DNA of 64,000 nt from Streptomyces mangrovi (GTDB lineage Bacteria > Actinomycetota > Actinomycetes > Streptomycetales > Streptomycetaceae). Both the position numbers and the translations under genes were made by a program. This document shows positions 1 to 64,000 of the stretch, piece by piece. Within the stretch, counting starts at the first letter, position 1. Each line of letters starts with the position of its first letter. The stretch is from positions 186,001 through 250,000 of the forward strand of contig NZ_FOSG01000001.1 in the NCBI RefSeq assembly GCF_900114215.1, read 5' to 3'. The notes below the pieces were generated by a model. That model ran no database searches, was not told where the DNA came from, and saw only the letters and a program-made list of their open reading frames with translations.

Positions 1-114
1 GTTGGCGAATCCGAGGATCCCGAAGACCAGCAGGATGACGCCGCTGACGGCGGCTCCGTAGCGGTAGACACGGGCCAGCCGGTGGTCCATGGGCAGTTCG
101 TCCCGGATGTTCAT
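1..114 (-). CDS. DUF4383-like membrane protein, N-terminal part (cut by window edge)
   Basis: The 38 visible residues start at an ATG at 114 and read MNIRDELPMDHRLARVYRYG followed by a hydrophobic segment ending in FGILGFAN. A short charged N-terminus, an ARVYRYGA stretch and a first membrane helix with a LVFGILGF motif are typical of small DUF4383 actinobacterial membrane proteins. The 3' part lies outside the window, so length and topology cannot be checked. It lies just downstream of the broken sigma gene on the same strand (22 nt between them) and may once have been co-transcribed with it. Function unknown. Confidence 0.6.
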   Translation of the reverse strand, partial: MNIRDELPMDHRLARVYRYGAAVSGVILLVFGILGFAN

Positions 115-136
115 GGTTGCCGTCTCCTCACGGGAG

Positions 137-661
137 TCAACGGAGGGTCACAGGGGGTACCGGACGGCGCGTGGGCGGCCCGGCCGGCGCGTGGGCGACC
201 AGGAGGCGGTCCGGGACCTCGTCCGGATGGGGTCCGGCCACGGCGGGTGGGAACGTGGAGCCCGCCGCGGCCGGCTCGCGGCGCCGGGCGCGGGCGGTCG
301 GCGCGTCGGCCGCCACCTTGCGGGTGATGCCGACGAGCCGGCCGGGCAGTGTGCCGCGCTCGGGCCGGTAGGTGTCCCGGCCGCGCCAGGCGGCCGGGAA
401 GGCCTGCTGGATGACGTCCTCCGCGTCCTGGCGGTCGCCCAGGACGCGGGCGGACAGGACGCGGGCGGACAGGGTGTGGACGAGCGTGCCCCGGCGTTCG
501 AGGAGTTCGGCCAGGGCCCATTCCTCGCCGCCCGCCAGGGCATTGGCCAGATCTTCCTCGGAGGCGGCCGCGCCTTGGGGGGCCGGCCGGCGCGGCCGCG
601 TGAGCGTGTCCGGGCGGAGGGTCGTACGAGGGGCCGCCACCTGGACCGTCGCGAGCGTCAT
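137..661 (-). pseudogene. truncated ECF sigma factor (region 2 only)
   Basis: From the ATG at 661 the 174-residue product keeps a sigma region 2 block: a LANALAGGEEWALAELLERR helix, then GDRQDAEDVIQQAF, AAWRGRDTYRPERG and LVGITRKVAAD. It should continue through a linker into region 4, but after PHPDEVPDRLLVAHA the frame drifts into Pro/Arg-rich sequence and stops. No region 4 helix-turn-helix remains, so -35 recognition should be lost. It is divergent from a MerR/B12-type regulator 109 bp away, the arrangement of light-controlled litS-litR loci. I infer a decayed litS-like gene. It could instead be a sequencing frameshift. Confidence 0.6.
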
Positions 662-769
662 GGCTTCGCTCCTCCCACCGGGCGCGGGGTGCGCTTCGGT
701 GGTTCCACGGTGGAGCGCATGACGATTGACGGCAAGTTGCATCGTTTCTGCGTCGACTACCCTGGACGC

Positions 770-1858
770 ATGGCGGATGCTCCGGAAACCGATGACCGCC
801 TGCCCGGGCAGGCAGTGCCCGGGCAGGCGGGACTCAGCACCGGCGCCGTCGCCCGGCGGCTGGGCGTCGCGCCCACCACCCTGCGCTCGTGGGACCGGCG
901 GTACGGGCTGGGGCCGAGCGTCCGGGAGGGCGGCAGGCACCGGCGGTGGTCGCCGGGGGACATCGCGGTGCTGGAGGCCATGTGCCGTCTGACCGCCTCC
1001 GGCGTGCCCCCGGCGGAGGCCGCCCGCCAGGCGCGCGCCGCCGTCTCCCCCGGCCCGGCGGCCCCCGCGCCCGCGCGGCCCGCACACCCCACGGAGTCCG
1101 CATCACCCGCGGAGCCCGCCGAACCACCCTCCGTACCGGCCCGCGCGGGCGGCGGCAACACCCTGCCCGTGGGCGGCAGCGTGAGCCGGGAGTGCCGGGG
1201 GCTGGCCCGCGCGGCCGTACGCCTGGACGCCCCCGCCCTCGACGACCTGCTGGACCGGGCGATCGCCGCGCACGGCGTGGCCGGCGCCTGGGAGGAGGTG
1301 ATCATGCCCACCCTGCGGGCGGCGGGCCGCAAGTGGGTCACCTCCGGCGAGCGCTACGTGGAGGTGGAGCACCTGCTGTCCTGGCACGTCTCCTCGGCCC
1401 TGCGCCGTGTGACGGTCCGGCCGCGCCCCGCCTCCCGCGCACCCTCCGGACCATCCGCGCCCTCCGCCCCGGTGCTGCTGGCCTGCGCGCCCGACGAGAC
1501 CCATACCCTCCCGCTGGAGGTCCTGGCCGCCGCACTGGCCGAACACGGCGCCGGCATCCGGATGTTCGGCGCCTCCGTCCCGGCCGGGGCGATGGAGGAG
1601 GCGGTGCGGCGCACCGGGCCGTCCGCCGTCGTCCTGTGGTCCCAGACCCGCCGTACCGCCGATCCCGTCCTGGTCCGCCGGGTGCGCGCCACCGCCTGGG
1701 GCGTGCGCGGCGCCCGCGTGCGCCCCGCCGTACTGGTCGCCGGGCCGGGCTGGCGGGGGCTGCGCCTGCCGGGCATCGCCCGCCCCCGCGGCCTGCGCGA
1801 CGCGCTCGACATGCTGACCGCCCCGCCGGAACCCCGGCCGCCGGACCGCCCGGCCTGA
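770..1858 (+). CDS. MerR-family regulator with B12-binding-type C-terminus (LitR/CarH-like)
   Basis: This is a 362-residue transcription regulator. Residues about 20-85 form a MerR winged helix (STGAVARRLGVAPTTLRSWD and RRYGLGPS). A Pro/Ala/Ser-rich linker follows. Residues about 145-215 form a helical B12-binding-2 bundle with W...EVEH, and about 235-345 a Rossmann-like cobalamin domain with DETHTLPLEV where CarH-type proteins carry the axial His. Known relatives bind adenosylcobalamin and repress carotenoid genes in the dark. The Trp-to-EH spacing is 10 residues here rather than the 9 I expect for CarH, so light sensing is not assured. ATG 770 was chosen because it begins the MADAPETDD stretch. 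No clear Shine-Dalgarno is visible, so the mRNA may be leaderless. Confidence 0.8.
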   Translation: MADAPETDDRLPGQAVPGQAGLSTGAVARRLGVAPTTLRSWDRRYGLGPSVREGGRHRRWSPGDIAVLEAMCRLTASGVPPAEAARQARAAVSPGPAAPAPARPAHPTESASPAEPAEPPSVPARAGGGNTLPVGGSVSRECRGLARAAVRLDAPALDDLLDRAIAAHGVAGAWEEVIMPTLRAAGRKWVTSGERYVEVEHLLSWHVSSALRRVTVRPRPASRAPSGPSAPSAPVLLACAPDETHTLPLEVLAAALAEHGAGIRMFGASVPAGAMEEAVRRTGPSAVVLWSQTRRTADPVLVRRVRATAWGVRGARVRPAVLVAGPGWRGLRLPGIARPRGLRDALDMLTAPPEPRPPDRPA

Positions 1859-1892
1859 CATGCTCGGGGACCCGACTCCCGAAGGGATCACC

Positions 1893-2393
1893 GTGGCACA
1901 GCCCGAGCACGAGACCCGCACCGCTCTGCCGCCCGCGCTCGAATCGATGACCCTGCTGGTGGCGGCCGTCATCGTCCACGACCGGGCCGCCGACCGCGTC
2001 CTCCTCCTCCAGCGCGGCCCGCGGGCCAAGTTCGCGCGGGGGATGTGGGACCTGCCCACCGGCAAGAGCGACCCCGGCGAGCCCGTCACCGGGACCGCCG
2101 TACGCGAACTCCGCGAGGAGACCGGCCTGGTGGTGAAGGCCGAGCATCTGAGCCTGGCCCATGTCGTCCACGGGGCCTGGGGTGTCGAGTCCCCGAACGG
2201 CTACCTCACCGTCGTCTTCGCCGCCCACGAGTGGTCGGGTGAGCCCGGGAACCTCGAACCGGGCAAGCACTCCCAGGTCCGCTGGGTCCCCACAGACGCC
2301 CTCCCGGAGAACTTCGTCCCCTCCACATCCGGCGCCCTCCGCAGCTACCTCACCGGCGGCCCGCAGCTCTCCCTGGTCCGCTGGGACACCTGA
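1893..2393 (+). CDS. NUDIX hydrolase
   Basis: The 166-residue protein hydrolyses nucleoside diphosphates linked to another moiety; the actual substrate cannot be told. The full Nudix box is present (G-x5-E-x7-REL-x-EE-x-G-L, in GKSDPGEP...AVRELREETGL), preceded by beta strands LLVAAVIVHD and VLLLQRG. The GTG start at 1893 follows GAAGGG at about the right distance; the frame is open to 1860 but has no better start. It lies 34 bp after the MerR gene on the same strand, so co-transcription is possible. Length is normal for a stand-alone Nudix enzyme. Confidence 0.9.
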   Translation: MAQPEHETRTALPPALESMTLLVAAVIVHDRAADRVLLLQRGPRAKFARGMWDLPTGKSDPGEPVTGTAVRELREETGLVVKAEHLSLAHVVHGAWGVESPNGYLTVVFAAHEWSGEPGNLEPGKHSQVRWVPTDALPENFVPSTSGALRSYLTGGPQLSLVRWDT

Positions 2394-2564
2394 GATCTCC
2401 TGACACACCGCCGCCGACCTCGCGCCGAGGGGCAGGCCCGCTCCCGCCCCGAGCCGGTGCATGACACCCGCTTCAGGAGTCCGGCGGCGAGACCGGCACC
2501 GCGTCCTGCCTTCGCCACCGCACGGGCACGGGCACGGGCACGAGCCGGGGCAGCTGGCGGCTGA

Positions 2565-3356
2565 TCACCTGTTCCGGCCCACGAGCACCGAGACCACGAC
2601 CTCCTCCGTGAAGTACCGGCCCGGTGGAAGTGACCGGCGGATGCGCTCCGCGAAGGCCGGCCGGGCTTCCGGTCCGGGCAGTTCGTCCGCGGGGATGGCG
2701 GAGCAGACCCCGCCGACGAGCTGGTCGAAAGTCAGCTCATCGCTGTACTCGATCAGGATTTCCCGCACATCTTCGAACCCGGCGGCCTCCAGTGCCTGCG
2801 CATAGCGAAGCCGATCCGACGCTCCGGTGCCGCAGGAGGCCTCCAGCCTCGTGCCGAAGTAGTCCTCCAGACAGGACCGCAGTGAGCGGGACCAGTCATT
2901 GTCCTGTAGCCACAGGGGCGTCCCGTTGGCGATCACCGCGATGCCTCCTCCTGGGCGGATCAGTGGCGACAGCGCGCGGAAGAGTTCTCCGTGTCGCATC
3001 CAGTGGAGTGCCTGCCCGATGACCGTCATCGCCAGCGACCGCCGCCCCATCAGCTCACCGAGCGCGGGGACATCGGTGTCGGCACCGAGGACCCAGTTCG
3101 CGTTGCGCACGCCATGTCTCGCAGCCGCGTCCCTGGCGAGCCGCAGCATGTCCGGCTCGGGATCCATGCCGATGACCGAGCCGACCCGCGAGGCGAGCGG
3201 GACGGCCAGCTGGCCTGTCCCGCACCCGAGATCCAGCACGATGTCGTCCGTGGTCAGCTCGAAGGCTCCCTGCAGCGCGTCGAGAACCTGAGGCGGGTAC
3301 CCACGGCGGAACTTCGCGTAGTACTCGGCGACATCACCGCTGAATCCCACAGTCAT
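2565..3356 (-). CDS. class I SAM-dependent methyltransferase
   Basis: This 263-residue cytosolic enzyme carries the SAM-binding motif I VLDLGCGTGQ, an acidic motif II (GMDPEPDM) and a post-I region with ALHWM typical of the Methyltransf_11/25 small-molecule group. The C-terminal part (FGTRLEASCG...) resembles uncharacterised trans-aconitate-like methyltransferases. Substrate unknown. It stands alone: the NUDIX gene is convergent 171 bp away, and that gap (2394-2564) contains only a short GGCACG-type tandem repeat and no gene. The start is the ATG of MTVGFSGD. Confidence 0.85.
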   Translation of the reverse strand: MTVGFSGDVAEYYAKFRRGYPPQVLDALQGAFELTTDDIVLDLGCGTGQLAVPLASRVGSVIGMDPEPDMLRLARDAAARHGVRNANWVLGADTDVPALGELMGRRSLAMTVIGQALHWMRHGELFRALSPLIRPGGGIAVIANGTPLWLQDNDWSRSLRSCLEDYFGTRLEASCGTGASDRLRYAQALEAAGFEDVREILIEYSDELTFDQLVGGVCSAIPADELPGPEARPAFAERIRRSLPPGRYFTEEVVVSVLVGRNR

Positions 3357-3561
3357 GGCGTCCACCCTGTCCGAAGGTGCCCCCGGGAAACAGGTGCCCG
3401 GGGCGCGTATCGCCACCGGCTGAAACCGCGCGGGCCGGTGACTGCGGAAAACGACGGACCGCGGCAGGAAACCGGCCGGTGCCACCGTGGTGTCGGTGGC
3501 CTCCCGGAATGCCTGGGAGGCCACCGATCCCATGGCCTGCGGCCGGACCGCCTGCCCTGCC

Positions 3562-3678
3562 TCAGCCACGGTGGGCGGCCTGGAGGAGCAGGACCATGGC
3601 GACGGCCGAGACCGTGACCAGGAGAGTGGTCCACGTACACGACTCCAGACGCCCGCGGCGCCCGCGTTGGGACGTCAC
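3562..3678 (-). CDS. 38-residue single-pass membrane protein
   Basis: A small gene visible as the third cistron of a leftward operon. Its GTG start (3678-3676) overlaps the TGA of the preceding gene in a GTGA junction, the same junction used between the first and second cistrons, which supports translation. The product has an Arg-rich N-terminus (TSQRGRRGRLES) and one hydrophobic helix (TTLLVTVSAVAMVLLLQAA), predicting N-in, C-out. Function unknown. It resembles the tiny Spd-type membrane proteins of Streptomyces plasmids in size and context only. Confidence 0.5.
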   Translation of the reverse strand: MTSQRGRRGRLESCTWTTLLVTVSAVAMVLLLQAAHRG

Positions 3679-4172
3679 CGGCCCGCCCCCTTCCACTCCG
3701 CGCCGCCGAACAGCGGCTGCGGGCCTGCCGGTTCGGCGATGCGGTGGGCGTGGACGGTGAGGTTGCCGTCCTCGTACGACCAGCCCTGTCCGGTGTCGGC
3801 CCGCTCACGGACGCGGGCGGGGTCATGGAAGACCGACGGGGCCAGGCAGCCGCGCATCCCGCGCAGCATCACCGGCACGTCCCGGCCGATCAGCACCCCA
3901 TAGGACACGCTCGGGAACAGCCGGTCCAACTCCCTGTCGGGGCGGCCGGCCCAGCACAGCCGGTACCAGCCCTCACCACCGGGCGGCGGCACGGGAGCGG
4001 GCGCCGCCCTCTCCTCCCGCCCCGGATGGCAGGGGCAGCCGCACGCCAGGTGGCGCACTCCGGGTACGCCGCTCTCCCCCGGCTCGGCCTCGACGCACTC
4101 TCCGTGCGCCCCGATCGCGCAGCGCACGGAGATGTATCCGGCCTCCTCCGCGGCCCTTCCCGCCACGCTCAC
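3675..4172 (-). CDS. hypothetical protein, Cys-containing N-terminus
   Basis: Second cistron of the leftward three-gene operon. It starts at GTG 4172, overlapping the upstream stop (GTGA), giving 165 residues. The N-terminal third has a Cys/His cluster (CAIGAHGECVEA...HLACGCPCHPG) that could bind zinc. The C-terminal half has FPSVSYGVLIGRDVPVM and a GWSYEDGNLTVHAHRIAEP strand pattern. I do not recognise the family. The divergent GntR regulator and the tight overlaps suggest a mobile-element accessory module. Confidence 0.55.
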   Translation of the reverse strand: MSVAGRAAEEAGYISVRCAIGAHGECVEAEPGESGVPGVRHLACGCPCHPGREERAAPAPVPPPGGEGWYRLCWAGRPDRELDRLFPSVSYGVLIGRDVPVMLRGMRGCLAPSVFHDPARVRERADTGQGWSYEDGNLTVHAHRIAEPAGPQPLFGGAEWKGAGR

Positions 4173-4579
4173 AGGCCGCCTCCGGTCACGGTCCAGCCGG
4201 GTCCCAGGACGGGCCGGGCGCGGACGCCGTGCGCCCGGAGGTGGATGTTCCGCGTGTCGAGGTCCAGCCCCACCGTCGCCATCCACAGCACCCGCCGGCC
4301 CCGCCTGCGCACCGACCGCTCGTGCGCCGTCCAGTACGGCCGAACGTGTGCCACGTCCGACGTCTCCCCGCAGGTCTGCGGAGCCTGCCGTGCGGGCTCC
4401 GCCTCCACGGCCGGGCAGGCCGCGCTCCCGCCGGTCCGGAGGGCGCGCACCGAGGCCGCCCGGCGCTTTGGCGCCCGCCCCCTCCGGCGCCTCCCGGTGG
4501 CCGGAAACAGCAGCGTCAGAGCCCACAGAAGGGCAGGGCTCAGGGCCCAGCCCAGGAAACGCGCGATAGTGTTCCGCAC
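4169..4579 (-). CDS. hypothetical protein with N-terminal membrane helix
   Basis: First cistron of the leftward operon (136 residues, ATG 4579). It begins MRNTIARFLGWALSPALLWA, a hydrophobic segment followed by a very basic RRRRGRAPKRRAAS stretch, which suggests a membrane-anchored protein with a cytosolic C-terminus. Its stop overlaps the start of the next cistron (GTGA). No known domain recognised. The operon is probably controlled by the GntR protein encoded divergently at 4746, because a perfect inverted repeat lies between them. Confidence 0.55.
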   Translation of the reverse strand: MRNTIARFLGWALSPALLWALTLLFPATGRRRRGRAPKRRAASVRALRTGGSAACPAVEAEPARQAPQTCGETSDVAHVRPYWTAHERSVRRRGRRVLWMATVGLDLDTRNIHLRAHGVRARPVLGPGWTVTGGGL

Positions 4580-4678
4580 GTCATCAACTCCCTAGAAGTT
4601 GGTGGCCATGCCCCGGGACGGCGCCTACCGTCGCCGGGGTTTCTGTTTGCTTATACAACCACTCTAGTCCAGTACATA

Positions 4679-4694
4679 CAACTGCATACAGTTG
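4679..4694. promoter_or_regulatory. candidate GntR operator
   Basis: Perfect inverted repeat CAACTG-CATA-CAGTTG in the 166-bp divergent intergenic region, next to further TATACAAC-like sequence at about 4653-4661 and 4674-4682. Position and symmetry fit an operator for the adjacent GntR protein, controlling both divergent units. Inference only. Confidence 0.5.
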
Positions 4695-4745
4695 CACTCA
4701 CTTCCCCAGAGCGCCCCGCCGCACCCCACTGCGTACCTTCATCGC

Positions 4746-5006
4746 ATGGAGGAAATCGACCCCGGACGTCCGGAATACGTGTATGTACAGGTGGCCAACG
4801 CCATCGAGCAGAAGATCAGCAGCGGACAGCTCCGGGCTGGGGCCCGCCTGCCCGGTGAGCTCGATCTGGCTGAGCAGTACGGCGTAGCCGCAGGCACGAT
4901 TCGACGTGCTCTCGTCGAACTCCGGGAGCGCGGACTCGTGGTGACGCTCCCCGCGAAGGGAACGTACGTGACGCAAAAACCGCCCGCCGACAAGGACGGC
5001 GAGTAA
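4746..5006 (+). CDS. short GntR-family transcriptional regulator
   Basis: The 86-residue protein is essentially only the GntR winged helix-turn-helix: PEYVYVQVANAIEQKISSGQ, then LPGELDLAEQYGVAAGTIRR and ALVELRERGLVVTLPAKGTY. It has no effector-binding domain. Such minimal GntR proteins commonly sit in Streptomyces plasmid-like modules. ATG 4746 has no Shine-Dalgarno; a TACCTT hexamer ends 6 nt upstream, so transcription may begin at the ATG (leaderless). It is divergent from the 4579-3562 operon and likely represses it and itself. Confidence 0.85.
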   Translation: MEEIDPGRPEYVYVQVANAIEQKISSGQLRAGARLPGELDLAEQYGVAAGTIRRALVELRERGLVVTLPAKGTYVTQKPPADKDGE

Positions 5007-5054
5007 CGGACCAGGAGCCGTCACCCCCCAGCGGCACCGTCCGCCGAACCCGCC

Positions 5055-5133
5055 TCACCGGGTCGTTCCGGACCGCTCCGGGAGCACCACGGAGTCGAAC
5101 ACGGGGACGCGCCGTCGCGGCCGTGCGGCTCAC
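5055..5133 (-). pseudogene. remnant of PIN-type toxin
   Basis: A GTG at 5133 overlaps the antitoxin stop (GTGA), exactly as in the homologous intact module at 52215. After about 7 codons a frame change is needed to read RVPVFDSVVLPE, which matches the start of the PIN toxin at 52215 (RVFVFDSEALSK). The reading then stops at 5055. Only this start of the toxin survives, so the toxin is dead. Confidence 0.5.
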
Positions 5134-5396
5134 ACGACTTCGCCCGAGCGTGGCCTCTGCTCGTCATGCCGGCCGTCGATGGCGGCGATGCGGTCCAGCG
5201 CCGCCCGCTGCTCGTCGTCCGTCACAGCGCCGTGCTCTTCCTCCAGACGCTCGGCCAACTCGTGGAGCCGCCCCACGGCGTCCCGGTGAGCGGCGGCAGT
5301 CTCGACGCAACCGGCCACCCCACGCACCTCGGCGTACCCCTTGCCCTGTTCCAGCGGTTCCTCCGGCACGGTGATGTTGATCCTCCGAGTCGTCAT
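5130..5396 (-). CDS. orphan antitoxin of a PIN-type TA module
   Basis: The 88-residue product starts MTTRRINITVPEEP, a ribbon-helix-helix-like beta strand, and continues into a charged helical C-terminus (RLHELAERLEEEHGAVTDDE). The C-terminal 38 residues match 35/38 with the antitoxin fragment at 52072-52218 in this same window. Antitoxins of this kind repress their operon and neutralise the toxin. Here the toxin downstream is a broken remnant, so this is a solitary antitoxin. ATG 5396 is chosen over longer upstream options because it begins the conserved DNA-binding strand. Confidence 0.65.
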   Translation of the reverse strand: MTTRRINITVPEEPLEQGKGYAEVRGVAGCVETAAAHRDAVGRLHELAERLEEEHGAVTDDEQRAALDRIAAIDGRHDEQRPRSGEVV

Positions 5397-5563
5397 ATCC
5401 CGAGTACGCCAGGTTCCGCCCGGCCTTCCGGAAACTCCGCAGCCCAGGGGTTTGCGAACACACTCACCTGCACACGCCGGCACCATGTGCGGATACCGAG
5501 GACATCAGAGTCGTCATGGTGACTCGAACGCCCGGCCTTATGAGCCGGTGTATGCGGAAAACG

Positions 5564-5598
5564 AAGAAGCCCCTCCCGGATGCCGGGAGGGGCTTCTT
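5564..5598 (-). terminator. rho-independent terminator of tRNA-Ala
   Basis: Perfect 16-bp stem (5564-5579 with 5583-5598) with a 3-nt loop. Read leftward it is followed by CGTTTTCC, giving a short U tract. It lies 9 bp beyond the 3' end of the tRNA. Confidence 0.85.
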
Positions 5599-5607
5599 GC
5601 CGCTGTG

Positions 5608-5681
5608 TGGACCTGAGGGGATTTGAACCCCTGACCCCCTCGATGCGAACGAGGTGCGCTACCGGACTGCGCTACAGGCCC
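5608..5681 (-). tRNA. tRNA-Ala(CGC)
   Basis: A 74-nt cloverleaf. The acceptor stem GGGCCTG pairs with CAGGTCC and includes the G3:U70 wobble that identifies alanine tRNAs. The anticodon loop is TTCGCAT (anticodon CGC, codon GCG), on a CCTCG/CGAGG stem. The T arm contains GGTTCAAATCC. CCA is not encoded. A strong terminator follows. Confidence 0.95.
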
Positions 5682-5784
5682 TTGCAACGGGTGAAACCCT
5701 AGCATCCCCATGCCCGTGCGCGGAAATCCGTTCCCGTGCTGGTCACGGTGGGCGGGACGACGGAGGCGCCCGGGGCGGACGGGG

Positions 5785-6972
5785 TCACTCGTTGGCCGCG
5801 CGGGGGCGGTCCTCGTCCGCGTACTGGTCGAAGAGCGGGGTCCGGTGGCGCGGAGAGGAGGCCGGGACGGAGGGTCGGGCGGACGGGGCGGAGGGCCGGG
5901 CGGGCTCGGAGGAGGCCGTGGTGGAGCGGGCGGAACTCCAGGCGTCCGGGGCCTCCAGGTCCACGCCGCGGGCGGTGCGCGGGGCGACGGGGGCGTTGAC
6001 ATAGGTGGGCAGCGGTACGGGGGTGGGCTCCCAGCCGCTCTCCGCCGGGGCGGGGGTGCGCTCGCGACGCTGGGCGTCCACCCACTCGGCGTGGTCGGTC
6101 TGCTCCACCAGGGCCCGCCGTTCGTCCGCCTCCGGGTCGGAGGCGGCGGACTCGGGGGCCGGTTCGGGGGTGTGGGCGGAGGCGTTGCGGCTGGTGGCGT
6201 TGCGGCCCGTGGCGGTGCGTCCCGTGACGGTACGGCTGCCGGTGGCGCGGTCCGCCCGCTCCATGCGGTCGGCGCGGTCCATGCGGTCGGTGCGGCGCTC
6301 GCGCAGGTGGCGGGCGGCGTCCTCGGCGTGGCGCCGGTCCATCACGAACTCGAAGCGGCGCTTCTCCTGGGCGCGCATATGGGCGATGTAGGCGCTCAGC
6401 AGCCCGGCCGGGACGGCCGGGGCCCACAGGAACGCGATGCCTCCGACCGCCGCGACGATCGCGCCGAGCGTGAAGGCGAGGAAGAGCACCATCGTGGTGC
6501 GCCGGCGGCGGGCGAGGAGCTTGGCCCGGCCCTTCTGCCCCTGACCGGGCCGGCTGGGCTGGTCCGGCCGGCCGGGCCGGGGCTGCCCGCCGCGCCGGTC
6601 CTGCTGCTCCTGCTGCTCCCTCTGCTCCCGCTGGGGGCGGCGTACCTCGGTGGGGGCCTCGGCGCGCGCGACCGTCGCGGGACCGGGGACCGTGATGTGC
6701 TCGGTCACGGGGTCGGCGAGCGCCCGGACGTCGACGCCCGGGGCACCCTGGTCGTCACCGTCGGCGGGGCCGCCGTCCCCGGACGCCCCCCTGAGGTTCC
6801 TGGCGTACCGGCGCTCCATGCCAGCCCGGCCGGACAGCAGCCGGATGGCGGTGCCGAAGCGCTCCGTCGGACGAGCCTCGTTGAGTTCGTCCTGCCGGCG
6901 GAGCCACATCGGCACCAGGTAGGCGGCCCAGGCCCCGACGATGACTGCGTAGATGAGGCCGCTGCTGCTCAC
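5785..6972 (-). CDS. sepX: SepX/GlpR-type membrane protein, receptor of gephyrin-like Glp
   Basis: A 395-residue division protein. The start GTG at 6972 gives SSSGLIYAVIVGAWAAYLVP, the conserved N-terminal helix, then MWLRRQDELNEARPTERF and AIRLLSGRAGMERRYAR. Two further membrane helices lie at about residues 165-215 (VLFLAFTLGAIVAAVGG and AGLLSAYIAHM), followed by a long basic/acidic disordered tail. In actinobacteria this family binds the MoeA-like protein Glp, stabilises FtsZ rings and in Streptomyces is needed for compartment formation. The glp gene lies 1.9 kb away in the same orientation, which supports the call. The alternate GTG three codons upstream is less likely. Confidence 0.85.
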   Translation of the reverse strand: MSSSGLIYAVIVGAWAAYLVPMWLRRQDELNEARPTERFGTAIRLLSGRAGMERRYARNLRGASGDGGPADGDDQGAPGVDVRALADPVTEHITVPGPATVARAEAPTEVRRPQREQREQQEQQDRRGGQPRPGRPDQPSRPGQGQKGRAKLLARRRRTTMVLFLAFTLGAIVAAVGGIAFLWAPAVPAGLLSAYIAHMRAQEKRRFEFVMDRRHAEDAARHLRERRTDRMDRADRMERADRATGSRTVTGRTATGRNATSRNASAHTPEPAPESAASDPEADERRALVEQTDHAEWVDAQRRERTPAPAESGWEPTPVPLPTYVNAPVAPRTARGVDLEAPDAWSSARSTTASSEPARPSAPSARPSVPASSPRHRTPLFDQYADEDRPRAANE

Positions 6973-7144
6973 CCACCACACGGTAGAGGGGTTTCGCGAA
7001 GGTGATACGCCAATTGGCGCGGTGTGTCGCACGATCCGGCTGATATCTCAACCGTTTTTTGCGATTAAGGCGGCCTGCCTCCGCGAATGTGTCCGGTCGA
7101 TGACTGTAAGGTGTCTTACCCTCAGGCAATATCGAACATTTATT
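6973..7144. promoter_or_regulatory. AT-rich intergenic region upstream of sepX
   Basis: This 172-bp gap is clearly more AT-rich than its surroundings (TTTATTTTATTTC at about 7138-7150, AACCGTTTTTTGCG at 7050). It contains an inverted repeat GTAAG-GTGT-CTTAC at 7106-7119. It should hold the sepX promoter and possibly an operator or the terminator of the upstream operon. No -35/-10 pair could be assigned with confidence. Confidence 0.35.
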
Positions 7145-7771
7145 TTATTTCTGCGAGGCGCCGGGAAGAGAGCGCCGGTGCCAGCGTTCCAGCAGGCCGT
7201 CGGGGACGTCCTCCGTGGTCAGCGCGTAGACCAGATGGTCGCGCCAGGCGCCGTCGATATGCAGATAACGCGGCCGCAGCCCTTCCTCGCGGAATCCGAG
7301 TTTCTCCACCACCCGGCGGCTCGGCCCGTTCTCCGGGCGGATGCAGACCTCGATCCGGTGCAGTCCGACGGTGCGGAAGCAGTGGTCCACGGCGAGCGCG
7401 ACGGCCGTCGGCATCACACCGCGTCCGGCCACCTCCCGGTCGACCCAGTAACCGATGTGGCCCGAGCACATCGAACCCCAGGTGATGCCCGCGACGGTGA
7501 GCTGGCCGACCAGCCGTCCCCGGTACTCGATCACGAAGGGCAGCATCCGGCCCGCCTGCGCCTCCGTGCGCAGATGCCGGACCATCTGCCGGTACGTCGG
7601 GCGGCGCGGCGGCAGACGGCCGGGCAGGGCGGGCGGGACGGTGGCCTCCCAGGGGCGCAGCCAGTCGCGGTTGCGCTGGTTCACCTCGCGCCAGACGCGG
7701 TGGTCGCGCAGCCTTATGGGGCGGAGGGTGATGTCACCGTCCGCCAGCTCGACCGGCCAGGGTGCGTTCAG
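7145..7771 (-). CDS. RimJ/RimL-type GNAT N-acetyltransferase
   Basis: The protein has about 208 residues if it starts at CTG 7771. The GNAT fold is clear: ITLRPIRLRDHRVWREVN at the N-terminus, FVIEYRGRLVGQLTV, an acetyl-CoA loop region GYWVDREVAGRGVMPTAVAL, and ENGPSRRVVEKLGFREEG near the end. Such enzymes acetylate protein N-termini or small amines; the substrate is unknown. The first in-frame ATG/GTG (7684) would delete the first strand of the fold. The only upstream start-like codon is a CTG overlapping the moaB stop (CTGA), so a non-canonical, translationally coupled start is likely. It is the last gene of the moa/glp run. Confidence 0.75.
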   Translation of the reverse strand: MNAPWPVELADGDITLRPIRLRDHRVWREVNQRNRDWLRPWEATVPPALPGRLPPRRPTYRQMVRHLRTEAQAGRMLPFVIEYRGRLVGQLTVAGITWGSMCSGHIGYWVDREVAGRGVMPTAVALAVDHCFRTVGLHRIEVCIRPENGPSRRVVEKLGFREEGLRPRYLHIDGAWRDHLVYALTTEDVPDGLLERWHRRSLPGASQK

Positions 7772-8298
7772 TGGGGTGCGTCCTTCCTGGGGTGGTCGCC
7801 GCCGTGGATCTGGTCCACGGCGTGCGGCAGCAGGGGTTCCAGGACCGCCAGGCCGTCGCGTACGCCTCCGGTGGAACCGGGGAGGTTGACGATCAGGGTG
7901 CGGCCGGCGACGCCCGCGACGCCGCGCGAGAGGGCGGCGGTGGGCACCTTGGCCAGGCCGGCGGCGCGGATGGCCTCGGGGATGCCGGGGACCTCGTGGT
8001 CGAGTACGGCCCGGGTCATCTCCGGGGTGCGGTCGGTGGGCGAGATGCCGGTGCCGCCGGTGGTGAGCACCACGGCGTAGCCGTCGGCGACGGCCTCGCG
8101 CAGCACGTCCTGGACGGGCTCGCCGTCCGGGACGACGCGCGGGCCGTCGGTGGCGAAGCCCAGCGCGCCCAGGGCCTGGGCCAGCAGCGGGCCGGTGGTG
8201 TCGGAGTAGACGCCCGCGGCGGCGCGGTTGGAGACGGTGACGGCCAGGGCGCGGCGGGCCATGGGCGCGGGCTCGGACCCGGGCACGGGCTCGGTCAT
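7768..8298 (-). CDS. moaB: MoaB/MogA-type molybdopterin adenylyltransferase
   Basis: A 176-residue MoCF_biosynth domain protein: [20 protein letters not shown] at the start, then a [15 protein letters not shown] molybdopterin-binding loop and [13 protein letters not shown] near the end. It activates molybdopterin by adenylylation before molybdenum insertion by a MoeA-type protein. Its ATG (8298) overlaps the moaC stop (ATGA) and its stop overlaps the acetyltransferase start, so it is translated in a coupled operon with moaC and downstream of glp. Confidence 0.9.
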
Positions 8299-8804
8299 CG
8301 GTCGCGGCTCCAGTCCCCGGAGGCTCCCCCGGTCTTCTCCTCCACCCGCACGTCCGTGATGACGGCCCCCTTGTCGACGGCCTTGACCATGTCGACGACC
8401 GTCAGCGCCGCGACCGACACGGCCGTCAGCGCCTCCATCTCCACACCCGTGCGGTCGGTGGTGCGCACCGTCGCCGCGATCTCCACCGCGTCGTCGGCGA
8501 CGGCGAGGTCGACCTTCACCCCGGACAGGGCCAGCGGGTGGCACAGCGGTACGAGGTCGGGGGTGCGCTTGGCTCCCATGATCCCGGCGATACGGGCGAC
8601 CGAGAGCGCGTCGCCCTTGGGCACGCCCTCGCCGCGCAGCAGCTCCACCACCCGGGGGGAGACGCGTACGCGGCCGGTGGCGCGCGCCGTGCGGGCGGTG
8701 ACGTCCTTGGCCGAGACGTCGACCATCCGGGCCGCGCCCGCCTCGTCGATGTGGGTGAGGCCGGCGGCCCCGCCTGCTGGACTCCCCTGTCGCGCGCTGC
8801 TCAT
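8295..8804 (-). CDS. moaC: cyclic pyranopterin monophosphate synthase MoaC
   Basis: A 169-residue enzyme of the first step of molybdenum cofactor synthesis (with MoaA). It shows the family blocks [53 protein letters not shown], and the catalytic-region [16 protein letters not shown] 8804 is preceded by GGGAG at good spacing; the longer frame start (8861) would add a Pro/Arg-rich tail not typical of MoaC. It overlaps moaB by 4 nt. Confidence 0.93.
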
Positions 8805-8868
8805 CGCTCTCCCGCGTCGGTCCGCTCCGGACGTCAACGGTACCCGCCGCGGCGCGGGCACCGGCGCG

Positions 8869-10281
8869 TCAGTCCAGGAGCACGACCTCCAGTTCGTCGC
8901 CCCGGGCGACCTCGGTGGTCCGCTCGGGTACGACGACCAGCGCGTCGGCGCGGGCCAGGGAGCCCAGCAGGTGCGATCCGGGGCCGCCCACCGGGCGGAC
9001 CGTGCCCGACTCCTCCCCGGCGGCCGGGGGCTCGTACCGGCCGCGCAGGAACTGCCGCTTGCCCTCCGGGGAGGCGATCGGCTCCTCGCACTCCAGGCGG
9101 GCGGTGACCGTACGCCGGGTGACGGGCTCCAGCCCCATCAGCGCGCGCAGGGCGGGACGGACGAACAGCTCGAAGGAGACGTAGGAGCTGACGGGGTTGC
9201 CGGGGAGGGCGAACAGCGGGATCCGGTCGGGGCCGACCAGGCCGAAGCCCTGCGGTTTGCCGGGCTGCATGGCCAGGCGGCGGAACTCCACGCGCGCGGG
9301 GGGCCGCGGCGTGTCGCGGGCGCCTTCGGCGCTCCCGGCACCCTCGCCCCCGGCGTCCTCGCCGTCGCCGCCGTCCTCGCCGCCCGGCGGCTCGGCGCCG
9401 CCCAGGACGGTGCCCTCCAGGCCGGTGAGCGCCTCCTTGACCACGTCGTACGCGCCGACGCTGACGCCGCCGCTGGTGACGATGGCGTCGGCGCGCACGA
9501 GCTGGTCCTCGATGACGGTGCGCAGGGTGGCGGCGTCGTCGGCCACCGCGCCGACGCGGTAGGCGATGGCGCCGGCGTCGCGGGCGGCGGCGGTCAGCGC
9601 GAAGCTGTTGGAGTCGTGGATCTGGCCGGGTCCCAACGGCGCGCCGGGGCGGACCAGTTCGCTGCCGGTGGAGAGCACCACCACGCGCGGGCGCGGCCGT
9701 ACCGTGACGGTGCCGCAGCCGACGGCGGCCAGCAGGCCGATCTGCGCCGGGCCCAGGACGGCGCCGGCCTCCAGGGCGACTGAGCCGGCGCGTACGTCGC
9801 TCCCCTTGCTCCGCACGTACTGCCGTGCCGTCACCGGGCGGTGGACGCGGACCTCGCCGGCCGCGCCGGACGGGTCGGCGCTGTGGGCGGCCATGGCGTC
9901 GGCCCGGCCGCCGCCGGCGCCGCCGTCGGTCCACTCCACGGGGACGACGGCCTCGGCGCCGGGCGGCAGCGGCGCGCCGGTCATCACACGGGCGGCCCGG
10001 CCGGGGCCGACCTCGGGCAGCCGGCCGGCGCCCGCCGCCACGTCGCCGACGACCTCCAGCACCGCCGGGGCGTCCTCGCCCGCCTTCTCCACGTCGGCGA
10101 CGCGCACCGCGTAGCCGTCCATGGAGCTGTTGTCGAAGGGGGGCAGGGAGACGGGCACCAGGACGTCCTCGGTGAGCACGCAGCCCTGGGCGTCGAGCAG
10201 ATGCAGCTCGATGGGTTCCAGCGGCCGGACCGACCGCAGGATGTCGGCCAGGTGCTCGTCGACGGACCGGGTACCGCTCAA
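8869..10281 (-). CDS. glp: gephyrin-like molybdotransferase Glp (MoeA family)
   Basis: A 470-residue MoeA-family protein: an N-terminal MoeA_N domain with [14 protein letters not shown], an [19 protein letters not shown] block, a central MoCF domain with GQIHDSNSF and [12 protein letters not shown], and a C-terminal MoeA_C barrel ([11 protein letters not shown]). An acidic/Gly-rich insert (about residues 315-350, [13 protein letters not shown]) is unusual for enzymatic MoeA. In actinobacteria the sepX-linked copy acts in cell division with its membrane receptor, besides any metal-insertion role. The start is TTG 10281, with GAGGAG 10 nt upstream. It follows galU by 4 nt, so co-transcription is likely. 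Confidence 0.88.
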
Positions 10282-10285
10282 GTGC

Positions 10286-11191
10286 CTACAGCTCCTCTTT
10301 GACGAAGTCTCGCAGCCAGGCGCGGAAGTCCGGGCCCAGGTCCTCTCGCTCGCTCGCCAGCCTGACGATGGCGCGGAGGTAGTCCCCGCGGTCGCCGGTG
10401 TCGTAGCGGCGGCCCTTGAATACCACACCGTGGACCGGGCCGCCGATTCCCGGGTCGGCGGCGAGTGTCTGGAGGGCGTCGGTGAGCTGGATCTCGCCGC
10501 CGCGGCCGGGCTCGGTCTTGCGCAGCACCTCGAAGACGGCCGGGTCCAGGACGTAGCGGCCGATGACGGCCAGGTTGCTGGGGGCGTCCTCGCGGGAGGG
10601 CTTCTCCACCAGGTCCGACACGCGCACGACGTCGTCGTCGCCGGTGGGCTCGGCGACGGCGCAGCCGTAGAGGTGGATGCTTTCCGGGTCGACCTCCAGC
10701 AGCGCCACGACGCTGCCGCCGTAGGTCTCCTGGACCTCGATCATCCTCGACAGCAGGGGGTCGCGCGCGTCGATGAGGTCGTCGCCGAGGAGGACGGCGA
10801 AGGGCTGGTCACCGACGTGCGGGGCGGCGCACAGCACCGCGTGGCCCAGGCCCCTGGGGTCGCCCTGGCGCACGTAGTGGATGGTGGCCAGGTCGGTGGA
10901 CTCCTGGACACGGGTGAGCTTGGTCGCGTCGCCCTTGCTGCGCAGCACCTCCTCCAGTTCGTAGTTGCGGTCGAAGTGGTCCTCCAGCGGGCGCTTGTTG
11001 CGGCCGGTGACCATCAGGACGTCGGGGAGGCCGGCGGTGACGGCCTCCTCCACCACGTACTGGATCGCGGGCTTGTCGACGACCGGCAGCATCTCCTTCG
11101 GGGTGGCCTTCGTCGCCGGAAGGAAGCGGGTGCCGAGCCCGGCGGCCGGGATGACGGCCTTGGTGATCCGCCGTGTACGCGAGGTAGTCAT
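10286..11191 (-). CDS. galU: UTP-glucose-1-phosphate uridylyltransferase
   Basis: A 301-residue nucleotidyltransferase that makes UDP-glucose from UTP and glucose-1-phosphate, feeding cell-wall glycans, trehalose and galactose metabolism. It shows the signature AVIPAAGLGTRFLPATKATP, KEMLPVVDKPAIQYVVEEAV, VLLGDDLID and VEKPSREDAPSNLAVIGRY. Length and start (ATG 11191) are normal. It is the first gene of the leftward galU-glp-moaC-moaB run and is divergent from the folate ligase gene. The 170-bp divergent gap includes GATAAT at about 11303, a possible -10 for the rightward gene. Confidence 0.95.
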   Translation of the reverse strand: MTTSRTRRITKAVIPAAGLGTRFLPATKATPKEMLPVVDKPAIQYVVEEAVTAGLPDVLMVTGRNKRPLEDHFDRNYELEEVLRSKGDATKLTRVQESTDLATIHYVRQGDPRGLGHAVLCAAPHVGDQPFAVLLGDDLIDARDPLLSRMIEVQETYGGSVVALLEVDPESIHLYGCAVAEPTGDDDVVRVSDLVEKPSREDAPSNLAVIGRYVLDPAVFEVLRKTEPGRGGEIQLTDALQTLAADPGIGGPVHGVVFKGRRYDTGDRGDYLRAIVRLASEREDLGPDFRAWLRDFVKEEL

Positions 11192-11361
11192 GTCTGCACC
11201 ATAGCCGTTGGTTTGTCACGTAACGCGCATGTCTGACTGGTCCGTTGCGGTTTACGGGTAAATGTCCCGGCGCTCGGGGCCGCGCTGGCGCGCCATCAGG
11301 ATGATAATGCGCCTGCCATGGCGAGGGACTGGCGTAATCGAGCCGGGGAGATGAACACGGC

Positions 11362-12027
11362 GTGAAGGACGACGGAACCACCGGAGCACACCGGGGTACG
11401 CACGCGGCACCGGATACGGCACCGGGGGGAGGGCCGCGGACGGTGGCCGGTGAGAAGCGGGCCCTGCGGCGCTCCCTCCTGGCGTCGCGGGCCCACCTGC
11501 CGGAGGACGGTGTCCACCGGCTCGCCGGCGCGCTCGCCCGGCACGCCCTGGAACTGCCCGAGCTGGCCGGGGCGCGCACCGTCGCCGCGTACGTCTCGGT
11601 GGGGCGCGAGCCCGACACCCGCGCGCTGGTGGACGAACTGCACTGGCGCGGCGTACGCGTGCTGCTGCCGGTGCTGCTGCCGGACAACGACCTGGACTGG
11701 GCCGCGTACGAGGGCGCCGAGTTCCTCTCCCCCGCCCGCCGGGGGCTGCTGGAGCCCACCGGGCGGCGGCTGGGGCCGCAGGCCGTGACCGGGGCGGACG
11801 TCGTACTGCTGCCGGGGCTGGCGGTGGACCGGCGCGGGATGCGCCTGGGGCGCGGCGGGGGCAGCTACGACCGGGTGCTGGCCCGGATCGAGGCGTCCGG
11901 GGCCGCCCCGGCGCTGGTGGTGCTGCTGCACTCCGGCGAGTATCTGCGCCGGGTACCGGCGGAGCCCCACGACCGTCCGGTGCACGCCGCGGTGACCCCC
12001 GAGGGGGTGCACCGCTTCACGGCGTGA
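11362..12027 (+). CDS. 5-formyltetrahydrofolate cyclo-ligase
   Basis: This 221-residue enzyme converts 5-formyl-THF to 5,10-methenyl-THF with ATP. Family blocks are KRALRRSLLASRAHLP (N-terminal basic helix), ARTVAAYVSVGREPDT, VLLPVLLPD, and the C-terminal phosphate loop GMRLGRGGGSYDRVLAR. The GTG start 11362 is preceded by GGGGAG. An extra about 25-residue Gly/Thr-rich N-terminus is longer than in most homologues and may be non-functional. Confidence 0.93.
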   Translation: MKDDGTTGAHRGTHAAPDTAPGGGPRTVAGEKRALRRSLLASRAHLPEDGVHRLAGALARHALELPELAGARTVAAYVSVGREPDTRALVDELHWRGVRVLLPVLLPDNDLDWAAYEGAEFLSPARRGLLEPTGRRLGPQAVTGADVVLLPGLAVDRRGMRLGRGGGSYDRVLARIEASGAAPALVVLLHSGEYLRRVPAEPHDRPVHAAVTPEGVHRFTA

Positions 12028-12093
12028 GACCGGCGGGCGCGGGGCTCGCGGCGGTGTCCGCGCGGGCGTCCGGCAGACCGGGCGCCCGCGGCG

Positions 12094-14922
12094 TCAGGAC
12101 GGGGTGAGGGCCATGGTGTCCTCGGTCGCGTCGTCGACGGCCTTGCGGCTGAACGCCCAGTCCAGCTGCTCGCCATCGGCCCACTTGTCCGTCTGGTCCA
12201 CGTAGTTGGAGTGGTAGGCGTGGCCGGAGGCGCCGGTGAGGTTGATCCAGCTCGACTCGTCGAGGTCGGCCAGGTTGACCACCATCCGCATCGACGGCAC
12301 CCAGATCACCTCGTAGCCGCCCGCCGCGTTCCAGCCGGTGGCGTTGACGGCCGCCTCGCCGCCGCCGAGGTCCCAGGGGCCGCGGTTGAGCAGGTGCTGG
12401 ACGAAGCCGGGGCCGGAGGTGCCCAGGGTCTGGTTCTGGAGCATCAGCCGGTGCAGACGGCCCCAGCTCCAGGTCTCGATGTCCTTGCCGAGCTTGGTGG
12501 TCAGCTCCCAGCGGGCGTCCTTCATGGCGCGGGCCAGCAGCGCGTCGCGGTCGCCCTCGCCCTCCTCGAAGCGGCTGCCGGGGGTCCACCAGCCGCTGTC
12601 GGGCTCGTCCAGCAGCGTGCGCACGACCTCGTACCAGCGGTCGCCGCCGTCGGGCTGCGCGGAGGACGGGGCGCGCGTGCCGCACTCGCGGACGGTGCGC
12701 GGGTTGCCGCTCAGGTCCTCGATCGGGCCGGACTCGTCGGCCGGGCGGACCCGCAGGCACTCGCCCTCGACGCGGACCTCCTTGGGGAGCTTGTTGCCGA
12801 AGCCGAGCTTGAGGAGGTTGCGCCACACGCCGTTGAAGTAGGCGGCGGGAGCGGAGTCGGCGTCCTGGGTGTAGTCCCAGCCCTCCAGCAGTTCCTGCGC
12901 CTGGCGGACGTAGGGGTCCTCGATGTCGATCTTCAGCAGGTAGGGCACCAGGATCTTGGCTATCTCGCTGCTGTTGTCCAGCTGCATGGTCCGCATGTCG
13001 TCCGTGGAGACCTTGCCGCCGTCCTTGATCTTGGACTGGATGAGGTCGTCGATCCGCTGGCTGCGCGCGCCGTAGCCCCAGTCCTCGGTGAGCGGGTAGG
13101 GGTACTTCTCCGCGTCGATCACGGCCTGGTTGGCGGTGACGATGTAGCCGCGCTCCGGGTTGTACTCCCAGGGCAGGGCCTCCTGCGGTATGTGGCTCTC
13201 CCACTCGTAGTCCGGGTTCCAGCCGGGTGCCGGGTAGCGGCCGTCGTGGCCCTCGGCGCGGACCGGGATGCGGCCGGGCGCCTGGTAGCCGATGTTGCCC
13301 TCGGTGTCGGCGTAGACCAGGTTCTGGGAGGGGACGGCGAACTTCCGGGCGGCCTCGCGGAACCCGTTGAAGTCGGTGGCGGTGTTCAGTTCGAAGACCG
13401 CGTCCATGGTCCTGGAGGGCTCCAGCGCCGTCCAGCGCAGCGCGACGGCGTAGCCCTTGCCGCGGTCGGGGGCGACGTCGCCGACCGGGGCGTGGTCGCC
13501 GACGCCGGCCAGCTCGTTGCTGCGGTCGGAGACGAGGGGGCCGTGGCGGGTGGAGCGGACGGTGATCTTCCGGTCCTCGCCGCCGGCGACCTTGATGACC
13601 TCCTCGCGGGTGTCGTACGGGACCTTCTCCCCGTCGTAGAGGTACGTCCCGTTCTCGATCTTCTCCAGGTACAGGTCGGTGACGTCGGCGCCGAGGTTGG
13701 TGAAGCCCCAGGAGATGTCCTGGTTGTGGCCGATTATCACGCCCGGCATGCCGGAGAAGGTGAAGCCGGCGACGTCGAAGGGGCATTCCTCGCCGACCGA
13801 ATTGCAGTGCAGGCCCATCTGGTACCAGAGGGAGGGGAGCTGCGGTGCCAGGTGCGGGTCGTTGGCGAGCAGCGGCTTGCCGGTGGTCGTGTACTCGCCG
13901 GAGACGACCCAGGAGTTGGAGCCGATGCCGTCGCCGTTGGGGCCCAGGAGGGCGGGGACGGCGTCGAGGGAGGCGGCCAGGGCGGCGAGCTGGGTCCGCA
14001 CGCCCTGACCGGCCTGGTCCGCCTGGTCCCCCTGGCCCGCCTGACCTGCCGGGGCGCCCTGACCGGTCTCGGTGCCCTGGCCGGCGCCGCCGGGGGAGAC
14101 CGTCCCGCCGGGGGCCGTGGTGCCGGGGGCCGTGGTGCCGTTCCGCGCGGCGTTCCCGCCCTCCGCCGCGGTGCCCTTCGGGTCGTAGGCGCCGTCGAGG
14201 GCGCTGACGGCGCCGTCCTGGACGATCGGCTTGTTCCGGTCGAAGGGGTAGTCCGGGTAGAGCGCCTCGATCTGCTTGTTCGTCAGGCGGCTGGAGAGCA
14301 GGGCCCGGTCTATCTCGTCCTGCATGTTGCCGCGCAGGTCCCAGGCCATGGCCTTGAGCCAGGCCACGGAGTCCACCGGCGACCACTTGTGCGGCCTGTA
14401 GTCGCTGACGAGGCCGAGGGCCGCGTACTCCAGGGAGAGTTCCGCGCCGCTGCGGCCGCCCAGGTAGGCGTTGACGCCCTCGGCGTAGGCCAGCAGGTAC
14501 TTCTTGGTCGTCCCCGAGAGCTTGGTGTCGTACTCCTCCTGCGCCACCTTCCGCCAGCCCAGGGTGCGCAGGAAGGCGTCGGTCTCGACCTGGCTCTCGC
14601 CGAACATCTCCGACAGCCGGCCGGCCGTCATGTGCCGCCGTACGTCCATCTCCCAGAAGCGGTCCTGGGCGTGGACGTAGCCCTGGGCCCGGAAGAGGTC
14701 CTCGGCGCTGTCGGCGTAGAGCTGGGGTATGCCGTGCTCGTCGCGTTTGACGGTGACCGGGGCGGAGAGGCCGTCGAGTTCCATCGAGCCGGTGGTCTGC
14801 GGGAAGGACGCGCGGACGGTGCCGACGCTCCAGTAGGCGCCGTAGCCGACGCCCGCCACGAGCAGCAGCACGACTGCGATCACGAGGAGGCGGGCGCGTC
14901 GCGGGGTCTTCTTGGCGGGCAT
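12094..14922 (-). CDS. penicillin acylase family Ntn-hydrolase
   Basis: A 942-residue, membrane-anchored or secreted amidase precursor. An N-terminal helix (about residues 9-31, LLVIAVVLLLVAGVGYGAY) is followed by the alpha chain (PVTVKRDEHGIPQLYADS, FRAQGYVHAQDRFWEMD). The beta chain begins at Ser335 in G-S-N-S-W, the expected autocatalytic nucleophile, then TTTGKPLLANDPHL. Family members cleave acyl groups from beta-lactams or acyl-homoserine lactones; the substrate here is unknown. A Gly/Gln/Thr/Pro-rich linker of about 50 residues (about 270-315) lies in the spacer region and is unusual. ATG 14922 was chosen because it puts the helix at the N-terminus. Confidence 0.92.
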   Translation of the reverse strand: MPAKKTPRRARLLVIAVVLLLVAGVGYGAYWSVGTVRASFPQTTGSMELDGLSAPVTVKRDEHGIPQLYADSAEDLFRAQGYVHAQDRFWEMDVRRHMTAGRLSEMFGESQVETDAFLRTLGWRKVAQEEYDTKLSGTTKKYLLAYAEGVNAYLGGRSGAELSLEYAALGLVSDYRPHKWSPVDSVAWLKAMAWDLRGNMQDEIDRALLSSRLTNKQIEALYPDYPFDRNKPIVQDGAVSALDGAYDPKGTAAEGGNAARNGTTAPGTTAPGGTVSPGGAGQGTETGQGAPAGQAGQGDQADQAGQGVRTQLAALAASLDAVPALLGPNGDGIGSNSWVVSGEYTTTGKPLLANDPHLAPQLPSLWYQMGLHCNSVGEECPFDVAGFTFSGMPGVIIGHNQDISWGFTNLGADVTDLYLEKIENGTYLYDGEKVPYDTREEVIKVAGGEDRKITVRSTRHGPLVSDRSNELAGVGDHAPVGDVAPDRGKGYAVALRWTALEPSRTMDAVFELNTATDFNGFREAARKFAVPSQNLVYADTEGNIGYQAPGRIPVRAEGHDGRYPAPGWNPDYEWESHIPQEALPWEYNPERGYIVTANQAVIDAEKYPYPLTEDWGYGARSQRIDDLIQSKIKDGGKVSTDDMRTMQLDNSSEIAKILVPYLLKIDIEDPYVRQAQELLEGWDYTQDADSAPAAYFNGVWRNLLKLGFGNKLPKEVRVEGECLRVRPADESGPIEDLSGNPRTVRECGTRAPSSAQPDGGDRWYEVVRTLLDEPDSGWWTPGSRFEEGEGDRDALLARAMKDARWELTTKLGKDIETWSWGRLHRLMLQNQTLGTSGPGFVQHLLNRGPWDLGGGEAAVNATGWNAAGGYEVIWVPSMRMVVNLADLDESSWINLTGASGHAYHSNYVDQTDKWADGEQLDWAFSRKAVDDATEDTMALTPS

Positions 14923-15115
14923 CGCTGTCCTTCGAGGGCAGGGTGGGACCAGAGGTGCTGGAGCAACCATAGGACGAGCCGGGTCGCCGGTCGGCAGGGA
15001 GTCCGCGCATCAGGAGCCGGAGATTCAAGCAATGGTAAATTGTTAGGCAAAGAAATAACTTCCCGGCGGTCGGGTCCCGGCCGTTGCCTCCGCACGCCCA
15101 CGGAAGGATCCGCTT

Positions 15116-16624
15116 CTGACTGTCGACCGCCTCAACGAACTCATGCTGGTCTCCGCGCTCGTCCTGCTCGTCGCCGTCGCGGCCGTCCGGCTCTCCTCCC
15201 GCACGGGGCTCCCCAGCCTCCTGATCTACCTCGGCATCGGGCTCGTCATCGGACAGGACGGCCTCGGGGTCGAGTTCGACAACGCCGAACTGACGCAGGT
15301 GCTGGGCTACGCGGCGCTCGTGGTGATCCTCGCCGAGGGCGGTCTGGGCACCAAGTGGCGTCAGATCCGCCCGGCGGTGCCCGCCGCGGCCGTGCTGGCG
15401 ACGGCGGGCGTCGCGATCAGCGTGGGCGTCACCGCCGCGGGGGCCCACTATCTGGTGGGACTGGACTGGCGCCCGGCGCTGATCATGGGGGCGGTCGTCT
15501 CCTCGACGGATGCCGCGGCCGTCTTCTCCGTGCTGCGCAAGGTGCCGCTGCCGCCCCGCCTGACGGGGATGCTGGAGGCGGAGTCCGGGTTCAACGACGC
15601 CCCGGTGGTGATCCTGGTCGTCGCCTTCGCCTCGGCCGGCCCGATGGAGTCGTGGTACGTCCTGCTCGGGCAGATCGCGCTGCAGCTGGCCATCGGGCTC
15701 GCGGTGGGCCTGGCCGTCGGCAAGCTGGGCGAGTACGCGCTGCGGCAGGTCGCGCTGCCCGCCTCCGGCCTGTATCCGATCGCGGTGATGGCGCTGTGCG
15801 TCCTGGCGTACGCCGGGGGCGCGCTGGCGCAGGGCAGCGGATTCCTGGCGGTCTACGTCAGCGCGGTCGTCCTGGGCAACTCCAGGCTGCCGCACCGCCC
15901 GGCCACCCGGGGGTTCGCCGACGGCATGGCGTGGATCGCGCAGATCGGCCTGTTCGTGCTGCTCGGCCTGCTGGCGGCCCCCTCGGAGCTGCTGCGCGAC
16001 TTCTGGGCGGCGCTGGCGGTCGGGCTGGTGCTGACGCTGGTGGCACGGCCGGTGTCCGTGGTGCTGTGCTCCCTGCCCTTCCGGCTCCCCTGGCGGGAGC
16101 AGACGCTGATGTCGTGGGCGGGGCTGCGCGGCGCGGTGCCGATCATCCTGGCGACGATCCCCATGGTCGACCAGGTGCAGGGCAGCCGGCGGATCTTCAA
16201 CATCGTCTTCGTGCTGGTCGCGGTCTTCACCCTGCTCCAGGGGCCGACCCTGCCGTGGGTCGCCCGCAGGCTCGGGCTGGACAAGGCCGGCGACACACAG
16301 GATCTGGAGATCGAGTCGGCTCCCCTGGAGCGGCTGCGCGGGCATCTGATCGCGGTCTCCATCCCCGGCGGCTCGCGCATGCAGGGCGTGGAGGTGGCCG
16401 AGCTGCGGCTGCCGAAAGGCGCGGCGGTCACCCTGGTGGTACGGGAGGGCAGCAGTTTCGTGCCCTCGCCCTCGACCGTCCTGCGGCACGGCGACGAGCT
16501 GCTGGTGATCGCCACCGACGCGGTGCGCGACGCCACCGAGCGGCGGCTGATGGCCGTGGGCCGGGGCGGCAAGCTGGCGGGCTGGCTGGGGACGGCGGGC
16601 AGCTCGGCGCTGCGGAGGGGCTGA
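15116..16624 (+). CDS. potassium/proton antiporter, CPA1 type with RCK-C tail
   Basis: An inner-membrane cation/H+ antiporter. About 12 helices are visible: LVLLVAVAAVRLSSRTG, GLPSLLIYLGIGLVIGQDGL, LGYAALVVILAEGGLGTKW, SSTDAAAVFSVLRKV, ESGFNDAPVVILVVA (conserved Asp pair region), and GLRGAVPIILATIPM. The C-terminal about 90 residues form a TrkA-C/RCK_C domain that binds regulatory ligand. The ATG at 15143 lacks a Shine-Dalgarno. An upstream CTG (15116) gives LTVDRLNELML and is preceded by GGAAGG at proper spacing, so I favour the CTG start. Confidence 0.88.
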   Translation: MTVDRLNELMLVSALVLLVAVAAVRLSSRTGLPSLLIYLGIGLVIGQDGLGVEFDNAELTQVLGYAALVVILAEGGLGTKWRQIRPAVPAAAVLATAGVAISVGVTAAGAHYLVGLDWRPALIMGAVVSSTDAAAVFSVLRKVPLPPRLTGMLEAESGFNDAPVVILVVAFASAGPMESWYVLLGQIALQLAIGLAVGLAVGKLGEYALRQVALPASGLYPIAVMALCVLAYAGGALAQGSGFLAVYVSAVVLGNSRLPHRPATRGFADGMAWIAQIGLFVLLGLLAAPSELLRDFWAALAVGLVLTLVARPVSVVLCSLPFRLPWREQTLMSWAGLRGAVPIILATIPMVDQVQGSRRIFNIVFVLVAVFTLLQGPTLPWVARRLGLDKAGDTQDLEIESAPLERLRGHLIAVSIPGGSRMQGVEVAELRLPKGAAVTLVVREGSSFVPSPSTVLRHGDELLVIATDAVRDATERRLMAVGRGGKLAGWLGTAGSSALRRG

Positions 16625-16650
16625 GGGAGACAGGACGAGGGCGGATCTGC

Positions 16651-16707
16651 GGGACGGGGCAGGTACGGGACGGGGCAGGTACGGGACGGGGCAGGTACGG
16701 GACGGGG
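16651..16707. repeat. 16-bp tandem repeat, about 3.6 copies
   Basis: The unit GGGACGGGGCAGGTAC is repeated perfectly at 16651, 16667 and 16683, with a partial fourth copy at 16699. It lies in the gap between the antiporter and the MFS gene; no function is apparent. Confidence 0.8.
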
Positions 16708-16929
16708 GCGGACCCGCGGGGTGATCGGCTACCCTGAGGCCGTACGTTTGTCCGACTTTCGGAGCTACCGGAGTTTCGACCCCGCCTGATGCAGGGCCGG
16801 CACGGCCGCCCGGCCGACCACACGCCGCGGTCCGTGCGAGAGGACGGCCTTCGGCGTGCCCCCGCCGTACCGCGCCGCCGTGCGCCGTACGGCCGGCGGC
16901 GCGCTACCAGGCGGCAGAAAGGTACGGCC

Positions 16930-18249
16930 GTGGCCACCACGGTCACTCCCGTCACGAACCGGAAGCCCGGCTACCGGGACCTGCTGCGCACTCCCGGTGC
17001 GTGGACGTTCCTGCTGCCCGGCTTCCTGGCCCGCCAGCCCTTCGCGATGCTGACGCTCGGCATCGTGCTGCTGGTCGAGGACACCACCGGATCGTTCGGC
17101 ACGGCGGGCACCGTCTCGGCCGTGACCGGCGTGTCGATGGCCCTGTTCGCACCCCGCAGCGGCCGGCTCGCCGACCGCTTCGGCCAGCGCGCGGTCCTGG
17201 TGCCCGGGGTGCTGCTGCACGCCGCCGCCGTGGGCGTGCTGGCTGCCCTGGCGCTGTCCCGGGCGCCGCTGTGGGCACTGCTGCTGGCGGCCGTGCCGGC
17301 CGGCGCCTCGGTGCCACAGGTCGGCCCGATGGTGCGGGCCCGCTGGGCTCATCTGCTCAGGGGCGGGCCGGACTCGCCGGGCGGCTCGGGTCCGCCGGGC
17401 GGCACGGGCAGGCCGGACGGCGCCCGGCTGCTGTCGACGGCGGCGGCGTTCGAGTCCGTCACCGACGAGCTCACCTTCGTCATCGGCCCGGTCCTGGCCA
17501 CCGCCCTGTGCACCGGGGTGCACCCGGCCGCCGGGCTGGCCGCCGAGGCGGCCCTGACCGTCGTCGGCGGGCTGGTCTTCGCGGCCCAGCGCCGTACCGC
17601 GCCCCCCGCCCACCGCCGCGCTCGGGGAGCGGACGGCGCGCCGCACGCCTCGGCCCTGTCGGTGCCGGGCGTGCGGGTGCTGATCGTCGCCTTCCTCGGG
17701 ATCGGCTCGGTCTTCGGCGGGATGCAGGTGTCGCTGGCCGCCTTCACCGACTCCATCGGGCAGCCGGGCCTCAACGGCGTGCTGTACGGGATCTTCGCCG
17801 CGGGCAACATGCTCGCCGGTCTCGTCTTCGGCGCCCTGACCTGGCGATCGGCCCCGCAGCGGCGGCTGCTGGCGGCGTACGCGCTGCTGACGCTGACCAC
17901 CGCGCCGCTGTGGGCGGTGGACGCGGTCCCGCTGCTGGCCGTCCTCGGACTGCTGGCGGGCATGGGCATCGCGCCGAGCCTGATCACCGGCTTCACCCTG
18001 GTGGAGCGGCTGGTTCCGGCGGGGGTGCGCACCGAGGCGTTCACCTGGATGGCCGGCGCGGTGGCGCTGGGCCAGGCCGGCGCCGCGTCGGCCGCCGGGC
18101 AGTTGACGGACGGCTTCGGGGCGAGCGCCGGGTTCACGGTGCCGCTGGCCGCCACGGCTCTGGCGCTGGTCACGGTGGCGGCGCTGCGCGGATGGCTGAG
18201 GCCGGACGACGGGCGGACGGGCGACGGGGAGGGACCGCGAACCGGGTGA
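16930..18249 (+). CDS. MFS transporter
   Basis: A 439-residue major facilitator with about 12 predicted helices: TPGAWTFLLPGFLARQPFAM, MLTLGIVLLVEDTTG, the loop PRSGRLADRFGQR (MFS signature A-like) after helix 2, and a second half beginning VRVLIVAFLGIGSVFGGMQV. It is probably a drug or metabolite exporter; the substrate is not inferable. The GTG start 16930 follows AAAGG; the longer frame (from 16789) has an Arg/Pro-rich lead unlike MFS N-termini. It is monocistronic. Confidence 0.88.
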   Translation: MATTVTPVTNRKPGYRDLLRTPGAWTFLLPGFLARQPFAMLTLGIVLLVEDTTGSFGTAGTVSAVTGVSMALFAPRSGRLADRFGQRAVLVPGVLLHAAAVGVLAALALSRAPLWALLLAAVPAGASVPQVGPMVRARWAHLLRGGPDSPGGSGPPGGTGRPDGARLLSTAAAFESVTDELTFVIGPVLATALCTGVHPAAGLAAEAALTVVGGLVFAAQRRTAPPAHRRARGADGAPHASALSVPGVRVLIVAFLGIGSVFGGMQVSLAAFTDSIGQPGLNGVLYGIFAAGNMLAGLVFGALTWRSAPQRRLLAAYALLTLTTAPLWAVDAVPLLAVLGLLAGMGIAPSLITGFTLVERLVPAGVRTEAFTWMAGAVALGQAGAASAAGQLTDGFGASAGFTVPLAATALALVTVAALRGWLRPDDGRTGDGEGPRTG

Positions 18250-18358
18250 CGGAGGGCTCCGGACGGAGGACGGGAGGGGCACGCAGGGGCGTGGCGAGAG
18301 TCACCGTCCGCCGCTCCCGGTGGACTAAGCCGCCGGAATACTGCACCATGGTGCGTCG

Positions 18359-18385
18359 TTAGCACTCCACAAGGAAGAGTGCCAG
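18359..18385. promoter_or_regulatory. CIRCE-like HrcA operator upstream of fmdB
   Basis: TTAGCACTC, a 9-nt spacer, then GAGTGCCAG. The CIRCE consensus is TTAGCACTC-N9-GAGTGCTAA, so the left arm is perfect and the right arm differs at 2 of 9 positions with exact spacing. It ends 9 nt before the GTG start of the FmdB gene and overlaps its Shine-Dalgarno. A perfect 12-bp palindrome GCACCATGGTGC lies just upstream at 18343-18354. Confidence 0.6.
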
Positions 18386-18394
18386 GAGGAGCAA

Positions 18395-18745
18395 GTGCCG
18401 ACCTATCAGTACCAGTGCACCGAGTGCGGCGAGGGCCTGGAAGCGGTTCAGAAGTTCACCGACGACGCGCTCACCGAATGCCCGAGCTGCAAGGGCCGCC
18501 TGAAGAAGGTGTTCTCCGCGGTCGGCATCGTCTTCAAGGGCTCCGGCTTCTACCGGAACGACAGCCGCGGCTCCTCGTCCGGCAGCACGTCGTCGTCCTC
18601 TTCGCCGTCGTCGTCCTCGTCTTCTTCGTCGGCGGCGTCTTCGTCGTCGGCGTCGTCGGCGGCGGCGTCGTCGTCCTCTTCCTCCGAGAAGAGCTCGGGC
18701 TCGTCCGGCGACTCGTCGTCCAAGGCCGGCTCCTCGGCGGCCTGA
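18395..18745 (+). CDS. FmdB-family zinc ribbon protein with Ser-rich tail
   Basis: A 116-residue protein. Residues 1-45 form the FmdB regulatory zinc ribbon: PTYQYQCTECGE and ECPSCKGRLKKVFSAVG (C-x2-C...C-x2-C), then IVFKGSGFYRND. The remaining about 60 residues are nearly all Ser/Ala, a low-complexity tail common in streptomycete members. The role is unknown. The GTG start 18395 has AGGAGGAG at ideal spacing. A CIRCE-like operator overlapping the leader suggests heat-shock control by HrcA. Confidence 0.9.
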   Translation: MPTYQYQCTECGEGLEAVQKFTDDALTECPSCKGRLKKVFSAVGIVFKGSGFYRNDSRGSSSGSTSSSSSPSSSSSSSSAASSSSASSAAASSSSSSEKSSGSSGDSSSKAGSSAA

Positions 18746-18853
18746 CCCCACCGCCTGCCGCCCTCCGGCCCGGAGCCGGAACCGGCCTGTCCCGCCCCCG
18801 CAGCGGTGCGCACCGGGGCGGGGTCGCCGCATGGGGGGCTAGTGTGTTCGGCC

Positions 18854-19684
18854 ATGAGCGCACAGGCGGAGACAGGTGTCATCGGCGGGTCCGGTTTCTA
18901 CTCGTTCCTGGACGACGTGATAGAGGTCGCGGTGGACACGCCGTACGGCGAGCCCAGCGACTCCCTCTTCATCGGCGAGATCGCCGGACGCCGGGTGGCC
19001 TTCCTGCCCCGGCACGGCCGCAAACACCATCTGCCCCCGCACCGGATCAACTACCGGGCCAACCTGTGGGCCCTGCGCTCGGTCGGTGTGCGGCGGGTGC
19101 TGGGGCCGTGCGCGGTGGGCGGTCTGCGGCCCGAGTACGGCCCCGGCACGCTGGTGGTGCCCGACCAGCTCGTGGACCGCACCAAGTCGCGCGTCCAGAC
19201 CTTCTACGACGGCGAGGCGCTGCCCGACGGCTCGGTGCCGAACGTGCTGCACCTGTCCTTCGCCGACCCCTACTGCGAGACGGGCCGGGCGGCGGCCGTC
19301 GCGGCGGCGCGCGGGCGCGGCTGGGAGCCGGTGGACGGCGGCACCATGGTCGTGATCGAGGGACCGCGCTTCTCCACCCGCGCGGAATCGCGCTGGCACG
19401 CGGCGCAGGGCTGGGCGGTGGTCGGGATGACCGGACACCCGGAGGCGATCCTCGCCCGCGAACTGGGCCTGTGCTACTCCTCGATGGCGCTGGTCACCGA
19501 CCTGGACGCCGGTGCGGAGACGGGTGAGGGCGTCTCGCACGAGGAGGTGCTCCAGGTCTTCGCGCAGAACGTCGGACGGCTGCGCGAGGTGCTCTTCGAC
19601 ACGGTGGCCGGGCTGCCCGCGGAGCGGGACTGCGCCTGCGCGACGGCGCTGGACGGGATGGACCCGGGGATCGAGCTTCCCTGA
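18854..19684 (+). CDS. S-methyl-5'-thioadenosine phosphorylase (MTAP family)
   Basis: A 276-residue purine nucleoside phosphorylase that splits methylthioadenosine to adenine and methylthioribose-1-phosphate for methionine and purine salvage. Motifs are GVIGGSGFYSFLDDV, FLPRHGRKHHLPPHRINYRA, VVIEGPRFSTRAES, and GMTGHPEAILARELGLCYSS. ATG 18854 is chosen because the GVIGGSG phosphate loop then sits near the N-terminus. Confidence 0.92.
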   Translation: MSAQAETGVIGGSGFYSFLDDVIEVAVDTPYGEPSDSLFIGEIAGRRVAFLPRHGRKHHLPPHRINYRANLWALRSVGVRRVLGPCAVGGLRPEYGPGTLVVPDQLVDRTKSRVQTFYDGEALPDGSVPNVLHLSFADPYCETGRAAAVAAARGRGWEPVDGGTMVVIEGPRFSTRAESRWHAAQGWAVVGMTGHPEAILARELGLCYSSMALVTDLDAGAETGEGVSHEEVLQVFAQNVGRLREVLFDTVAGLPAERDCACATALDGMDPGIELP

Positions 19685-19869
19685 GGGCCAGGGGCCGTCG
19701 GCCGGGACGGCGGGAGCGGCGTGGCAGGTGGCGGGGGCGGCTCATGCGGCTCACGTCCCTCGTGCGAGTGAGCGGGTTGTCCACAACCTGTGAGTAGCCC
19801 ACAGGGCCCGGCGGACTGCCGCGGAACCGGACATCGTTGGGGTGTTTCCACCACAAGGCGGTGACCGTG

Positions 19870-20526
19870 ATGTCCTCTTCCTTCCACTCCACTCCTCCCT
19901 CGTCCTCGCCCCCGTCCCCCTCCACACCCCACTCCCTGCCTCCTCCTTCAAGCCCTCCGGCCGCCGGCCCGGTGCCGGAGTTCGAACCGGTGCGCGCGGG
20001 GCGGGGCCCGCTCGGCCCTCTCCGGGCGGCGGGCCGGTGGTTCCGGGCGGTGGCTCTGCTGCTGGCCCTCGCCTCCGCGGGGGCCGTCCTCTGGGGGAAC
20101 CCCGGGGACGGAGACAGGGACGGGGAGCGTGCGCTCCCGGCGGCCCGGCCCGCGACCGGAGAAGCGCCGGGAGCCCCGCCCCCGCCCGCTTCTCCCGACG
20201 AGGAGGAGGGCGGCACGACGGTGGACGCCCCGGTGCGGATCCCGGACGCGGAGGCGGTGCGGCTGCTGCGTCCCGGGGACAGGGTGGACGTACTGGCCAC
20301 ACCCGCCGACGCCCCGGCAGGCGGTCCCGCCGACGGCCCGGCGGACAGCGCACGGACCATCGCCCGGAACGTGCGGGTGGCGGCCGTACCCGATGCGGCC
20401 TCCGGGCCGGAGGCCGGCCCCGGCGGCCGGGAGGGGGCGCTGGTGGTGCTCTCGGTGCCCCGGCCGACGGCCGCCCGGCTCGCCGGCGCGGCGGCGCACT
20501 CCGTTCTGGCGGTGACGCTGTGCTGA
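19870..20526 (+). CDS. SAF/CpaB-RcpC-like membrane protein
   Basis: About 218 residues: a Ser/Pro-rich N-terminus, one membrane helix (FRAVALLLALASAGAVLWG), then an extracytoplasmic region. In that region APVRIPDAEAVRLLRPGDRVDVLA is the core of the SAF/RcpC fold of Flp pilus assembly protein CpaB, and ARNVRVAAVPDA and ALVVLSVPRPTA follow. Its role in streptomycetes is unestablished; no pilus genes are adjacent. The start may be ATG 19870 or the GTG at 19861. Confidence 0.7.
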   Translation: MSSSFHSTPPSSSPPSPSTPHSLPPPSSPPAAGPVPEFEPVRAGRGPLGPLRAAGRWFRAVALLLALASAGAVLWGNPGDGDRDGERALPAARPATGEAPGAPPPPASPDEEEGGTTVDAPVRIPDAEAVRLLRPGDRVDVLATPADAPAGGPADGPADSARTIARNVRVAAVPDAASGPEAGPGGREGALVVLSVPRPTAARLAGAAAHSVLAVTLC

Positions 20527-20658
20527 CCGCCGGCCGCCAGGGCCCGGACCGTGGCCCGGACTGCGACCCGGGCTGGACAGTGCGCGCGGTGTTCGTGCAG
20601 CGTGTGCTGCGTTCACCCGGCGGAGGCCGGAGCGCGTGTGCGGAGGAGAGGCAGTCCC

Positions 20659-21249
20659 TTGAGCGAGAAGCAGGGCGTCCTGGCCGGGTTCAGGTCATTC
20701 CTGATGCGGGGCAACGTGGTCGATCTGGCCGTTGCCGTCGTCATCGGGGCGGCCTTCACCAAGATCGTGAACTCGGTGGTGGAGGGCGTCATCAACCCGG
20801 TGGTGGGCTCCATCGGGCCCAAGGACCTCGACCGCTACCAGTCCTGTCTCCAGGGCCCGTGCGAGTTCGACGAGGCGACCGGCGCGGCCCTCAGCGGCAT
20901 CGCCATCAAGTGGGGCTCGGTGCTGAGCGCCGCGCTGACCTTCCTGATCACCGCCGCGGTCGTCTACTTCCTGATGATCGTGCCGATGAACAGGTTCAAG
21001 AAGCGGCTGGACGCCCTGAGCGCCAAGGAGGCCGCGGAAGCGGCCGCGACTCCGGTCCAGAAGACCGAGGTGGAGCTGCTCACCGAGATCCGCGACGCGC
21101 TGCTGGCCCAGCGCGACGGCAACGGCACCACGGACGCCGCCGCCCTGCTGGCGGCGCAGCGCAACGCCTCCGGGGGCAGTGCCGGGCCGGGCTCCGAGGG
21201 GCCGTCCGGTGCGTCCGGCACATCTGGGGGTATCTCGAAGAAGCCCTGA
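20659..21249 (+). CDS. mscL: large-conductance mechanosensitive channel MscL
   Basis: A 196-residue channel protein releasing solutes on hypo-osmotic shock. The amphipathic N-terminus and first helix (GFRSFLMRGNVVDLAVAVVIGAAF) are canonical, as is the second helix (LTFLITAAVVYFLMIVPMN). The cytoplasmic helix (TEVELLTEIRDALLAQR) is followed by an extended Gly/Ser/Ala tail longer than in most MscL. The TTG start at 20659 has GGAGGAGAGG upstream. Confidence 0.95.
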   Translation: MSEKQGVLAGFRSFLMRGNVVDLAVAVVIGAAFTKIVNSVVEGVINPVVGSIGPKDLDRYQSCLQGPCEFDEATGAALSGIAIKWGSVLSAALTFLITAAVVYFLMIVPMNRFKKRLDALSAKEAAEAAATPVQKTEVELLTEIRDALLAQRDGNGTTDAAALLAAQRNASGGSAGPGSEGPSGASGTSGGISKKP

Positions 21250-21295
21250 CGCGAGCGTCCCCCGCAGTGCCCCGCGGAAGGTCCCGCCGGTGGCC

Positions 21296-21499
21296 TCAGA
21301 GGTGGTGCGGGGGCTTCTCGTCCAGGAAGCGGGCCAGATCGCCCGCACCGCCGTCGCCGCCCGCCTCCGGGCGCTCTCCCCAGCCGCGGTCGGTGTCGTC
21401 GGCCGAGGGCCGGCTCAGCGGATCGGAGAAGTCCAGCGCGGAGGCCGGGTCGCGGGGCGCGGAGCCATGGCCGGAACCGGGAGTGGCGGGGGTGCTCAT
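21296..21499 (-). CDS. conserved small hypothetical protein
   Basis: A 67-residue acidic protein without hydrophobic segments, MSTPATPGSGHG at the start and SADDTDRGWGERPEAGGDGG then ARFLDEKPPHHL at the end. Its terminal blocks read as a conserved streptomycete protein rather than a shadow frame. It is convergent with mscL and divergent from the P1 peptidase. Function unknown. Confidence 0.65.
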   Translation of the reverse strand: MSTPATPGSGHGSAPRDPASALDFSDPLSRPSADDTDRGWGERPEAGGDGGAGDLARFLDEKPPHHL

Positions 21500-21552
21500 C
21501 CCTCCAGAGTACGGCGGCCCCGGTCCGCTCCGGGGAGGAGGATCATGGCCTT

Positions 21553-22605
21553 ATGAGCGCCTCGAGGGTCAACGACGCACTGACGGATGTCCAGGGCCTG
21601 CGGGTCGGCCACGCCCAGCGGATCGGCGACGGCTGGCTGACGGGCACGACCGTGGTCCTCGCCCCGGAGGGCGGGGCGACCGCCGCCGTGGACGTGCGGG
21701 GCGGCGGGCCCGGCACCCGGGAGACCGACGCCCTGGACCCGCGCAATCTGGTGGAGCGCATCGACGCCGTGGTCCTGACCGGGGGCAGCGCCTTCGGACT
21801 GGACGCCGCCTGCGGGGTGACCGCCTGGCTGGAGGAGCGGGGCAGGGGCTTCCCCGTCGGCCCGGAGCCGGATCAGGTGGTGCCCGTGGTCCCGGCCGCC
21901 TGCCTCTTCGACCTGGGCCGCGGCGGCTCCTGGCGGGCCCGCCCCGACGCCGCGCTCGGCCGGGAGGCGGCCGAGGCGGCCGCCCGTACGAGCGTCGGCG
22001 AGCCGGTCCCCCAGGGCAGTGTCGGAGCCGGCGCGGGGGCCGTTGCGGGCGGTCTCAAGGGCGGGGTGGGCACCGCGAGCACGGTTCTGCCCTCGGGCAC
22101 CACGGTGGGTGCGCTGGCCGTGGTCAACGCGGTGGGCTCGACCCTGGACCCGGCCACGGGCGTGCTCTACGGCGAGCTGTACGGCGGGCGTCCGGCCTTC
22201 CCCTCGGAGGCCGAGCACGCCGAGGCGCTGCGGTCCCTGGCCGCCGCCCAGCAGGAGTCGGAACGCCGTTCGGCCGCCTCGGTGCGCCCGCCGCTCAACA
22301 CCACGCTGGCCGTGGTGGCCACCGACGCCGAGCTCACTCCCGCCCAGGCGCAGAAGCTGGCGGGCACCTCCCACGACGGGCTGGCCCGCGCGGTCCGCCC
22401 GGTGCATCTGCTCACCGACGGGGACACCGTCTTCGCCCTGTCCACCGGTGCGCGCCGCCCGGAGGCGGAGGAGATCAACGACGTGCTGGCGGCCGGCGCC
22501 GACACCCTGACGCGTGCGGTGGTCAAAGCGGTACGGGCCGCGGAGGGCGTGGACGGCCCGGGCGGGGTGTTCCCGGCGTACCACGACCTCTACGGCCGCC
22601 CCTGA
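21553..22605 (+). CDS. P1-family (DmpA-like) self-processing peptidase
   Basis: A 350-residue Ntn-fold protein. Family blocks are VQGLRVGHAQ, VRGGGPGTRETDALDP, VLTGGSAFGLDAACGVTAWL, and the autocleavage site in PQGSVGAGAGA, where Ser156 would become the N-terminal nucleophile of the small subunit. Relatives are aminopeptidases or beta-peptidases. ATG 21553 lies 11 nt after GGAGGAGG. A second ATG at 21545 opens a 3-codon frame (M-A-L-stop) whose TGA overlaps the main start. Confidence 0.88.
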   Translation: MSASRVNDALTDVQGLRVGHAQRIGDGWLTGTTVVLAPEGGATAAVDVRGGGPGTRETDALDPRNLVERIDAVVLTGGSAFGLDAACGVTAWLEERGRGFPVGPEPDQVVPVVPAACLFDLGRGGSWRARPDAALGREAAEAAARTSVGEPVPQGSVGAGAGAVAGGLKGGVGTASTVLPSGTTVGALAVVNAVGSTLDPATGVLYGELYGGRPAFPSEAEHAEALRSLAAAQQESERRSAASVRPPLNTTLAVVATDAELTPAQAQKLAGTSHDGLARAVRPVHLLTDGDTVFALSTGARRPEAEEINDVLAAGADTLTRAVVKAVRAAEGVDGPGGVFPAYHDLYGRP

Positions 22606-22738
22606 GCCGCTATGGCCCCGGCTCCCGGCCCCGGCTCCCGGTCGCGAACCCGACATCCTGCTCCGATCTCCGGCACCGCCTCGCCGCCCGCCGCCCCGCA
22701 CGCCCGGAACACCGGGCGTCACGGGCTCCGGACACAGC

Positions 22739-22777
22739 GGGACCCCGGCGCTGGGGGGGGGAGTGCGCCGGGGTCCC
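22739..22777. terminator. bidirectional hairpin between P1 peptidase and hrdD
   Basis: Perfect 13-bp stem (GGGACCCCGGCGC at 22739-22751 with 22765-22777), 13-nt loop including a run of nine G. It lies between convergent genes, so it can terminate both. Confidence 0.7.
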
Positions 22778-22852
22778 TGTCCAGTGGGCGTGTTCGGTCG
22801 TCTTCGATCGTGTCCCGTCGCGGCGCGGTGTGCCACACCGCGCCGGACGCCG

Positions 22853-23869
22853 TCACGCCGCCGCGTCGAAGCCCGTGTCATGGGCCATCTTCTTCAGTTC
22901 GAGCAGGGCGTGCTTCTCGATCTGGCGGATGCGTTCCCTCGTCAGGCCGTGCTGCTTGCCGACCTCGGTCAGCGTGCGCTCGCGCCCGTCCTCGATGCCG
23001 TAGCGCGCCCGGATGATGGAGGCTGTCCGGTCGTCGAGCCGGCCGATCATGTCCTCCAGTTCCTCGCGCCGCAGCATCACGAGCACGGAGTCCTCGGGAG
23101 AGGTCGCGGAGGTGTCCTCCAGCAGGTCGCCGAACTGCGTCTCGCCCTCGTCGTCCACGGACATGTTCAGGCTGACCGGGTCGCGCGCCCAGTCCAGCAC
23201 GTCCGTGATGCGCTCGGAGTTGGAGCCCAGCTCCTCGGCGATCTCGGCGGGCTCGGGGTCGCGGCCGTGCTCGCGGTTGAACTCCCGCTGCACACGCCGG
23301 ATCCGTCCCAGCTCCTCGACCAGGTGGACGGGGAGGCGGATGGTGCGCGACTGGTCGGCGATCGACCGCGTGATGGCCTGGCGGATCCACCATGTCGCGT
23401 ACGTGGAGAACTTGAAGCCCTTGCGGTAGTCGAACTTCTCCACCGCCCGCACCAGGCCCGCGTTCCCCTCCTGGATCAGGTCCAGCAGCGGCAGGCCGCT
23501 GCGGGGGTAGCGCCGCGCGACGGCGACGACCAGACGCAGGTTGGAGCGGATGAAGACATCCTTGGCGCGCTCGCCCTCGGCGGCCACGGCCTCCAGCTCC
23601 TCGCGGGTCGCGGTCGCGGCCGGCGAGTCACCCGAGACGGGCTCGGCCTGGCCGTCGAGGATCTGCCGGGCGTACACGCCCGCCTCGATGGCGAGCGAGA
23701 GCTCGACCTCCTTCGCCGCGTCCAGCAGCGGGGTGCGGGCGATCTCGTCGAGGTACATGCCGACCAGGTCCCGGTCCGCTACATCCCCTGCAGACGAGGT
23801 ACGTACAGGTCGTGCCTCGTCAGCGCCGTTGGGGTCGGCCTGACGACGGGCGACGGCACGGGTTGCCAT
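22853..23869 (-). CDS. hrdD: RNA polymerase principal-like sigma factor HrdD
   Basis: A 338-residue sigma-70 group 2 factor with all regions: 1.2 (DLVGMYLDEIARTPLLDAAK), 2 (FIRSNLRLVVAVARRY, PLLDLIQEGNAGLVRAVEKF, STYATWWIRQAITRSIADQ), 3 (RLPVHLVEELGRIRRVQREF) and 4 (RTLTEVGKQHGLTRERIRQI). The N-terminus MATRAVARRQ and the short region 1.1 match HrdD rather than the essential HrdB. HrdD is dispensable and its gene is read by alternative sigma factors. ATG 23869 is preceded by AAGGGAG. It is divergent from the GNAT gene. Confidence 0.9.
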   Translation of the reverse strand: MATRAVARRQADPNGADEARPVRTSSAGDVADRDLVGMYLDEIARTPLLDAAKEVELSLAIEAGVYARQILDGQAEPVSGDSPAATATREELEAVAAEGERAKDVFIRSNLRLVVAVARRYPRSGLPLLDLIQEGNAGLVRAVEKFDYRKGFKFSTYATWWIRQAITRSIADQSRTIRLPVHLVEELGRIRRVQREFNREHGRDPEPAEIAEELGSNSERITDVLDWARDPVSLNMSVDDEGETQFGDLLEDTSATSPEDSVLVMLRREELEDMIGRLDDRTASIIRARYGIEDGRERTLTEVGKQHGLTRERIRQIEKHALLELKKMAHDTGFDAAA

Positions 23870-23961
23870 GCGTACTCCCTTGCGAGTCGTGGTCTACAAC
23901 TGGTCGGTGGCGGTCCAGCCACCCGGCGTCTCCTGGTTCGGGTGCCCGTTCCGATGGAATC

Positions 23962-23988
23962 AACGACTTCAATCCGGACAGAATTCCC
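23962..23988 (-). promoter_or_regulatory. sigma-R-type promoter of hrdD
   Basis: Read leftward: GGGAAT (23988-23983), exactly 18 nt, then GTT (23964-23962). This fits the sigma-R consensus GGAAT-N18-GTT, and a sigma-R promoter of hrdD is known in S. coelicolor. The predicted start lies about 90 nt before the hrdD ATG, linking hrdD to thiol-oxidative stress. Confidence 0.75.
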
Positions 23989-24051
23989 ACGGCGCGCATC
24001 GTTTTTCCGGATCTTGCGGTATTCTGCGCCGCCACACAGAGGGGGCCCTCC

Positions 24052-24573
24052 ATGACGGAACGCGGGGAAGTCCAGGTCAGAGCAGGCGAGGAAGGCGACC
24101 TTCCGGGGCTGACGGACATCTACAACCACTACGTCCGCGAGACCCCCGTCACATTCGACACCGAGCCCCTCACCCCCGAGACCAGACGTCCCTGGCTGCT
24201 CTCCCACCCCAAGGACGGCCCGCACCGCCTTCTGGTTGCCCTGGACGCGGAATCCGGCCGCGTCCAGGGCTACGCCACCAGCAGCCCTTTCCGCCCCAAG
24301 TCCGCCTACTCCACCTCGGTCGAGGTCAGCGTCTACCTCGCTCCCGACGCGTGCGGGCGGGGCGTCGGCACCCTGCTGTACGAGCACCTCTTCGAAGCCC
24401 TCGGCGGCGAGGACGTCCACCGCGCCTACGCGGGCATCGCCCAGCCCAACGAGGCCTCCGTACGTCTCCACGCCCGCTTCGGCTTCCGCCACATCGGCAC
24501 GTACGGCGAGGTCGGCCGGAAGTTCGGCCGGTACTGGGACGTGGCCTGGTACGAGAGGCCGCTGAACTCCTGA
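24052..24573 (+). CDS. GNAT acetyltransferase, phosphinothricin acetyltransferase-like
   Basis: A 173-residue member of the PAT/Bar group: GDLPGLTDIYNHYVRETPVT, FDTEPLTPETRRPW, VSVYLAPDACGRGVGTLLYE (acetyl-CoA loop), and PNEASVRLHARFGFRHIGTY. Relatives N-acetylate phosphinothricin or methionine sulfoximine; resistance activity is not assured. It starts at ATG 24052 and is divergent from hrdD. Confidence 0.88.
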   Translation: MTERGEVQVRAGEEGDLPGLTDIYNHYVRETPVTFDTEPLTPETRRPWLLSHPKDGPHRLLVALDAESGRVQGYATSSPFRPKSAYSTSVEVSVYLAPDACGRGVGTLLYEHLFEALGGEDVHRAYAGIAQPNEASVRLHARFGFRHIGTYGEVGRKFGRYWDVAWYERPLNS

Positions 24574-24972
24574 GGCCCCCGGTGTCAGGGGGCACGGCGC
24601 CACCCGCCCACGGCGCCCGCCGGACGCCTCCTCCCGTCACCCTCCGGGACCACCGCGCCGCGCCACCGCCGCGCGTCGCCACGCCCGGCGCCGGCCGCCA
24701 CCGCACAATCCCGGTGGACCCTCCCGAACCGCCTCCCCGTCCCATCTCCCGAAGCCGCCCTCCCGGCCCGGCCCCGCCCCCTCCCCCGCGCCTCATGTCC
24801 GCGTCCCGCCAATGGCCCGACCACTGACAGTCCCGCACCCCTCTGGCCGTGGGCCCGACCCGCTGGAACGATGTGGCCGCCACGGCTCCGGCGCACACCC
24901 CCACATGCCGTCCCCTCCGCACGCGCACCACCGGCCCCACCCGCTCCGTCCGCCCATGTGAGGAGAGACCCG
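24574..24972. other. non-coding gap between GNAT and GH3 genes
   Basis: This 399-bp gap is strongly pyrimidine-skewed (C-rich) on the plus strand. Open frames crossing it are low-complexity Pro/Arg translations. The GH3 ribosome-binding site (GAGGAGAGA) is at its end. Nothing else recognised. Confidence 0.5.
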
Positions 24973-26829
24973 ATGCAGCAGCCCGCGACTCCCAGCCGCA
25001 GACAAGCCCTCGCCACCGGTCTGTTCGGTGTCACCGCGGCGCTGACCGCCTCCGCCGCCCTCTCCTCCCCGGCGAACGCCGGCACCGGCCCGGCCGCCGG
25101 ACGGACCGCCGCCTCCGGCGGCGGCGACCGCGCGCGCACCAGAGCCAGGGCCCGGGCCCTGGTACGCCGCATGTCCCTGGAGGACAAGGTCGGGCAGCTC
25201 TTCGTCGTCGAGGTCTACGGACAGGCCGCCGACACCGCGTCCGCGGGCAACCGCACCCTGTACGGCGTGGACACCCCCGCCGAGGTGATCGCCAAGTACC
25301 GGCCGGGCGGGGTCATCTACTTCGACGCCCGCCGCGGTCCCGACAACGTCCGCGACCCGCTCCAGACCGCCCGTCTGTCCAACGGCCTCCAGCGCGCCGC
25401 GCGCCGCGCCGGCGCCCGCGTGCCGCTGCTGGTCTCCATCGACCAGGAGGGCGGCAGCGTCGTCTACCGCCTCACCGACCCCGCCACCCTCCTGCCCGGG
25501 AACATGGCACTGGCGGCGGGCCGGTCCACCGCCGACACCCGGCGCTCGGCCGAGATCATCGGTCTGGAGCTGGCGGCGGTGGGCGTCAACCAGAACTACG
25601 CCCCGGTCGCCGACGTCAACGTCAACCCCGAGAACCCGGTCATCGGCGTCCGCTCCTTCGGCTCCGATCCCGCCCTGTGCGCCTCCCTGGTCGACGCATC
25701 GGTGAGCGGCTACCACCGCGGCCGGATCGCCTCCGCCGCCAAGCACTTCCCCGGGCACGGCGACACCGACACCGACAGCCACACCGGCCTCCCCCGGATC
25801 GACCACACCCGCGAGGAACTGGAGGGCATCGACCTGCCCCCCTTCCGCGCCGCCATCGCGCGCGGCGTCGACACGATCATGACGGCCCACATCGTCGTCC
25901 CGGCCCTGGACCCGTCGGGCGTTCCGGCCACCATGTCGCAGCCGATCGTCACCGGGCTGCTGCGCGAGGAGATGGGCTTCGAGGGCCTGATCGTCACCGA
26001 CGCCCTGGACATGCAGGGCGCCTCGGGCCAGTTCCCGCCGGACGTGGCGCCGGTCCGGGCCCTCATGGCCGGCTGTGACCAGCTCGTCCTGGCGCCGAAG
26101 CTGGACACCGCCTACGACGCCGTCCTGGAGGCCGTACGCGGCGGGGAGATCCCCGTCTCCCGCCTGGACGCCTCGGTGGAGCGGATCCTGGCGCACAAGC
26201 TCCGCCGGGACCTCTTCCGGCACCCGTACGTGGACGAGCAGCACGCGGTGCGCACCGTCGGCGCCGAGCGCCACAGGGCCGATGCCCAGGCCATCACCGA
26301 CCGCACCGTCACCCTGGTCAGGAACGAGGGCTCCCTCCTCCCCCTGCCCTCCGGCGCCCGCTCCGTCCTGGTCACCGGCTGGGGGGTGGGCACCACCCGG
26401 GCCCTCGCCGACGCCGTCGCCGAGCGGCCCGGCCAGAGCGCCACCGTCCTGGAGACGGGCGCGATCCCCTCCGCGGACCGCATCACCGAAGCGGCCGGCG
26501 CGGCGGCGGGCCACGGCCTGGTGATCGTCTCCGTCAACGCGGCCGCGGCGGGCTCGGAGAAGGGCGCCGCCCAGGCGAGGCTGGTCCAGGCCCTGATGGA
26601 CACCGGCACACCCGTCGTCGCCGTCGCCGTCCGCAACCCGTACGACATCCGCCGCTTCCCCGGCGTCCCCGCCTACCTGGCCACCTACTCCTACGGCGCC
26701 CCCTCCCTCCAAGCCGCCGTCCGCACCGCCTACGGCGACCTCTCCCCCGCCGGCCGGCTCCCGGTCGCCGTCCCGGACGCCGACTCCACCGGCACCCTCT
26801 ACCCCTTCGGACACGGCCTGACGTACTGA
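24973..26829 (+). CDS. secreted GH3 beta-N-acetylhexosaminidase (NagZ-like)
   Basis: A 618-residue exported glycosidase. The N-terminus SRRQALATG with a hydrophobic stretch is a Tat-type signal. The GH3 domain has LSLEDKVGQLF-like MSLEDKVGQLFVVEV, SIDQEGGSVVYRL and the NagZ signature KHFPGHGD (257-264) with D268-S-H270, the His-Asp dyad of this family. VTDALDM supplies Asp343 as nucleophile. A C-terminal GH3_C domain follows. It likely removes GlcNAc from peptidoglycan fragments or chitooligosaccharides. GAGGAGAGA lies just upstream of ATG 24973. Confidence 0.92.
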   Translation: MQQPATPSRRQALATGLFGVTAALTASAALSSPANAGTGPAAGRTAASGGGDRARTRARARALVRRMSLEDKVGQLFVVEVYGQAADTASAGNRTLYGVDTPAEVIAKYRPGGVIYFDARRGPDNVRDPLQTARLSNGLQRAARRAGARVPLLVSIDQEGGSVVYRLTDPATLLPGNMALAAGRSTADTRRSAEIIGLELAAVGVNQNYAPVADVNVNPENPVIGVRSFGSDPALCASLVDASVSGYHRGRIASAAKHFPGHGDTDTDSHTGLPRIDHTREELEGIDLPPFRAAIARGVDTIMTAHIVVPALDPSGVPATMSQPIVTGLLREEMGFEGLIVTDALDMQGASGQFPPDVAPVRALMAGCDQLVLAPKLDTAYDAVLEAVRGGEIPVSRLDASVERILAHKLRRDLFRHPYVDEQHAVRTVGAERHRADAQAITDRTVTLVRNEGSLLPLPSGARSVLVTGWGVGTTRALADAVAERPGQSATVLETGAIPSADRITEAAGAAAGHGLVIVSVNAAAAGSEKGAAQARLVQALMDTGTPVVAVAVRNPYDIRRFPGVPAYLATYSYGAPSLQAAVRTAYGDLSPAGRLPVAVPDADSTGTLYPFGHGLTY

Positions 26830-26885
26830 CCCGCCGGGCACGTTCGGCACGCCTCGCACTCATCCGCTAACCTGTCCTGCGTCAC

Positions 26886-26958
26886 GCCTTCGTAGCTCAG
26901 GGGATAGAGCACCGCTCTCCTAAAGCGGGTGTCGCAGGTTCGAATCCTGCCGGGGGCA
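26886..26958 (+). tRNA. tRNA-Arg(CCT)
   Basis: A 73-nt cloverleaf. Acceptor GCCTTCG pairs with CGGGGGC (two G:U pairs). The anticodon stem CCGCT/AGCGG holds loop CTCCTAA (anticodon CCT, codon AGG). The T arm is GCAGG-TTCGAAT-CCTGC. Its 3' 43 nt are repeated at 51299 and 52871, marking it as an integration site. Confidence 0.95.
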
Positions 26959-26960
26959 CA
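26917..26960 (+). repeat. attL core (tRNA-Arg 3' end)
   Basis: Runs from CTCCTAAAG in the anticodon loop to the end of the tRNA plus CA. The same sequence recurs at 51299-51342 (one A-to-C change) and at 52871-52913 (43 nt, perfect). Integration here reconstitutes the tRNA gene. Confidence 0.9.
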
Positions 26961-26973
26961 GAGCAACACCAGG

Positions 26974-27012
26974 TCAGAGGCCCTTCCGCCCAGCGGGCGG
27001 GAGGGCCTCTGA
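26974..27012 (+). terminator. hairpin after tRNA-Arg
   Basis: 18-bp stem with one G:U pair (26974-26991 with 26995-27012), loop AGC. It lies 15 bp beyond the tRNA, inside the element side of attL. It likely terminates the tRNA transcript. Confidence 0.8.
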
Positions 27013-27072
27013 GCTCGCAGCACACATATGGCACACACGCCGTGCGCGCAGAGGGTGGGGAGCTGCCACGAG

Positions 27073-27405
27073 ATGCCCGCGAAGGACGAGCTGGCCGGGC
27101 GCCGGTACGAGAAGCTGGTCGACCACCTTGAGTCGATGATGAGGACTTCCCTCAAGCCGCAGTACGAGGGCTACTACGGCCATCTGGTCCTGGGCCGCGA
27201 CACGCTTGAGGAGATGGGCGACCTCAAAGATGTCCGGCGCGCAGCACGCGAGGCCGGCCGCCGCCTCGGTTGGAAGCCGGCCACGAGGCTTGTCAGGGGC
27301 AGGCTCTTCGTGATCGACGAGCGCGAGGTACCCGAAGAGATCCGGCAGCTCGCCGGGGACGCAGCGGCCGAAGCGATAGACCGAGCACGGCGGGAGCATC
27401 GGTGA
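27073..27405 (+). CDS. hypothetical protein next to attL
   Basis: 110 residues, highly charged and helical: DELAGRRYEKLVDHLESMM, YEGYYGHLVLGRDTLEEMG, AAREAGRRLGWKPATRLVRG, then RLFVIDEREVPEEIRQLAG. The middle part could be a small nucleic-acid binding or DNA-bending module, but I do not recognise the family. ATG 27073 is favoured over an in-frame ATG at 27028 because the conserved-looking part begins there. Its stop overlaps the next gene's GTG, so the two are coupled. Confidence 0.6.
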   Translation: MPAKDELAGRRYEKLVDHLESMMRTSLKPQYEGYYGHLVLGRDTLEEMGDLKDVRRAAREAGRRLGWKPATRLVRGRLFVIDEREVPEEIRQLAGDAAAEAIDRARREHR

Positions 27406-28154
27406 ACCCGGTTCCTCTGCCTGATCCCACCGCAGTGCTGGCCGAGACAGACTGGTGTGCCCTGGAGCACGCCTACGGGTCGGCGGAGGACACTCACGCG
27501 CAGCTGATCGCGCTCTTGGACGCAGACCAAGGTGTCCGCTCAAGGGCTCTGGAGCATCTCGACCATGCGGTGCTGCATCAGACCACCCTGTACTCCGCAA
27601 CGGCACCGGCAGCTCTCTATGTGGCCGGCGTCCTCTCCGACCCGCGTACTGCCGCAACCGTCAACGTGTTGCCGCGCACCTCCCCCGCCCCGTTGCGAGC
27701 GGAACTGCTGGACTGGCTGGGCTCGGCCGCCAACGAGGTCACCGACGAGGCCGAATCGATCAGCAGACACCACGGGTTCCCACCCGAGGACTATCCGCCG
27801 TTCGGCCGGATCCGCGAGATTCGCCCCGCGCTCTTCGCCGCGGTCTCCGACTGCCTCGGCGACCCCGATCCGCAGGTGCGCGAAGCGGCCATCGCCGCCT
27901 GCATTCCGCTCCTCGACGACCCACACCTGCTCAGCCGCCGGACTGATCTGATCCCGCTGTTGAGAGAAACTCTGGTCATAAGCGCACGGTGGCAGTACCG
28001 CGACCGGGCGATCGAAGCCCTTGCCGCGTGGGGCGAGGACACCACTGGACTGGAAGTCCGGCGGGATCCGTTCGGATGGTGCGACACCCCGCCCGACCTG
28101 TCGACGTCCGGATGGGATCTGTTGCCGGAGGACCGGGATGGCCTCCCCTTCTGA
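27402..28154 (+). CDS. HEAT-like helical repeat protein, hypothetical
   Basis: 250 residues starting at GTG 27402, overlapping the previous stop (GTGA). Repeated helical pairs resemble HEAT repeats (GVRSRALEHLDHAVLHQ, DPDPQVREAAIAACIPLLDD, YRDRAIEALAAWGED). Such scaffolds mediate protein contacts. No catalytic motif seen. It forms a two-gene unit with the charged 110-residue protein, between attL and the integrase. It may be cargo rather than a mobility gene. Confidence 0.6.
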   Translation: MNPVPLPDPTAVLAETDWCALEHAYGSAEDTHAQLIALLDADQGVRSRALEHLDHAVLHQTTLYSATAPAALYVAGVLSDPRTAATVNVLPRTSPAPLRAELLDWLGSAANEVTDEAESISRHHGFPPEDYPPFGRIREIRPALFAAVSDCLGDPDPQVREAAIAACIPLLDDPHLLSRRTDLIPLLRETLVISARWQYRDRAIEALAAWGEDTTGLEVRRDPFGWCDTPPDLSTSGWDLLPEDRDGLPF

Positions 28155-28293
28155 CCGACGAGTGCCCCGCTCCTGAGACTCAGCGCCTGCCTCCCTGGGA
28201 ACAAGGCCGAGCTCCACCGAAGTGGCCGCCATCGGACGGGGCAGTGGATCCGCTCCACGGGCTACTCTCGCCCCGGCACGGATCAGGCACATA

Positions 28294-29532
28294 TCAGGCT
28301 GTGGCGTCCTCCAGGATCGCCACCGCCTCGGCGGCCTTGCGGGCCTTCTTCTCTGCCTTCTCCAACTTGCCTCTCGCCTTGGCCAGCTGCTTGGCACGGC
28401 GCTTGTGCATCTTCTTCGAGACCTCGTCGAGGCGGTCCGGGAAGAGGTGGCCGTACGTATCCAGCGTCAGTGTCGCGGACTTGTGACCGAGCATGCTCTG
28501 AACGACGTTGACGTCCGCGCCGCTGGCGATGGCGAGGGAGGCCGCCGTGTGGCGCAGCTTGTGCGGCGTGAGTCCGAGGTGACCGAGCCCCGCCTTGGTG
28601 ACGGCTGACGCGAAGAACCGCTGCCGGAAGTTCCGGGCCCGCAGCGGCCCGCCTTGCGGAGCCGTGAACAGGAGCTCAGCCTCGCTCCGCCCGTCGACAT
28701 GGGGCCTCAGCTCCTCAACCAGGAACCGGGGGATCGGGACGGACCGGCGCTCGTGGTTCTTGGGGGTGTCGAGGTAGAGCTTGCCGTTGTCCTCGACGTA
28801 CGCCTCGACGATATGGGCACGGCAGGCGTCGAGGTCGACGCGTCCCACCTTCAGTGCGGACGCCTCACCCCAGCGCAGCCCCGTGTAGGCCAGCAGCAGG
28901 ATGAACACCCGGTAGGCGCCTGCCGCGTCGGCGAGTGCGTCCACCTGTAGGTCATCGAGATAGACGTGGTCGGTGGGGGCTGCCTTCGGGAGGGGCACTC
29001 CGACGGCCGGGCTGACGGCCAGACGACGGGACTGGACCGCGTAGCCAAGAACCCGGCTGAGGACGACGTATGCCTTCCGTACCGAGCGAGGGCTGAGCTT
29101 CCTGCCTCCCGTCACCTCGCCGGACAGCATGTCGCCGAGCCACTCGGCGATGTCCTCGAAGTGGATGCGGTCCAAGGACGTCGTTCCCCACCGCGGGATC
29201 ACATGGACATCGAGAACCCCCCGATAGCGATTGCGCGTCGAGCGCTTGAGGTGGATCTGGGCGGCCAGCCAGGAGTCGGCGACCTCGGCGAACTTCACGC
29301 GCCCGGCGGCCGGATCCCGATAGGAGCCGTCGGTGAGCCGGGTCTCCAGCCTGGTCCGCTCGGCTTCGGCGTCGGCCTTGCGGGCCACGGTCTTCATCTT
29401 CGGCTTGCCATCGGGCCCGTACCAGCGCACGCGGTAGCGGCCGGGCGGCGTACGGCCCGCCTTCCTGGCCGCCGCCACGGCTTGCGCGTACGCCGCGTGC
29501 CCGTTGCGATCCTCTATCCAGACTCGCGCCAT
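28294..29532 (-). CDS. int: tyrosine-type site-specific integrase
   Basis: A 412-residue integrase that recombines attP with the tRNA-Arg site. An AP2-like N-terminal arm (YRVRWYGPDGKPKMKTVARK) and a SAM-like core-binding domain (FAEVADSWLAAQ...) precede the catalytic domain. The catalytic set is complete: Arg220 (TGLRWGE), Lys258, His324 and Arg327 (HKLRH), His350 (LGHKSA), Tyr360 (DTYGHL). A basic helical C-terminal tail (KARGKLEKAEKKARKAAEA) is extra. It is transcribed towards attL and divergent from the excisionase gene. Confidence 0.95.
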   Translation of the reverse strand: MARVWIEDRNGHAAYAQAVAAARKAGRTPPGRYRVRWYGPDGKPKMKTVARKADAEAERTRLETRLTDGSYRDPAAGRVKFAEVADSWLAAQIHLKRSTRNRYRGVLDVHVIPRWGTTSLDRIHFEDIAEWLGDMLSGEVTGGRKLSPRSVRKAYVVLSRVLGYAVQSRRLAVSPAVGVPLPKAAPTDHVYLDDLQVDALADAAGAYRVFILLLAYTGLRWGEASALKVGRVDLDACRAHIVEAYVEDNGKLYLDTPKNHERRSVPIPRFLVEELRPHVDGRSEAELLFTAPQGGPLRARNFRQRFFASAVTKAGLGHLGLTPHKLRHTAASLAIASGADVNVVQSMLGHKSATLTLDTYGHLFPDRLDEVSKKMHKRRAKQLAKARGKLEKAEKKARKAAEAVAILEDATA

Positions 29533-29970
29533 CAGGCTCCTTCCTCCACGCCGATAACATGACGGCTTTCTGGCGGCTCCAATTCCATGCGGTCAGCAGC
29601 CACGACGCATAGCTGTAGCTTGGATTGAGCGAGCTTGGCAAGAGTTGCTTCTTAACATCTACAGAAGTCGCAGGTTCACGTCCCCCTCAGTGCGTGGGCG
29701 GCTATTTTGCGCGCTCTGATTACCGTGCTATGTTCCCCGCTGCTCCAGGACAGGCCGAGTGGCGGTAGCACCTGGCCCCTCTCCCATCTGCGTGTTCGCC
29801 GTTTCCTCAGGCCGCTGCTGCGACACCTTCGAAGGGGTCGGAAAACGATACGTCTTTTTGGTCCACCGGCGATTCGCCTCTACAGTTATCTGGCCCTGAC
29901 ACCCACATCGGAGGTCTGGGCGAATTCCACCGTAGCCGCCCCGCGAAATCTGCTCGGACAGGAGACTTTT
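29533..29970. promoter_or_regulatory. divergent int/xis intergenic region
   Basis: 438 bp between divergently oriented integrase and excisionase genes; it must hold both promoters. A weak rightward pair TTGCGC (29707-29712) with TATGTT (29729-29734), 16-bp spacer, is visible. The part around 29600-29720 is AT-richer than its flanks. attP arm sites recognised by Int may lie here, but no repeat could be assigned. Confidence 0.35.
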
Positions 29971-30192
29971 TTGCCCGACCACCTGGATCGATCCCCTGCC
30001 TGTGAACGCGGCACGCTCGCGTCTCCCGCCGATGTGGCGGCCTATCTCGGGGTGCCGGTGAAGACGCTGTACCAGTGGAAGTACCGGGGCACCGGCCCGG
30101 CGCCACTGAAGGTCGGCCGGCATCTGCGCTACCGCTGGCGTGATGTAGACGCCTGGCTCAACCGGCAGTCGCCGTACAGCCTGACGGCATGA
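29971..30192 (+). CDS. xis: excisionase-type helix-turn-helix protein
   Basis: 73 residues with the MerR-like/HTH_17 fold of excisionases: TLASPADVAAYLGVPVKTLY, QWKYRGTGPAPLKVGRHLRY, RWRDVDAWLNRQ. These proteins bend att DNA and steer the integrase to excision. The TTG start at 29971 is preceded by AGGAGA; the longer open frame upstream has no homology. It is divergent from int, and the DUF3631 gene follows after a hairpin. Confidence 0.8.
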   Translation: MPDHLDRSPACERGTLASPADVAAYLGVPVKTLYQWKYRGTGPAPLKVGRHLRYRWRDVDAWLNRQSPYSLTA

Positions 30193-30275
30193 CCGCGCGG
30201 CGACAGAACAGCCCTCGCCACGTCAACGCCGAGGGCCGCAGCCCCCTCGAGTGATCGCCCGTCCTTGAACGACGA

Positions 30276-30314
30276 CTCGGTGGGGCAGGACCTTGCCCGT
30301 CCTGCCCCACCGAG
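30276..30314. promoter_or_regulatory. perfect 16-bp hairpin between xis and the DUF3631 gene
   Basis: CTCGGTGGGGCAGGAC at 30276-30291 pairs perfectly with 30299-30314; loop of 7 nt. No U tract follows, and the DUF3631 Shine-Dalgarno begins 2 nt later. It could be a terminator of xis, an attenuator, or a replication-control structure. Confidence 0.6.
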
Positions 30315-30326
30315 AGAGGAATGCCT

Positions 30327-32063
30327 ATGGAGGACTCTACGTCCCCCACCACAAACGCCGGTCCCCAGATCACCTGGCCCGCGGTCGCCGTCCCGGGCCA
30401 GGGAGCGTCCCCGGCCCGTACGCCCCAGACTGAGGCACCGTCCCCGGAGGCGGGGGCCGGCCTTTCTTCTGCCGCAGATCAACGTGGGGACCGTCGCACC
30501 GAGGGCTCGGAGAAGGAGCACGGTCCCCGGTCCCCTGGTGGCGGGAACCGTCCCCACTCCTGGTCCCTGCCACAAGGGGACCGGAGAGCACCAGACCGCG
30601 GAAACTCGCTGGTAGAAGGCCCGATGACCGGGGACCGTGACGGCGGTCCCCAGAGGACCGCCGCAGGGACCGGTACTCACAGTGCTGAGGCGACGGTCTC
30701 CGGTCCCCGGCCCTCACCGGGGACCGCGCTGGGGGGCCGTCGTGGGGACCGTGGTCCCCGTCGGTCCCCGGGGACCGACGGTCCCGTGCAGGGGACCGCG
30801 CAGCAGGGGACCTCGGTCCCGGAGGGCGGGTCGGGGACCGGGAACCGAGAGGGGACCGGTCCCCGGGTGTCGGGGGACGGGGCGGTGGTGCTGGATGAGT
30901 TGCGGGCGGCGATCGGCCGGTACGTGGTACTGCCGAGCGAGGAGGCGCTGACCGCGGTCACGCTGTGGGTGGCGGCCTCCCACATCCAGCCCGCCCTCCA
31001 GCACGCGCCCCGGCTGGCGGTGGTGGGACCGACCAAGGGGTGCGGCAAGTCCCGGGTCCTGGACGTGCTCTACGAGACCGTGCACCAGCCGATGATGACG
31101 GTGAACACCTCCCCGGCGGTGGTCTTCCGGGTCATCGGCAAGAACCCGCCCACGCTGCTGGTGGACGAGGCCGACACCATCTTCGGCCCGAAGGCGGGCG
31201 AGAAGGAGGACCTGCGCGGTCTGCTGAACGCCGGGCACCAGCGCAACCGGCCCGCCTGGCGGATCTCCGGGCCGGAGCACAAGCCGACCGCATTCCCCAC
31301 CTTCGCCATGGCCGCGCTGGCCGGGATCGGCGACCTGCCGGACACGATCATGGACCGGGCGGTGGTGCTCCGCATGCAAAAACGCAAGCCCGGCGAGCGG
31401 ATCGCCCCGTTCCGCTCGCGGTACTCCGCTCCCGAGCTGAACGCGCTGCGCGAGAAGCTGGCCGCTTGGCTGACCCCGCTGCGCGGAACGGCCGCCGCTC
31501 TGGTGCCGGCGATGCCGGTGGAGGACCGGGCCGCGGACACCTGGGAGCCGCTGGTGATCGTCGCCGACCTGGCCGGTGGCCACTGGCCCGCGAGCGCGCG
31601 GGCCGCTTGCCTGGCGATGACCCGCAACGAGGTGGTCCAGGACGAGCAGACCACGCTGAAGACGCGGTTGCTGCGGGATATCCGCCGTGTCTTCGACCAG
31701 GCAGGCGATCCCGAGGCGCTGCGCAGTCAGGACGTGCTCGCCGCCCTCGCCCAAGACGCCGAGGCGCCGTGGGCCGAGTACGGCACCAAGGGCCTGAACG
31801 CCTACCACCTGGCCAACCTGCTCCGGGACTTCGGCATCAGCCCGGCCAACCACCGCTTCGAGCAGGGCCGCCAGGCCAAGGCATACGCCCGTAACCAGTT
31901 CCTGGACGCCTGGGCCCGCTACTGCCCCGACCCTGCCCAACCGGCCCCTGCGCCCGGGCACGAGGCCGCACGTCCGGCCCGGGGCACGCCGCCCGCTCCT
32001 CTGTCCGGATCGCTGCCCATCGGCCCGCCGGGCGGCCCTGCCAGCCCTACGCGCGCCCGCTGA
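30327..32063 (+). CDS. DUF3631 ATPase-like replication protein
   Basis: 578 residues. The first about 190 are low-complexity Gly/Pro/Arg/Thr sequence encoded by dense GGGACC/GGTCCC repeats. The conserved part follows: DELRAAIGRYVVLPSEEALT, Walker A VGPTKGCGKSR (234 onward), Walker B TLLVDEADTIFG, LNAGHQRNRPAWRISG, and MDRAVVLRMQKRKPGER, then the DUF3631 C-terminal region (RSQDVLAALAQD). DUF3631 proteins occur in actinobacterial plasmids and integrative elements in primase/helicase-like roles, so replication of the excised circle is my inference. ATG 30327 is chosen over ATG 30321 because the ribosome site GAGAGAGGA needs spacing. Confidence 0.8.
   Translation: MEDSTSPTTNAGPQITWPAVAVPGQGASPARTPQTEAPSPEAGAGLSSAADQRGDRRTEGSEKEHGPRSPGGGNRPHSWSLPQGDRRAPDRGNSLVEGPMTGDRDGGPQRTAAGTGTHSAEATVSGPRPSPGTALGGRRGDRGPRRSPGTDGPVQGTAQQGTSVPEGGSGTGNREGTGPRVSGDGAVVLDELRAAIGRYVVLPSEEALTAVTLWVAASHIQPALQHAPRLAVVGPTKGCGKSRVLDVLYETVHQPMMTVNTSPAVVFRVIGKNPPTLLVDEADTIFGPKAGEKEDLRGLLNAGHQRNRPAWRISGPEHKPTAFPTFAMAALAGIGDLPDTIMDRAVVLRMQKRKPGERIAPFRSRYSAPELNALREKLAAWLTPLRGTAAALVPAMPVEDRAADTWEPLVIVADLAGGHWPASARAACLAMTRNEVVQDEQTTLKTRLLRDIRRVFDQAGDPEALRSQDVLAALAQDAEAPWAEYGTKGLNAYHLANLLRDFGISPANHRFEQGRQAKAYARNQFLDAWARYCPDPAQPAPAPGHEAARPARGTPPAPLSGSLPIGPPGGPASPTRAR
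30360..30864. repeat. dense GGGACC/GGTCCC iteron-like cluster
   Basis: I count 22 occurrences of GGGACC or its complement in 505 bp, 11 on each strand; most extend to GGGGACCG. Examples in plus orientation: 30486, 30576, 30630, 30719, 30744, 30770, 30791, 30833, 30851. Complement: 30360, 30522, 30529, 30645, 30702, 30753, 30763, 30858. Several are back to back, forming palindromes (30763-30777, 30851-30864). They lie within the N-terminal coding part of the DUF3631 gene. Confidence 0.8.
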
Positions 32064-32253
32064 CCCACTTCCCCGCCGGGTCCGTCTCGCTCCGTCGCAT
32101 CCGTCCCCGCGCAGGTCAGCGCGGGGACGGATCTCCTCGCCGCAACGGATCTGTCCGTACCTGCACACCGGTCCGTACCTGTCCTGACCAGCCCTGCGAC
32201 GGATGCGACGGACGTGACGAAGCCCCACCCCACACGACTTCCGGAGCACCACC

Positions 32254-32904
32254 ATGCCCGACCAGCACCATCAGAGCCTCTCCCAGCAGGAGGCGACCAC
32301 TGCGGCCACCCGGCCAGCAAGGTATAGCGTTGGACCGTCCAAGGGACGGTCCAACGCGACCTCTTCCGCCCCGGGGGTGGCGGAGGAGGCCGGGCACCAG
32401 GGGACGCCCGAGGGAAAGCAGCCCGCCATGCCGCTCGCCGAGTCCGCCGGGTCGCTGCCGCGCGCGGCCGAAGCCGCTGCCCTGCACCGCATCGCCCGTC
32501 GCCGCCGACGCCAGGACACCCAGCGCAAGGAGCGCGTCGATGTGCGCTACAGCGCCGAGGAGAAGAACAAGATCGTGGCCAGGGCGAGGTCGTTGAACAT
32601 CGCCGGTGCCCACCTGGTCGGTGCCGCAGTCATGGCCTATCTCGGCGGCGACCTGACACTGCCCGGCCAACGCACCGCGCTGGACGACTACATCGACGAG
32701 TTGACCGCCCTGCGCGAGCAGGTCGCCAAGGTCGGCACCAACGTCAACCAGATCGCCCGCAAGCTCAACTCCGGCGGCCACCCCCACCCTGGGGACACCG
32801 CCGCCCTGGCCCAGGCCGAACGCACCCTGACCAGCGTCCGTGCCGCCGTCGGCGAGATCGCGACAGCCGCGAACCAGGCCGTCACCGGGAAGGCGTCCCG
32901 GTGA
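32254..32904 (+). CDS. mobC: MobC-type relaxosome protein
   Basis: 216 residues. The conserved part is C-terminal: KERVDVRYSAEEKNKIVARA, LNIAGAHLVGAAVMAYLGGD, LDDYIDELTALREQVAKVGT and NVNQIARKLNSGG, the MobC signature. MobC unwinds oriT and helps the relaxase nick. The first about 58 residues are low complexity and span a DNA hairpin. An internal ATG at 32428 (MPLAESAG) could be the true start, leaving the hairpin non-coding. The stop overlaps the relaxase GTG (GTGA). Confidence 0.88.
   Translation: MPDQHHQSLSQQEATTAATRPARYSVGPSKGRSNATSSAPGVAEEAGHQGTPEGKQPAMPLAESAGSLPRAAEAAALHRIARRRRRQDTQRKERVDVRYSAEEKNKIVARARSLNIAGAHLVGAAVMAYLGGDLTLPGQRTALDDYIDELTALREQVAKVGTNVNQIARKLNSGGHPHPGDTAALAQAERTLTSVRAAVGEIATAANQAVTGKASR
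32327..32357. other. candidate oriT hairpin
   Basis: Perfect 14-bp inverted repeat GCGTTGGACCGTCC / complement, loop AAG, immediately upstream of the conserved mobC reading region and the relaxase. Position and symmetry fit an origin of transfer. An operator or RNA hairpin is possible. Confidence 0.45.
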
Positions 32905-34598
32905 TCGCCAAGATCAGCAGCGGCAAGAACACCGCTGGCCTGATCCGCTACCTCTTCGGCCCCGGCCGGGCCAACGAGCACACCGACCCGCATCTGGTCG
33001 CCTCCTGGGACGGCTTCGCCCCCGACCCCGGCCGCACCACCGACCCCGCCGCCACCAGGAAGCTCCTGGTGGCCGACCTCGACCTGCGCGTCAAGCAAGC
33101 CCGCCGCCTGGGCCGGGCGCCTGAGCGGCACGTGTGGCACTGCTCTCTGCGCGCCGCACCTGAAGACCGCCACCTCACCGATCGGGAGTGGGCTGCCATC
33201 GCCCGCCGCGTTGTGGCGGCCACCGGCATCGCGCCACACGGCGACCTGGACGGCTGCCGCTGGGTCGCCGTGCGCCACGCACCCGACCACATCCACATCG
33301 CCGCCACCACCGTCCGCGGCGACCTGCGAGAGGCCCGCCACTGGAACGACTATCTCACCGCCGACCGCGAACTGGCGGCGATCGAGGCCGAGTACGGCCT
33401 GCGCCAGGTGGTGCGTGGTGACCGCACCGCCGCCAAACGGCCCACCCGGGCTGAGCAGGAGAAGGCCCGCCGCCACGGCCGGCAGAAGACCTCCCGCGAA
33501 CGCCTGCGCACCACCGTCCGCCAACTGGTCTCCATCGCCACCAGCCCGGAGGAGTTCCTCCACCTCCTCGACGGCGTCGAGGGCGTCCTCGTCGACGTCC
33601 AGCACTTCCCTTCCGGCGACGTCCGCGGCTACAAGGTCGCCGCCGAAGGCGACACCAACGCCGCCGGCCAGCCGGTCTGGTTCTCCGGTTCCGCCCTCGC
33701 CTCCGACCTGTCCTACCCCAAAATCGCGGAACGCCTCACCGCCATCGAAACCCCACCGGCAATCGAGTCGAGCAGCCTGCGCAGGCCGAACCTCTGGCAC
33801 CAGGCCACCGCGGCGGCCGAACGCATCCCCCACCACCTCGACCGGGGCCACGACACGGCGGCCCAGGCACACATCGCGGCTTTTGGCGAGGCCCTTGACA
33901 TGCTTCCGCTTCTCGCCCCCAGACACCTTCGATCGCAGCTTCAGCAGGCTGCCAGCGTGTTCGAACGCGCCTCCCGCTCCCGTATCCGAGCCAAGCAAGG
34001 GCAGGCCCGTGCCCTGCGCGGCGCCGTACGCGCGCTGCGAACGGCCCCGATCACCGGTGACGGACTGGCGATGTTCCTCGACGTCGCCGTCCTCGTTGTC
34101 ATCGCTGCAGCCCGCTGGCACCAGGCTCGCCAGCACGACCAACAGGTTGCCGCCGCTCACCAAGCCCTGGTCCATCTCCAGGCGGCCTACCAGCAGGCTG
34201 TGGCTCAATCACTGGCCGCCCTGGCCCAGCACAAGCCACCTGCCCGCACTGTGGAACGCCACGCTCAGCACATACGAGCCGTCCTGCCGAACTACGCGGA
34301 GCGGGTCCTCGACGACCCCGCCTGGCCAGCACTGGCCGCTGTTCTCACCCAAGCCGAGACCGTCGGCCACGTCCCCCGGCAGCTCCTCCAGCACGCCGCC
34401 CGCCAGCGCGCCCTGGACAACGCCCGCTCCCCCGCCAGGACCCTCACCTGGCGCATCCGACGCCTCGGCACAAGGCCAGCACCCAGCGCACGAGCCCGTG
34501 CAGCACAAGCTCGCGCCACAGCACAGCGCTCTGCTGCTCCCGTCCACTCGGCAGCAACCGCTGTGGCCCCGCAACCACCACATGCACAAGGGCGGTGA
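32901..34598 (+). CDS. mobA: relaxase / mobilization endonuclease (MobA/VirD2-like)
   Basis: 565 residues. The N-terminal about 200 form the relaxase domain: MIAKISSGKNTAGLIRYLFG, HVWHCSLRAAPEDRHLTD, and the metal-binding His triad in VRHAPDHIHIAATT (His126, His130, His132). The C-terminal half is helical and Ala/Gln-rich with a hydrophobic segment (MFLDVAVLVVIAAARW). It would nick oriT and pilot the strand. GTG 32901 overlaps the mobC stop. No coupling protein is adjacent. Confidence 0.88.
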   Translation: MIAKISSGKNTAGLIRYLFGPGRANEHTDPHLVASWDGFAPDPGRTTDPAATRKLLVADLDLRVKQARRLGRAPERHVWHCSLRAAPEDRHLTDREWAAIARRVVAATGIAPHGDLDGCRWVAVRHAPDHIHIAATTVRGDLREARHWNDYLTADRELAAIEAEYGLRQVVRGDRTAAKRPTRAEQEKARRHGRQKTSRERLRTTVRQLVSIATSPEEFLHLLDGVEGVLVDVQHFPSGDVRGYKVAAEGDTNAAGQPVWFSGSALASDLSYPKIAERLTAIETPPAIESSSLRRPNLWHQATAAAERIPHHLDRGHDTAAQAHIAAFGEALDMLPLLAPRHLRSQLQQAASVFERASRSRIRAKQGQARALRGAVRALRTAPITGDGLAMFLDVAVLVVIAAARWHQARQHDQQVAAAHQALVHLQAAYQQAVAQSLAALAQHKPPARTVERHAQHIRAVLPNYAERVLDDPAWPALAAVLTQAETVGHVPRQLLQHAARQRALDNARSPARTLTWRIRRLGTRPAPSARARAAQARATAQRSAAPVHSAATAVAPQPPHAQGR

Positions 34599-34914
34599 TC
34601 ACAGCCCTGCGCACCAGGACGTGTCCGTCCTACCCAATTTCGGCTTCCAACAGGTCCAAGACTTCCTCCCATCGGAAGCGATCCGCGCCTCCACCTGCCT
34701 TGGGCCGATGCGGCTCGTAGCTGCCGATCAAGCGGCAGGCAGCACCGGGAGCCGCGCAAGCACGCCAGGCCGACACCAACGCCGACGAGAGCGCATATCC
34801 GGAACCGACCGCAGCGGCTCAGCTCCCGTGAGTAGGATCACATCCTACCCGTGCGGCCGAGTCAGGCCTCCACGGTGTCTACTTACCCGCTCTCCAGCTC
34901 GTGAAGGTGGATGC
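34599..34914. promoter_or_regulatory. intergenic region upstream of mkoA with palindromic operator candidate
   Basis: 316 bp between the relaxase and the first defence gene. It contains GTAGGAT-CAC-ATCCTAC at 34832-34848, a perfect 7-bp inverted repeat about 67 bp before the mkoA start. Size and position fit a repressor operator, but no dedicated regulator gene is adjacent. Nothing coding recognised. Confidence 0.45.
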
Positions 34915-37900
34915 ATGACAACTCCCACCGTCGGGACGTTGCTTCTGCGGAACAGGTACGAAATCACCGGGGGTCCACACGCAGGTGACGGCGAGTCCCA
35001 GGTCTGGGAGGCGTTCAGCGACGGCTACACGTACCTGCTCAAGACATGGACATACGAGGGCGAGCAACCGGACCGGGTGCAACGCGCCCTGTGGGACCAG
35101 GAACTGCGCACCCTGTACAAGGTCGCGAGCAGCCCGAGGTCGGACGACGCACTGGTCGTACTCAAGGACGCTGGCCTCGACCGGGACCACCAGTGCTTCG
35201 TTATGGTCCTGGAGTCACCGGGCTACAAGCGCGTCGCCGACGCGCTGCAGCACCGCGCCCGCTACTCGTGGCTCTCGAACCGCGGGACGGCCACGCGCGA
35301 ACAGCTGTGGAGCGGCTTATTGCGCGTCGCCACAGGGCTGAACCTGCTGCACGAGCGACAGGTCCTGCACCGGGGCGTGGACCTCGACTCCCTCTTCTTC
35401 GACGAGGACCTCGGTGCCGAATCCCTTCGGCTCGGCGGCTTCGAATGGTCCGTCAAACTGGGCCGTCCGGTGGGGACTCAGCCCCCTGCCGGCTGGCCGG
35501 TTCCACCGGAGCGCACCACGGGAGGCGTGACTGCCTGGCGTCAGGACGACGACTGGTTCGCCTTCGGCATCCTCTGCGCACGGCTACTGCTCGACCTCGA
35601 ACGCTTCACCACCAATGCCCCGCGCGAGCGTCACGCACGGGTGCTCAAGACCATCGACACTGCCAAGCATGAGCTGACCGAGGCCGAACGCAAGCTGCTG
35701 CTGGACCTCGTCGCCGCAGACCCGCTTGAGCGCCTGACCGCGCCGTACGACATCATCAGTCGGATCCAGGACATCACGCGGGCCCTAGCGAGCCCCCTGC
35801 GCACCCAGCAGGAGGACGTGCAGTACGTCCTGGCCCTCGATCTGCGGCGGCCGGAGTTCATCGATCACCTGATGGAGAGCGGACTGCGTGACCACTTGCG
35901 GCTCGACCCCATGGGGACATTTATTCCTGGGGATCCGGTCCACCGAAAGGAAGCGTGCGAGTTCGTCCGCCAGGACCTGCAGAAGCCTCTTCTGTACGCC
36001 ATCCCGGGCAGGCCGTACTTCATCCTTGTCGGCGGCAGGCTCAGCCTGAAGATCACGGCGCACCGAGGGAAAGACGGCACGTCCAGCTGGCAGGTCGCGG
36101 ACTGCCGGTCCGCCCAGCCACTGCTCTTCAGCGAGGGCGACGACAGCTTCCGCGAACTCCCGCCCGGCCGCGTGTTCGCCTATGCCAGGGACGAGGTGGC
36201 CCGCGACCGTACGATCGCGCAGAACGCCACGTCATGGGAGCCCGTGCTGCCGAAGATCGACCGCAGTGCGCAGGTCTCACGCGAACTCAGTCGCTTTCAC
36301 GAGTTCGTCCGTGTGAGCAACCAGATCGAACTGCTCCTCCTGGACTCACAGATCTTCCCGTACGAGGTCGTCCGCGGCCCGTGGCTGGAGGACGGCGTGG
36401 AGTGGGCCATGGTCAAGGAGCGCGCGCGCCCGGAAGGACACGAAGTCTTCGAGGCGTTCCGCGTGGACTTGATCGATTTCCTGCAGAAGGAGGTAAGGGG
36501 CAGCGACCGGTCCAAGGTCATCCTGTCGGGAGCCCGCGACGGCGCCCGTTTGAAACTCCCGCCCCGAGACCCCCACTCCGACGACGAGGGCAACGTATGG
36601 CAGGTAGATGCCATGGACCAGGCGACCGAGGTCGTCACACTCAGCCGCCCCAGTCTGAGCAAAAGTCGCGTAAAGCTGGAGAAGGAGGGATTCCTCCGCA
36701 GCGCTGGCATGCCCGGCCAGATCAGCCTGTTCCAGCGTCGCAAGAAGGCCATCGACGCCCTCGACCAGCACGGATACCTCCTTCGATCGCTGGCCACCCC
36801 GAGCCACGTCCGCATGGACACAGGCGCTTCCGAGCTTCCCGTCGTGCTCCCCCACGAACGGGTCGACGAGCCCAAACGGGCCAGCATCGAGGACATCCTC
36901 CGAGTGCGGCCCATATATACGCTCCAAGGGCCGCCCGGTACAGGCAAGACCACCCTCGTCGCCTGGCTGCTGCGCGAGATCCTCACGGAGGATCCCGTCG
37001 TCCAGGTACTGGTCACGGCCCAGGCCCACGGAGCCGTCGACGTGCTCAGGTCGAAGGTGGGTGAGGCGTTCCAGGACGTGCCCGAAGCCGACAGGCCGCT
37101 GCAGATCCGGCTGCGGGGTCCCCACAAGGCCGGAACCACACTGCCGGAGGACGGCGTCGAGGGCGTGGCCAGGCAAGTTCTCCAGCGCAGCATCTCTCAG
37201 CTCAGTGCAATGAGTTCCCCCAGCGAAGTTCAGCTCGCCTGGCTGGAGGACGCGAAGGCCATGGTCAGTGAGATCAACATGATGCAGGAGCAGGGGGAGC
37301 TCGGCCGCCGCTCGTCGGACTTCGTCGAACTGGTCAAACGCGGCGCGAACCTCACGTACTGCACCACTAGTGCCCACGACTTGGTCGCCCTCGCCGCAGG
37401 TCAGGCGTTCGACTGGTCGATCGTCGAGGAGGCGGGCAAGGCGCACGCGTTCGACCTCGCACTACCGCTGCAGGCTGGCCACCGTTGGTTGCTGATCGGC
37501 GACCACAAGCAACTGGATCCCTACCGATACGAGGACTACCAGCAGGGAATCGAGAAGCTGGACCCGGTGGCGCAGACCCTCAGCCGCCTCAAAGTAAGGG
37601 CGTCCGGCCTGCTTGACCAGGAATGGCTCGACTCGTGGGAACGGCGCAGCCAGACAGACCGGGATGAGTTCCGCGAGTACGCCAAGGAGTGGTTGAGGAC
37701 CTTCCACCGCCTGTACGAGTACTGCGCCGTGGCCACGGGTACCGACCGTCTCGTCACGGACACCGAAGCGAAGGGAGCGTCTGCGGGGCAGTTGATCGGC
37801 CAGCACCGCATGCACCCGGACATCGGCCAGCTCATCTCCGAGGCGTACTACCAGGGGCGACTGGTGAACCGCACCCTGGACAAGAAAGACGAACCGGTGG

Positions 37901-38559
37901 AGCGCGTGCGTCACGGCTTTCACACCCCGCACGGCATCCGTGACCGGGCCGTGGTCTGGCTCGACGTACCGTGGTGCCGCAACGGCGCCGCCACCCGCGA
38001 GGTTGGCCCGAGCAGCGGCCAGTCGCCGTACACCAATCCAGCGGAGGCGCGCGCGCTCGCCAACTTCCTCCGAGCCCTGGGACCAGATGGCGGGTGCCAG
38101 GGCAAGCTCGCGGTGTTGGCCCCGTACTCCCGGCAGGTGAGCCTGCTCAGCCAGCAGTTGCGGGGCACGCCCTTGCCTGCCGGACTACAGGTTCAGCTCG
38201 GTCTCAAAGCCGAAGCGATCGACGGCAACCGGTTCCCCGCCCACACCGTCGACTCCTTCCAGGGCAACCAGGCGGACGTCGTCGCCATAAGCCTGGTCCG
38301 CAACAACGAGGAGGAAATCGGCCGCGGCCTGGGGTTCCTCGACGACCCGGGCCGGATGAACGTGCTCCTCTCGCGGGCGGAGCGCCTGCTGATCCTCGTC
38401 GGGTCCTGGGATTTCTTCCTCCACCAGGTGCAGGCAGTACCTCTCGCGGATGAGTCCCAGCCCTTGTGGTCCTTCAAGAAGATCGTCACCTTGCTCGACG
38501 AATGGTTCCTGGACGGCAGGGCTGTGCGTATCCCGGCTGACCTCAGGGAGAACTCGTGA
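34915..38559 (+). CDS. mkoA: Mokosh type I MkoA: kinase-like domain fused to SF1 RNA/DNA helicase
   Basis: 1214 residues. Residues about 12-290 have a Ser/Thr-kinase fold: Lys43 in LLKTW, and a catalytic loop in which HRD reads H152-R-G154 and DFG reads G-G-F (174-176). It therefore looks like a pseudokinase. After a middle region comes an SF1 (COG1112/UPF1-like) helicase: Walker A GPPGTGKTT (Lys678), motif II VEEAG (837-841), motif III LIGDHKQLDPY, motif V VDSFQGNQADVV, motif VI GRMNVLLSRAE. Helicase plus kinase followed by a PLD protein is the described architecture of type I Mokosh anti-phage defence. ATG 34915 has GAAGGTGG upstream. A TTA codon (35317) is codon 135. Confidence 0.82.
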   Translation: MTTPTVGTLLLRNRYEITGGPHAGDGESQVWEAFSDGYTYLLKTWTYEGEQPDRVQRALWDQELRTLYKVASSPRSDDALVVLKDAGLDRDHQCFVMVLESPGYKRVADALQHRARYSWLSNRGTATREQLWSGLLRVATGLNLLHERQVLHRGVDLDSLFFDEDLGAESLRLGGFEWSVKLGRPVGTQPPAGWPVPPERTTGGVTAWRQDDDWFAFGILCARLLLDLERFTTNAPRERHARVLKTIDTAKHELTEAERKLLLDLVAADPLERLTAPYDIISRIQDITRALASPLRTQQEDVQYVLALDLRRPEFIDHLMESGLRDHLRLDPMGTFIPGDPVHRKEACEFVRQDLQKPLLYAIPGRPYFILVGGRLSLKITAHRGKDGTSSWQVADCRSAQPLLFSEGDDSFRELPPGRVFAYARDEVARDRTIAQNATSWEPVLPKIDRSAQVSRELSRFHEFVRVSNQIELLLLDSQIFPYEVVRGPWLEDGVEWAMVKERARPEGHEVFEAFRVDLIDFLQKEVRGSDRSKVILSGARDGARLKLPPRDPHSDDEGNVWQVDAMDQATEVVTLSRPSLSKSRVKLEKEGFLRSAGMPGQISLFQRRKKAIDALDQHGYLLRSLATPSHVRMDTGASELPVVLPHERVDEPKRASIEDILRVRPIYTLQGPPGTGKTTLVAWLLREILTEDPVVQVLVTAQAHGAVDVLRSKVGEAFQDVPEADRPLQIRLRGPHKAGTTLPEDGVEGVARQVLQRSISQLSAMSSPSEVQLAWLEDAKAMVSEINMMQEQGELGRRSSDFVELVKRGANLTYCTTSAHDLVALAAGQAFDWSIVEEAGKAHAFDLALPLQAGHRWLLIGDHKQLDPYRYEDYQQGIEKLDPVAQTLSRLKVRASGLLDQEWLDSWERRSQTDRDEFREYAKEWLRTFHRLYEYCAVATGTDRLVTDTEAKGASAGQLIGQHRMHPDIGQLISEAYYQGRLVNRTLDKKDEPVERVRHGFHTPHGIRDRAVVWLDVPWCRNGAATREVGPSSGQSPYTNPAEARALANFLRALGPDGGCQGKLAVLAPYSRQVSLLSQQLRGTPLPAGLQVQLGLKAEAIDGNRFPAHTVDSFQGNQADVVAISLVRNNEEEIGRGLGFLDDPGRMNVLLSRAERLLILVGSWDFFLHQVQAVPLADESQPLWSFKKIVTLLDEWFLDGRAVRIPADLRENS

Positions 38560-40211
38560 TCGTCCTCGTACCTGTGAGCATGTTCAGCGTCAACTTCAGC
38601 GTGGCCCGGGGCCGCCCGTACAGCCGTCTGGAGCGGCGGGTCTTGGAGGAGATCGCCGCACAGGCTGGTGTCGCCCCCCACCAGGGCGCAACCCTGACCT
38701 CGTTGTGCGACACATTCCGGGTCCACGAACGACTAATGGTCGAAGCCCTAGTGACTCTGGTCGGTGCTGGCTGGGTCGCCGTCACCAGCGGCCGGGAAGC
38801 CACTTTCGTCCTTACTGACGAAGGGCAGCAGGCGTGCTCGTCGGGAAAGGACCCTGCATCGGTCGTCGTGGCTCCAGCCCCGCCCTGCACAGTTGTCTTC
38901 GACCGCACTGCAGGCCAACTGGCCAGGCGCGGTGAAGTACTGACCGTCTCGAAGCAGGAGGCGCGACCGGACCTCAACCCGTCCACTCCCCGGCGCATCC
39001 TGCGCAACACGCTGGATGAGTCCCAGATCCAGAAGCTGCTGCCGCGCGCCAGCGGCGAATGGGTGCGCAGCATCGGACGGCCCAGGCTCGTGACATTCAG
39101 CCGCTACCTCCCTGTCCGCGTCGACCTCGCCGACCGGGCCATTACGGGACTTCCCCGGAGCTGGCACCAGGCGCTGTCGGCCGAGATCCTGACCGTGGCA
39201 CAGACCAGGCAGGAGGAGCTGAAGGCCGCCCCGAACCTCCAACCGGCGCCGCAGACCGCCAGGAAGGAATCACCCCTGGTACCGGCTGCGCCGCCCGCTA
39301 CCGGCCAGGCGCACCGCCCGACACCGCTGAGCATCGCGGGGCGGAGGTCCCCGACCTCCGCGGTCGGGGTCCCAGCACTCCCCCAGACAGACGCCTCTTT
39401 CCCCTGGCTGGACGAAGCCGATCCTCTCGGGAACGGCGGTGACGGTTTCACGGAACGATCGGTCAAAGCAGCCTTGTTCTCGGAGTTGTCCGGCGAGGAG
39501 TCCCACCAACTCCTGATCACCGAGGCACTGGCCACAGCGGCGAACCACGTCCTGATCGCCTCGCCCACGGTGAATGTGGAGAGCCTGTCGAAGCTCGGCG
39601 ATGTGATCCAAGCCGCCGTGTCGCGCGGAGTGCGCGTGGATGTCCTTTACGGCGACACGGACGAGGGGACCACCCCGCAGGACGTCGTCGACCTACTGAA
39701 CCGGATCGGCTACCACGCTGCGCAACGTCTGGGCCGGGATCTCGTGAGACCAGCCAAGGAGCCGACGGGTAGCGGTGCTGGCCTCCTGATCTTCGATGGG
39801 AAGGACGGTTACCTCGAAGCGGTCATCGGTGACTACGCGTGGGTCGGGTCGCCGGGCTCAAAGCAGGCACGCTCGGTCCACGTGGGCGGAACCGAGTTCA
39901 TGGCCCAGGTGGCACGGGCAGCCGCAGGTCTGTGGATGTGGAGCGGTGATCCGGATTCCGCCGACCGCTGGCGGCGCGTGGCGGACCGCTGCCAGGACGA
40001 CACTGCCGTCTCCGCGGCTCGGGGAGACCGTTTGAAGGATCAGGTCCTCACCGAGCTGATCGTGGACGACGAGCACGCTCAGGTCCCGCAGGGCCCCGAA
40101 GACAGCGCCCTGCGGATTGGTGGCGCATGTCGGCACGAGAACGGGTCTGCAGTGGGCATCCGCGGCATCTCGGTGGTGATCCGCCGCCCAGAGGCCTTGG
40201 CCACACCATAA
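38556..40211 (+). CDS. mkoB: Mokosh type I MkoB: PLD-fold protein with degenerate HKD motif
   Basis: 551 residues, start GTG overlapping the mkoA stop (GTGA). The N-terminal about 90 residues contain a winged-helix-like segment (LERRVLEEIAAQAGVAPHQG, LVGAGWVAVTSGREATFVLT). A Pro/Ala linker follows, and residues about 310-470 resemble a phospholipase D half: HVLIASPTVNVESLSKLGDV, AAVSRGVRVDVLYGDTDEG, LLIFDGKDGYLEAVIGDYAW, VGSPGSKQARSVHVG. At the position where HxK should stand I read S406-GAG, while the Asp (D414) and the GS turn persist. It should be the effector or partner of MkoA; nuclease activity is doubtful. Confidence 0.72.
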   Translation: MIVLVPVSMFSVNFSVARGRPYSRLERRVLEEIAAQAGVAPHQGATLTSLCDTFRVHERLMVEALVTLVGAGWVAVTSGREATFVLTDEGQQACSSGKDPASVVVAPAPPCTVVFDRTAGQLARRGEVLTVSKQEARPDLNPSTPRRILRNTLDESQIQKLLPRASGEWVRSIGRPRLVTFSRYLPVRVDLADRAITGLPRSWHQALSAEILTVAQTRQEELKAAPNLQPAPQTARKESPLVPAAPPATGQAHRPTPLSIAGRRSPTSAVGVPALPQTDASFPWLDEADPLGNGGDGFTERSVKAALFSELSGEESHQLLITEALATAANHVLIASPTVNVESLSKLGDVIQAAVSRGVRVDVLYGDTDEGTTPQDVVDLLNRIGYHAAQRLGRDLVRPAKEPTGSGAGLLIFDGKDGYLEAVIGDYAWVGSPGSKQARSVHVGGTEFMAQVARAAAGLWMWSGDPDSADRWRRVADRCQDDTAVSAARGDRLKDQVLTELIVDDEHAQVPQGPEDSALRIGGACRHENGSAVGIRGISVVIRRPEALATP

Positions 40212-40319
40212 GAGTGGTCTCCCGCGCCGCCATCACAGCGGCGGCGCGGCAGCCTCCTGGCGCGGGGTGCCCCGAAAGTCTCGCCGACCTGGTCGGCCGC
40301 TACATCGACGCTTGCTAAC

Positions 40320-40400
40320 CCCGCGGCCGTCCACTACAGCGAGCGGCATCTCCTCGGCCCGGTGCAGCCGGCGGATCTCAGTCCAGTCCTCCACCTGAGT
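40320..40400 (-). pseudogene. IS21 IstA N-terminal fragment
   Basis: Leftward translation gives VEDWTEIRRLHRAEEMPLAVV, which resembles the start of IS21-family IstA transposases (EDW-EIRRLHRAEGMPI). It decays after about 22 residues. It lies in the 316-bp convergent gap (40212-40527) between mkoB and hsdR, otherwise without features. Confidence 0.45.
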
Positions 40401-40527
40401 CACCCTCTCCTCCTGACCCTCGATGAAAGTCAGGATCATCAGGAGATCGCGAGGTAGGTCACCGTTCATCCGCCGATCAGCGGTCAGTTTTCACCCGTCG
40501 CTGAGAGTCTCAACGCAATTGGCAGTA

Positions 40528-43500
40528 CTAGGCATTCGTGCCAGCGGGCCCCGCCACCCCTGGCCAGGGGAGCACCACGGCCCCCGCTGTCCCAGCCCCG
40601 TCGGAGCTCCCGGTCACGTCAGTGTTCCCAGCCTTATCAGCATTCCCAGCGCCAGCCGAGTCCGAGGCGTGGCGGATGAATTCCTCCCGGCGCTCGACGG
40701 CCAATTCCACCAGACGTACGGCGAGTGGCCCGGTGGCGTCCCAGTCCAACCCCAGCTGCTCCTCCAGCACCTGTCGCAGCTCCTTGCGCAACCGGTTCCG
40801 CGCCGTCGGCTGTCTGCCGAAGTGCGGGGACCGGGCTTCGGACACGATCTGGGACGTGACAGCCATGGCAGCGTCCCGCACTGCCACCCGAGCCGTGCCG
40901 TCCGGCTGTCGTTGTCCGGAGACAGCATGCTTCAGTAGCACGAGCACCCGCTGTACGGGTGTGAGCGCCAAGACGGACGTCGCTTGGGTGTGGTCGCGTT
41001 CCGCGGCCAGGATGTCCCGGGCCAGAACAAGCAGCGCTTCGGCCGTCCGTTTCGTACCGGACGCGTCGGCACCGACGTTGGCCACTCGCAGGATCGCCGC
41101 CAGTCGGTTCTCGAACCGCCGCTGTCGCAGCGGATTGGCCAGTGGCCGGTCCGTCAGCTGGGCCCACAAGGCGGCCAGAAGATAGGCGATCCGGGCTCGA
41201 GGGTCGGCGTTCGCGCTAACCCGCTCCAGGAAGTCCGGAGCCGTCATTCGCTCCGGCGGGACCAGATAACGCGTACGCGTCTCCTCAAGCCAGCGCTCGA
41301 CCAGGTCGTCCACATGGGCCCCAGAGGCGCGTGGCACGAAGTACCGGGAGTCGGGGCGGTGGCGCTTCCATGCCACGTACTGCACAACGCCCAGCCATCC
41401 GGCGAATTCGGCATAGACTGGTTCCGCCTTCGCGGGCGGTGCCGAGTTGAGTGCGGTGAGAAACCGCCGGACCAGGCCGATGAATCGTGCATGCGTCAGC
41501 GGATCCGCGAGGGCGGCCAGGAGGTCTTCCCGCTGGGATTCAGTGCGCAGGGCGTCGATGCCGTATGAGGTGCCACGTACGGTTCCTTCCGCGGAGCCAT
41601 GAGAGTTGAGGAATTCCCGAATCTCGCGGTGCACGCGCCACAGCGTCTCGGCCACCGCCTGCTCACGGTCCTTGCACAGGTCCCGGTACGGGGCCTCTTC
41701 GAAGCCCAGGACATCACGCAGGTGGTCGGCATCATAGCGGGCGAACGCTCGCTCCAGGCCCGGTATCGCGTCCGCATGGTCGACGACGCGGTGTATCGGG
41801 TCTCCTGGGCGCCGGGCACGCATGATCTGCCACAGCGCGGCGGCCGAGATGCCACGGTCGAGGAACACCAGGTGCCCGTTCCAACTGTTGTCCACCTCTT
41901 CTAGCCTGGACCGGACCACGGTGAAAACGGTCAGGGCGCGGGCGTTGCGGGTCGGGGCGCCGGACGTTGGCTCGTGCGACCCGGCGGCGGAGCTGGTACG
42001 CGGCGTCGCCGCATCATGCGGGTCCGCTCCCCAGGAGGGGTCCGGCTGACGCTCGGCGACCGCCTCGGCCAGACCGATGGGGTCGGACCCCCACCTGCGG
42101 CGTTCGGCCCAGCGCTGCCACTCCGGTGGGTCCATCGCATTTACGGTGATGGACGCGCGCGGGTCGATCCTGGCCAGCACATGGCGATGGGCCCACAGGC
42201 CGAGCATGGCTCGTTGCTCTTCGGTGGCGTAGTCCTCCGCGGCGGGGTCGCTCAGCAGGTCGGGGTCCAGGTCGTCTATCTCCACCAGCAGCTGGTCGCG
42301 GGCGTCGCGCAGCGCGGCGCAATACCGGTCTGCGTCCGCCCGAGAGGAGGCAACGACCTGCGCGGCGACGCCGTGTCGCAGCCCAGTAAAAGCCCAGTAC
42401 CGGAACATTCGGGCGGCCCTGGTCGACAGATCTTCGCCACCCGCGCCGGACATTTGGTCCGGTGCACTGGCCATAAGGTCTCCGGCTTCCGCCTTGCCGT
42501 AGTCCAAGGCCGAGGCCGGCTCGTACAGCACGGGCGTCAGCACACCGTCGGTCAGGGCGTCCCGGGCGGTGTAGACGTCGACGAGCCCGCCAAAGAGGTG
42601 CATGGCGACGGCCTGCGACCGCCTGTCGGCCGGGGTGTCCGCAAAGCCGATGAAGGCCGCGTTGGGCAGCAGCTCGCGTAGCCGGGCATGTTGAGCGGTG
42701 ACACGGTTCGCTTCATCGACGATCACCAGGATGTTGCTCTGGGTGTTCACGGTGACGGGCGGTGCCGTCTCCTCGGGCCCCGGATACGGATCGCCGGTCA
42801 AAGTTCGCACGGCGGCGAGCTTCTGTGTGGTCAGCGTGATCACGTCCGGGGTGCCGAGGGCAAGGGCGCGAGTGGTCGACCACGCCTGAGGCCGGATGAC
42901 CCTGACCTCATCCATTTTCAGAGCATTGATGAGCTGCCACTCCCGCTCCCGGCGGTGCGTGACCACAACGATCATGTGATCGGCGAGCTGCGCATGCGTC
43001 CGTAGCCGACGGATGAGGAACCCCAGGGTCTGTTCCGTCCCAGAGTCCTCGAAGTTCCAGACCAGACCGGCCCGTGAGGCGGTGGCGTCGTCTGCCGGGG
43101 CACCTAGCCGGTCGGTGAGGATGTCGGTCACCCGGTGCACGGCGCGGTACTGCGGATAGCGCGCCACGGTCTTGACCGCTGTCCGGTCCTCGTCCGCGAA
43201 CGCCCCCCACTCTTCTTCATGGAAGAAGTTCCGTACTAGGCCGAGCAGATGGGACGGGCGGAGCACACCGGCGGTCAGTGCTTCCCAGGACTGCAGCGGA
43301 CGCTCGACGACACAGCCAAGTTCGGCGCGTACCTGCTCCTCGGTCGCCGGGACCACGGTACGCCAGGCCGCGAACTCCCGTGCCGAAGAAGTGATGGTGC
43401 CCAGTCGGGCGTCCGTCCCATCCATGACCACCAGCAGCTGAGCACACCGGGCCAGTCCGGGCCGCGCCGGTACGGATCCGCGGCCGACCCCGGCGAGGTC

Positions 43501-44052
43501 CAAGATCCGGTGGATGAGGTAGTCGACGACGCCCGGCATATCCGGTTCATGGACAATGACGACCCAGGGCAGCCCGTTCACCCGGAGGACCAGGTCCAGT
43601 GCCGCCGTACCGTCGATGCCGCGCTCGGCAGCCAGCCGGAAGTCATTGTTGCCCGGCGTGGGGTCCTCCCAGTCGACCAGGCGCACAAGCCCTGGTAGTC
43701 CGTCATGCCAGTCGGGCAGGTTCTGGGCGGGTATTCCGGTGCGAAGCAGCCGGGACAGCCGGATGTTGGCTACCTCGACCCGTTCCGGCCGTCCGGCACC
43801 GCCCACCGCTGCCCACACTGCCTCAAGCTGAGTATCAGTCAGCCAGCATGTACCGTCCGCGCCCGGGTTGAGCCGGTCGACCGCCGCCAGTAAGCACTCC
43901 CGACACGGCCCGAACCCCTCGTCGTCGCCGGGACATTCGTGCCGGGTCCAGCCCATGGCGGTGAGGAGCCCGACCAGCGGCTGACTGCCGCGCGCTCGCT
44001 TTCGTCGCGCCAACCCCCGCCCCCAACGACTCGGCCCGCTCCCCATGCTCAC
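40528..44052 (-). CDS. HsdR-like protein with degenerate nuclease and ATPase motifs
   Basis: 1174 residues colinear with type I restriction subunit R. The nuclease region NNDFRLAAERG...LDLVLRVNGLPWVVI keeps Asp153, but the expected E-x-K reads V-H-E (167-169). The helicase region GLVWNFEDSGTEQTLGFL has D336-SGTEQ where GSGKS is expected, so the Walker A Lys is missing. Motif II is DEAN (446-449), followed by PNAAFIGFADTP for motif III. The rest includes a helical C-terminus typical of HsdR. It is probably unable to translocate or cut DNA. It follows hsdMS on the same strand, separated by an IS. It starts at GTG 44052. Confidence 0.75.
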   Translation of the reverse strand: MSMGSGPSRWGRGLARRKRARGSQPLVGLLTAMGWTRHECPGDDEGFGPCRECLLAAVDRLNPGADGTCWLTDTQLEAVWAAVGGAGRPERVEVANIRLSRLLRTGIPAQNLPDWHDGLPGLVRLVDWEDPTPGNNDFRLAAERGIDGTAALDLVLRVNGLPWVVIVHEPDMPGVVDYLIHRILDLAGVGRGSVPARPGLARCAQLLVVMDGTDARLGTITSSAREFAAWRTVVPATEEQVRAELGCVVERPLQSWEALTAGVLRPSHLLGLVRNFFHEEEWGAFADEDRTAVKTVARYPQYRAVHRVTDILTDRLGAPADDATASRAGLVWNFEDSGTEQTLGFLIRRLRTHAQLADHMIVVVTHRREREWQLINALKMDEVRVIRPQAWSTTRALALGTPDVITLTTQKLAAVRTLTGDPYPGPEETAPPVTVNTQSNILVIVDEANRVTAQHARLRELLPNAAFIGFADTPADRRSQAVAMHLFGGLVDVYTARDALTDGVLTPVLYEPASALDYGKAEAGDLMASAPDQMSGAGGEDLSTRAARMFRYWAFTGLRHGVAAQVVASSRADADRYCAALRDARDQLLVEIDDLDPDLLSDPAAEDYATEEQRAMLGLWAHRHVLARIDPRASITVNAMDPPEWQRWAERRRWGSDPIGLAEAVAERQPDPSWGADPHDAATPRTSSAAGSHEPTSGAPTRNARALTVFTVVRSRLEEVDNSWNGHLVFLDRGISAAALWQIMRARRPGDPIHRVVDHADAIPGLERAFARYDADHLRDVLGFEEAPYRDLCKDREQAVAETLWRVHREIREFLNSHGSAEGTVRGTSYGIDALRTESQREDLLAALADPLTHARFIGLVRRFLTALNSAPPAKAEPVYAEFAGWLGVVQYVAWKRHRPDSRYFVPRASGAHVDDLVERWLEETRTRYLVPPERMTAPDFLERVSANADPRARIAYLLAALWAQLTDRPLANPLRQRRFENRLAAILRVANVGADASGTKRTAEALLVLARDILAAERDHTQATSVLALTPVQRVLVLLKHAVSGQRQPDGTARVAVRDAAMAVTSQIVSEARSPHFGRQPTARNRLRKELRQVLEEQLGLDWDATGPLAVRLVELAVERREEFIRHASDSAGAGNADKAGNTDVTGSSDGAGTAGAVVLPWPGVAGPAGTNA

Positions 44053-44138
44053 CGGGAGGAGGGGGACAGCGGAACACTACCTAACCGGAGCGGATCACGC
44101 CGATCCACGAGCATGCCCCATGCCCCTAAGACGTCATC

Positions 44139-44456
44139 TCATTTGGCGTCTGAGGCACTCGAAGCGAGTAGAGCGAGCCGGTGCAGCCGTTGGTAGTACT
44201 GGCGGCCGGATGGGGCGCTGATCTGCGGAATGACTCGAGCCAGGTCCTCAAGGCGGGTCTGCAGGATGCGTCTGCGCTCCGGATCGAGGGCGCCGCCGTT
44301 GTTGAGCCACGTGCAGACGCAGCCTGCGGTATCCGCGTCGAGCATCACCATGTCGATGCCTTCGAACTCGACACCTCGCAGGCCGGCGGGGAAGCCGGCG
44401 TCGAGGTGCTCCTGCCACAGTCGGGCCGCGTCCCGTATCTGCTCGGATCTGGTCAC
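44139..44456 (-). CDS. hypothetical protein carried inside the IS
   Basis: 105 residues from GTG 44456, which overlaps the transposase stop (GTGA). Helical and acidic: RSEQIRDAARLWQEHLDAGF, GVEFEGIDMVMLDADTAGCV, DPERRRILQTRLEDLARVIP. No family recognised. Its stop codon lies inside the left terminal repeat of the IS, so it travels with the element as passenger or accessory gene. Confidence 0.6.
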   Translation of the reverse strand: MTRSEQIRDAARLWQEHLDAGFPAGLRGVEFEGIDMVMLDADTAGCVCTWLNNGGALDPERRRILQTRLEDLARVIPQISAPSGRQYYQRLHRLALLASSASDAK

Positions 44457-45306
44457 CGGGCCATCATCCTGCACACGGCCGTGTCCTCGGTGCAGGTCAA
44501 GCGGTTCATGCGGCGGTAGCAGATGAGGGTGCAGGCGATGCTGGTGAAGGCGAGGAAGTGTTCGGCCTTGCGCTCGTAGCGGCGGTGGAGCCGGCGGCAG
44601 CCGGCGAGCCAGGCCATGGTGCATTCGATGGTCCAGCGGTGCCGGCCCAGCCGCTGCGAGGTCTCGATGCCCTTGCGGGCGATGCGGTGCCCGATGCCCC
44701 GCTGGGGCAGCCATCGCCGCAGGTGGGCGTAGTCGTAGCCCTTGTCCGCGTGGAGCTTGCCGGGCCTGCGTCGGCGCGGCCCGCGGCGGGAGCGGATCGG
44801 GGGTATGCCCTGCACCAGCGGGATCAGGGCCTGGCTGTCGTGGGTGTTGGCGCCGGAGATGCCGACGGACAGGGGCAGACCGGTCCGCTCGGTGATCAGA
44901 TGGATCTTCGAGCCGTACTTGCCCCGGTCGACAGGATTCGGACCGGTCAGGTCCCCCTTTTCATCGCCCGCAGGTTCACCGAGTCGATCGCGCAGCGGGT
45001 CCAGTCCAGTTCACCGCGGGCACCGAGTTCGTCGAGGACCAGGCGGTGCAGCTTGGCCCACACCCGGGCCTTCGTCCACTCGGTGAACCGCCGGTGCGCG
45101 GTGGCCCCGGACGGTCCGAACGACGCAGACGGCAGTTGCTGCCAGGTACAGCCGGAGGTGGCCACGAAGATGATCGCGGCCAGCACCTCCCGGTCGCCGT
45201 GTCGGCGGCGGCCGCCGCCCTGCGGCCGGGTCGGGGCGGGCGGTACCACCCGCTGGAACAGCTCCCACAACTCGTCCGGCACCAACCGCTCAACAATCCC
45301 TGCCAC
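44453..45306 (-). CDS. IS5-family transposase, two frames joined by -1 frameshift
   Basis: Frame one (45306-44947) carries the DUF4096-type N-terminus: ERLVPDELWELFQRVVPPAP, REVLAAIIFVATSGCTWQQL, DWTRCAIDSVNLRAMKRGT-stop. The second part, one frame back, continues LTGPNPVDRGKYGSKIHLI, ANTHDSQALIPLVQGI, LHADKGYDYAHLRRWL and RWTIECTMAWLAGCRRLHRR, giving the DDE domain. The junction sits on AAAAGGGGG, a slippery run, so programmed -1 frameshifting is expected rather than mutation. The GTG at 45306 or the TTG at 45312 could start translation. Confidence 0.8.
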
Positions 45307-45340
45307 GGCCAAGAGCCTACCCAGCCAAATGAGGTAACTT

Positions 45341-48300
45341 CTAAGACGTTTCGCCAAACAGGTTTCCCAGCACACCGCGCTGCGTCACCCGCAGCTTCGC
45401 CAACTCGTTCCGCAATGCCGCCGCGCGCCGCTCGAAAGCGGCGTGCGCGGTCACGACTCGAGCCTGTTCGGCCAGGGGCGGCAGCGGAATCGGGATCTCC
45501 TCCACCGCCGCAGGACTGATCACCGCCATGCCGCTGCTACTGCGCACACTGGCGCGTACCCACTGGCGCACCGGCTCCGAACGCAGTATGACCTCCAGGT
45601 ACTCCGGCAAGCACTTCCTCGCATCGGGTCGGAGCCGCGTCATCAAGTGTGGATAGATACAGGGCTGTCCGACATCACGATATCGCCCGGCCATACCCAC
45701 TAGATCACTGCTACCGGCCAGCGCCACCAGCACGTCCCCCTCCGTTAGCCGAAAGCGCCGGGTATAGGCATCATCCGGGGCTCGCCTCAACTGGCGTGGA
45801 ACGAAGCCCTCCGCGGTGATACACCCCAGCTCGAGCGCTAGTACACCCGTCCGCTCCGGAACCTCTGGGCCGACATAGCCGCGGCTCGGCCGCTGCCCCA
45901 GCACACTGCCCAGCGGAACGGTCGGACAGCCGGAGTCGAACACTTCACCGCGCATGACCGGGCCCGTCAGCAATTCGGCGAGTTCCCTATCGGCTCCTTC
46001 GCTCTCCTTCTTCGCGTCCGCGAGCGAGACCGCGTACTTGTGCGCCCAGGTCCGGAACGCCGCGACCAGCTCCGACCGTCCCGCTGTAACCGCCGCGTCC
46101 AGTCGGTCGGCCAGGTCCCGGCCCAATACCGCGAGCACCACCTCGTCCGCTGTGCCTCCCGCAAGAGCCTGCTCGGCCGTCGCTCGCAGCTCGGGCAGAA
46201 ACCGCTTGTCGAGCTCCCTGCGCCGCTTCGCAGCCGCCGCGCGCTCCTTCTTCCGCTTGCCCGCATCGGCGCCCGCCCCCGTGGCGTCATCAACTGTGTC
46301 CTGCGGCGTCCGGTACGCTGCGTCCGCCACCGCTAGGGCTGTGTCCGCCATGCCTACCTCCGCCAGGAATGCCGGGATCAGCTGCCGTACCACCGGGTGT
46401 TCCATGGCTTGGCGGCGCTCCGCGGTCGTGGCGGCGCTGGCCCTGCCGCCCGCACCGTCCCCCACCGCCATCGGCTCGACGATCTCCTCGACGGAATCGA
46501 CCCAGCCCTGGAGTACGCGCGCGAAGCCGCCTGCCGCGAGCACCTTCAAGTCGTACTGGTTGGACGTCCACCACTCGGCGATGATGCCGCGCGGGGTGAA
46601 CTCATCCAGCACCCCGATCTCGCCCACCGAAGCGGTGAAGTGGTCCATGAGCGAGCCACGGAGCCTCATCAGACCGCTCCGGCCTGGTAGTTCGACGAAC
46701 GTGGGGGTGAGCTGCTGCCACCAGCGATGGTACGCCTCGCGCAGCACTCGCTCGCGTGCCGCCGTCAGTTTCGGGATGCGCGAGGCCGTCGCTTTCGCCC
46801 CCTCCGGGAGGAAGTCGTAGTAGTCCGGGTCGTCCGCGCGCTCGGCGAACAGCGTCCCGAGGTCGTCGACGCCGTACCTGCGGAAGCGATCGGCTGCCGA
46901 CGACACCTCTGCTTTCGGCACCCCGCCGTGCAGATGCGCTCGTACGTCCTGCGGCTCCGCCGGCGACGCGTTGTCCACCCAGCGACCGACGTTCAGGTTG
47001 GCGTCGGCCTCCAGCAGCTCGTCCACGCTCACCACATGCGAATAGCCGCCCTGCTCCCGATAACGGATGAAGGTGTCCACGATCCGCTCGGCGTTCGCCG
47101 GGCCGAGCTCGTTCCGGGCGCGTCCCACCACATATTCGCGGTCGGCGTTGATGAACAGCACCTTGCCCGCGCGCTCCGCGCTCTTGCCGCCCGGCGAGCG
47201 CAGGACCAGCACGCAGGCAGGGATACCGGTACCGTAGAAGAGGTTAGGCCCGAGGCCGATCACGGCCTCAATCACGTCGTTCCGCAACAAGCCTTCCCGA
47301 ATGAGGCGGTCACCACCGCCCCGGAAGAGCACGCCTTGCGGCATGATCGTGGCAGCGATACCGCTCTCCTCCAGCACCGACACCATGTGCTGGACGAACA
47401 TCAGCTCGGCCCGCTTACCACTGCCAGGGACCCAACCCCAGCGCATCCGCTCGCCATGTTCCCTGTCCGCCTTGGCAACCAGCTGGGGGTCGTAGTTGAG
47501 AGCGAACGGCGGGTTGGAGAGCACCTTGGTGAATTTCCGCAGCCGCTGGTGCTCGTCGAGGTGCTGCGGGTCGGCCAGAGTGTCCCCATGCTTCAGCTCG
47601 AATTCCCGGCTGCCGTGCAGCAGCATGTTCATGGTCGCCATGGACCAGCAGGTCCCGTTCGTGTCCTGGCCGTAGACCATGATTTGGCGGGGATCGCCGC
47701 CGTGACCCTCGACGTACTCCCGGGCTGCGATCAGCATGCCACCGGTCCCCGCGCAGGGATCGTGGACGGTGTCGCCAGGGCACGGGTCGACGAGCCGGAC
47801 CATCATCTGGACCACCGAAAGCGGGGTGTAGAACTCACGGGTGCGCCGTCCCGCCGAGTCGGCCAACTCGCCAAGGAGGTACTCGCACGCCGTCCCGATC
47901 ATGCCCGGGTACGCGAAGTCCTCGTTCCGCAACCGGTACAGCGAGAAGTGACGGATCAGGGAACGCAGATCGGTGTTGGAATGACCGCTGAAATCGAGGT
48001 GAGCGGCAATTCCAGTGAGGGTGTCGTTTGCGTCCTGGAGCGCCTTGAGCGCCACGTTGATTGTTTCGCCGACGTACTTCGTCAACTGCGAGAGCCCGGG
48101 TGCCGGGCCGTCGGGGTCCTCCGGATCATGATGCGGGCCGACCCACCAGCGGGCCCGGGGCGGCACATAGAGGTCAGGGTAGGAGTCCGGATCGTTGGCC
48201 CGGGCCAGGGCCTTGGTCGGATCCCCGGTGCGGGCCAGCGCCTCGTTGTGAACGTTCTCCCACTGTGGCTGGAACTCGTCAGAGCTGTGCTTCAGGAAGA

Positions 48301-48409
48301 GCATCCCGAAGATGTGGCCCATGTAGTCCGAGGCATCCATCCTGCCACGCAGGATGTCTGCGGCGGCGAGCAGATGCCGCTCCAGCTGGGGCAGGGTGAT
48401 TGTGGCCAC
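45341..48409 (-). CDS. type I modification protein, HsdM-HsdS fusion with one recognition domain
   Basis: 1022 residues. HsdM_N helices ([38 protein letters not shown]) are followed by an N6-adenine methylase domain with motif [10 protein letters not shown] (from 217) and motif IV NPPF (299-302), both intact. The C-terminal about 200 residues are an HsdS-like half subunit: one target recognition domain ([20 protein letters not shown] ... [20 protein letters not shown]) plus one conserved helix ([20 protein letters not shown]). One TRD suggests dimers reading a symmetric site. GTG 48409 follows AAGGA; the upstream frame is not conserved-looking. Its TAG lies in the IS target repeat. Confidence 0.85.
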
Positions 48410-48516
48410 GTGCCGATTCCTTCGATCTCCGACGGCACCCGGGAGGGCGCAACTGGGGAAGCCTAGACCCCTGCCGGACAGAGAGGTCGGGGCATAGTCC
48501 ACACAACTTCCCGGGG

Positions 48517-49344
48517 TCAGTACTGTTTGGTGTCATTTCCGATCCCAAGTGCCGTCAGCAGCCGCCAGACGTCGGTTGACGGGTCGCGCTTGAGCGGGTC
48601 GCAGCTATCGGCATGACCGGATTGCCGCGGGTACTCCCTTGAGACTTGGTCGACCCGCTTGGCCGAGCAGTCGCCATGCGTGCAGGAGTCGACCAGCTTG
48701 CGCGCGTTACGAACGGCGGTCGCCAGGCGTTCTTGCTTCATTAAGGACTGTCCCCGAGGGCCGTCGAGTCCCTTGCCACGCTCGCCGGACGCCTTGTCGT
48801 AATCCTGGAATCCCTTGGCGTCGGGGTGCCGGCGCAGCTGCTCCTTGACCTTGTCGTCGATGCCACCCTCCTGGCTGTGCCATGGTTTGAAGTGGAGCAG
48901 CAGCCACAGTTCGAAGGACGGGTGGGACAGCGCCGTCTGGACACCTTTTGCCCGGGCGACGCGGAACGCCTCGTAGATGTCGGCATCACGGTTGTCCGCC
49001 GCGTCCCGGTCGAACAGGGCCCACATCTCAGTGCCAGGACCACCAGCCTTGCTGATCACCTGATGCACGACCTGAGAGGGGCGCAGGCCATTGGAGTGGC
49101 CCGGATGGCAGTAGTACAGAAAGAACCCCGGTATGCCCACCTTCTCGTCGCCGTCGCCGAAGGTCTTGTTGAGCAGGTCGAGATAGGCAGGCTCTGTCTT
49201 GCTGCCCTCGGTAGCGACATAGACGACTCGTTGCGACTTGTCGCCGTACGACCCCACGGGCCTACGAACCTCGGGCGGGGAAGCATCCGCGCCGCGGCGG
49301 CGACGTGCATGCCTGGTACCGCGATCCTGCTGCTTCTTACTCAC
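48517..49344 (-). CDS. rloB: RloB/AbiLii-type Toprim-like protein
   Basis: 275 residues. Basic N-terminus, then the RloB core: [20 protein letters not shown] (Toprim-like Glu), [40 protein letters not shown] (DxD-like acidic site), [16 protein letters not shown], and [14 protein letters not shown]. RloB proteins pair with AAA ATPases in restriction-linked and abortive infection loci. The GTG start overlaps the rloA stop (GTGA), so the pair is coupled. The TTA at 48744-48742 is codon 201. It precedes hsdMS by 107 bp on the same strand. Confidence 0.85.
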
Positions 49345-50627
49345 GCGGTGGCCTTCCCCTCACCTTCCAGCAGAGCCAGCTTTCTGGCGAACTCACCCGC
49401 GCCGACCCGTGGGACGCCACCGTAGTGACCGTGCAAATACCGCCTTTCGAGATTGTCATCCTTGCGGACCTTGGCAGCGACTAGCGGATACAGGTCGCTC
49501 TGCCCGGTGTTCTTCTTGACCGTGATCCAGACCTGGTCGCGGTCAAGCGGGCGCTCCGCAACGGAGGGTCCCAGCAGGGTGGCGTCATGGGTGGTGAAGA
49601 TCAGCTGTGCGATGCGCGGGTTGGCGTCCGGGTCCTGGAAGAGGCGTATCACCTCAGCCGCAAGCCGTGGGTGCAGGCTGGAGTCCAGCTCGTCGGCGAG
49701 CAGGGTGCCGCCCCGTTCGAGAATATTCAGCAGAGGGCCCAGGAAGGCAAACCAGGCGTGCGTGCCCAGTGACTCCTCCCGCCAGAAGTCCAGGGCCTGA
49801 GCCTCACCAGTGGGGGTACGGTGCAGCAGCTGCACCTCACCGGTGTCGGGGTCGGTTGTCAGTCCGGTGATACCGAGGTCCGCGGTGGCGAGCAGCCGGA
49901 TCAGCCGCTCACGGAAATGGGCACTGGCAGTCTTTGCGGTTAGCTGTTCCCGGGTCCATTCGGTGCGCGCCGGTACGTCGTGCTGGGAGGTGACCAGCCA
50001 CAGGTTGTTGAGGAACCAGCGGTGCACAGCGGCTAGCTGGGGGTGGTTCAAGGTCGCGCCCACGGTGAGGAACAGAGCGTTCGGCCTGGTCAGCTCCTTG
50101 ATCTCGTCTTTGCGGCCGCGCAGGCCGGAGCCCGGAAACTTAAATTCTCCCCCTTCGTCCTCCGGTCGGCCGGTTTCCCGGTCGAACCAGATCTGGCGGC
50201 GTCCCGAGGGGTACGCGTGCAGCCATTCGGCCACGACGCACTCGTCGGAAACTTCGAAACCGTAGGTGTAGCGGGTCTTGTGGTCACGCGGCCCCAGCAA
50301 CAGATCGACCTCGAAGAAGCTGGTCTCCTCGCGCGCCTCGGGGTCCAACGCGAACGGTTCGCGGGGCACTGTGTCGGGATGCTTGCCCCAGTCGGCGAAG
50401 GACTCCAGCACCGCACGGCGCATGAAACGCAGCGCCGCCAAAGCATTGGACTTGCCGGAGGCGTTGGCGCCGAAGACGCCGATAGCCGGAAGCACGGAAA
50501 CGGGCTTGCCGTCAAGCCGCGCTTCGGTCTCACGGCCGGAACCGTCGTTGAACTCGGTGGCCACCAACGACAGCTCCTGGTCGGTACGGATCGACCGGTG
50601 ATTGGCCACTCGGAAGCTGAGCAGCAC
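49341..50627 (-). CDS. rloA: RloA-type AAA/ABC-like ATPase
   Basis: 428 residues of the AAA_21/OLD-like group: MLLSFRVANHRSIRTDQEL, Walker A G-ANASGKS (53-60), a long insert, ERGGTLLADELDSSLHPRLA (Walker B) and LIFTTHDATLLG (His switch). The family drives conformational sensing in anti-phage systems with RloB. GGGAGG lies upstream of the GTG start. It is the first gene of the leftward rloA-rloB-hsdMS-hsdR unit; the promoter should lie in 50628-51298. Confidence 0.88.
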   Translation of the reverse strand: MLLSFRVANHRSIRTDQELSLVATEFNDGSGRETEARLDGKPVSVLPAIGVFGANASGKSNALAALRFMRRAVLESFADWGKHPDTVPREPFALDPEAREETSFFEVDLLLGPRDHKTRYTYGFEVSDECVVAEWLHAYPSGRRQIWFDRETGRPEDEGGEFKFPGSGLRGRKDEIKELTRPNALFLTVGATLNHPQLAAVHRWFLNNLWLVTSQHDVPARTEWTREQLTAKTASAHFRERLIRLLATADLGITGLTTDPDTGEVQLLHRTPTGEAQALDFWREESLGTHAWFAFLGPLLNILERGGTLLADELDSSLHPRLAAEVIRLFQDPDANPRIAQLIFTTHDATLLGPSVAERPLDRDQVWITVKKNTGQSDLYPLVAAKVRKDDNLERRYLHGHYGGVPRVGAGEFARKLALLEGEGKATA

Positions 50628-51298
50628 GGCGAACCTCCCTGCAAGGCGATGCCTCGGATGCCGCCTTACGCTCTCTGATGCGGATTACCCGCATGAAACA
50701 GCATATGCCGCCGCCCAGGGAAGCGCCAGGGCTGGGTCAACCGGGCCAGTCGCATGCCGGGCCCGCCCAAACGCTGGGCTCAACAGAGCGGAGCCGGCCT
50801 GATCGACGACGTGCTGGAATGCATCGATGGACTCCAGCACGTCGCCCACACCGGTCGGGAGGCTGCCGACAGCGGCAATGCTCCAGTCAGCCCCAGACGA
50901 ACGCTGCCTCAGATGCAGCCGGCGTGCCCACCCGCAGATCACCAAGCGCCCCAGCACCGGTTCCCGCCCATCGGGCACGTTCCGATTCACCGCCATCCGG
51001 ACGCCCTCGTCCATGACAGCGACCTGCGACCTGCGGCGGTGCGCATGGATACCATGTATACCTGCACCGCGGCCTCCCAGCCCCGGCAGCTCCCCGGGTG
51101 AATCCTCCCCCGGACTCACCGGAAGGGGAGCCCCAACCCTCATCAGATAGGAGGGTCCGGCACGCGTGAGCGCTGCGTGAGCGGACGGCGCGGGACGAGC
51201 CGTCACACAGTGGACCTCCCCTCATGCCGCGAGGCGCTGATCAGGCAGAACAACACCACGCGGCATGCCCAGGCACCCCCGGCAAGGATTCGATCTCA
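50628..51298. promoter_or_regulatory. right-end non-coding region of the element
   Basis: 671 bp with no supported gene; open frames are inconsistent. It contains a perfect 12-bp hairpin (50807-50818 with 50833-50844, 14-nt loop), possibly a terminator or operator. The rloA promoter is expected at its left end. Confidence 0.45.
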
Positions 51299-51342
51299 CT
51301 CCTCAAGCGGGTGTCGCAGGTTCGAATCCTGCCGGGGGCACA
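51299..51342 (+). repeat. inner right att copy (tRNA-Arg 3' end, one mismatch)
   Basis: 44 nt matching 26917-26960 except C for A in the former anticodon loop (CTCCTCAAG). No 5' tRNA half precedes it. It marks the right end of the 24.4-kb element. Confidence 0.88.
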
Positions 51343-51512
51343 CGACGAAGGGCTGGTTCGCAAGGCTTGATCCTCTGCAACCGGCCCTTCCGCGTGTCCG
51401 CTTCCGTGCCACGCACGTGCCACTACGGGCCCGGAGTCCACCTGGAGTCCACTCCCCCCTTGGGCGCGCGAGCCTCACCCCGGCTGTCGGAGCCCGGAGC
51501 CACCGTCCGGCC

Positions 51513-52056
51513 ATGCCGCTGCCGCGCCCCGGCGAGGGGGTCGAAGGCCCGCACGACGCCGCATACCTTCCCCGGCCGGAGACGACCCTCCAACCGGCCG
51601 AGGAGCCCCTCACCGAGGCCGTCGCCAAGCTGGGTAGCGCCCCCGCGTGGCTGGACGAGCCCCGCTGGCCCGCGTACCCCAGGACGGGGGAGCCGCTGGA
51701 CTTCGTCGGGCAGTTCCCGGTCCCCGCAGAGCCCGGCGAGGAGAGGCGGAGGGCCTACCTCTTGCTGTCCTGCGACGACTACGAGACCGGTGGCCTGGAC
51801 GCGGAGGGCGGTGAGGCCGTCCTGCTCGTCCAGCCCGGCGGCCGGAGCCCCGACTTCGCCGTCATCGGGCCGCCCGGGACGACGGGACGCGCGCTGTGGC
51901 GGTTCGGTCCCGACGAGGAGTTGGCGCCCGTCGGGTTCCGGATCGCGCTGAGGCCGGGGCCGGGCGAGGTGGAACGCGGACCGGAGAAGTACGGCACCGC
52001 CGGCAGCGGCGACTACCTCGGAGGCAGGCCCGCCCACCCCGACCGGGCCGGGGTCG
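51513..52056 (+). pseudogene. DUF1963 (YwqG-like) protein truncated at 3' end
   Basis: The frame from ATG 51513 gives LGSAPAWLDEPRWPAYPRTG, PLDFVGQFPVPAEPGEERRR, AYLLLSCDDYETGG, DEELAPVGFRIALRPGPG and GDYLGGRPAHPD. This resembles a DUF1963 protein up to the YLGG-P strand, where the family continues with about 100 residues more. Here it runs into an antitoxin-like segment in another frame at about 52058. So it is a truncated gene in a recombined segment. Confidence 0.55.
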
Positions 52057-52071
52057 GCTCACCAGGACGCC

Positions 52072-52218
52072 ATGGACCGGCTGCGGGAGCTGGCCGAACG
52101 TCTCGAGGAGGAGCACGGCGCCGTGACGGACGACGAGCAGCAAGCAGCGCTGGACCGCATCGCCGCCATCGACGGCTGGCATGACGAGCAGCAGTCGCGT
52201 CCTGGTGCGGCCGCGTGA
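52072..52218 (+). pseudogene. 5'-truncated antitoxin fragment
   Basis: 48 residues from ATG 52072: MDRLRELAERLEEEHGAVTD ... AAIDGWHDEQQ. It matches 35/38 with the C-terminus of the antitoxin at 5130-5396 but lacks its ribbon-helix-helix N-terminus, replaced by DUF1963 sequence. It may still bind toxin. Its stop overlaps the toxin GTG (GTGA). Confidence 0.6.
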
Positions 52219-52661
52219 GCCGTCCCGCCCGAGCGAAGCTGCGTCGGCCGCGACAGCGCGTCTTCGTGTTCGACTCCGAGGCTCTCTCCAAGGCGGTTCA
52301 GGGCGATCGGGAGATGACCGCGCTGATCAAGACGGCTCCGCAGCTCGACATCCCGATCAACACCTCAGCCCTCACGACCTTGGAGGCATGGGACCCGCGC
52401 GAAGCGTCACGGCAGGCGCTGTGGAACTGGACGCTGTCCCGGATCCGCATCGTCCACACTGACGAGCAGGTGATTTCCCTGGCACGATACATGTTGAAGG
52501 CCGCCGGCCTGCACGGGCGCAAGTACGCCATCGACGCCGCCCTGGCAGCTGTGGCCGGGCGGGAAGCCGCGCAGGGAGCCGAAGCAGCCGTCTTCACCTC
52601 CGACACCGACGACATGAACCAGCTCCTTGCAGGCCACTCCGTGCGAATCGAGAAGGTCTGA
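52215..52661 (+). CDS. PIN-domain toxin (VapC-like)
   Basis: 148 residues: VFVFDSEALSKAVQGD (first Asp), TSALTTLEAWDP (Glu), RKYAIDAALAAVAGREAAQG and VFTSDTDDMNQLLAGHSVRI (distal Asp cluster). This is the acidic site of PIN ribonucleases. GTG 52215 overlaps the antitoxin fragment. With only a partial antitoxin, either toxicity is weak or the fragment suffices. Confidence 0.8.
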   Translation: MSRPARAKLRRPRQRVFVFDSEALSKAVQGDREMTALIKTAPQLDIPINTSALTTLEAWDPREASRQALWNWTLSRIRIVHTDEQVISLARYMLKAAGLHGRKYAIDAALAAVAGREAAQGAEAAVFTSDTDDMNQLLAGHSVRIEKV

Positions 52662-52870
52662 CGAGACGCCTGTGCCTCCCTCCGGCTGCCCGCCGACATC
52701 CGCCGAGCCGTCCACGCCTGCGCTGGACAGAGCAGCACCCACCGACACGTATTCAGCACACACGAGGACGGGAAGCACCGTGAACACGTGAGAACCGCGG
52801 AGGAGCGTTTTCCCTGCTCAGACCCCCTTCGAGTCGCGTTTCCGCAGGTCACAGCCCCATCCAGGGAAAA

Positions 52871-52913
52871 CTCCTAAAGCGGGTGTCGCAGGTTCGAATC
52901 CTGCCGGGGGCAC
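52871..52913 (+). repeat. outer att copy (tRNA-Arg 3' end, perfect)
   Basis: 43 nt identical to 26917-26959. With the inner copy at 51299 it delimits a 1.5-kb segment, the remnant of an older or tandem insertion. Confidence 0.9.
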
Positions 52914-52919
52914 CAGCGC

Positions 52920-52953
52920 AAAGGCCACCTAGGAACGTTCCTAGGTGGCCTTT
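52920..52953. terminator. perfect 34-bp palindrome after the outer att
   Basis: 17+17 nt palindrome (AAAGGCCACCTAGGAAC and its complement) ending in TTT, 6 bp after the outer att core. It was probably the original terminator of tRNA-Arg before insertion. Confidence 0.75.
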
Positions 52954-52986
52954 GACATCCACGACTGACATCAACGGGGGCTAGAC

Positions 52987-53598
52987 GTGCCAGGTGTCAC
53001 CAAGGCCCAGGCCCTTAAGCAGCTGAGAACACTCGCGCAGGCGCGCGCTCTCGGACGGCACGTCGGCTCCGACCGCCTCATCCAAGCCGCCGTCGACGCA
53101 CTCCTGGCCGACGTCGACTCGCCGTCGCTTCCGCTCCTGGCCGGCCTCGGTCGCCGTGAGGAGCACTGTGCTCGGGAGCTGTTCGACCACGTGGAGGATG
53201 AGCTGGGGATCGGCTTCGAGGCTCCCGCGGACCCGACCGCCGCCAAGTGGGCCCTGGCCTACTGGCTGGCCGATCAGGTCGTGGACGGTTCTCTGGATCC
53301 GGCAGTTGGCGCCGATCTGATCTGGGCCGAAGTCGCGATGGACCTCGACTATCCCGAGGAACTGCGGCCGGTCGTCATGTGTGCCATCCGGTTGGCGGAC
53401 TGGGACGAGAGCTGGGGCACCTCGCTGGAGCAGCTCAAGGAAGAAGCCCTTCGTGCGGCCCGCGAACTGGTCGAGCGCCGAGGCCCCGAGACCATCGCCT
53501 GCCACACCACGGAGCCCCGGAACCGACTACGGTCCGGGACTCCACGTCTTACACCGGCGTCAACGGCAGCGGTCAGCCGTGGTCGGGACGTCTCCTGA
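52987..53598 (+). CDS. hypothetical protein
   Basis: 203 residues, GTG start after a G-rich ribosome site. Helical: TKAQALKQLRTLAQARALGR, LLAGLGRREEHCARELFDHV, AAKWALAYWLADQVVDGSLD, WDESWGTSLEQLKEEALRAA. The C-terminal about 30 residues are disordered. No family recognised. It lies just outside the outer att, so it belongs to the chromosome side. Confidence 0.6.
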   Translation: MPGVTKAQALKQLRTLAQARALGRHVGSDRLIQAAVDALLADVDSPSLPLLAGLGRREEHCARELFDHVEDELGIGFEAPADPTAAKWALAYWLADQVVDGSLDPAVGADLIWAEVAMDLDYPEELRPVVMCAIRLADWDESWGTSLEQLKEEALRAARELVERRGPETIACHTTEPRNRLRSGTPRLTPASTAAVSRGRDVS

Positions 53599-53672
53599 GA
53601 AGCCGGTCCATGTGGCTGATGAACCGCCCCGCGTTCGGCGTCAACAGAGTGAATCGTGACCACGGGTGCCGC

Positions 53673-54101
53673 TTACAGCTTCTCTTCCCACGGGTTGATC
53701 ACCAGGGCCCCGGTCCGGGCCATGTGCTTGACGTTCCGGGTGGCTACGGTCCAGCCGTTGGCCAGGGCGGTGGCGGCGATCAGGGCATCCGGTGGGTCGA
53801 TGCCCGCACCGGCGGCCTTGAGCGTCTTGTGGATCGCAAGGTAGGCGGCCGCTTCCGGCCCGCCGATCGACGCGACGCGGTCGTGGTATTCGTGCCGTAC
53901 CGCGGCGAGCGCTCGGGCGTAGCGGGCCTGCCGTACGGGATCCGGAGTGGCGGCCACCCCTGCCTCGATCTCGGCAACGGTGATCACGCTCAGAAAGCGA
54001 TTGGGCCTGGCCGTGGACCGGAACCAGGCCATGACGCGTGGGTCAGGCCTCGCCCGGGTGGTGAGTTCGGCTACGACGTTGGTGTCGAGCAGGTAGATCA
54101 C
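53673..54101 (-). CDS. VapC/FitB-type PIN toxin
   Basis: 142 residues: YLLDTNVVAELTTRARPDPR (Asp), LSVITVAEIEAGVAATPDP (Glu), GIDPPDALIAATALANGWTV (Asp) and VATRNVKHMARTG (Asn/Arg region). This is a complete PIN ribonuclease site. Its GTG overlaps the stop of the upstream small gene, so the pair forms a TA operon. Confidence 0.88.
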   Translation of the reverse strand: MIYLLDTNVVAELTTRARPDPRVMAWFRSTARPNRFLSVITVAEIEAGVAATPDPVRQARYARALAAVRHEYHDRVASIGGPEAAAYLAIHKTLKAAGAGIDPPDALIAATALANGWTVATRNVKHMARTGALVINPWEEKL

Positions 54102-54379
54102 TCAGTGTCCGCATGTTCGTCGTAGGAGCGGGCGCCGAAGTCCAGCCCCTCGAAGGGAGCGGAGAGCAGGAACTCCTCGAAGCCGTCGTTGCTCAGCGTC
54201 ACCCAGCGGTGGAGCATCTCGGGCAGCGCCTCGATCTCCGTATCGGTGAGTTCCGTGTCGAAGTGCCGACGCTGGTCCTCGGGGAGGGACTCCCGGATGT
54301 CACGGATGGTCCGCAGCGGATGCGACGACGACTGGGACGGCGGGTGGGGCCCACCGCTGGGAGCTGTGGTCATCGGCAT
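54098..54379 (-). CDS. antitoxin partner of VapC
   Basis: 93 residues upstream of and overlapping the toxin (GTGA). RTIRDIRESLPEDQRRHFDT, ELTDTEIEALPEMLHRWV and a toxin-binding-like acidic tail (FGARSYDEHADTE). No DNA-binding motif is obvious. The call rests on gene order and size. Confidence 0.65.
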   Translation of the reverse strand: MPMTTAPSGGPHPPSQSSSHPLRTIRDIRESLPEDQRRHFDTELTDTEIEALPEMLHRWVTLSNDGFEEFLLSAPFEGLDFGARSYDEHADTE

Positions 54380-54525
54380 CCCCTCCGCAACTGGTCGGGT
54401 GGCGTAGCACTGTCGCCCCCAGGCTACGGGTTTCCGCCCGCCCGCTCACAGCTTTGCGCCCGGAGCCGGCCTCCGTCCAAGCGCCCCAAGGCGTGATAGT
54501 CCTCGGTCCCACCGCGTGGAACGTG

Positions 54526-54570
54526 TCAGGTGAGGAGTTCCACGACGGCGGACGCGTCCACCACGGTCAC
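54526..54570 (-). pseudogene. 14-residue VapC remnant
   Basis: GTG 54570 overlaps the antitoxin stop (GTGA) and reads VTVVDASAVVELLT then TGA. VVDASAVVELL is the canonical first strand of VapC toxins, so the toxin gene has been cut after its first 14 codons. Confidence 0.65.
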
Positions 54571-54884
54571 GCCTCGCCCTCCCCCTGCTCCTCACGGATG
54601 TCGCGCAGTGCGGCAAGGATGCTCTCCGAAGTCACGGTGCTCCCTCCCAGAGCGGCGAGGCGTTCGGACACCTCCACCACGTCCTCGCTGCCTTCGGGGG
54701 GCGCATCGGCGAGGTGGGCGAGGGCGGACACGGGGGCGATGACGGCCCATGGCTTCCCGTAGCGGGTGAGGATCGTCGGGCGTCCGGTGTAGTGGGCCAG
54801 GTTCGCGAGTTTGGGCAGATCGGCGCGGGCCTCGGCCAGAGGGACGAGGGGGATGCGACCAGCCTCCCAGGGTGAAGCAGTCAT
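54567..54884 (-). CDS. Phd/YefM-type antitoxin, orphaned
   Basis: 105 residues: IPLVPLAEARADLPKLANLA, HYTGRPTILTRYGKPWAVIA and PVSALAHLADAPPEG match the Phd/YefM DNA-binding half, then a helical tail (ILAALRDIREEQGEG). The cognate toxin downstream is only a 14-residue stub. It starts at ATG 54884. Confidence 0.78.
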   Translation of the reverse strand: MTASPWEAGRIPLVPLAEARADLPKLANLAHYTGRPTILTRYGKPWAVIAPVSALAHLADAPPEGSEDVVEVSERLAALGGSTVTSESILAALRDIREEQGEGEA

Positions 54885-55120
54885 GTACACACTGCACAAC
54901 ACCGGGAGGTACGCGCGTCGCCCAGCGCCTTCCTCCACGCACTGCCAACGGTGCTCACCGGGTTGTTCCCCGCCGGGGAGGGGGGTCCACTGCGCACGCC
55001 GGAACCGCGACCGCACGGGGTGCGTCCCCGGCGGTGGCCGTGGCGTCGCCGGTGCGCCGCGTGGGAGGACGCGGCGTTCGGGGGCCTCGGCTTCCGGATC
55101 GTCCTGGGGAGGGAGAGGGG

Positions 55121-55492
55121 ATGGGTGCGGACGAGGACGACGGGGAGGACGACACGTCTGTGGAGCGGGGCGAGGGGCTGACGGGATTGGTCCTCGCGGT
55201 GCTCGCCGGTGTGCTGGCCACCGTGTGGTGGGGGTTCACCGGGTTGGGCACCGAGAATTTCGGGAGCGACTGCGCCTTCCACTTCGGTGAGAGCGGTCCG
55301 CGCGTCGAGCACTGCCACGAGGTGAACGACCGGGCGGGGGCGTGGCTTCCGCTGCTGGTGCTCGGCGCCTGGGTCTGCGCGGCGGCGGGGATCGTTCCCC
55401 GGTTGCGGTACGCGGTCTCCGTGTGCGCCGTGGCGTTTCTGACCCTGGCGGTGATGCTCGGGGTCCACGCCATGGCCGTCTCCTCGCCGTAG
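55121..55492 (+). CDS. small membrane protein, hypothetical
   Basis: 123 residues with helices LTGLVLAVLAGVLATVWWGF, WLPLLVLGAWVCAAAGIVP and VSVCAVAFLTLAVMLGVHAM, and two Cys in the outer loop (DCAF...HCHE). GGGAGAGGGG precedes ATG 55121. No family recognised. Confidence 0.6.
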   Translation: MGADEDDGEDDTSVERGEGLTGLVLAVLAGVLATVWWGFTGLGTENFGSDCAFHFGESGPRVEHCHEVNDRAGAWLPLLVLGAWVCAAAGIVPRLRYAVSVCAVAFLTLAVMLGVHAMAVSSP

Positions 55493-55512
55493 AGGCACGG
55501 GCGGGGCGGTGC

Positions 55513-55809
55513 CTAGCTCGGGGACACGCGCTCAGGGGCGCGGCTCGCCGTACCAGCGCCAGGTGGCCGGGCGGGGCGGCCGGGCAGGTCGGCGTAGACG
55601 GCGTACGAGAAGAGGTCGTCGGCGAGGTGCTCGACGGTCTCCCAGCAGTCCCACTCCAGGGTCCCGGCCATGCGTCCCCAGCCGTCCGCGGGCGCCGGGC
55701 GGAGGGCGTCCACGGCCCGGCGCACGGTGAGTTGGAGGTCGTCGGCGGTGACGGGGGACGAGGCGGGGCGGGGCGGGCCGGGTTCGGCGGGCGGTGGCAC
55801 GGCGGGCAC
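55513..55809 (-). pseudogene. DinB/maleylpyruvate isomerase-type fragment
   Basis: 98 residues: TADDLQLTVRRAVDALRPAP, WGRMAGTLEWDCWETVEHLA and DDLFSYAVYADLPG match the N-terminal four-helix core of DinB-like proteins. The expected about 150 further residues are missing and replaced by a Pro/Arg tail. Likely truncated. Confidence 0.5.
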
Positions 55810-55874
55810 CGTACAGCGGCCGGAGGGGGCCGCTCCAGCGGATAACGCGGCCGTACGGCAGGCCTGTTGGGGGT

Positions 55875-55908
55875 GGACGTCCCCCGGTCGGCGGGCCGGG
55901 GGACGTCC
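55875..55908. terminator. terminator hairpin downstream of lipase
   Basis: Perfect 13-bp stem GGACGTCCCCCGG (55875-55887) with 55896-55908, 8-nt loop, 7 bp after the lipase stop. Confidence 0.75.
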
Positions 55909-55915
55909 CCCGGGG

Positions 55916-56608
55916 TCAGCTGTCGACCGTGTCCCGGACCTGGCCGTAGACCGTGGCGTCGCTCAGCAGCCCGGAGTGCGACAGGCAGGCGGTCCTGGTG
56001 TTGACCGCGCCCGAGAGGGCGACGCTGCTGTCGGGGTTGATGACGCTGTCGCAGGGCGACCACCAGGTGACGTAGCGCGCCGAACCGGGTGTCTCGTCGC
56101 CGGAGTTGAGCGAGTTCAGGAAGTTCGAGCCGATGCGCATCTCGGTGCAGGAGGTCTGGAAGCACCAGTTGGCCATGTCGGTGCCGTGGTTGGGGCCGCC
56201 GAGGGAGACCCAGGCGTCGATCTTCGCCGCGCCGCCGAGGTTCTTGGCGTAGTGGCGCGAGGAGAGGCCGCCCATGGAGTGGGTGATCACATCGACCTTG
56301 CTCGCCCCGGTGGCGGCGAGCAGGCGGTCGACCTCGGTGGCGAGTTGCTGGGCGGTGGTGGCGTTGGACTGGCCGGTGTTGTACGTCCACTGCTTCAGGT
56401 GACTGGTGGGCCAGCCGTCGGCGCGGAAGCGGTCGGCCATGGTGTTCCACGTGGATCCGCTGCTGTTCCAGCCGTGGACGAAGAGGATCGGGTTGCTGCC
56501 GGGGCCGTAGGCGGAGGGGGACGCCTCGGCCGCCGCGGCCGGGGCCTGGAGGGTGAGTGCGAGCGCGGATGCCGCGGTTGCCGCGACGGCCAGTGACTTC
56601 TTCTTCAC
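55916..56608 (-). CDS. secreted lipase/triacylglycerol hydrolase
   Basis: 230 residues. Sec signal (VKKKSLAVAATAASALALTL, AAAAEASPSAYG) and an alpha/beta-hydrolase: oxyanion strand PILFVHGWNSSGSTWNTMAD, nucleophile elbow T-HSMGG, SLGGPNHGTDMANWC, and conserved Cys residues. It resembles streptomycete LipA-type lipases. The start GTG 56608 gives a normal signal peptide. Confidence 0.9.
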   Translation of the reverse strand: MKKKSLAVAATAASALALTLQAPAAAAEASPSAYGPGSNPILFVHGWNSSGSTWNTMADRFRADGWPTSHLKQWTYNTGQSNATTAQQLATEVDRLLAATGASKVDVITHSMGGLSSRHYAKNLGGAAKIDAWVSLGGPNHGTDMANWCFQTSCTEMRIGSNFLNSLNSGDETPGSARYVTWWSPCDSVINPDSSVALSGAVNTRTACLSHSGLLSDATVYGQVRDTVDS

Positions 56609-56748
56609 TGCGACCTCAAGTGGATGTGGAGGGAAGGGGGTTGGAGGCGGTTGCGCCGTGGGATCGTGGGGGGGATCGCAGGTTACTGACCGGTCACCGG
56701 CGCCGGGCAAGACCCGTGCACGCCATTCCTGTCGCGTACACGACTTCT

Positions 56749-58149
56749 CTACGACTCCGCGCCCACCGGCCCGCCGGCCCTCCTCGGCGCGCGCAGTACG
56801 CGCAGCACATGGCCGGGCGACATCAGCCGGGTGGGCGGCTGGAGCATGTGGGCCACCGACAGGAACGTCCGGCCCAGTACGGGGTCGGCGGAGGCCGCCG
56901 CGCGGTAGCGGGTGAGGTACCGGTCCAGCAGTCCGTCGGCCGGGCCGCGCCTGCCCTCCGCCTCGGGGAAGCGCAGGTCGCCGCCGGCGGCCAGCAGCCA
57001 CGGGGTGTCGACGACCTTGGCCGCGGCGCGGAAGAAGCGCCGGGGCAGCCCGCCTGTGTCCCGGTCCCGGGCGAGGAGCGCGCGCAGCACGATCGCCTGC
57101 TGGGCCGCCGCCGTCATGCCCTGGCCGTAGGTGGGGTTGAAGCTGCACAGGGCGTCGCCGGTGACGAGGAAGCCGCCGAGGTGGCGGTCCAGCTTCTCGT
57201 AGTGGTGGCGCGCGCTGGCCGGATAGCGCATCCTCACCGGCTCGTTCAGCGGCTCGGCGGTGCGCAGCACCTCGGCCACGTCCGGTCCGGGCAGGGACTC
57301 GGCGTAGGCCAGCATGCCCGCCTCGTCGGCCGGGGGCTCCTCGCCCAGCAGGCCGAACAGGACGACCGCGAATCGGTCCTCCCGCTCGGAGACGATGGCC
57401 CCGCCGCGCGGCAACCCGGGGAAGGGCACCAGCGCGACGCCGCTGCGGCCGCCGATGTGGTGGGGTTCGCGCCGGAAGTGACGGGTGACGTAGACGACGT
57501 CGGCGCGTACCCGCGTCTGCCTCGGCCTGGGGTAACCCAGTTCCTCGAGCCAGACCGGGGCCCGGGAGCCCCGGCCCGAGGCGTCGACGAGCAGGTCGGC
57601 GGGGATCGTCTCCTCTTCGGTCTCCTTGGTGTCCTTGGTGTCCTTGGCGCGCGGGCGCACCCGGATTCCGGTGACCCGGCCGCGGTCGGGCGTGGTGACC
57701 GGGCCCAGCACCTCCGTCCCCTCCCTGATCGTGACGCCGGGGAGCGCCGCGACGCGTGCGCGTACGTGGTGCTCGACCTGGGGCCGGCTCGCACCGTACG
57801 AGATCACCCCGGAGTGCGCCGGACGCAGGAGGTGGCCGTCGAGGTACCAGTGAGCCTCACCCTGGGTGTCCGCGCGGGTGGCCCCCGCCGCGAGCAGTTC
57901 CTCCAGGAAACCGGGGAACAACTCCTCCAGCGCCTGCGCGCCGCGGGCGAGCAGTACGTGGAGCTGCCGGCTCTGCGGTACGCCGCGGCGCGGGGCCGGT
58001 TCGGCGGGGAGCGTGTCCCGGTCGAGCACCGTCACCCGCTCGTAGGCGTCGGCGAGCGCGCGGGCCGCCGTCAGCCCCGCGAGGCCGGCGCCGATCACCA
58101 CGGCGTGGGACCGGTCCGCCGCCCGGACGGGTCGGGGGATGGTGGCCAT
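56749..58149 (-). CDS. FAD-dependent monooxygenase
   Basis: 466 residues. N-terminal FAD motif AVVIGAGLAGLTAARALA, acidic end strand VTVLDRDTLP, DLLVDASGRGSRAPVWL, and the second FAD motif GFLVTGDALCSFNPTYGQG. A short KDTKDTKETEEET insert is odd. Members hydroxylate or epoxidise natural products; the substrate is unknown. No clustered biosynthetic genes are adjacent. Confidence 0.82.
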   Translation of the reverse strand: MATIPRPVRAADRSHAVVIGAGLAGLTAARALADAYERVTVLDRDTLPAEPAPRRGVPQSRQLHVLLARGAQALEELFPGFLEELLAAGATRADTQGEAHWYLDGHLLRPAHSGVISYGASRPQVEHHVRARVAALPGVTIREGTEVLGPVTTPDRGRVTGIRVRPRAKDTKDTKETEEETIPADLLVDASGRGSRAPVWLEELGYPRPRQTRVRADVVYVTRHFRREPHHIGGRSGVALVPFPGLPRGGAIVSEREDRFAVVLFGLLGEEPPADEAGMLAYAESLPGPDVAEVLRTAEPLNEPVRMRYPASARHHYEKLDRHLGGFLVTGDALCSFNPTYGQGMTAAAQQAIVLRALLARDRDTGGLPRRFFRAAAKVVDTPWLLAAGGDLRFPEAEGRRGPADGLLDRYLTRYRAAASADPVLGRTFLSVAHMLQPPTRLMSPGHVLRVLRAPRRAGGPVGAES

Positions 58150-58326
58150 GGGTCGACTCCGTTCCGTACGGGGGCGGTTCGGCCCCCGGTCCGTGGGGCG
58201 GTGCGATGCGAGAGCAGCGACCTTGTGTATTCGTCCCGTTCCTTTCCGTGCCCAACCCCGCCCAACCCCGCCCGCGCGGTCGGCGTGAACGCGGGCGGGC
58301 GGGCGCGGGCGGGGCTGAGGGGGTAC

Positions 58327-58590
58327 TCAGCCGCCGGTGAGCTGCCAGGCGCCGAGGGCCAGGCCGCCCACCGCGGCCAGGGCGGTGATGCTCGCCAGCG
58401 GCCACCGGGAACGCTCCAGCGCGTCCAGGCGCGCCTCGTGGTCGGCCAGTTGCCTGTCGTTCTGGTCGCTGCGCTGGACCATCAGCGCGAGCGCCCCGTC
58501 CACCCGGGCGAAGCCGGCCTCGACCGTGCCGCGCAGTCGCTCCAGTTCCACGGCGACGGCGACGGGGCTGTTCGGTTCGGTGTCCGTCAT
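58327..58590 (-). CDS. small coiled-coil membrane protein, phage lysis-associated
   Basis: 87 residues: a coiled coil (VELERLRGTVEAGFARVDG, DRQLADHEARLDALERSRW) followed by one membrane helix (LASITALAAVGGLALGAWQL), like XhlA-type lysis proteins. ATG 58590 overlaps the preceding stop. Confidence 0.65.
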   Translation of the reverse strand: MTDTEPNSPVAVAVELERLRGTVEAGFARVDGALALMVQRSDQNDRQLADHEARLDALERSRWPLASITALAAVGGLALGAWQLTGG

Positions 58591-58838
58591 GCGCGCTCCC
58601 CTCCGCCGTCCGCCGCCGAAGGACCCTCAGGGGAGGTGCGCAGCCAGGCCGGCAGCAGGGCCTGCACTCCGGGCACGGCCATCAGCCGCGCGAGCCCGCC
58701 GGCGGCGGCCAGGGCTCCCGCCACCCAGGGCAGCGTGCGCGGGATCCCGGCCGCGTCCACGGCGGCGGGGAGGACGACGGCCAGTCCGACGGCGGTCTGC
58801 ACGACGGTGCGCAGGGCGCGTTTGGCCTCTTGTGACAT
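58587..58838 (-). CDS. holin-like membrane protein
   Basis: 83 residues, two hydrophobic segments (VVQTAVGLAVVLPAAVDA, PWVAGALAAAGGLARLM) and a charged tail (SPEGPSAADGGGERA). Size and location between endolysin and the coiled-coil gene suggest a holin. ATG 58838. Confidence 0.6.
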   Translation of the reverse strand: MSQEAKRALRTVVQTAVGLAVVLPAAVDAAGIPRTLPWVAGALAAAGGLARLMAVPGVQALLPAWLRTSPEGPSAADGGGERA

Positions 58839-58865
58839 GGTGTTTCCTTTCCTGCACGTCCTCCG

Positions 58866-58940
58866 CGCGACCCGCACGGGAAGTCCATGCGGGTCGCGGC
58901 GCGGGATCGACGCGGTGACGGTGACCGCGGTGACGGTGAC
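58866..58940. terminator. hairpin and 15-bp tandem repeat after endolysin
   Basis: 11-bp perfect stem CGCGACCCGCA (58866-58876 with 58888-58898), then two perfect copies of CGCGGTGACGGTGAC (58911-58940). Likely transcription end of the endolysin gene. Confidence 0.55.
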
Positions 58941-58962
58941 CGCGGCGCCGACGGCGGTGTGT

Positions 58963-59856
58963 TCAGGACACCCGGGGGACCCGCAGCGCCCGCCACGACG
59001 TCCGGCCCGGCCAGCCGTCGGCGTCCGAGCCGGTGAAGCCGAGCCTGCGCTGCCACCTGGCGTACGAGCGCCGGTCCGCGTCCGTCCACTGCGGTCCGGG
59101 GCCGACCGCGTACTGCGAGCAGCCCTCGGCCACCAGGCGCCGTCCCATCGCGGTGACGATCGGCGAGCGGGGCCGGGCGCGGAACCACCGCGCTCCCGGG
59201 AACGGCTGGTGGACGGGGGTGGTGCCGGGGGCTCGGTCCGCTCCGCCGCCTGTGGCGGGCGGGGCCGCGGCCAGGAGGCGGGCGATGCGCGAGCGCATCC
59301 GGTCCATGGAGAAACCGCGGGGGTCGATCTTGGTGCGGGTCCACTCCTTGTGGGCGATCACGGAGCGCTCGTTCCAGCCGTGGGCGCGGCACAGTGCGGC
59401 CGCCGCCCGCGCGATGGCCTCCAGTTGCTCCTCGGGCCAGGGGTCCTTCCCGTCGCCGAGGTTGACCGCCTCGAAGCCGTAGAAGCGGGCGTTGCCGTCG
59501 GTGTCGTCCCTCTGCGGACGCGGGGCGGCGGTCTCGGCGATGACGGAGCGCAGGACGCGGCCGTCGCCGAGCCCGGCGTGGTTGGCGCGGCCGCCGCCCA
59601 CCAGGTGGACGGTGCCGGCCTTGTCGATCACTCCGTGGCACAGCGGGCCGGGCAGGCCCGCGTAGCCGTCGTAGCACAGGTCGACGGTGGCGGCGGTGCC
59701 GCGGGTGACGGTGTGGTGGATCATCACCCCGTTCACCGGTCCCCAGGCGCCCTTGTGGTTGCGGTGGTGGCGCCGCCAGTCGCGGTGCTCGGTGGTGTGC
59801 AGGTCCTCGTCGCGCAGGGCGGCGAGCAGCCGGCCGGGGGTCAGCGGTACTGCCAT
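58963..59856 (-). CDS. N-acetylmuramoyl-L-alanine amidase (phage endolysin)
   Basis: 297 residues. Amidase_2 domain with the zinc His of VNGVMIHHTVTRG, GPLCHGVIDKAGTVHLVGGG, ANHAGLGDGRV, GFEAVNLGDGKDPWPEEQL and SVIAHKEWTRTKIDPRG. A peptidoglycan-binding-like C-terminus follows (DRRSYARWQRRLGFTGSDAD). It cleaves the amide between muramic acid and the peptide. ATG 59856. Confidence 0.9.
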   Translation of the reverse strand: MAVPLTPGRLLAALRDEDLHTTEHRDWRRHHRNHKGAWGPVNGVMIHHTVTRGTAATVDLCYDGYAGLPGPLCHGVIDKAGTVHLVGGGRANHAGLGDGRVLRSVIAETAAPRPQRDDTDGNARFYGFEAVNLGDGKDPWPEEQLEAIARAAAALCRAHGWNERSVIAHKEWTRTKIDPRGFSMDRMRSRIARLLAAAPPATGGGADRAPGTTPVHQPFPGARWFRARPRSPIVTAMGRRLVAEGCSQYAVGPGPQWTDADRRSYARWQRRLGFTGSDADGWPGRTSWRALRVPRVS

Positions 59857-59974
59857 GGGCACCTCCGGTACGGAAAGGAGCCCCGCGCCGGGCGGCGCGG
59901 GGCTCGGGCGGACGGTCGGGGCGGACTGGGCGGACGGTCGGACGAGTGGTCGGGCGGGCGGTCGGGACGGGTGC

Positions 59975-61432
59975 TCAGGACAGGGCCGCCCAGATCGCGT
60001 TGGAGTCGGCGACCACACTGGTCGGGTTGAACGAAGTGGGCAGCGAGGTCTGCCCAGTGCTCGACAGCCGCCCGTGCCGGATGAACGCGCCGGGCATCCG
60101 GGCGCTGCCGGCCGGGGCGTTGCCGATGCTGGCTCCGCGGGCGAAGGCGGGCCCGTCGTTCTTGTCGGCCGGGCCGTTGACCAGCAGGGCGATCCAGTAG
60201 TTGCCGGGCTGTGCGGCGTAGGGGGCGCCGAGCGGGATGACGATCGTGCGCCCCTCATTGGCCGGGATCACCTGGGACAGCGGCGCGGTGACCCCCACCC
60301 GCTGCCCGGCGCCGGTGTACAGGCCGGCCCAGGAGTTGGCGCCGAGTGTGCCGCCGACGTATCCGGGGGTGTAGAACACCACGTTGGAGACGGTGTGCGG
60401 GGCGTGCAGCGGGATGCCGATGAGGTACAGCCAGCCGTTGATGCAGTACTGGGCCGAGGTCGCCGCGGTGGCGGCCGGGTCGAAGGACCAGCCGGCGAAG
60501 CCCATGGCGGCCGGTGACCAGGTGCCGGCCGCCGAGACCGCGTCGACGTAGGAGCGGCGGGCGAGCTGGTCTCCGGTGGCCGGGTCGGCGGGGACCGAGG
60601 GCGGGACGGTGAACGTCTTGGCGCCGCCGACCGTCTGGCCGCCGTCCAGCAGGACGGCCCGTCCGGCGGGCACGGCCGAGACGTCGCCCGCGCTCAGTTC
60701 CACCGTGCCGGTGCGGCCGTTGACGGAGAGCACCGGCGCGTCGTCGGCGGCCAGGTAGCGTCCGTCGGCGGTGGCCTGGTCCAGCGCCCCGACGTCGGCG
60801 GCCGTCAGCACCACCTCGCCGGTCAGCCCGTTGACGGAGGCGACCGCGCCGCCGGTGCCGGCCGGAAGCTGACCGGAGGGCACCAGCCCCTGGGCGTCCA
60901 GTGTGGCGACGCCGCCGGGGGCGCCCGCCGAGGCAGCCGGCACGGCGGCCACGTCGGCGGCGTCCAGGACGATGTCGGCCTCGGTGCGGCCGTTGACCGA
61001 CCGTACGGCGCCCGGCTCTCCGGGCGGTCCGGCCGGGCCCGGTTCGCCGGGCGGGCCGGCCGGGCCGGGGACGGCGACGTAGTCGGGGGTGGCGGGGTCC
61101 ACCGGGGCGACGTCGGCCAGGTCCACCTGCTGCTCGGCGGCGGGCAGCACGATCTGGTAGCTGCGCTTGCGGCCCACCCCGGAGAGCTGTTCGGTGACGG
61201 TGTAGGTCCACCGCGCCGGGTTCCAGCCCTCTGCGTCGGTGGCGGGCAGGACGGTGCTGATGCGGCCCTCGGCGTCCAGGGCGGCCACGGTCGGCCCGCC
61301 GAGGATGACGTCGGTGGCGGCGTGGGTGAGCAGTGCGGGCGGCCGGAACTCGACGGTGCCGGTCATCGGCCGCCCGTCGGGGGTCAGGTACCGCGCGGTG
61401 ACGGTGACGACGGGGATGGAATCGGGCAGCAT
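59975..61432 (-). CDS. phage tail protein with collagen-like segment and repeats
   Basis: 485 residues. A beta-rich N-terminus (VTVTARYLTPDGRPMTGTVE) precedes a short collagen-like GPAGPPGEPGPAGPPGEPG run. Then come three SVNGRTG/L-type repeats (SVNGRTEADIVLDAADVAAV, SVNGLTGEVVLTAADVGAL, SVNGRTGTVELSAGDVSAV), and a C-terminal receptor-like beta domain. Typical of tail fibre/baseplate proteins of actinophages. ATG 61432. Confidence 0.82.
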   Translation of the reverse strand: MLPDSIPVVTVTARYLTPDGRPMTGTVEFRPPALLTHAATDVILGGPTVAALDAEGRISTVLPATDAEGWNPARWTYTVTEQLSGVGRKRSYQIVLPAAEQQVDLADVAPVDPATPDYVAVPGPAGPPGEPGPAGPPGEPGAVRSVNGRTEADIVLDAADVAAVPAASAGAPGGVATLDAQGLVPSGQLPAGTGGAVASVNGLTGEVVLTAADVGALDQATADGRYLAADDAPVLSVNGRTGTVELSAGDVSAVPAGRAVLLDGGQTVGGAKTFTVPPSVPADPATGDQLARRSYVDAVSAAGTWSPAAMGFAGWSFDPAATAATSAQYCINGWLYLIGIPLHAPHTVSNVVFYTPGYVGGTLGANSWAGLYTGAGQRVGVTAPLSQVIPANEGRTIVIPLGAPYAAQPGNYWIALLVNGPADKNDGPAFARGASIGNAPAGSARMPGAFIRHGRLSSTGQTSLPTSFNPTSVVADSNAIWAALS

Positions 61433-61551
61433 GCGGATGTCTCCTTGCGTGTCGTTGCGGAACGCGGCGCGGGCGCGGCCGGGCGCGTGACCGGCGGCGG
61501 GTGCGGGGCGGGGCGGCGGATGCGTGCGGGCCGGGGCGGGGCGGCGGCCGG

Positions 61552-62262
61552 TCAGGACTGCACGCCGTACAAGGCCAGCGGGCGGCAGCGCACGGTGCCC
61601 CCGGCCGCCGCCCTGGCCTGCACCTCGAAGGTGACCGTCGCGCCGTAGTCGGCGCCGAGCACCTCGGTGAACTCCAGTCCGTCCGGCCCGCCCGCCGGAC
61701 CCACCTGTTCGCCGTCGCACAGCAGCCGCACCTCGGCGCCCTCGGCGCCCTCCGCCGCGATGCGGCAGTGCAGTCTGGGGTGCTGGACGATTCCGGGGCC
61801 GCGGAAGAGGGGGGTCCAGGAGGTCGCAGCGGTGGACTCCCAGCGGCCGACCGCCACCGGCGCGGGCAGCGGGTAGGGCACGTAGGGGCGGGCCAGTCCG
61901 CGGCGCCGGGCGTCGTCGGCGACGACCACGTTGCCCTTGCGGTCGAGGATCTGCACCGGCTGGTCGGGCAGGGTGTCCGGGCTGCCGGTCCACACCGTCA
62001 GCGCCAGGGAGCCGTCGTCGCGGCGCACCACCAGGCCCTGCTGCGGCTCGCCGCCGACGCGGTCCGGCTGGACGCGGCCGAGGTAGAGCAGGTCCTCGCC
62101 GCCGGGGGTGCGCACCCGCAGCCGGCCGCCGTCGCCGATGACGACGTCGCCGCCGCTGATGCGGTTCATCGGCGGGCTGCTGTTGGCGCTGCCCATCAGG
62201 TCCCGCACCTGCCGCTCCAGCTCGCGCAGCCGGTCCAGCAGGTCGGTGGGGATGATCGCCAC
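61552..62262 (-). CDS. phage tail-associated hypothetical protein
   Basis: 236 residues, GTG start. An N-terminal coiled coil (TDLLDRLRELERQVRDLMGS) is followed by beta-rich sequence (ISGGDVVIGDGGRLRVRTPG, FEVQARAAAGGTVRCRPLAL). Location between tail genes supports a virion role. Ends 119 bp before the collagen-like protein starts. Confidence 0.65.
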   Translation of the reverse strand: MAIIPTDLLDRLRELERQVRDLMGSANSSPPMNRISGGDVVIGDGGRLRVRTPGGEDLLYLGRVQPDRVGGEPQQGLVVRRDDGSLALTVWTGSPDTLPDQPVQILDRKGNVVVADDARRRGLARPYVPYPLPAPVAVGRWESTAATSWTPLFRGPGIVQHPRLHCRIAAEGAEGAEVRLLCDGEQVGPAGGPDGLEFTEVLGADYGATVTFEVQARAAAGGTVRCRPLALYGVQS

Positions 62263-62265
62263 CTG

Positions 62266-63366
62266 TCAGGCTCCTTCCAGGTAGAGGGTCGCGGTCTCGG
62301 CCCTGGTGCGCTGCGGCGGGGTGACGGCCAGCCCGACGATCCGGTACCGGTCGTCGGCCCCCTCCGGGTGCCACAGGTCCCGGATGCGCAGCCGCAGCCG
62401 GGCGCCCAGCAGGGCGGGGGAGATCCGGCCGTCCATCAGCACGGTGATCTGCGGGATGGTCTCCGGGCGTCGGTGCCGGGCCAGTTCGGCACGGGCCAGG
62501 GAGTCCAGCACGGCCTGGTCGCGTACGGAGGTGTGGTCGGAGCTGGACTCCAGCCGCGGCCAGCCGCCCGCGATGTCGTCGGCGTCCACCCGCCGCGCGG
62601 CCAGCGGCACCGACTCCTGGGACTGGTCGGAGTTGGCCGACTCCCCTCTGGCGACCCATACGTTGGCCTGCACGGTGGCGTCCGAGGGCAGGCTGTAGGT
62701 GAGCACCGCGCCGGGGTGGTCCAGCACGATGTCGGCGTGCCCGGTGTGGATCCGGGGGTGGCCGAGCTGGAGCCGTTTGACGCGGCGGCCCTGTGCGTCG
62801 CGGTGGCAGTGCACGCGCCACTCGAAGCCGTCGTCCAGCCTGGCCAGCTTGTCGATCAGCTCCCGCACCCGGGCCAGGTCGGTGTAGGCGTGGGCGAAGT
62901 CCCGCCGCACCCCGGACACTTCACTCCCGTACCGCAGGCCGATGTCGCCGCCCGGTTGCGCCTGTACGTGGTCGATGAGCGCGCGGACGATGTCGAACTG
63001 GTCGGTGGCCGTGCCCACCACGTCGCCGGAGAGGATGCGGTGGTCGAGGTAGGAGTCGAAGGTGGCGGCCTGGAACTCGGCCTTCGTCCGGCCCTGTTCG
63101 TCGGACTGCGGGGTGCACGTCCACAGCACGCCGCCCCACCGCACGTCCCCGTCGCGCTCCAGCCAGACCGCGGTGCGGCCGGGCCGGAGCGCGGCGCGGG
63201 CCCGGCGGGCGAGCGCCTCGTCCGGCAGCGGGACGGTGGCGGTGAGCGAGCCGGGCTTGCCGATGTAGTCGTCGTACTTCGCCTCGGTCAGCGGCAGTAC
63301 GTCCACCACGCGGTCGGTGCGCAGGTCGCAGAAGACGGCGCGGTGGACGGCGGTGCGCCCGCTCAC
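62266..63366 (-). CDS. phage minor tail protein (gp37/DUF5047-like)
   Basis: 366 residues, GTG overlapping the upstream stop. AVFCDLRTDRVVDVLPLTEA, GSLTATVPLPDEALARRARA, VWLERDGDVRWGGVLWTCTP, and a C-terminal RIVGLAVTPPQRTRAETATL match baseplate/hub proteins of Siphoviridae that begin with a beta-barrel. The family name is uncertain. Confidence 0.65.
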   Translation of the reverse strand: MSGRTAVHRAVFCDLRTDRVVDVLPLTEAKYDDYIGKPGSLTATVPLPDEALARRARAALRPGRTAVWLERDGDVRWGGVLWTCTPQSDEQGRTKAEFQAATFDSYLDHRILSGDVVGTATDQFDIVRALIDHVQAQPGGDIGLRYGSEVSGVRRDFAHAYTDLARVRELIDKLARLDDGFEWRVHCHRDAQGRRVKRLQLGHPRIHTGHADIVLDHPGAVLTYSLPSDATVQANVWVARGESANSDQSQESVPLAARRVDADDIAGGWPRLESSSDHTSVRDQAVLDSLARAELARHRRPETIPQITVLMDGRISPALLGARLRLRIRDLWHPEGADDRYRIVGLAVTPPQRTRAETATLYLEGA

Positions 63367-64000
63367 TCGGCCGGCTCCGCGGACTCGTAGACGAGCGTTC
63401 CGGCGATCTGGGTGCCGGCCGACCAGTCCCACGGGGTGACCGCGTCCACCAGACCGCTGTGGGCGGCCACGGTGCCGTCGAGGTCGCCGGAGGAGACCTC
63501 CATCTCCAGGTGGTCGGCGGTGGTCAGGCGTATCCGGGCGATGCGCCGGGCCCGGGTGCCGTCCTGGAGTCCGGCGAAGCCGGTCGCCTGGCTGGCTCCG
63601 GCCGCCCGGACGGGCAGCGAGAAGCGCCAGTTGTCGCCCGTCCCCCCGGTGCCGAAGACGGTGGTGGAGCCGAAGTAGACGTTGAAGGAGGCGTGCACCA
63701 GGGTGCCGGTGTGCACATAGCGGCACTCGACGGCGGCGTTGCCGAACGAGGGGGTGCCGGCGCCGGTGCTGGTGGTCCAGCGCGGTGTCCACTCCCGCCA
63801 CCTGGGGGTGGGCGGGTAGGGCTGCCAGGCGGTGCCGTCCCAGCGCTGGAGGCCGCCGGCCCCGACGTCCCGGTACTGGCCGGGGTAGCTGCCGGGGATG
63901 TCCCTGGGCCAGTCCTCGGGCACGATGCCGCCGACGGCGACGGTGGCGCGGCGCAGGTCGCCGACGGCCGAGTTCCAGTCGATGCCGCCGGTGCCCTCCG
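63363..64000 (-). CDS. phage tail protein, 5' end beyond window
   Basis: The open frame reaches the window edge. Visible: DWNSAVGDLRRATVAVGGI, SYPGQYRDVGAGGLQRWDG and a C-terminal beta domain (FNVYFGSTTVFGTGGTGDNW). The actual start lies outside, so length is unknown. Its stop overlaps the minor tail start. Confidence 0.6.
   Translation of the reverse strand, partial: EGTGGIDWNSAVGDLRRATVAVGGIVPEDWPRDIPGSYPGQYRDVGAGGLQRWDGTAWQPYPPTPRWREWTPRWTTSTGAGTPSFGNAAVECRYVHTGTLVHASFNVYFGSTTVFGTGGTGDNWRFSLPVRAAGASQATGFAGLQDGTRARRIARIRLTTADHLEMEVSSGDLDGTVAAHSGLVDAVTPWDWSAGTQIAGTLVYESAEPAE

Follow-up and report, generated by a model that had tools for sequence, protein, structure and literature searches.

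The window, by which we mean the whole 64-kb stretch of DNA analyzed here, contains an integrated element whose left boundary is the 3' end of a tRNA-Arg(CCT) gene (Table 1). The genes are arranged in the order tyrosine integrase (minus strand), excisionase-like HTH protein, DUF3631 protein, mobC, relaxase, and a large ORF. The large ORF gave matches to MAD6 (MADS protein kinase) and IGHMBP2/PLuB-type helicase models, below the curated cut-offs, and is a possible defence cargo. Two att-like copies, one of them partial, were observed at the right end, where two nested or tandem elements may be present.

The integrase, att repeats, and relaxase of an integrative mobilizable element were all found. 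The FtsK/TraB-type translocase of an AICE was not detected in the window with two queries, and the window's own genome gave no match to the PF02534 coupling protein, in a search comparable to the PF03432 search that overlooked the window's own relaxase. The element is therefore best described as an integrative mobilizable element. According to the available text of PMC3218068, DUF3631 proteins are RepAM, taken as the replication initiators of actinomycete integrative elements of the pMEA300 type. DUF3631, the tyrosine integrase, and the tRNA site are common to such AICEs and the window element, which differs from them in having a relaxase and MobC instead of a TraB/FtsK match.

The DUF3631 start given in Table 1 appears likelier than the first in-frame ATG (30321), because the SD-like AGAGGA directly precedes the latter. 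The predicted protein consists of a short N-terminal peptide, a low-complexity linker, a segment with Walker-A-like GPTKGCGKS and Walker-B-like LLVDEAD motifs (by eye), and the DUF3631 domain. AlphaFold2, run with 24 close sequences, gave a mean pLDDT of only 47, so the term low-complexity linker refers to composition. The DUF3631 profile had no sequence relatives in the PDB at E 0.1. Within mobC, a perfect inverted repeat is perhaps an oriT overprinted on the coding sequence. Inverted repeats of other sequence, with similar flanks, were seen by eye at about the same place of mobC in other loci.

Table 1. Features of the integrated element (positions refer to the window)
Feature	Position	Strand	Remarks
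tRNA-Arg(CCT)	26886-26959		3' end is the left boundary
att repeat	26917-26959		3' 43 bp of tRNA-Arg(CCT)
Tyrosine integrase	28294-29532	-	
HTH_17/excisionase-like protein	29971-30192	+	TTG start 29971 by eye; ORF listing begins 29707
Hairpin	30276-30314	+	16-bp arms, 7-nt loop CTTGCCC; just upstream of DUF3631 start
DUF3631 (RepAM-type) gene	30327-32063	+	PF12307, E 1.7e-71
GGGGACCG array	30360-30864	both	11 GGGACC + 11 GGTCCC; linker-coding part of DUF3631
Perfect palindrome CGGTCCCCGGGGACCG	30762-30777		within array
Perfect palindrome GGGGACCGGTCCCC	30851-30864		within array
Intergenic repeat region, candidate oriV of the DUF3631 module	32064-32253		GACGGA x6 and CCCCGCGCAGGTCAGCGCGGGG hairpin; GACGGA count reached in 0/300 shuffles
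mobC (MobC/NikA-like)	32254-32904	+	
Candidate oriT	32327-32357		perfect 14-bp inverted repeat GCGTTGGACCGTCC-AAG-GGACGGTCCAACGC within mobC coding DNA, by eye
Relaxase (MobA/VirD2-like)	32901-34598	+	
Large ORF	~34600-38559		
Partial att copy	51305-51342		ARAGORN calls the surrounding stretch tRNA-Leu
Second att copy, candidate right end	52871-52913		43 bp

A dense array of short repeats within the DUF3631 gene

The linker-coding DNA of the DUF3631 gene is occupied by a short repeat, the fuller unit of which is GGGGACCG; in the 800 bp ahead of the AAA-like core, 16 of 24 GGACC cores match this unit. The original prediction had counted 22 GGGACC/GGTCCC hexamers here, eleven per strand, and an exact recount agreed. 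The excess that it claimed over base composition also held, as the composition of the region leads to an expectation of 0.9 hexamers. Synonymous codon resampling, using the codon usage of the rest of the gene and one neighbouring gene, gave a mean of 3.0 (maximum 9 in 5000), and synonymous codon permutation within the region gave a mean of 6.3 (maximum 13 in 5000). The window has 87 of these hexamers, with 20 in one 500-base bin and at most 3 in every other bin. The palindromes that had been predicted were likewise found, including the perfect ones in Table 1. The array resembles an iteron-type origin in having multiple short repeats near a rep gene.

Seven of the 11 plus-strand copies lie in codon phase 0 and four in phase 1; for the 11 minus-strand copies, phases 0, 1, and 2 hold seven, three, and one. 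These mixed phases indicate that the array is not a single peptide repeated. As RNA, the array folds with unusual stability (z -4.9), as expected given its inverted repeats.

We analyzed site layout in 23 representative arrays. Neighbouring sites in +- order showed a 5-bp tail-to-tail spacing in 29 of 105 cases, corresponding to the abutted palindrome GGACCGGTCC, and ++ neighbours showed a 7-bp head-to-tail spacing in 14 of 127. Helical phasing of the sites was rejected for these arrays, which had no clear 10-11 bp period.

Conservation of the array in DUF3631 homologues

The homologue set comprised the best 80 of 116 loci from a genome scan, with 79 of the 80 records titled as Streptomyces. 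L034 and L044 start at the gene itself and were dropped, leaving 78 usable loci, among them L079 with only 250 bp upstream. Counting in homologous elements, as the original prediction had proposed, placed the array at the same position: 69 of the 78 loci have at least 8 GGACC cores in the 700 bp ahead of the AAA-like part, 8 loci have 2 to 5, and L079 shows 6. Most arrays consist of GGGGACCG, 12 loci have CCGGACCG, and L006 and L010 mix in GCGGACCA/G. A G-quadruplex is unlikely, as the main unit of the CCGGACCG class is without a GGGG run. The anchored arrays form nine groups that were mutually non-alignable at the threshold used, with the window alone in its group, and a tenth group is array-less.

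The short peptide ahead of the array (MEDSTSP...VAVPGQG in the window) is recognizably shared among homologues. Peptide and core lie in one open frame in 73 of 77 anchored loci, counting the window as L001; the frame is broken in L027, L055, L066, and L078, and these breaks may be real or sequencing errors. Beside its frame break, the pre-core stretch of L078 (about 7800-7980) resembles, by eye, the beginning of the core gene in inverted orientation.

An array-less clade of eight loci is nested among array-bearing ones on the DUF3631 tree, which indicates loss of the array. Since this clade lost it, the array is not essential to a closely similar backbone. DUF3631 relatives at about 58-64% identity are mostly without an array, with the exception of L140 (64%), and L137 and L219 (about 70% identity) also have none.

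In the 39-locus group, the identities at codon positions 1/2/3 were 0.92/0.95/0.72 for the core gene, 0.54/0.54/0.52 for the array spacers, and 0.73/0.67/0.68 for the repeats. Three further array groups showed the same ordering of core, repeats, and spacers. The linker of the array-less group was nearer to a coding pattern (0.91/0.94/0.89). In the 39-locus group, whole GGACC sites were retained in 0.47 of comparisons, versus a mean of 0.16 for 29 other permutations, a control in which decoys of the GACCG type (GACCG, ACCGG) overlap the motif and are not independent. GGACC retention exceeded the permutation average in all four array groups, and the motif ranked fourth among the permutations in group L005 and second in group L006.

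The equal divergence of the spacers at the three codon positions, together with the better preservation of the repeats, indicates that selection acts on the DNA, as originally suggested. The linker thus evolves much like non-coding DNA that just stays open, with the repeats held. The opposite pattern, conserved amino acids without conserved DNA repeats, was mostly not seen, as the repeats persist in 69 of the 78 loci, whose encoded segment is not conserved as protein; it was seen in the nested clade of eight, and the distant relatives are mostly without an array. A protein-level repeat as the cause of the DUF3631 arrays was excluded by the codon phases and the codon-position divergence. We are highly confident that the array is conserved as a DNA-level element and not as a protein.

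A separate candidate origin downstream of DUF3631

The intergenic region between DUF3631 and mobC contains its own repeats and folds as a long dyad (z -4.2). We compared the commonest 6-mer downstream of DUF3631 with 300 first-order shuffles at 19 loci. Its count was reached in 0 of 300 shuffles in the window, L015, L072, L139, L144, L002, and L003; in 1-10 in L005, L017, L137, L138, L141, L142, L143, and L004; and in 23-51, which is not significant, in L022, L063, L068, and L140. Where the repeats are not significant, the region is recognized by a shared skeleton (by eye, 17 loci). The commonest repeat was GACGGA/ACGGAT in the window and L015, ACCCGT in L137, ACGAGT in L140, GCCGTA in L004, and ACGGCA in L138, L139, and L141-L143. 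The circular plasmids L002 and L003, which have genes of the TraB or FtsK type and no relaxase annotation, contain 11 and 13 copies of CCGCTAC. The downstream repeat region exists in the array-less clade too. The downstream repeats accompany DUF3631 in the subfamilies examined, and their sequence changes with the subfamily.

An iteron origin should track its initiator and change with it. The array did not, being missing in related DUF3631 clades and present without a DUF3631 match, and the downstream region appears to follow this pattern better. L140, whose own downstream repeat is not significant, hints that the array is decoupled from the downstream repeats. The proposal of an origin inside the initiator gene, made in the original prediction, is consequently less supported: the array does sit in a RepAM-type gene, but separate repeats accompany DUF3631 downstream, and GGGGACCG arrays occur without a DUF3631 match. 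The array is probably not the main DUF3631 origin, and on sequence grounds the intergenic region is the more likely candidate.

Precedents for an origin reading exist in the available text of three sources. The initiator genes in PMC3218068 are of the same RepAM type as the one containing the array, and the words "iteron" and "inverted repeat" are absent from the main text of that paper. The Streptomyces plasmid pWTY27 (RepA/RepB) has 8-bp repeats GTGGGAAC on both strands by its rep genes and long inverted repeats footprinted by RepA; its iterons are non-coding, the footprinted inverted repeat is 105 bp, and the replication locus was shown experimentally (PMC3583192). The array resembles the RepA-bound iteron region of pWTY27 in having short repeats on both strands at rep genes; it differs in its unit (GGGGACCG versus GTGGGAAC), in being mostly coding, and in not belonging to a single initiator. 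The closer analogue is the downstream region, a long dyad like the 105-bp inverted repeat. In a repABC plasmid, oriV lies inside repC, and silent mutations there abolished replication; this origin is A+T-rich and has no iterons (PMC3155836). The array is similarly a DNA element overprinted on a replication gene, with its function inferred here and demonstrated there.

By these analogies, the array could be the vegetative origin of the excised element, or a set of accessory initiator sites, bound by its own DUF3631 protein; the downstream region would then be oriT or a second site. The non-significant downstream repeats in the four loci named above would agree with this. We consider it unlikely, given that one nested clade and the majority of distant DUF3631 relatives have no array, that arrays are present where DUF3631 was not found, and that the downstream repeats accompany DUF3631 even in the TraB/FtsK-type plasmids L002/L003 and differ between subfamilies.

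The hairpin upstream of DUF3631 showed 91% of cells paired across 58 distinct sequences. It had 21 double-change cells versus 5.1 in shuffled data (0 of 500), and 7 pairs with such a change versus 4.2 (27 of 500). Compensatory changes preserve the pairing in homologues with and without an array; the hairpin also occurs in the array-less L137 and L144 and was not seen in L138-L143. Its loop may resemble pC194-type nick sites.

Arrays on elements without a DUF3631 match

Some relaxase-bearing Streptomyces elements without a DUF3631 match have GGGGACCG arrays too, in coding or intergenic DNA. L157 has an integrase, a DnaC/IstB-like ATPase (PF01695), 25 GGGACC and 5 GGTCCC in the 500 bp between the ATPase stop codon and mobC, and then a relaxase, with no DUF3631 match across 12 kb. 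L191 (14 + 6) and L235 (16 + 6) are arranged like L157. Upstream of mobC-relaxase, L187 has 41 hexamers (2 + 39) and L195 has 24, mostly in one orientation. L189 has 30 sites (6 + 24) by one count and 38 by another, in the 3' part of a 594-aa membrane-protein ORF upstream of mobC; the protein has membrane segments and a C-terminal part that is HTH-like by eye, and Pfam gave no family for it. Orientation is uneven in L187, L189, and L157, outside DUF3631. Parts of the arrays in L187, L189, and L195 encode tandem peptide repeats of the GTEPxGDRG type and are therefore weaker evidence for DNA-level selection.

We observed TGACCG variant arrays in the linker-coding DNA of membrane ORFs related to that of L189, in L223 (5270-6337; PF10935) and L245 (11902-12975), the latter being S. 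angustmyceticus plasmid p1 with the ORF annotated DUF2637. A GGACCG array was found in L234 in a membrane ORF that is similar by eye. The DUF2637-type membrane proteins with an HTH-like C-terminus in L223, L245, and L234 show a similar overprinting on another gene with a variant motif.

A PF03432 relaxase sample of 25 places from 121 genomes, incomplete in that the search missed the window's own relaxase, included clear NGACCG arrays in L223, L230, L234, and L235 and a weaker one in L231. Among the remaining 20 places, weaker clusters of other 6-mers in L228, L229, L236, and L239 (GCCGAC, GACCGG, GCCCGC, CGACCG) were not counted as arrays. L186, L188, and L190 have one-orientation GGGACC repeats and no mob-gene match, and were not counted either; L192, L194, and L196 have only 5-7 sites. 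The tallies from array-based genome searches are lower bounds, with 2-3 of some dozens of candidates scored per genome. A second array in the window's own genome was not found among the 2-3 candidates scored, a weak negative, and BLAST of two arrays against plasmids gave nothing, which is also weak since BLAST masks simple sequence. Many of the 3.5-kb loci reach ~1.5 kb on each side, and their mob genes can go unseen. In the viral-contig loci L173-L185, sites were counted only: L179 has 18 in one orientation, and L183 (IMG/VR contig) has 14 GGGACC/GGTCCC in 500 bp (about 3500-4000) on both strands, 5 of them on the plus strand.

The clear arrays without a DUF3631 match stand upstream of mobC-relaxase, and an oriT-like inverted repeat lies within mobC, as would suit a mobilization element in which the array provides docking sites for a helper's relaxosome or coupling factor, or acts as an oriT enhancer. 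Such a role seems rather unlikely, since the motif is constant although MobC and relaxase have strongly diverged, and the majority of sampled relaxase loci have no array. Furthermore, 20 T4CP regions, chosen from a longer list, contained no 500-bp stretch with more than 4 GGGACC/GGTCCC, so no source of a helper was seen there.

Placement bears on a regulatory array as well, in which operators or a structured transcript in the 5' coding region would silence DUF3631 in the integrated state. This would suit the window, where the array begins close to the start codon, downstream of the conserved hairpin, and has a strong RNA fold; it does not suit L157, where the array comes after the replication genes, or L189, where it lies in the 3' part of another gene, and we regard it as improbable. 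Least probable of all is that short palindromic repeats built up neutrally or selfishly in a tolerant linker, without a function for the element. The repeats outlast the spacers at all codon positions in four array groups, and GGGGACCG recurs on elements with a different replication module, which argue against such accumulation despite the variable number and layout of the sites, the clade that lost its array, the one-orientation GGGACC-rich repeats elsewhere (L186, L188), and the array parts that are tandem peptide repeats.

Candidate proteins that read the array

The excisionase-like HTH protein was rejected as the binder: GGGGACCG arrays at DUF3631 loci are found together with either of two HTH/Xis types that do not resemble each other, one of which is shared with the CCGGACCG class and with array-less loci. 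MobC was rejected because its RHH strand differs among array-bearing elements (DVRYS, TIRFT, HPRYS, NTRFN, and SVRLN at the aligned strand), in an alignment of 38 rows, three of them fragments (L012, L049, L187), that located the RHH position from sequence alignment, not structures.

Among 137 distinct DUF3631 loci, none of the 75 with an array and 27 of the 62 without one matched a profile of the DUF2637-type C-terminal HTH-like segment, a deduplicated count (an earlier tree-based tally repeats places, with L134 = L140 and L136 = L137 = L221). The array without this segment arises at two separate tree places, the main clade and L140, and the mutual exclusion accordingly reflects few independent events.

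TraB clt/TRS repeats are 8 bp long and are recognized by the TraB that the element itself encodes; the window gave no match to two TraB/FtsK queries. None of the compared element-encoded proteins tracks the motif, and the reader therefore probably comes in trans from the host or from a co-resident element. By elimination, a trans-acting reader or a protein outside those compared is likely.

A proposed docking array of relaxase-bearing elements

Origins and centromeres built on arrays of protein-binding sites are well known. The arrays described here comprise roughly 8 to 40 short half-sites each, generally distributed over both strands, with palindromic pairs and loose spacing, in coding or intergenic DNA. 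The number of half-sites, the palindromic pairs, the loose spacing, and the tolerance of placement fit centromere-like sites. For this reason we tentatively favour, short of even confidence, a partition/tether-like docking array of relaxase-bearing Streptomyces elements, which is overprinted on the DUF3631 linker in the window and would act in cis and be read in trans. The partition/tether-like role in itself, in line with the partition site that the original prediction had named as its other suggestion, is similarly tentative, and we hold it with slightly more reserve. Counting against the docking-array reading, just 4-5 of the 25 sampled relaxase places carry an unmistakable array of this family.

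In the favoured docking-array mechanism, a sequence-specific protein, probably provided in trans by the host or by another resident element, would bind as dimers to the many GGGGACCG half-sites, with the abutted palindrome GGACCGGTCC as its best target. A large single nucleoprotein complex would form on the excised element and would work as a centromere or as a membrane or nucleoid tether, retaining the element in the cell and/or positioning it for mobilization. A general scan of window proteins named no par-type NTPase or binding-protein genes. SGI1, a mobilizable element, has two 22-bp parS sites and no complete par system, and hijacks the ParABS of IncC with ParB in trans, according to the available text of PMC10954446; a sites-only element using the ParB of a helper is therefore feasible. 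By comparison with the two 22-bp sites of SGI1, the present arrays have about 8-40 short half-sites, and their partner is putative.

A broader version would be one common docking array, read by a host or helper factor and overprinted on whichever gene precedes mobC (DUF3631, DUF2637-type, or none), forming an exchangeable "passport" for segregation or mobilization that does not depend on the backbone. This version is doubtful.

We found no account of this array in the titles and abstract starts given by full-text searches, outside which most subscription journals lie, and the available text of PMC3218068 and PMC9513070 does not mention it. One motif recurs across different replication modules, often inside coding linkers, where gene finders and homology searches would miss it. 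If a shared trans factor does read the array, this would be a clue to how gene-poor relaxase-bearing Streptomyces elements persist or move, and the array would provide a handle for finding the factor by pull-down.
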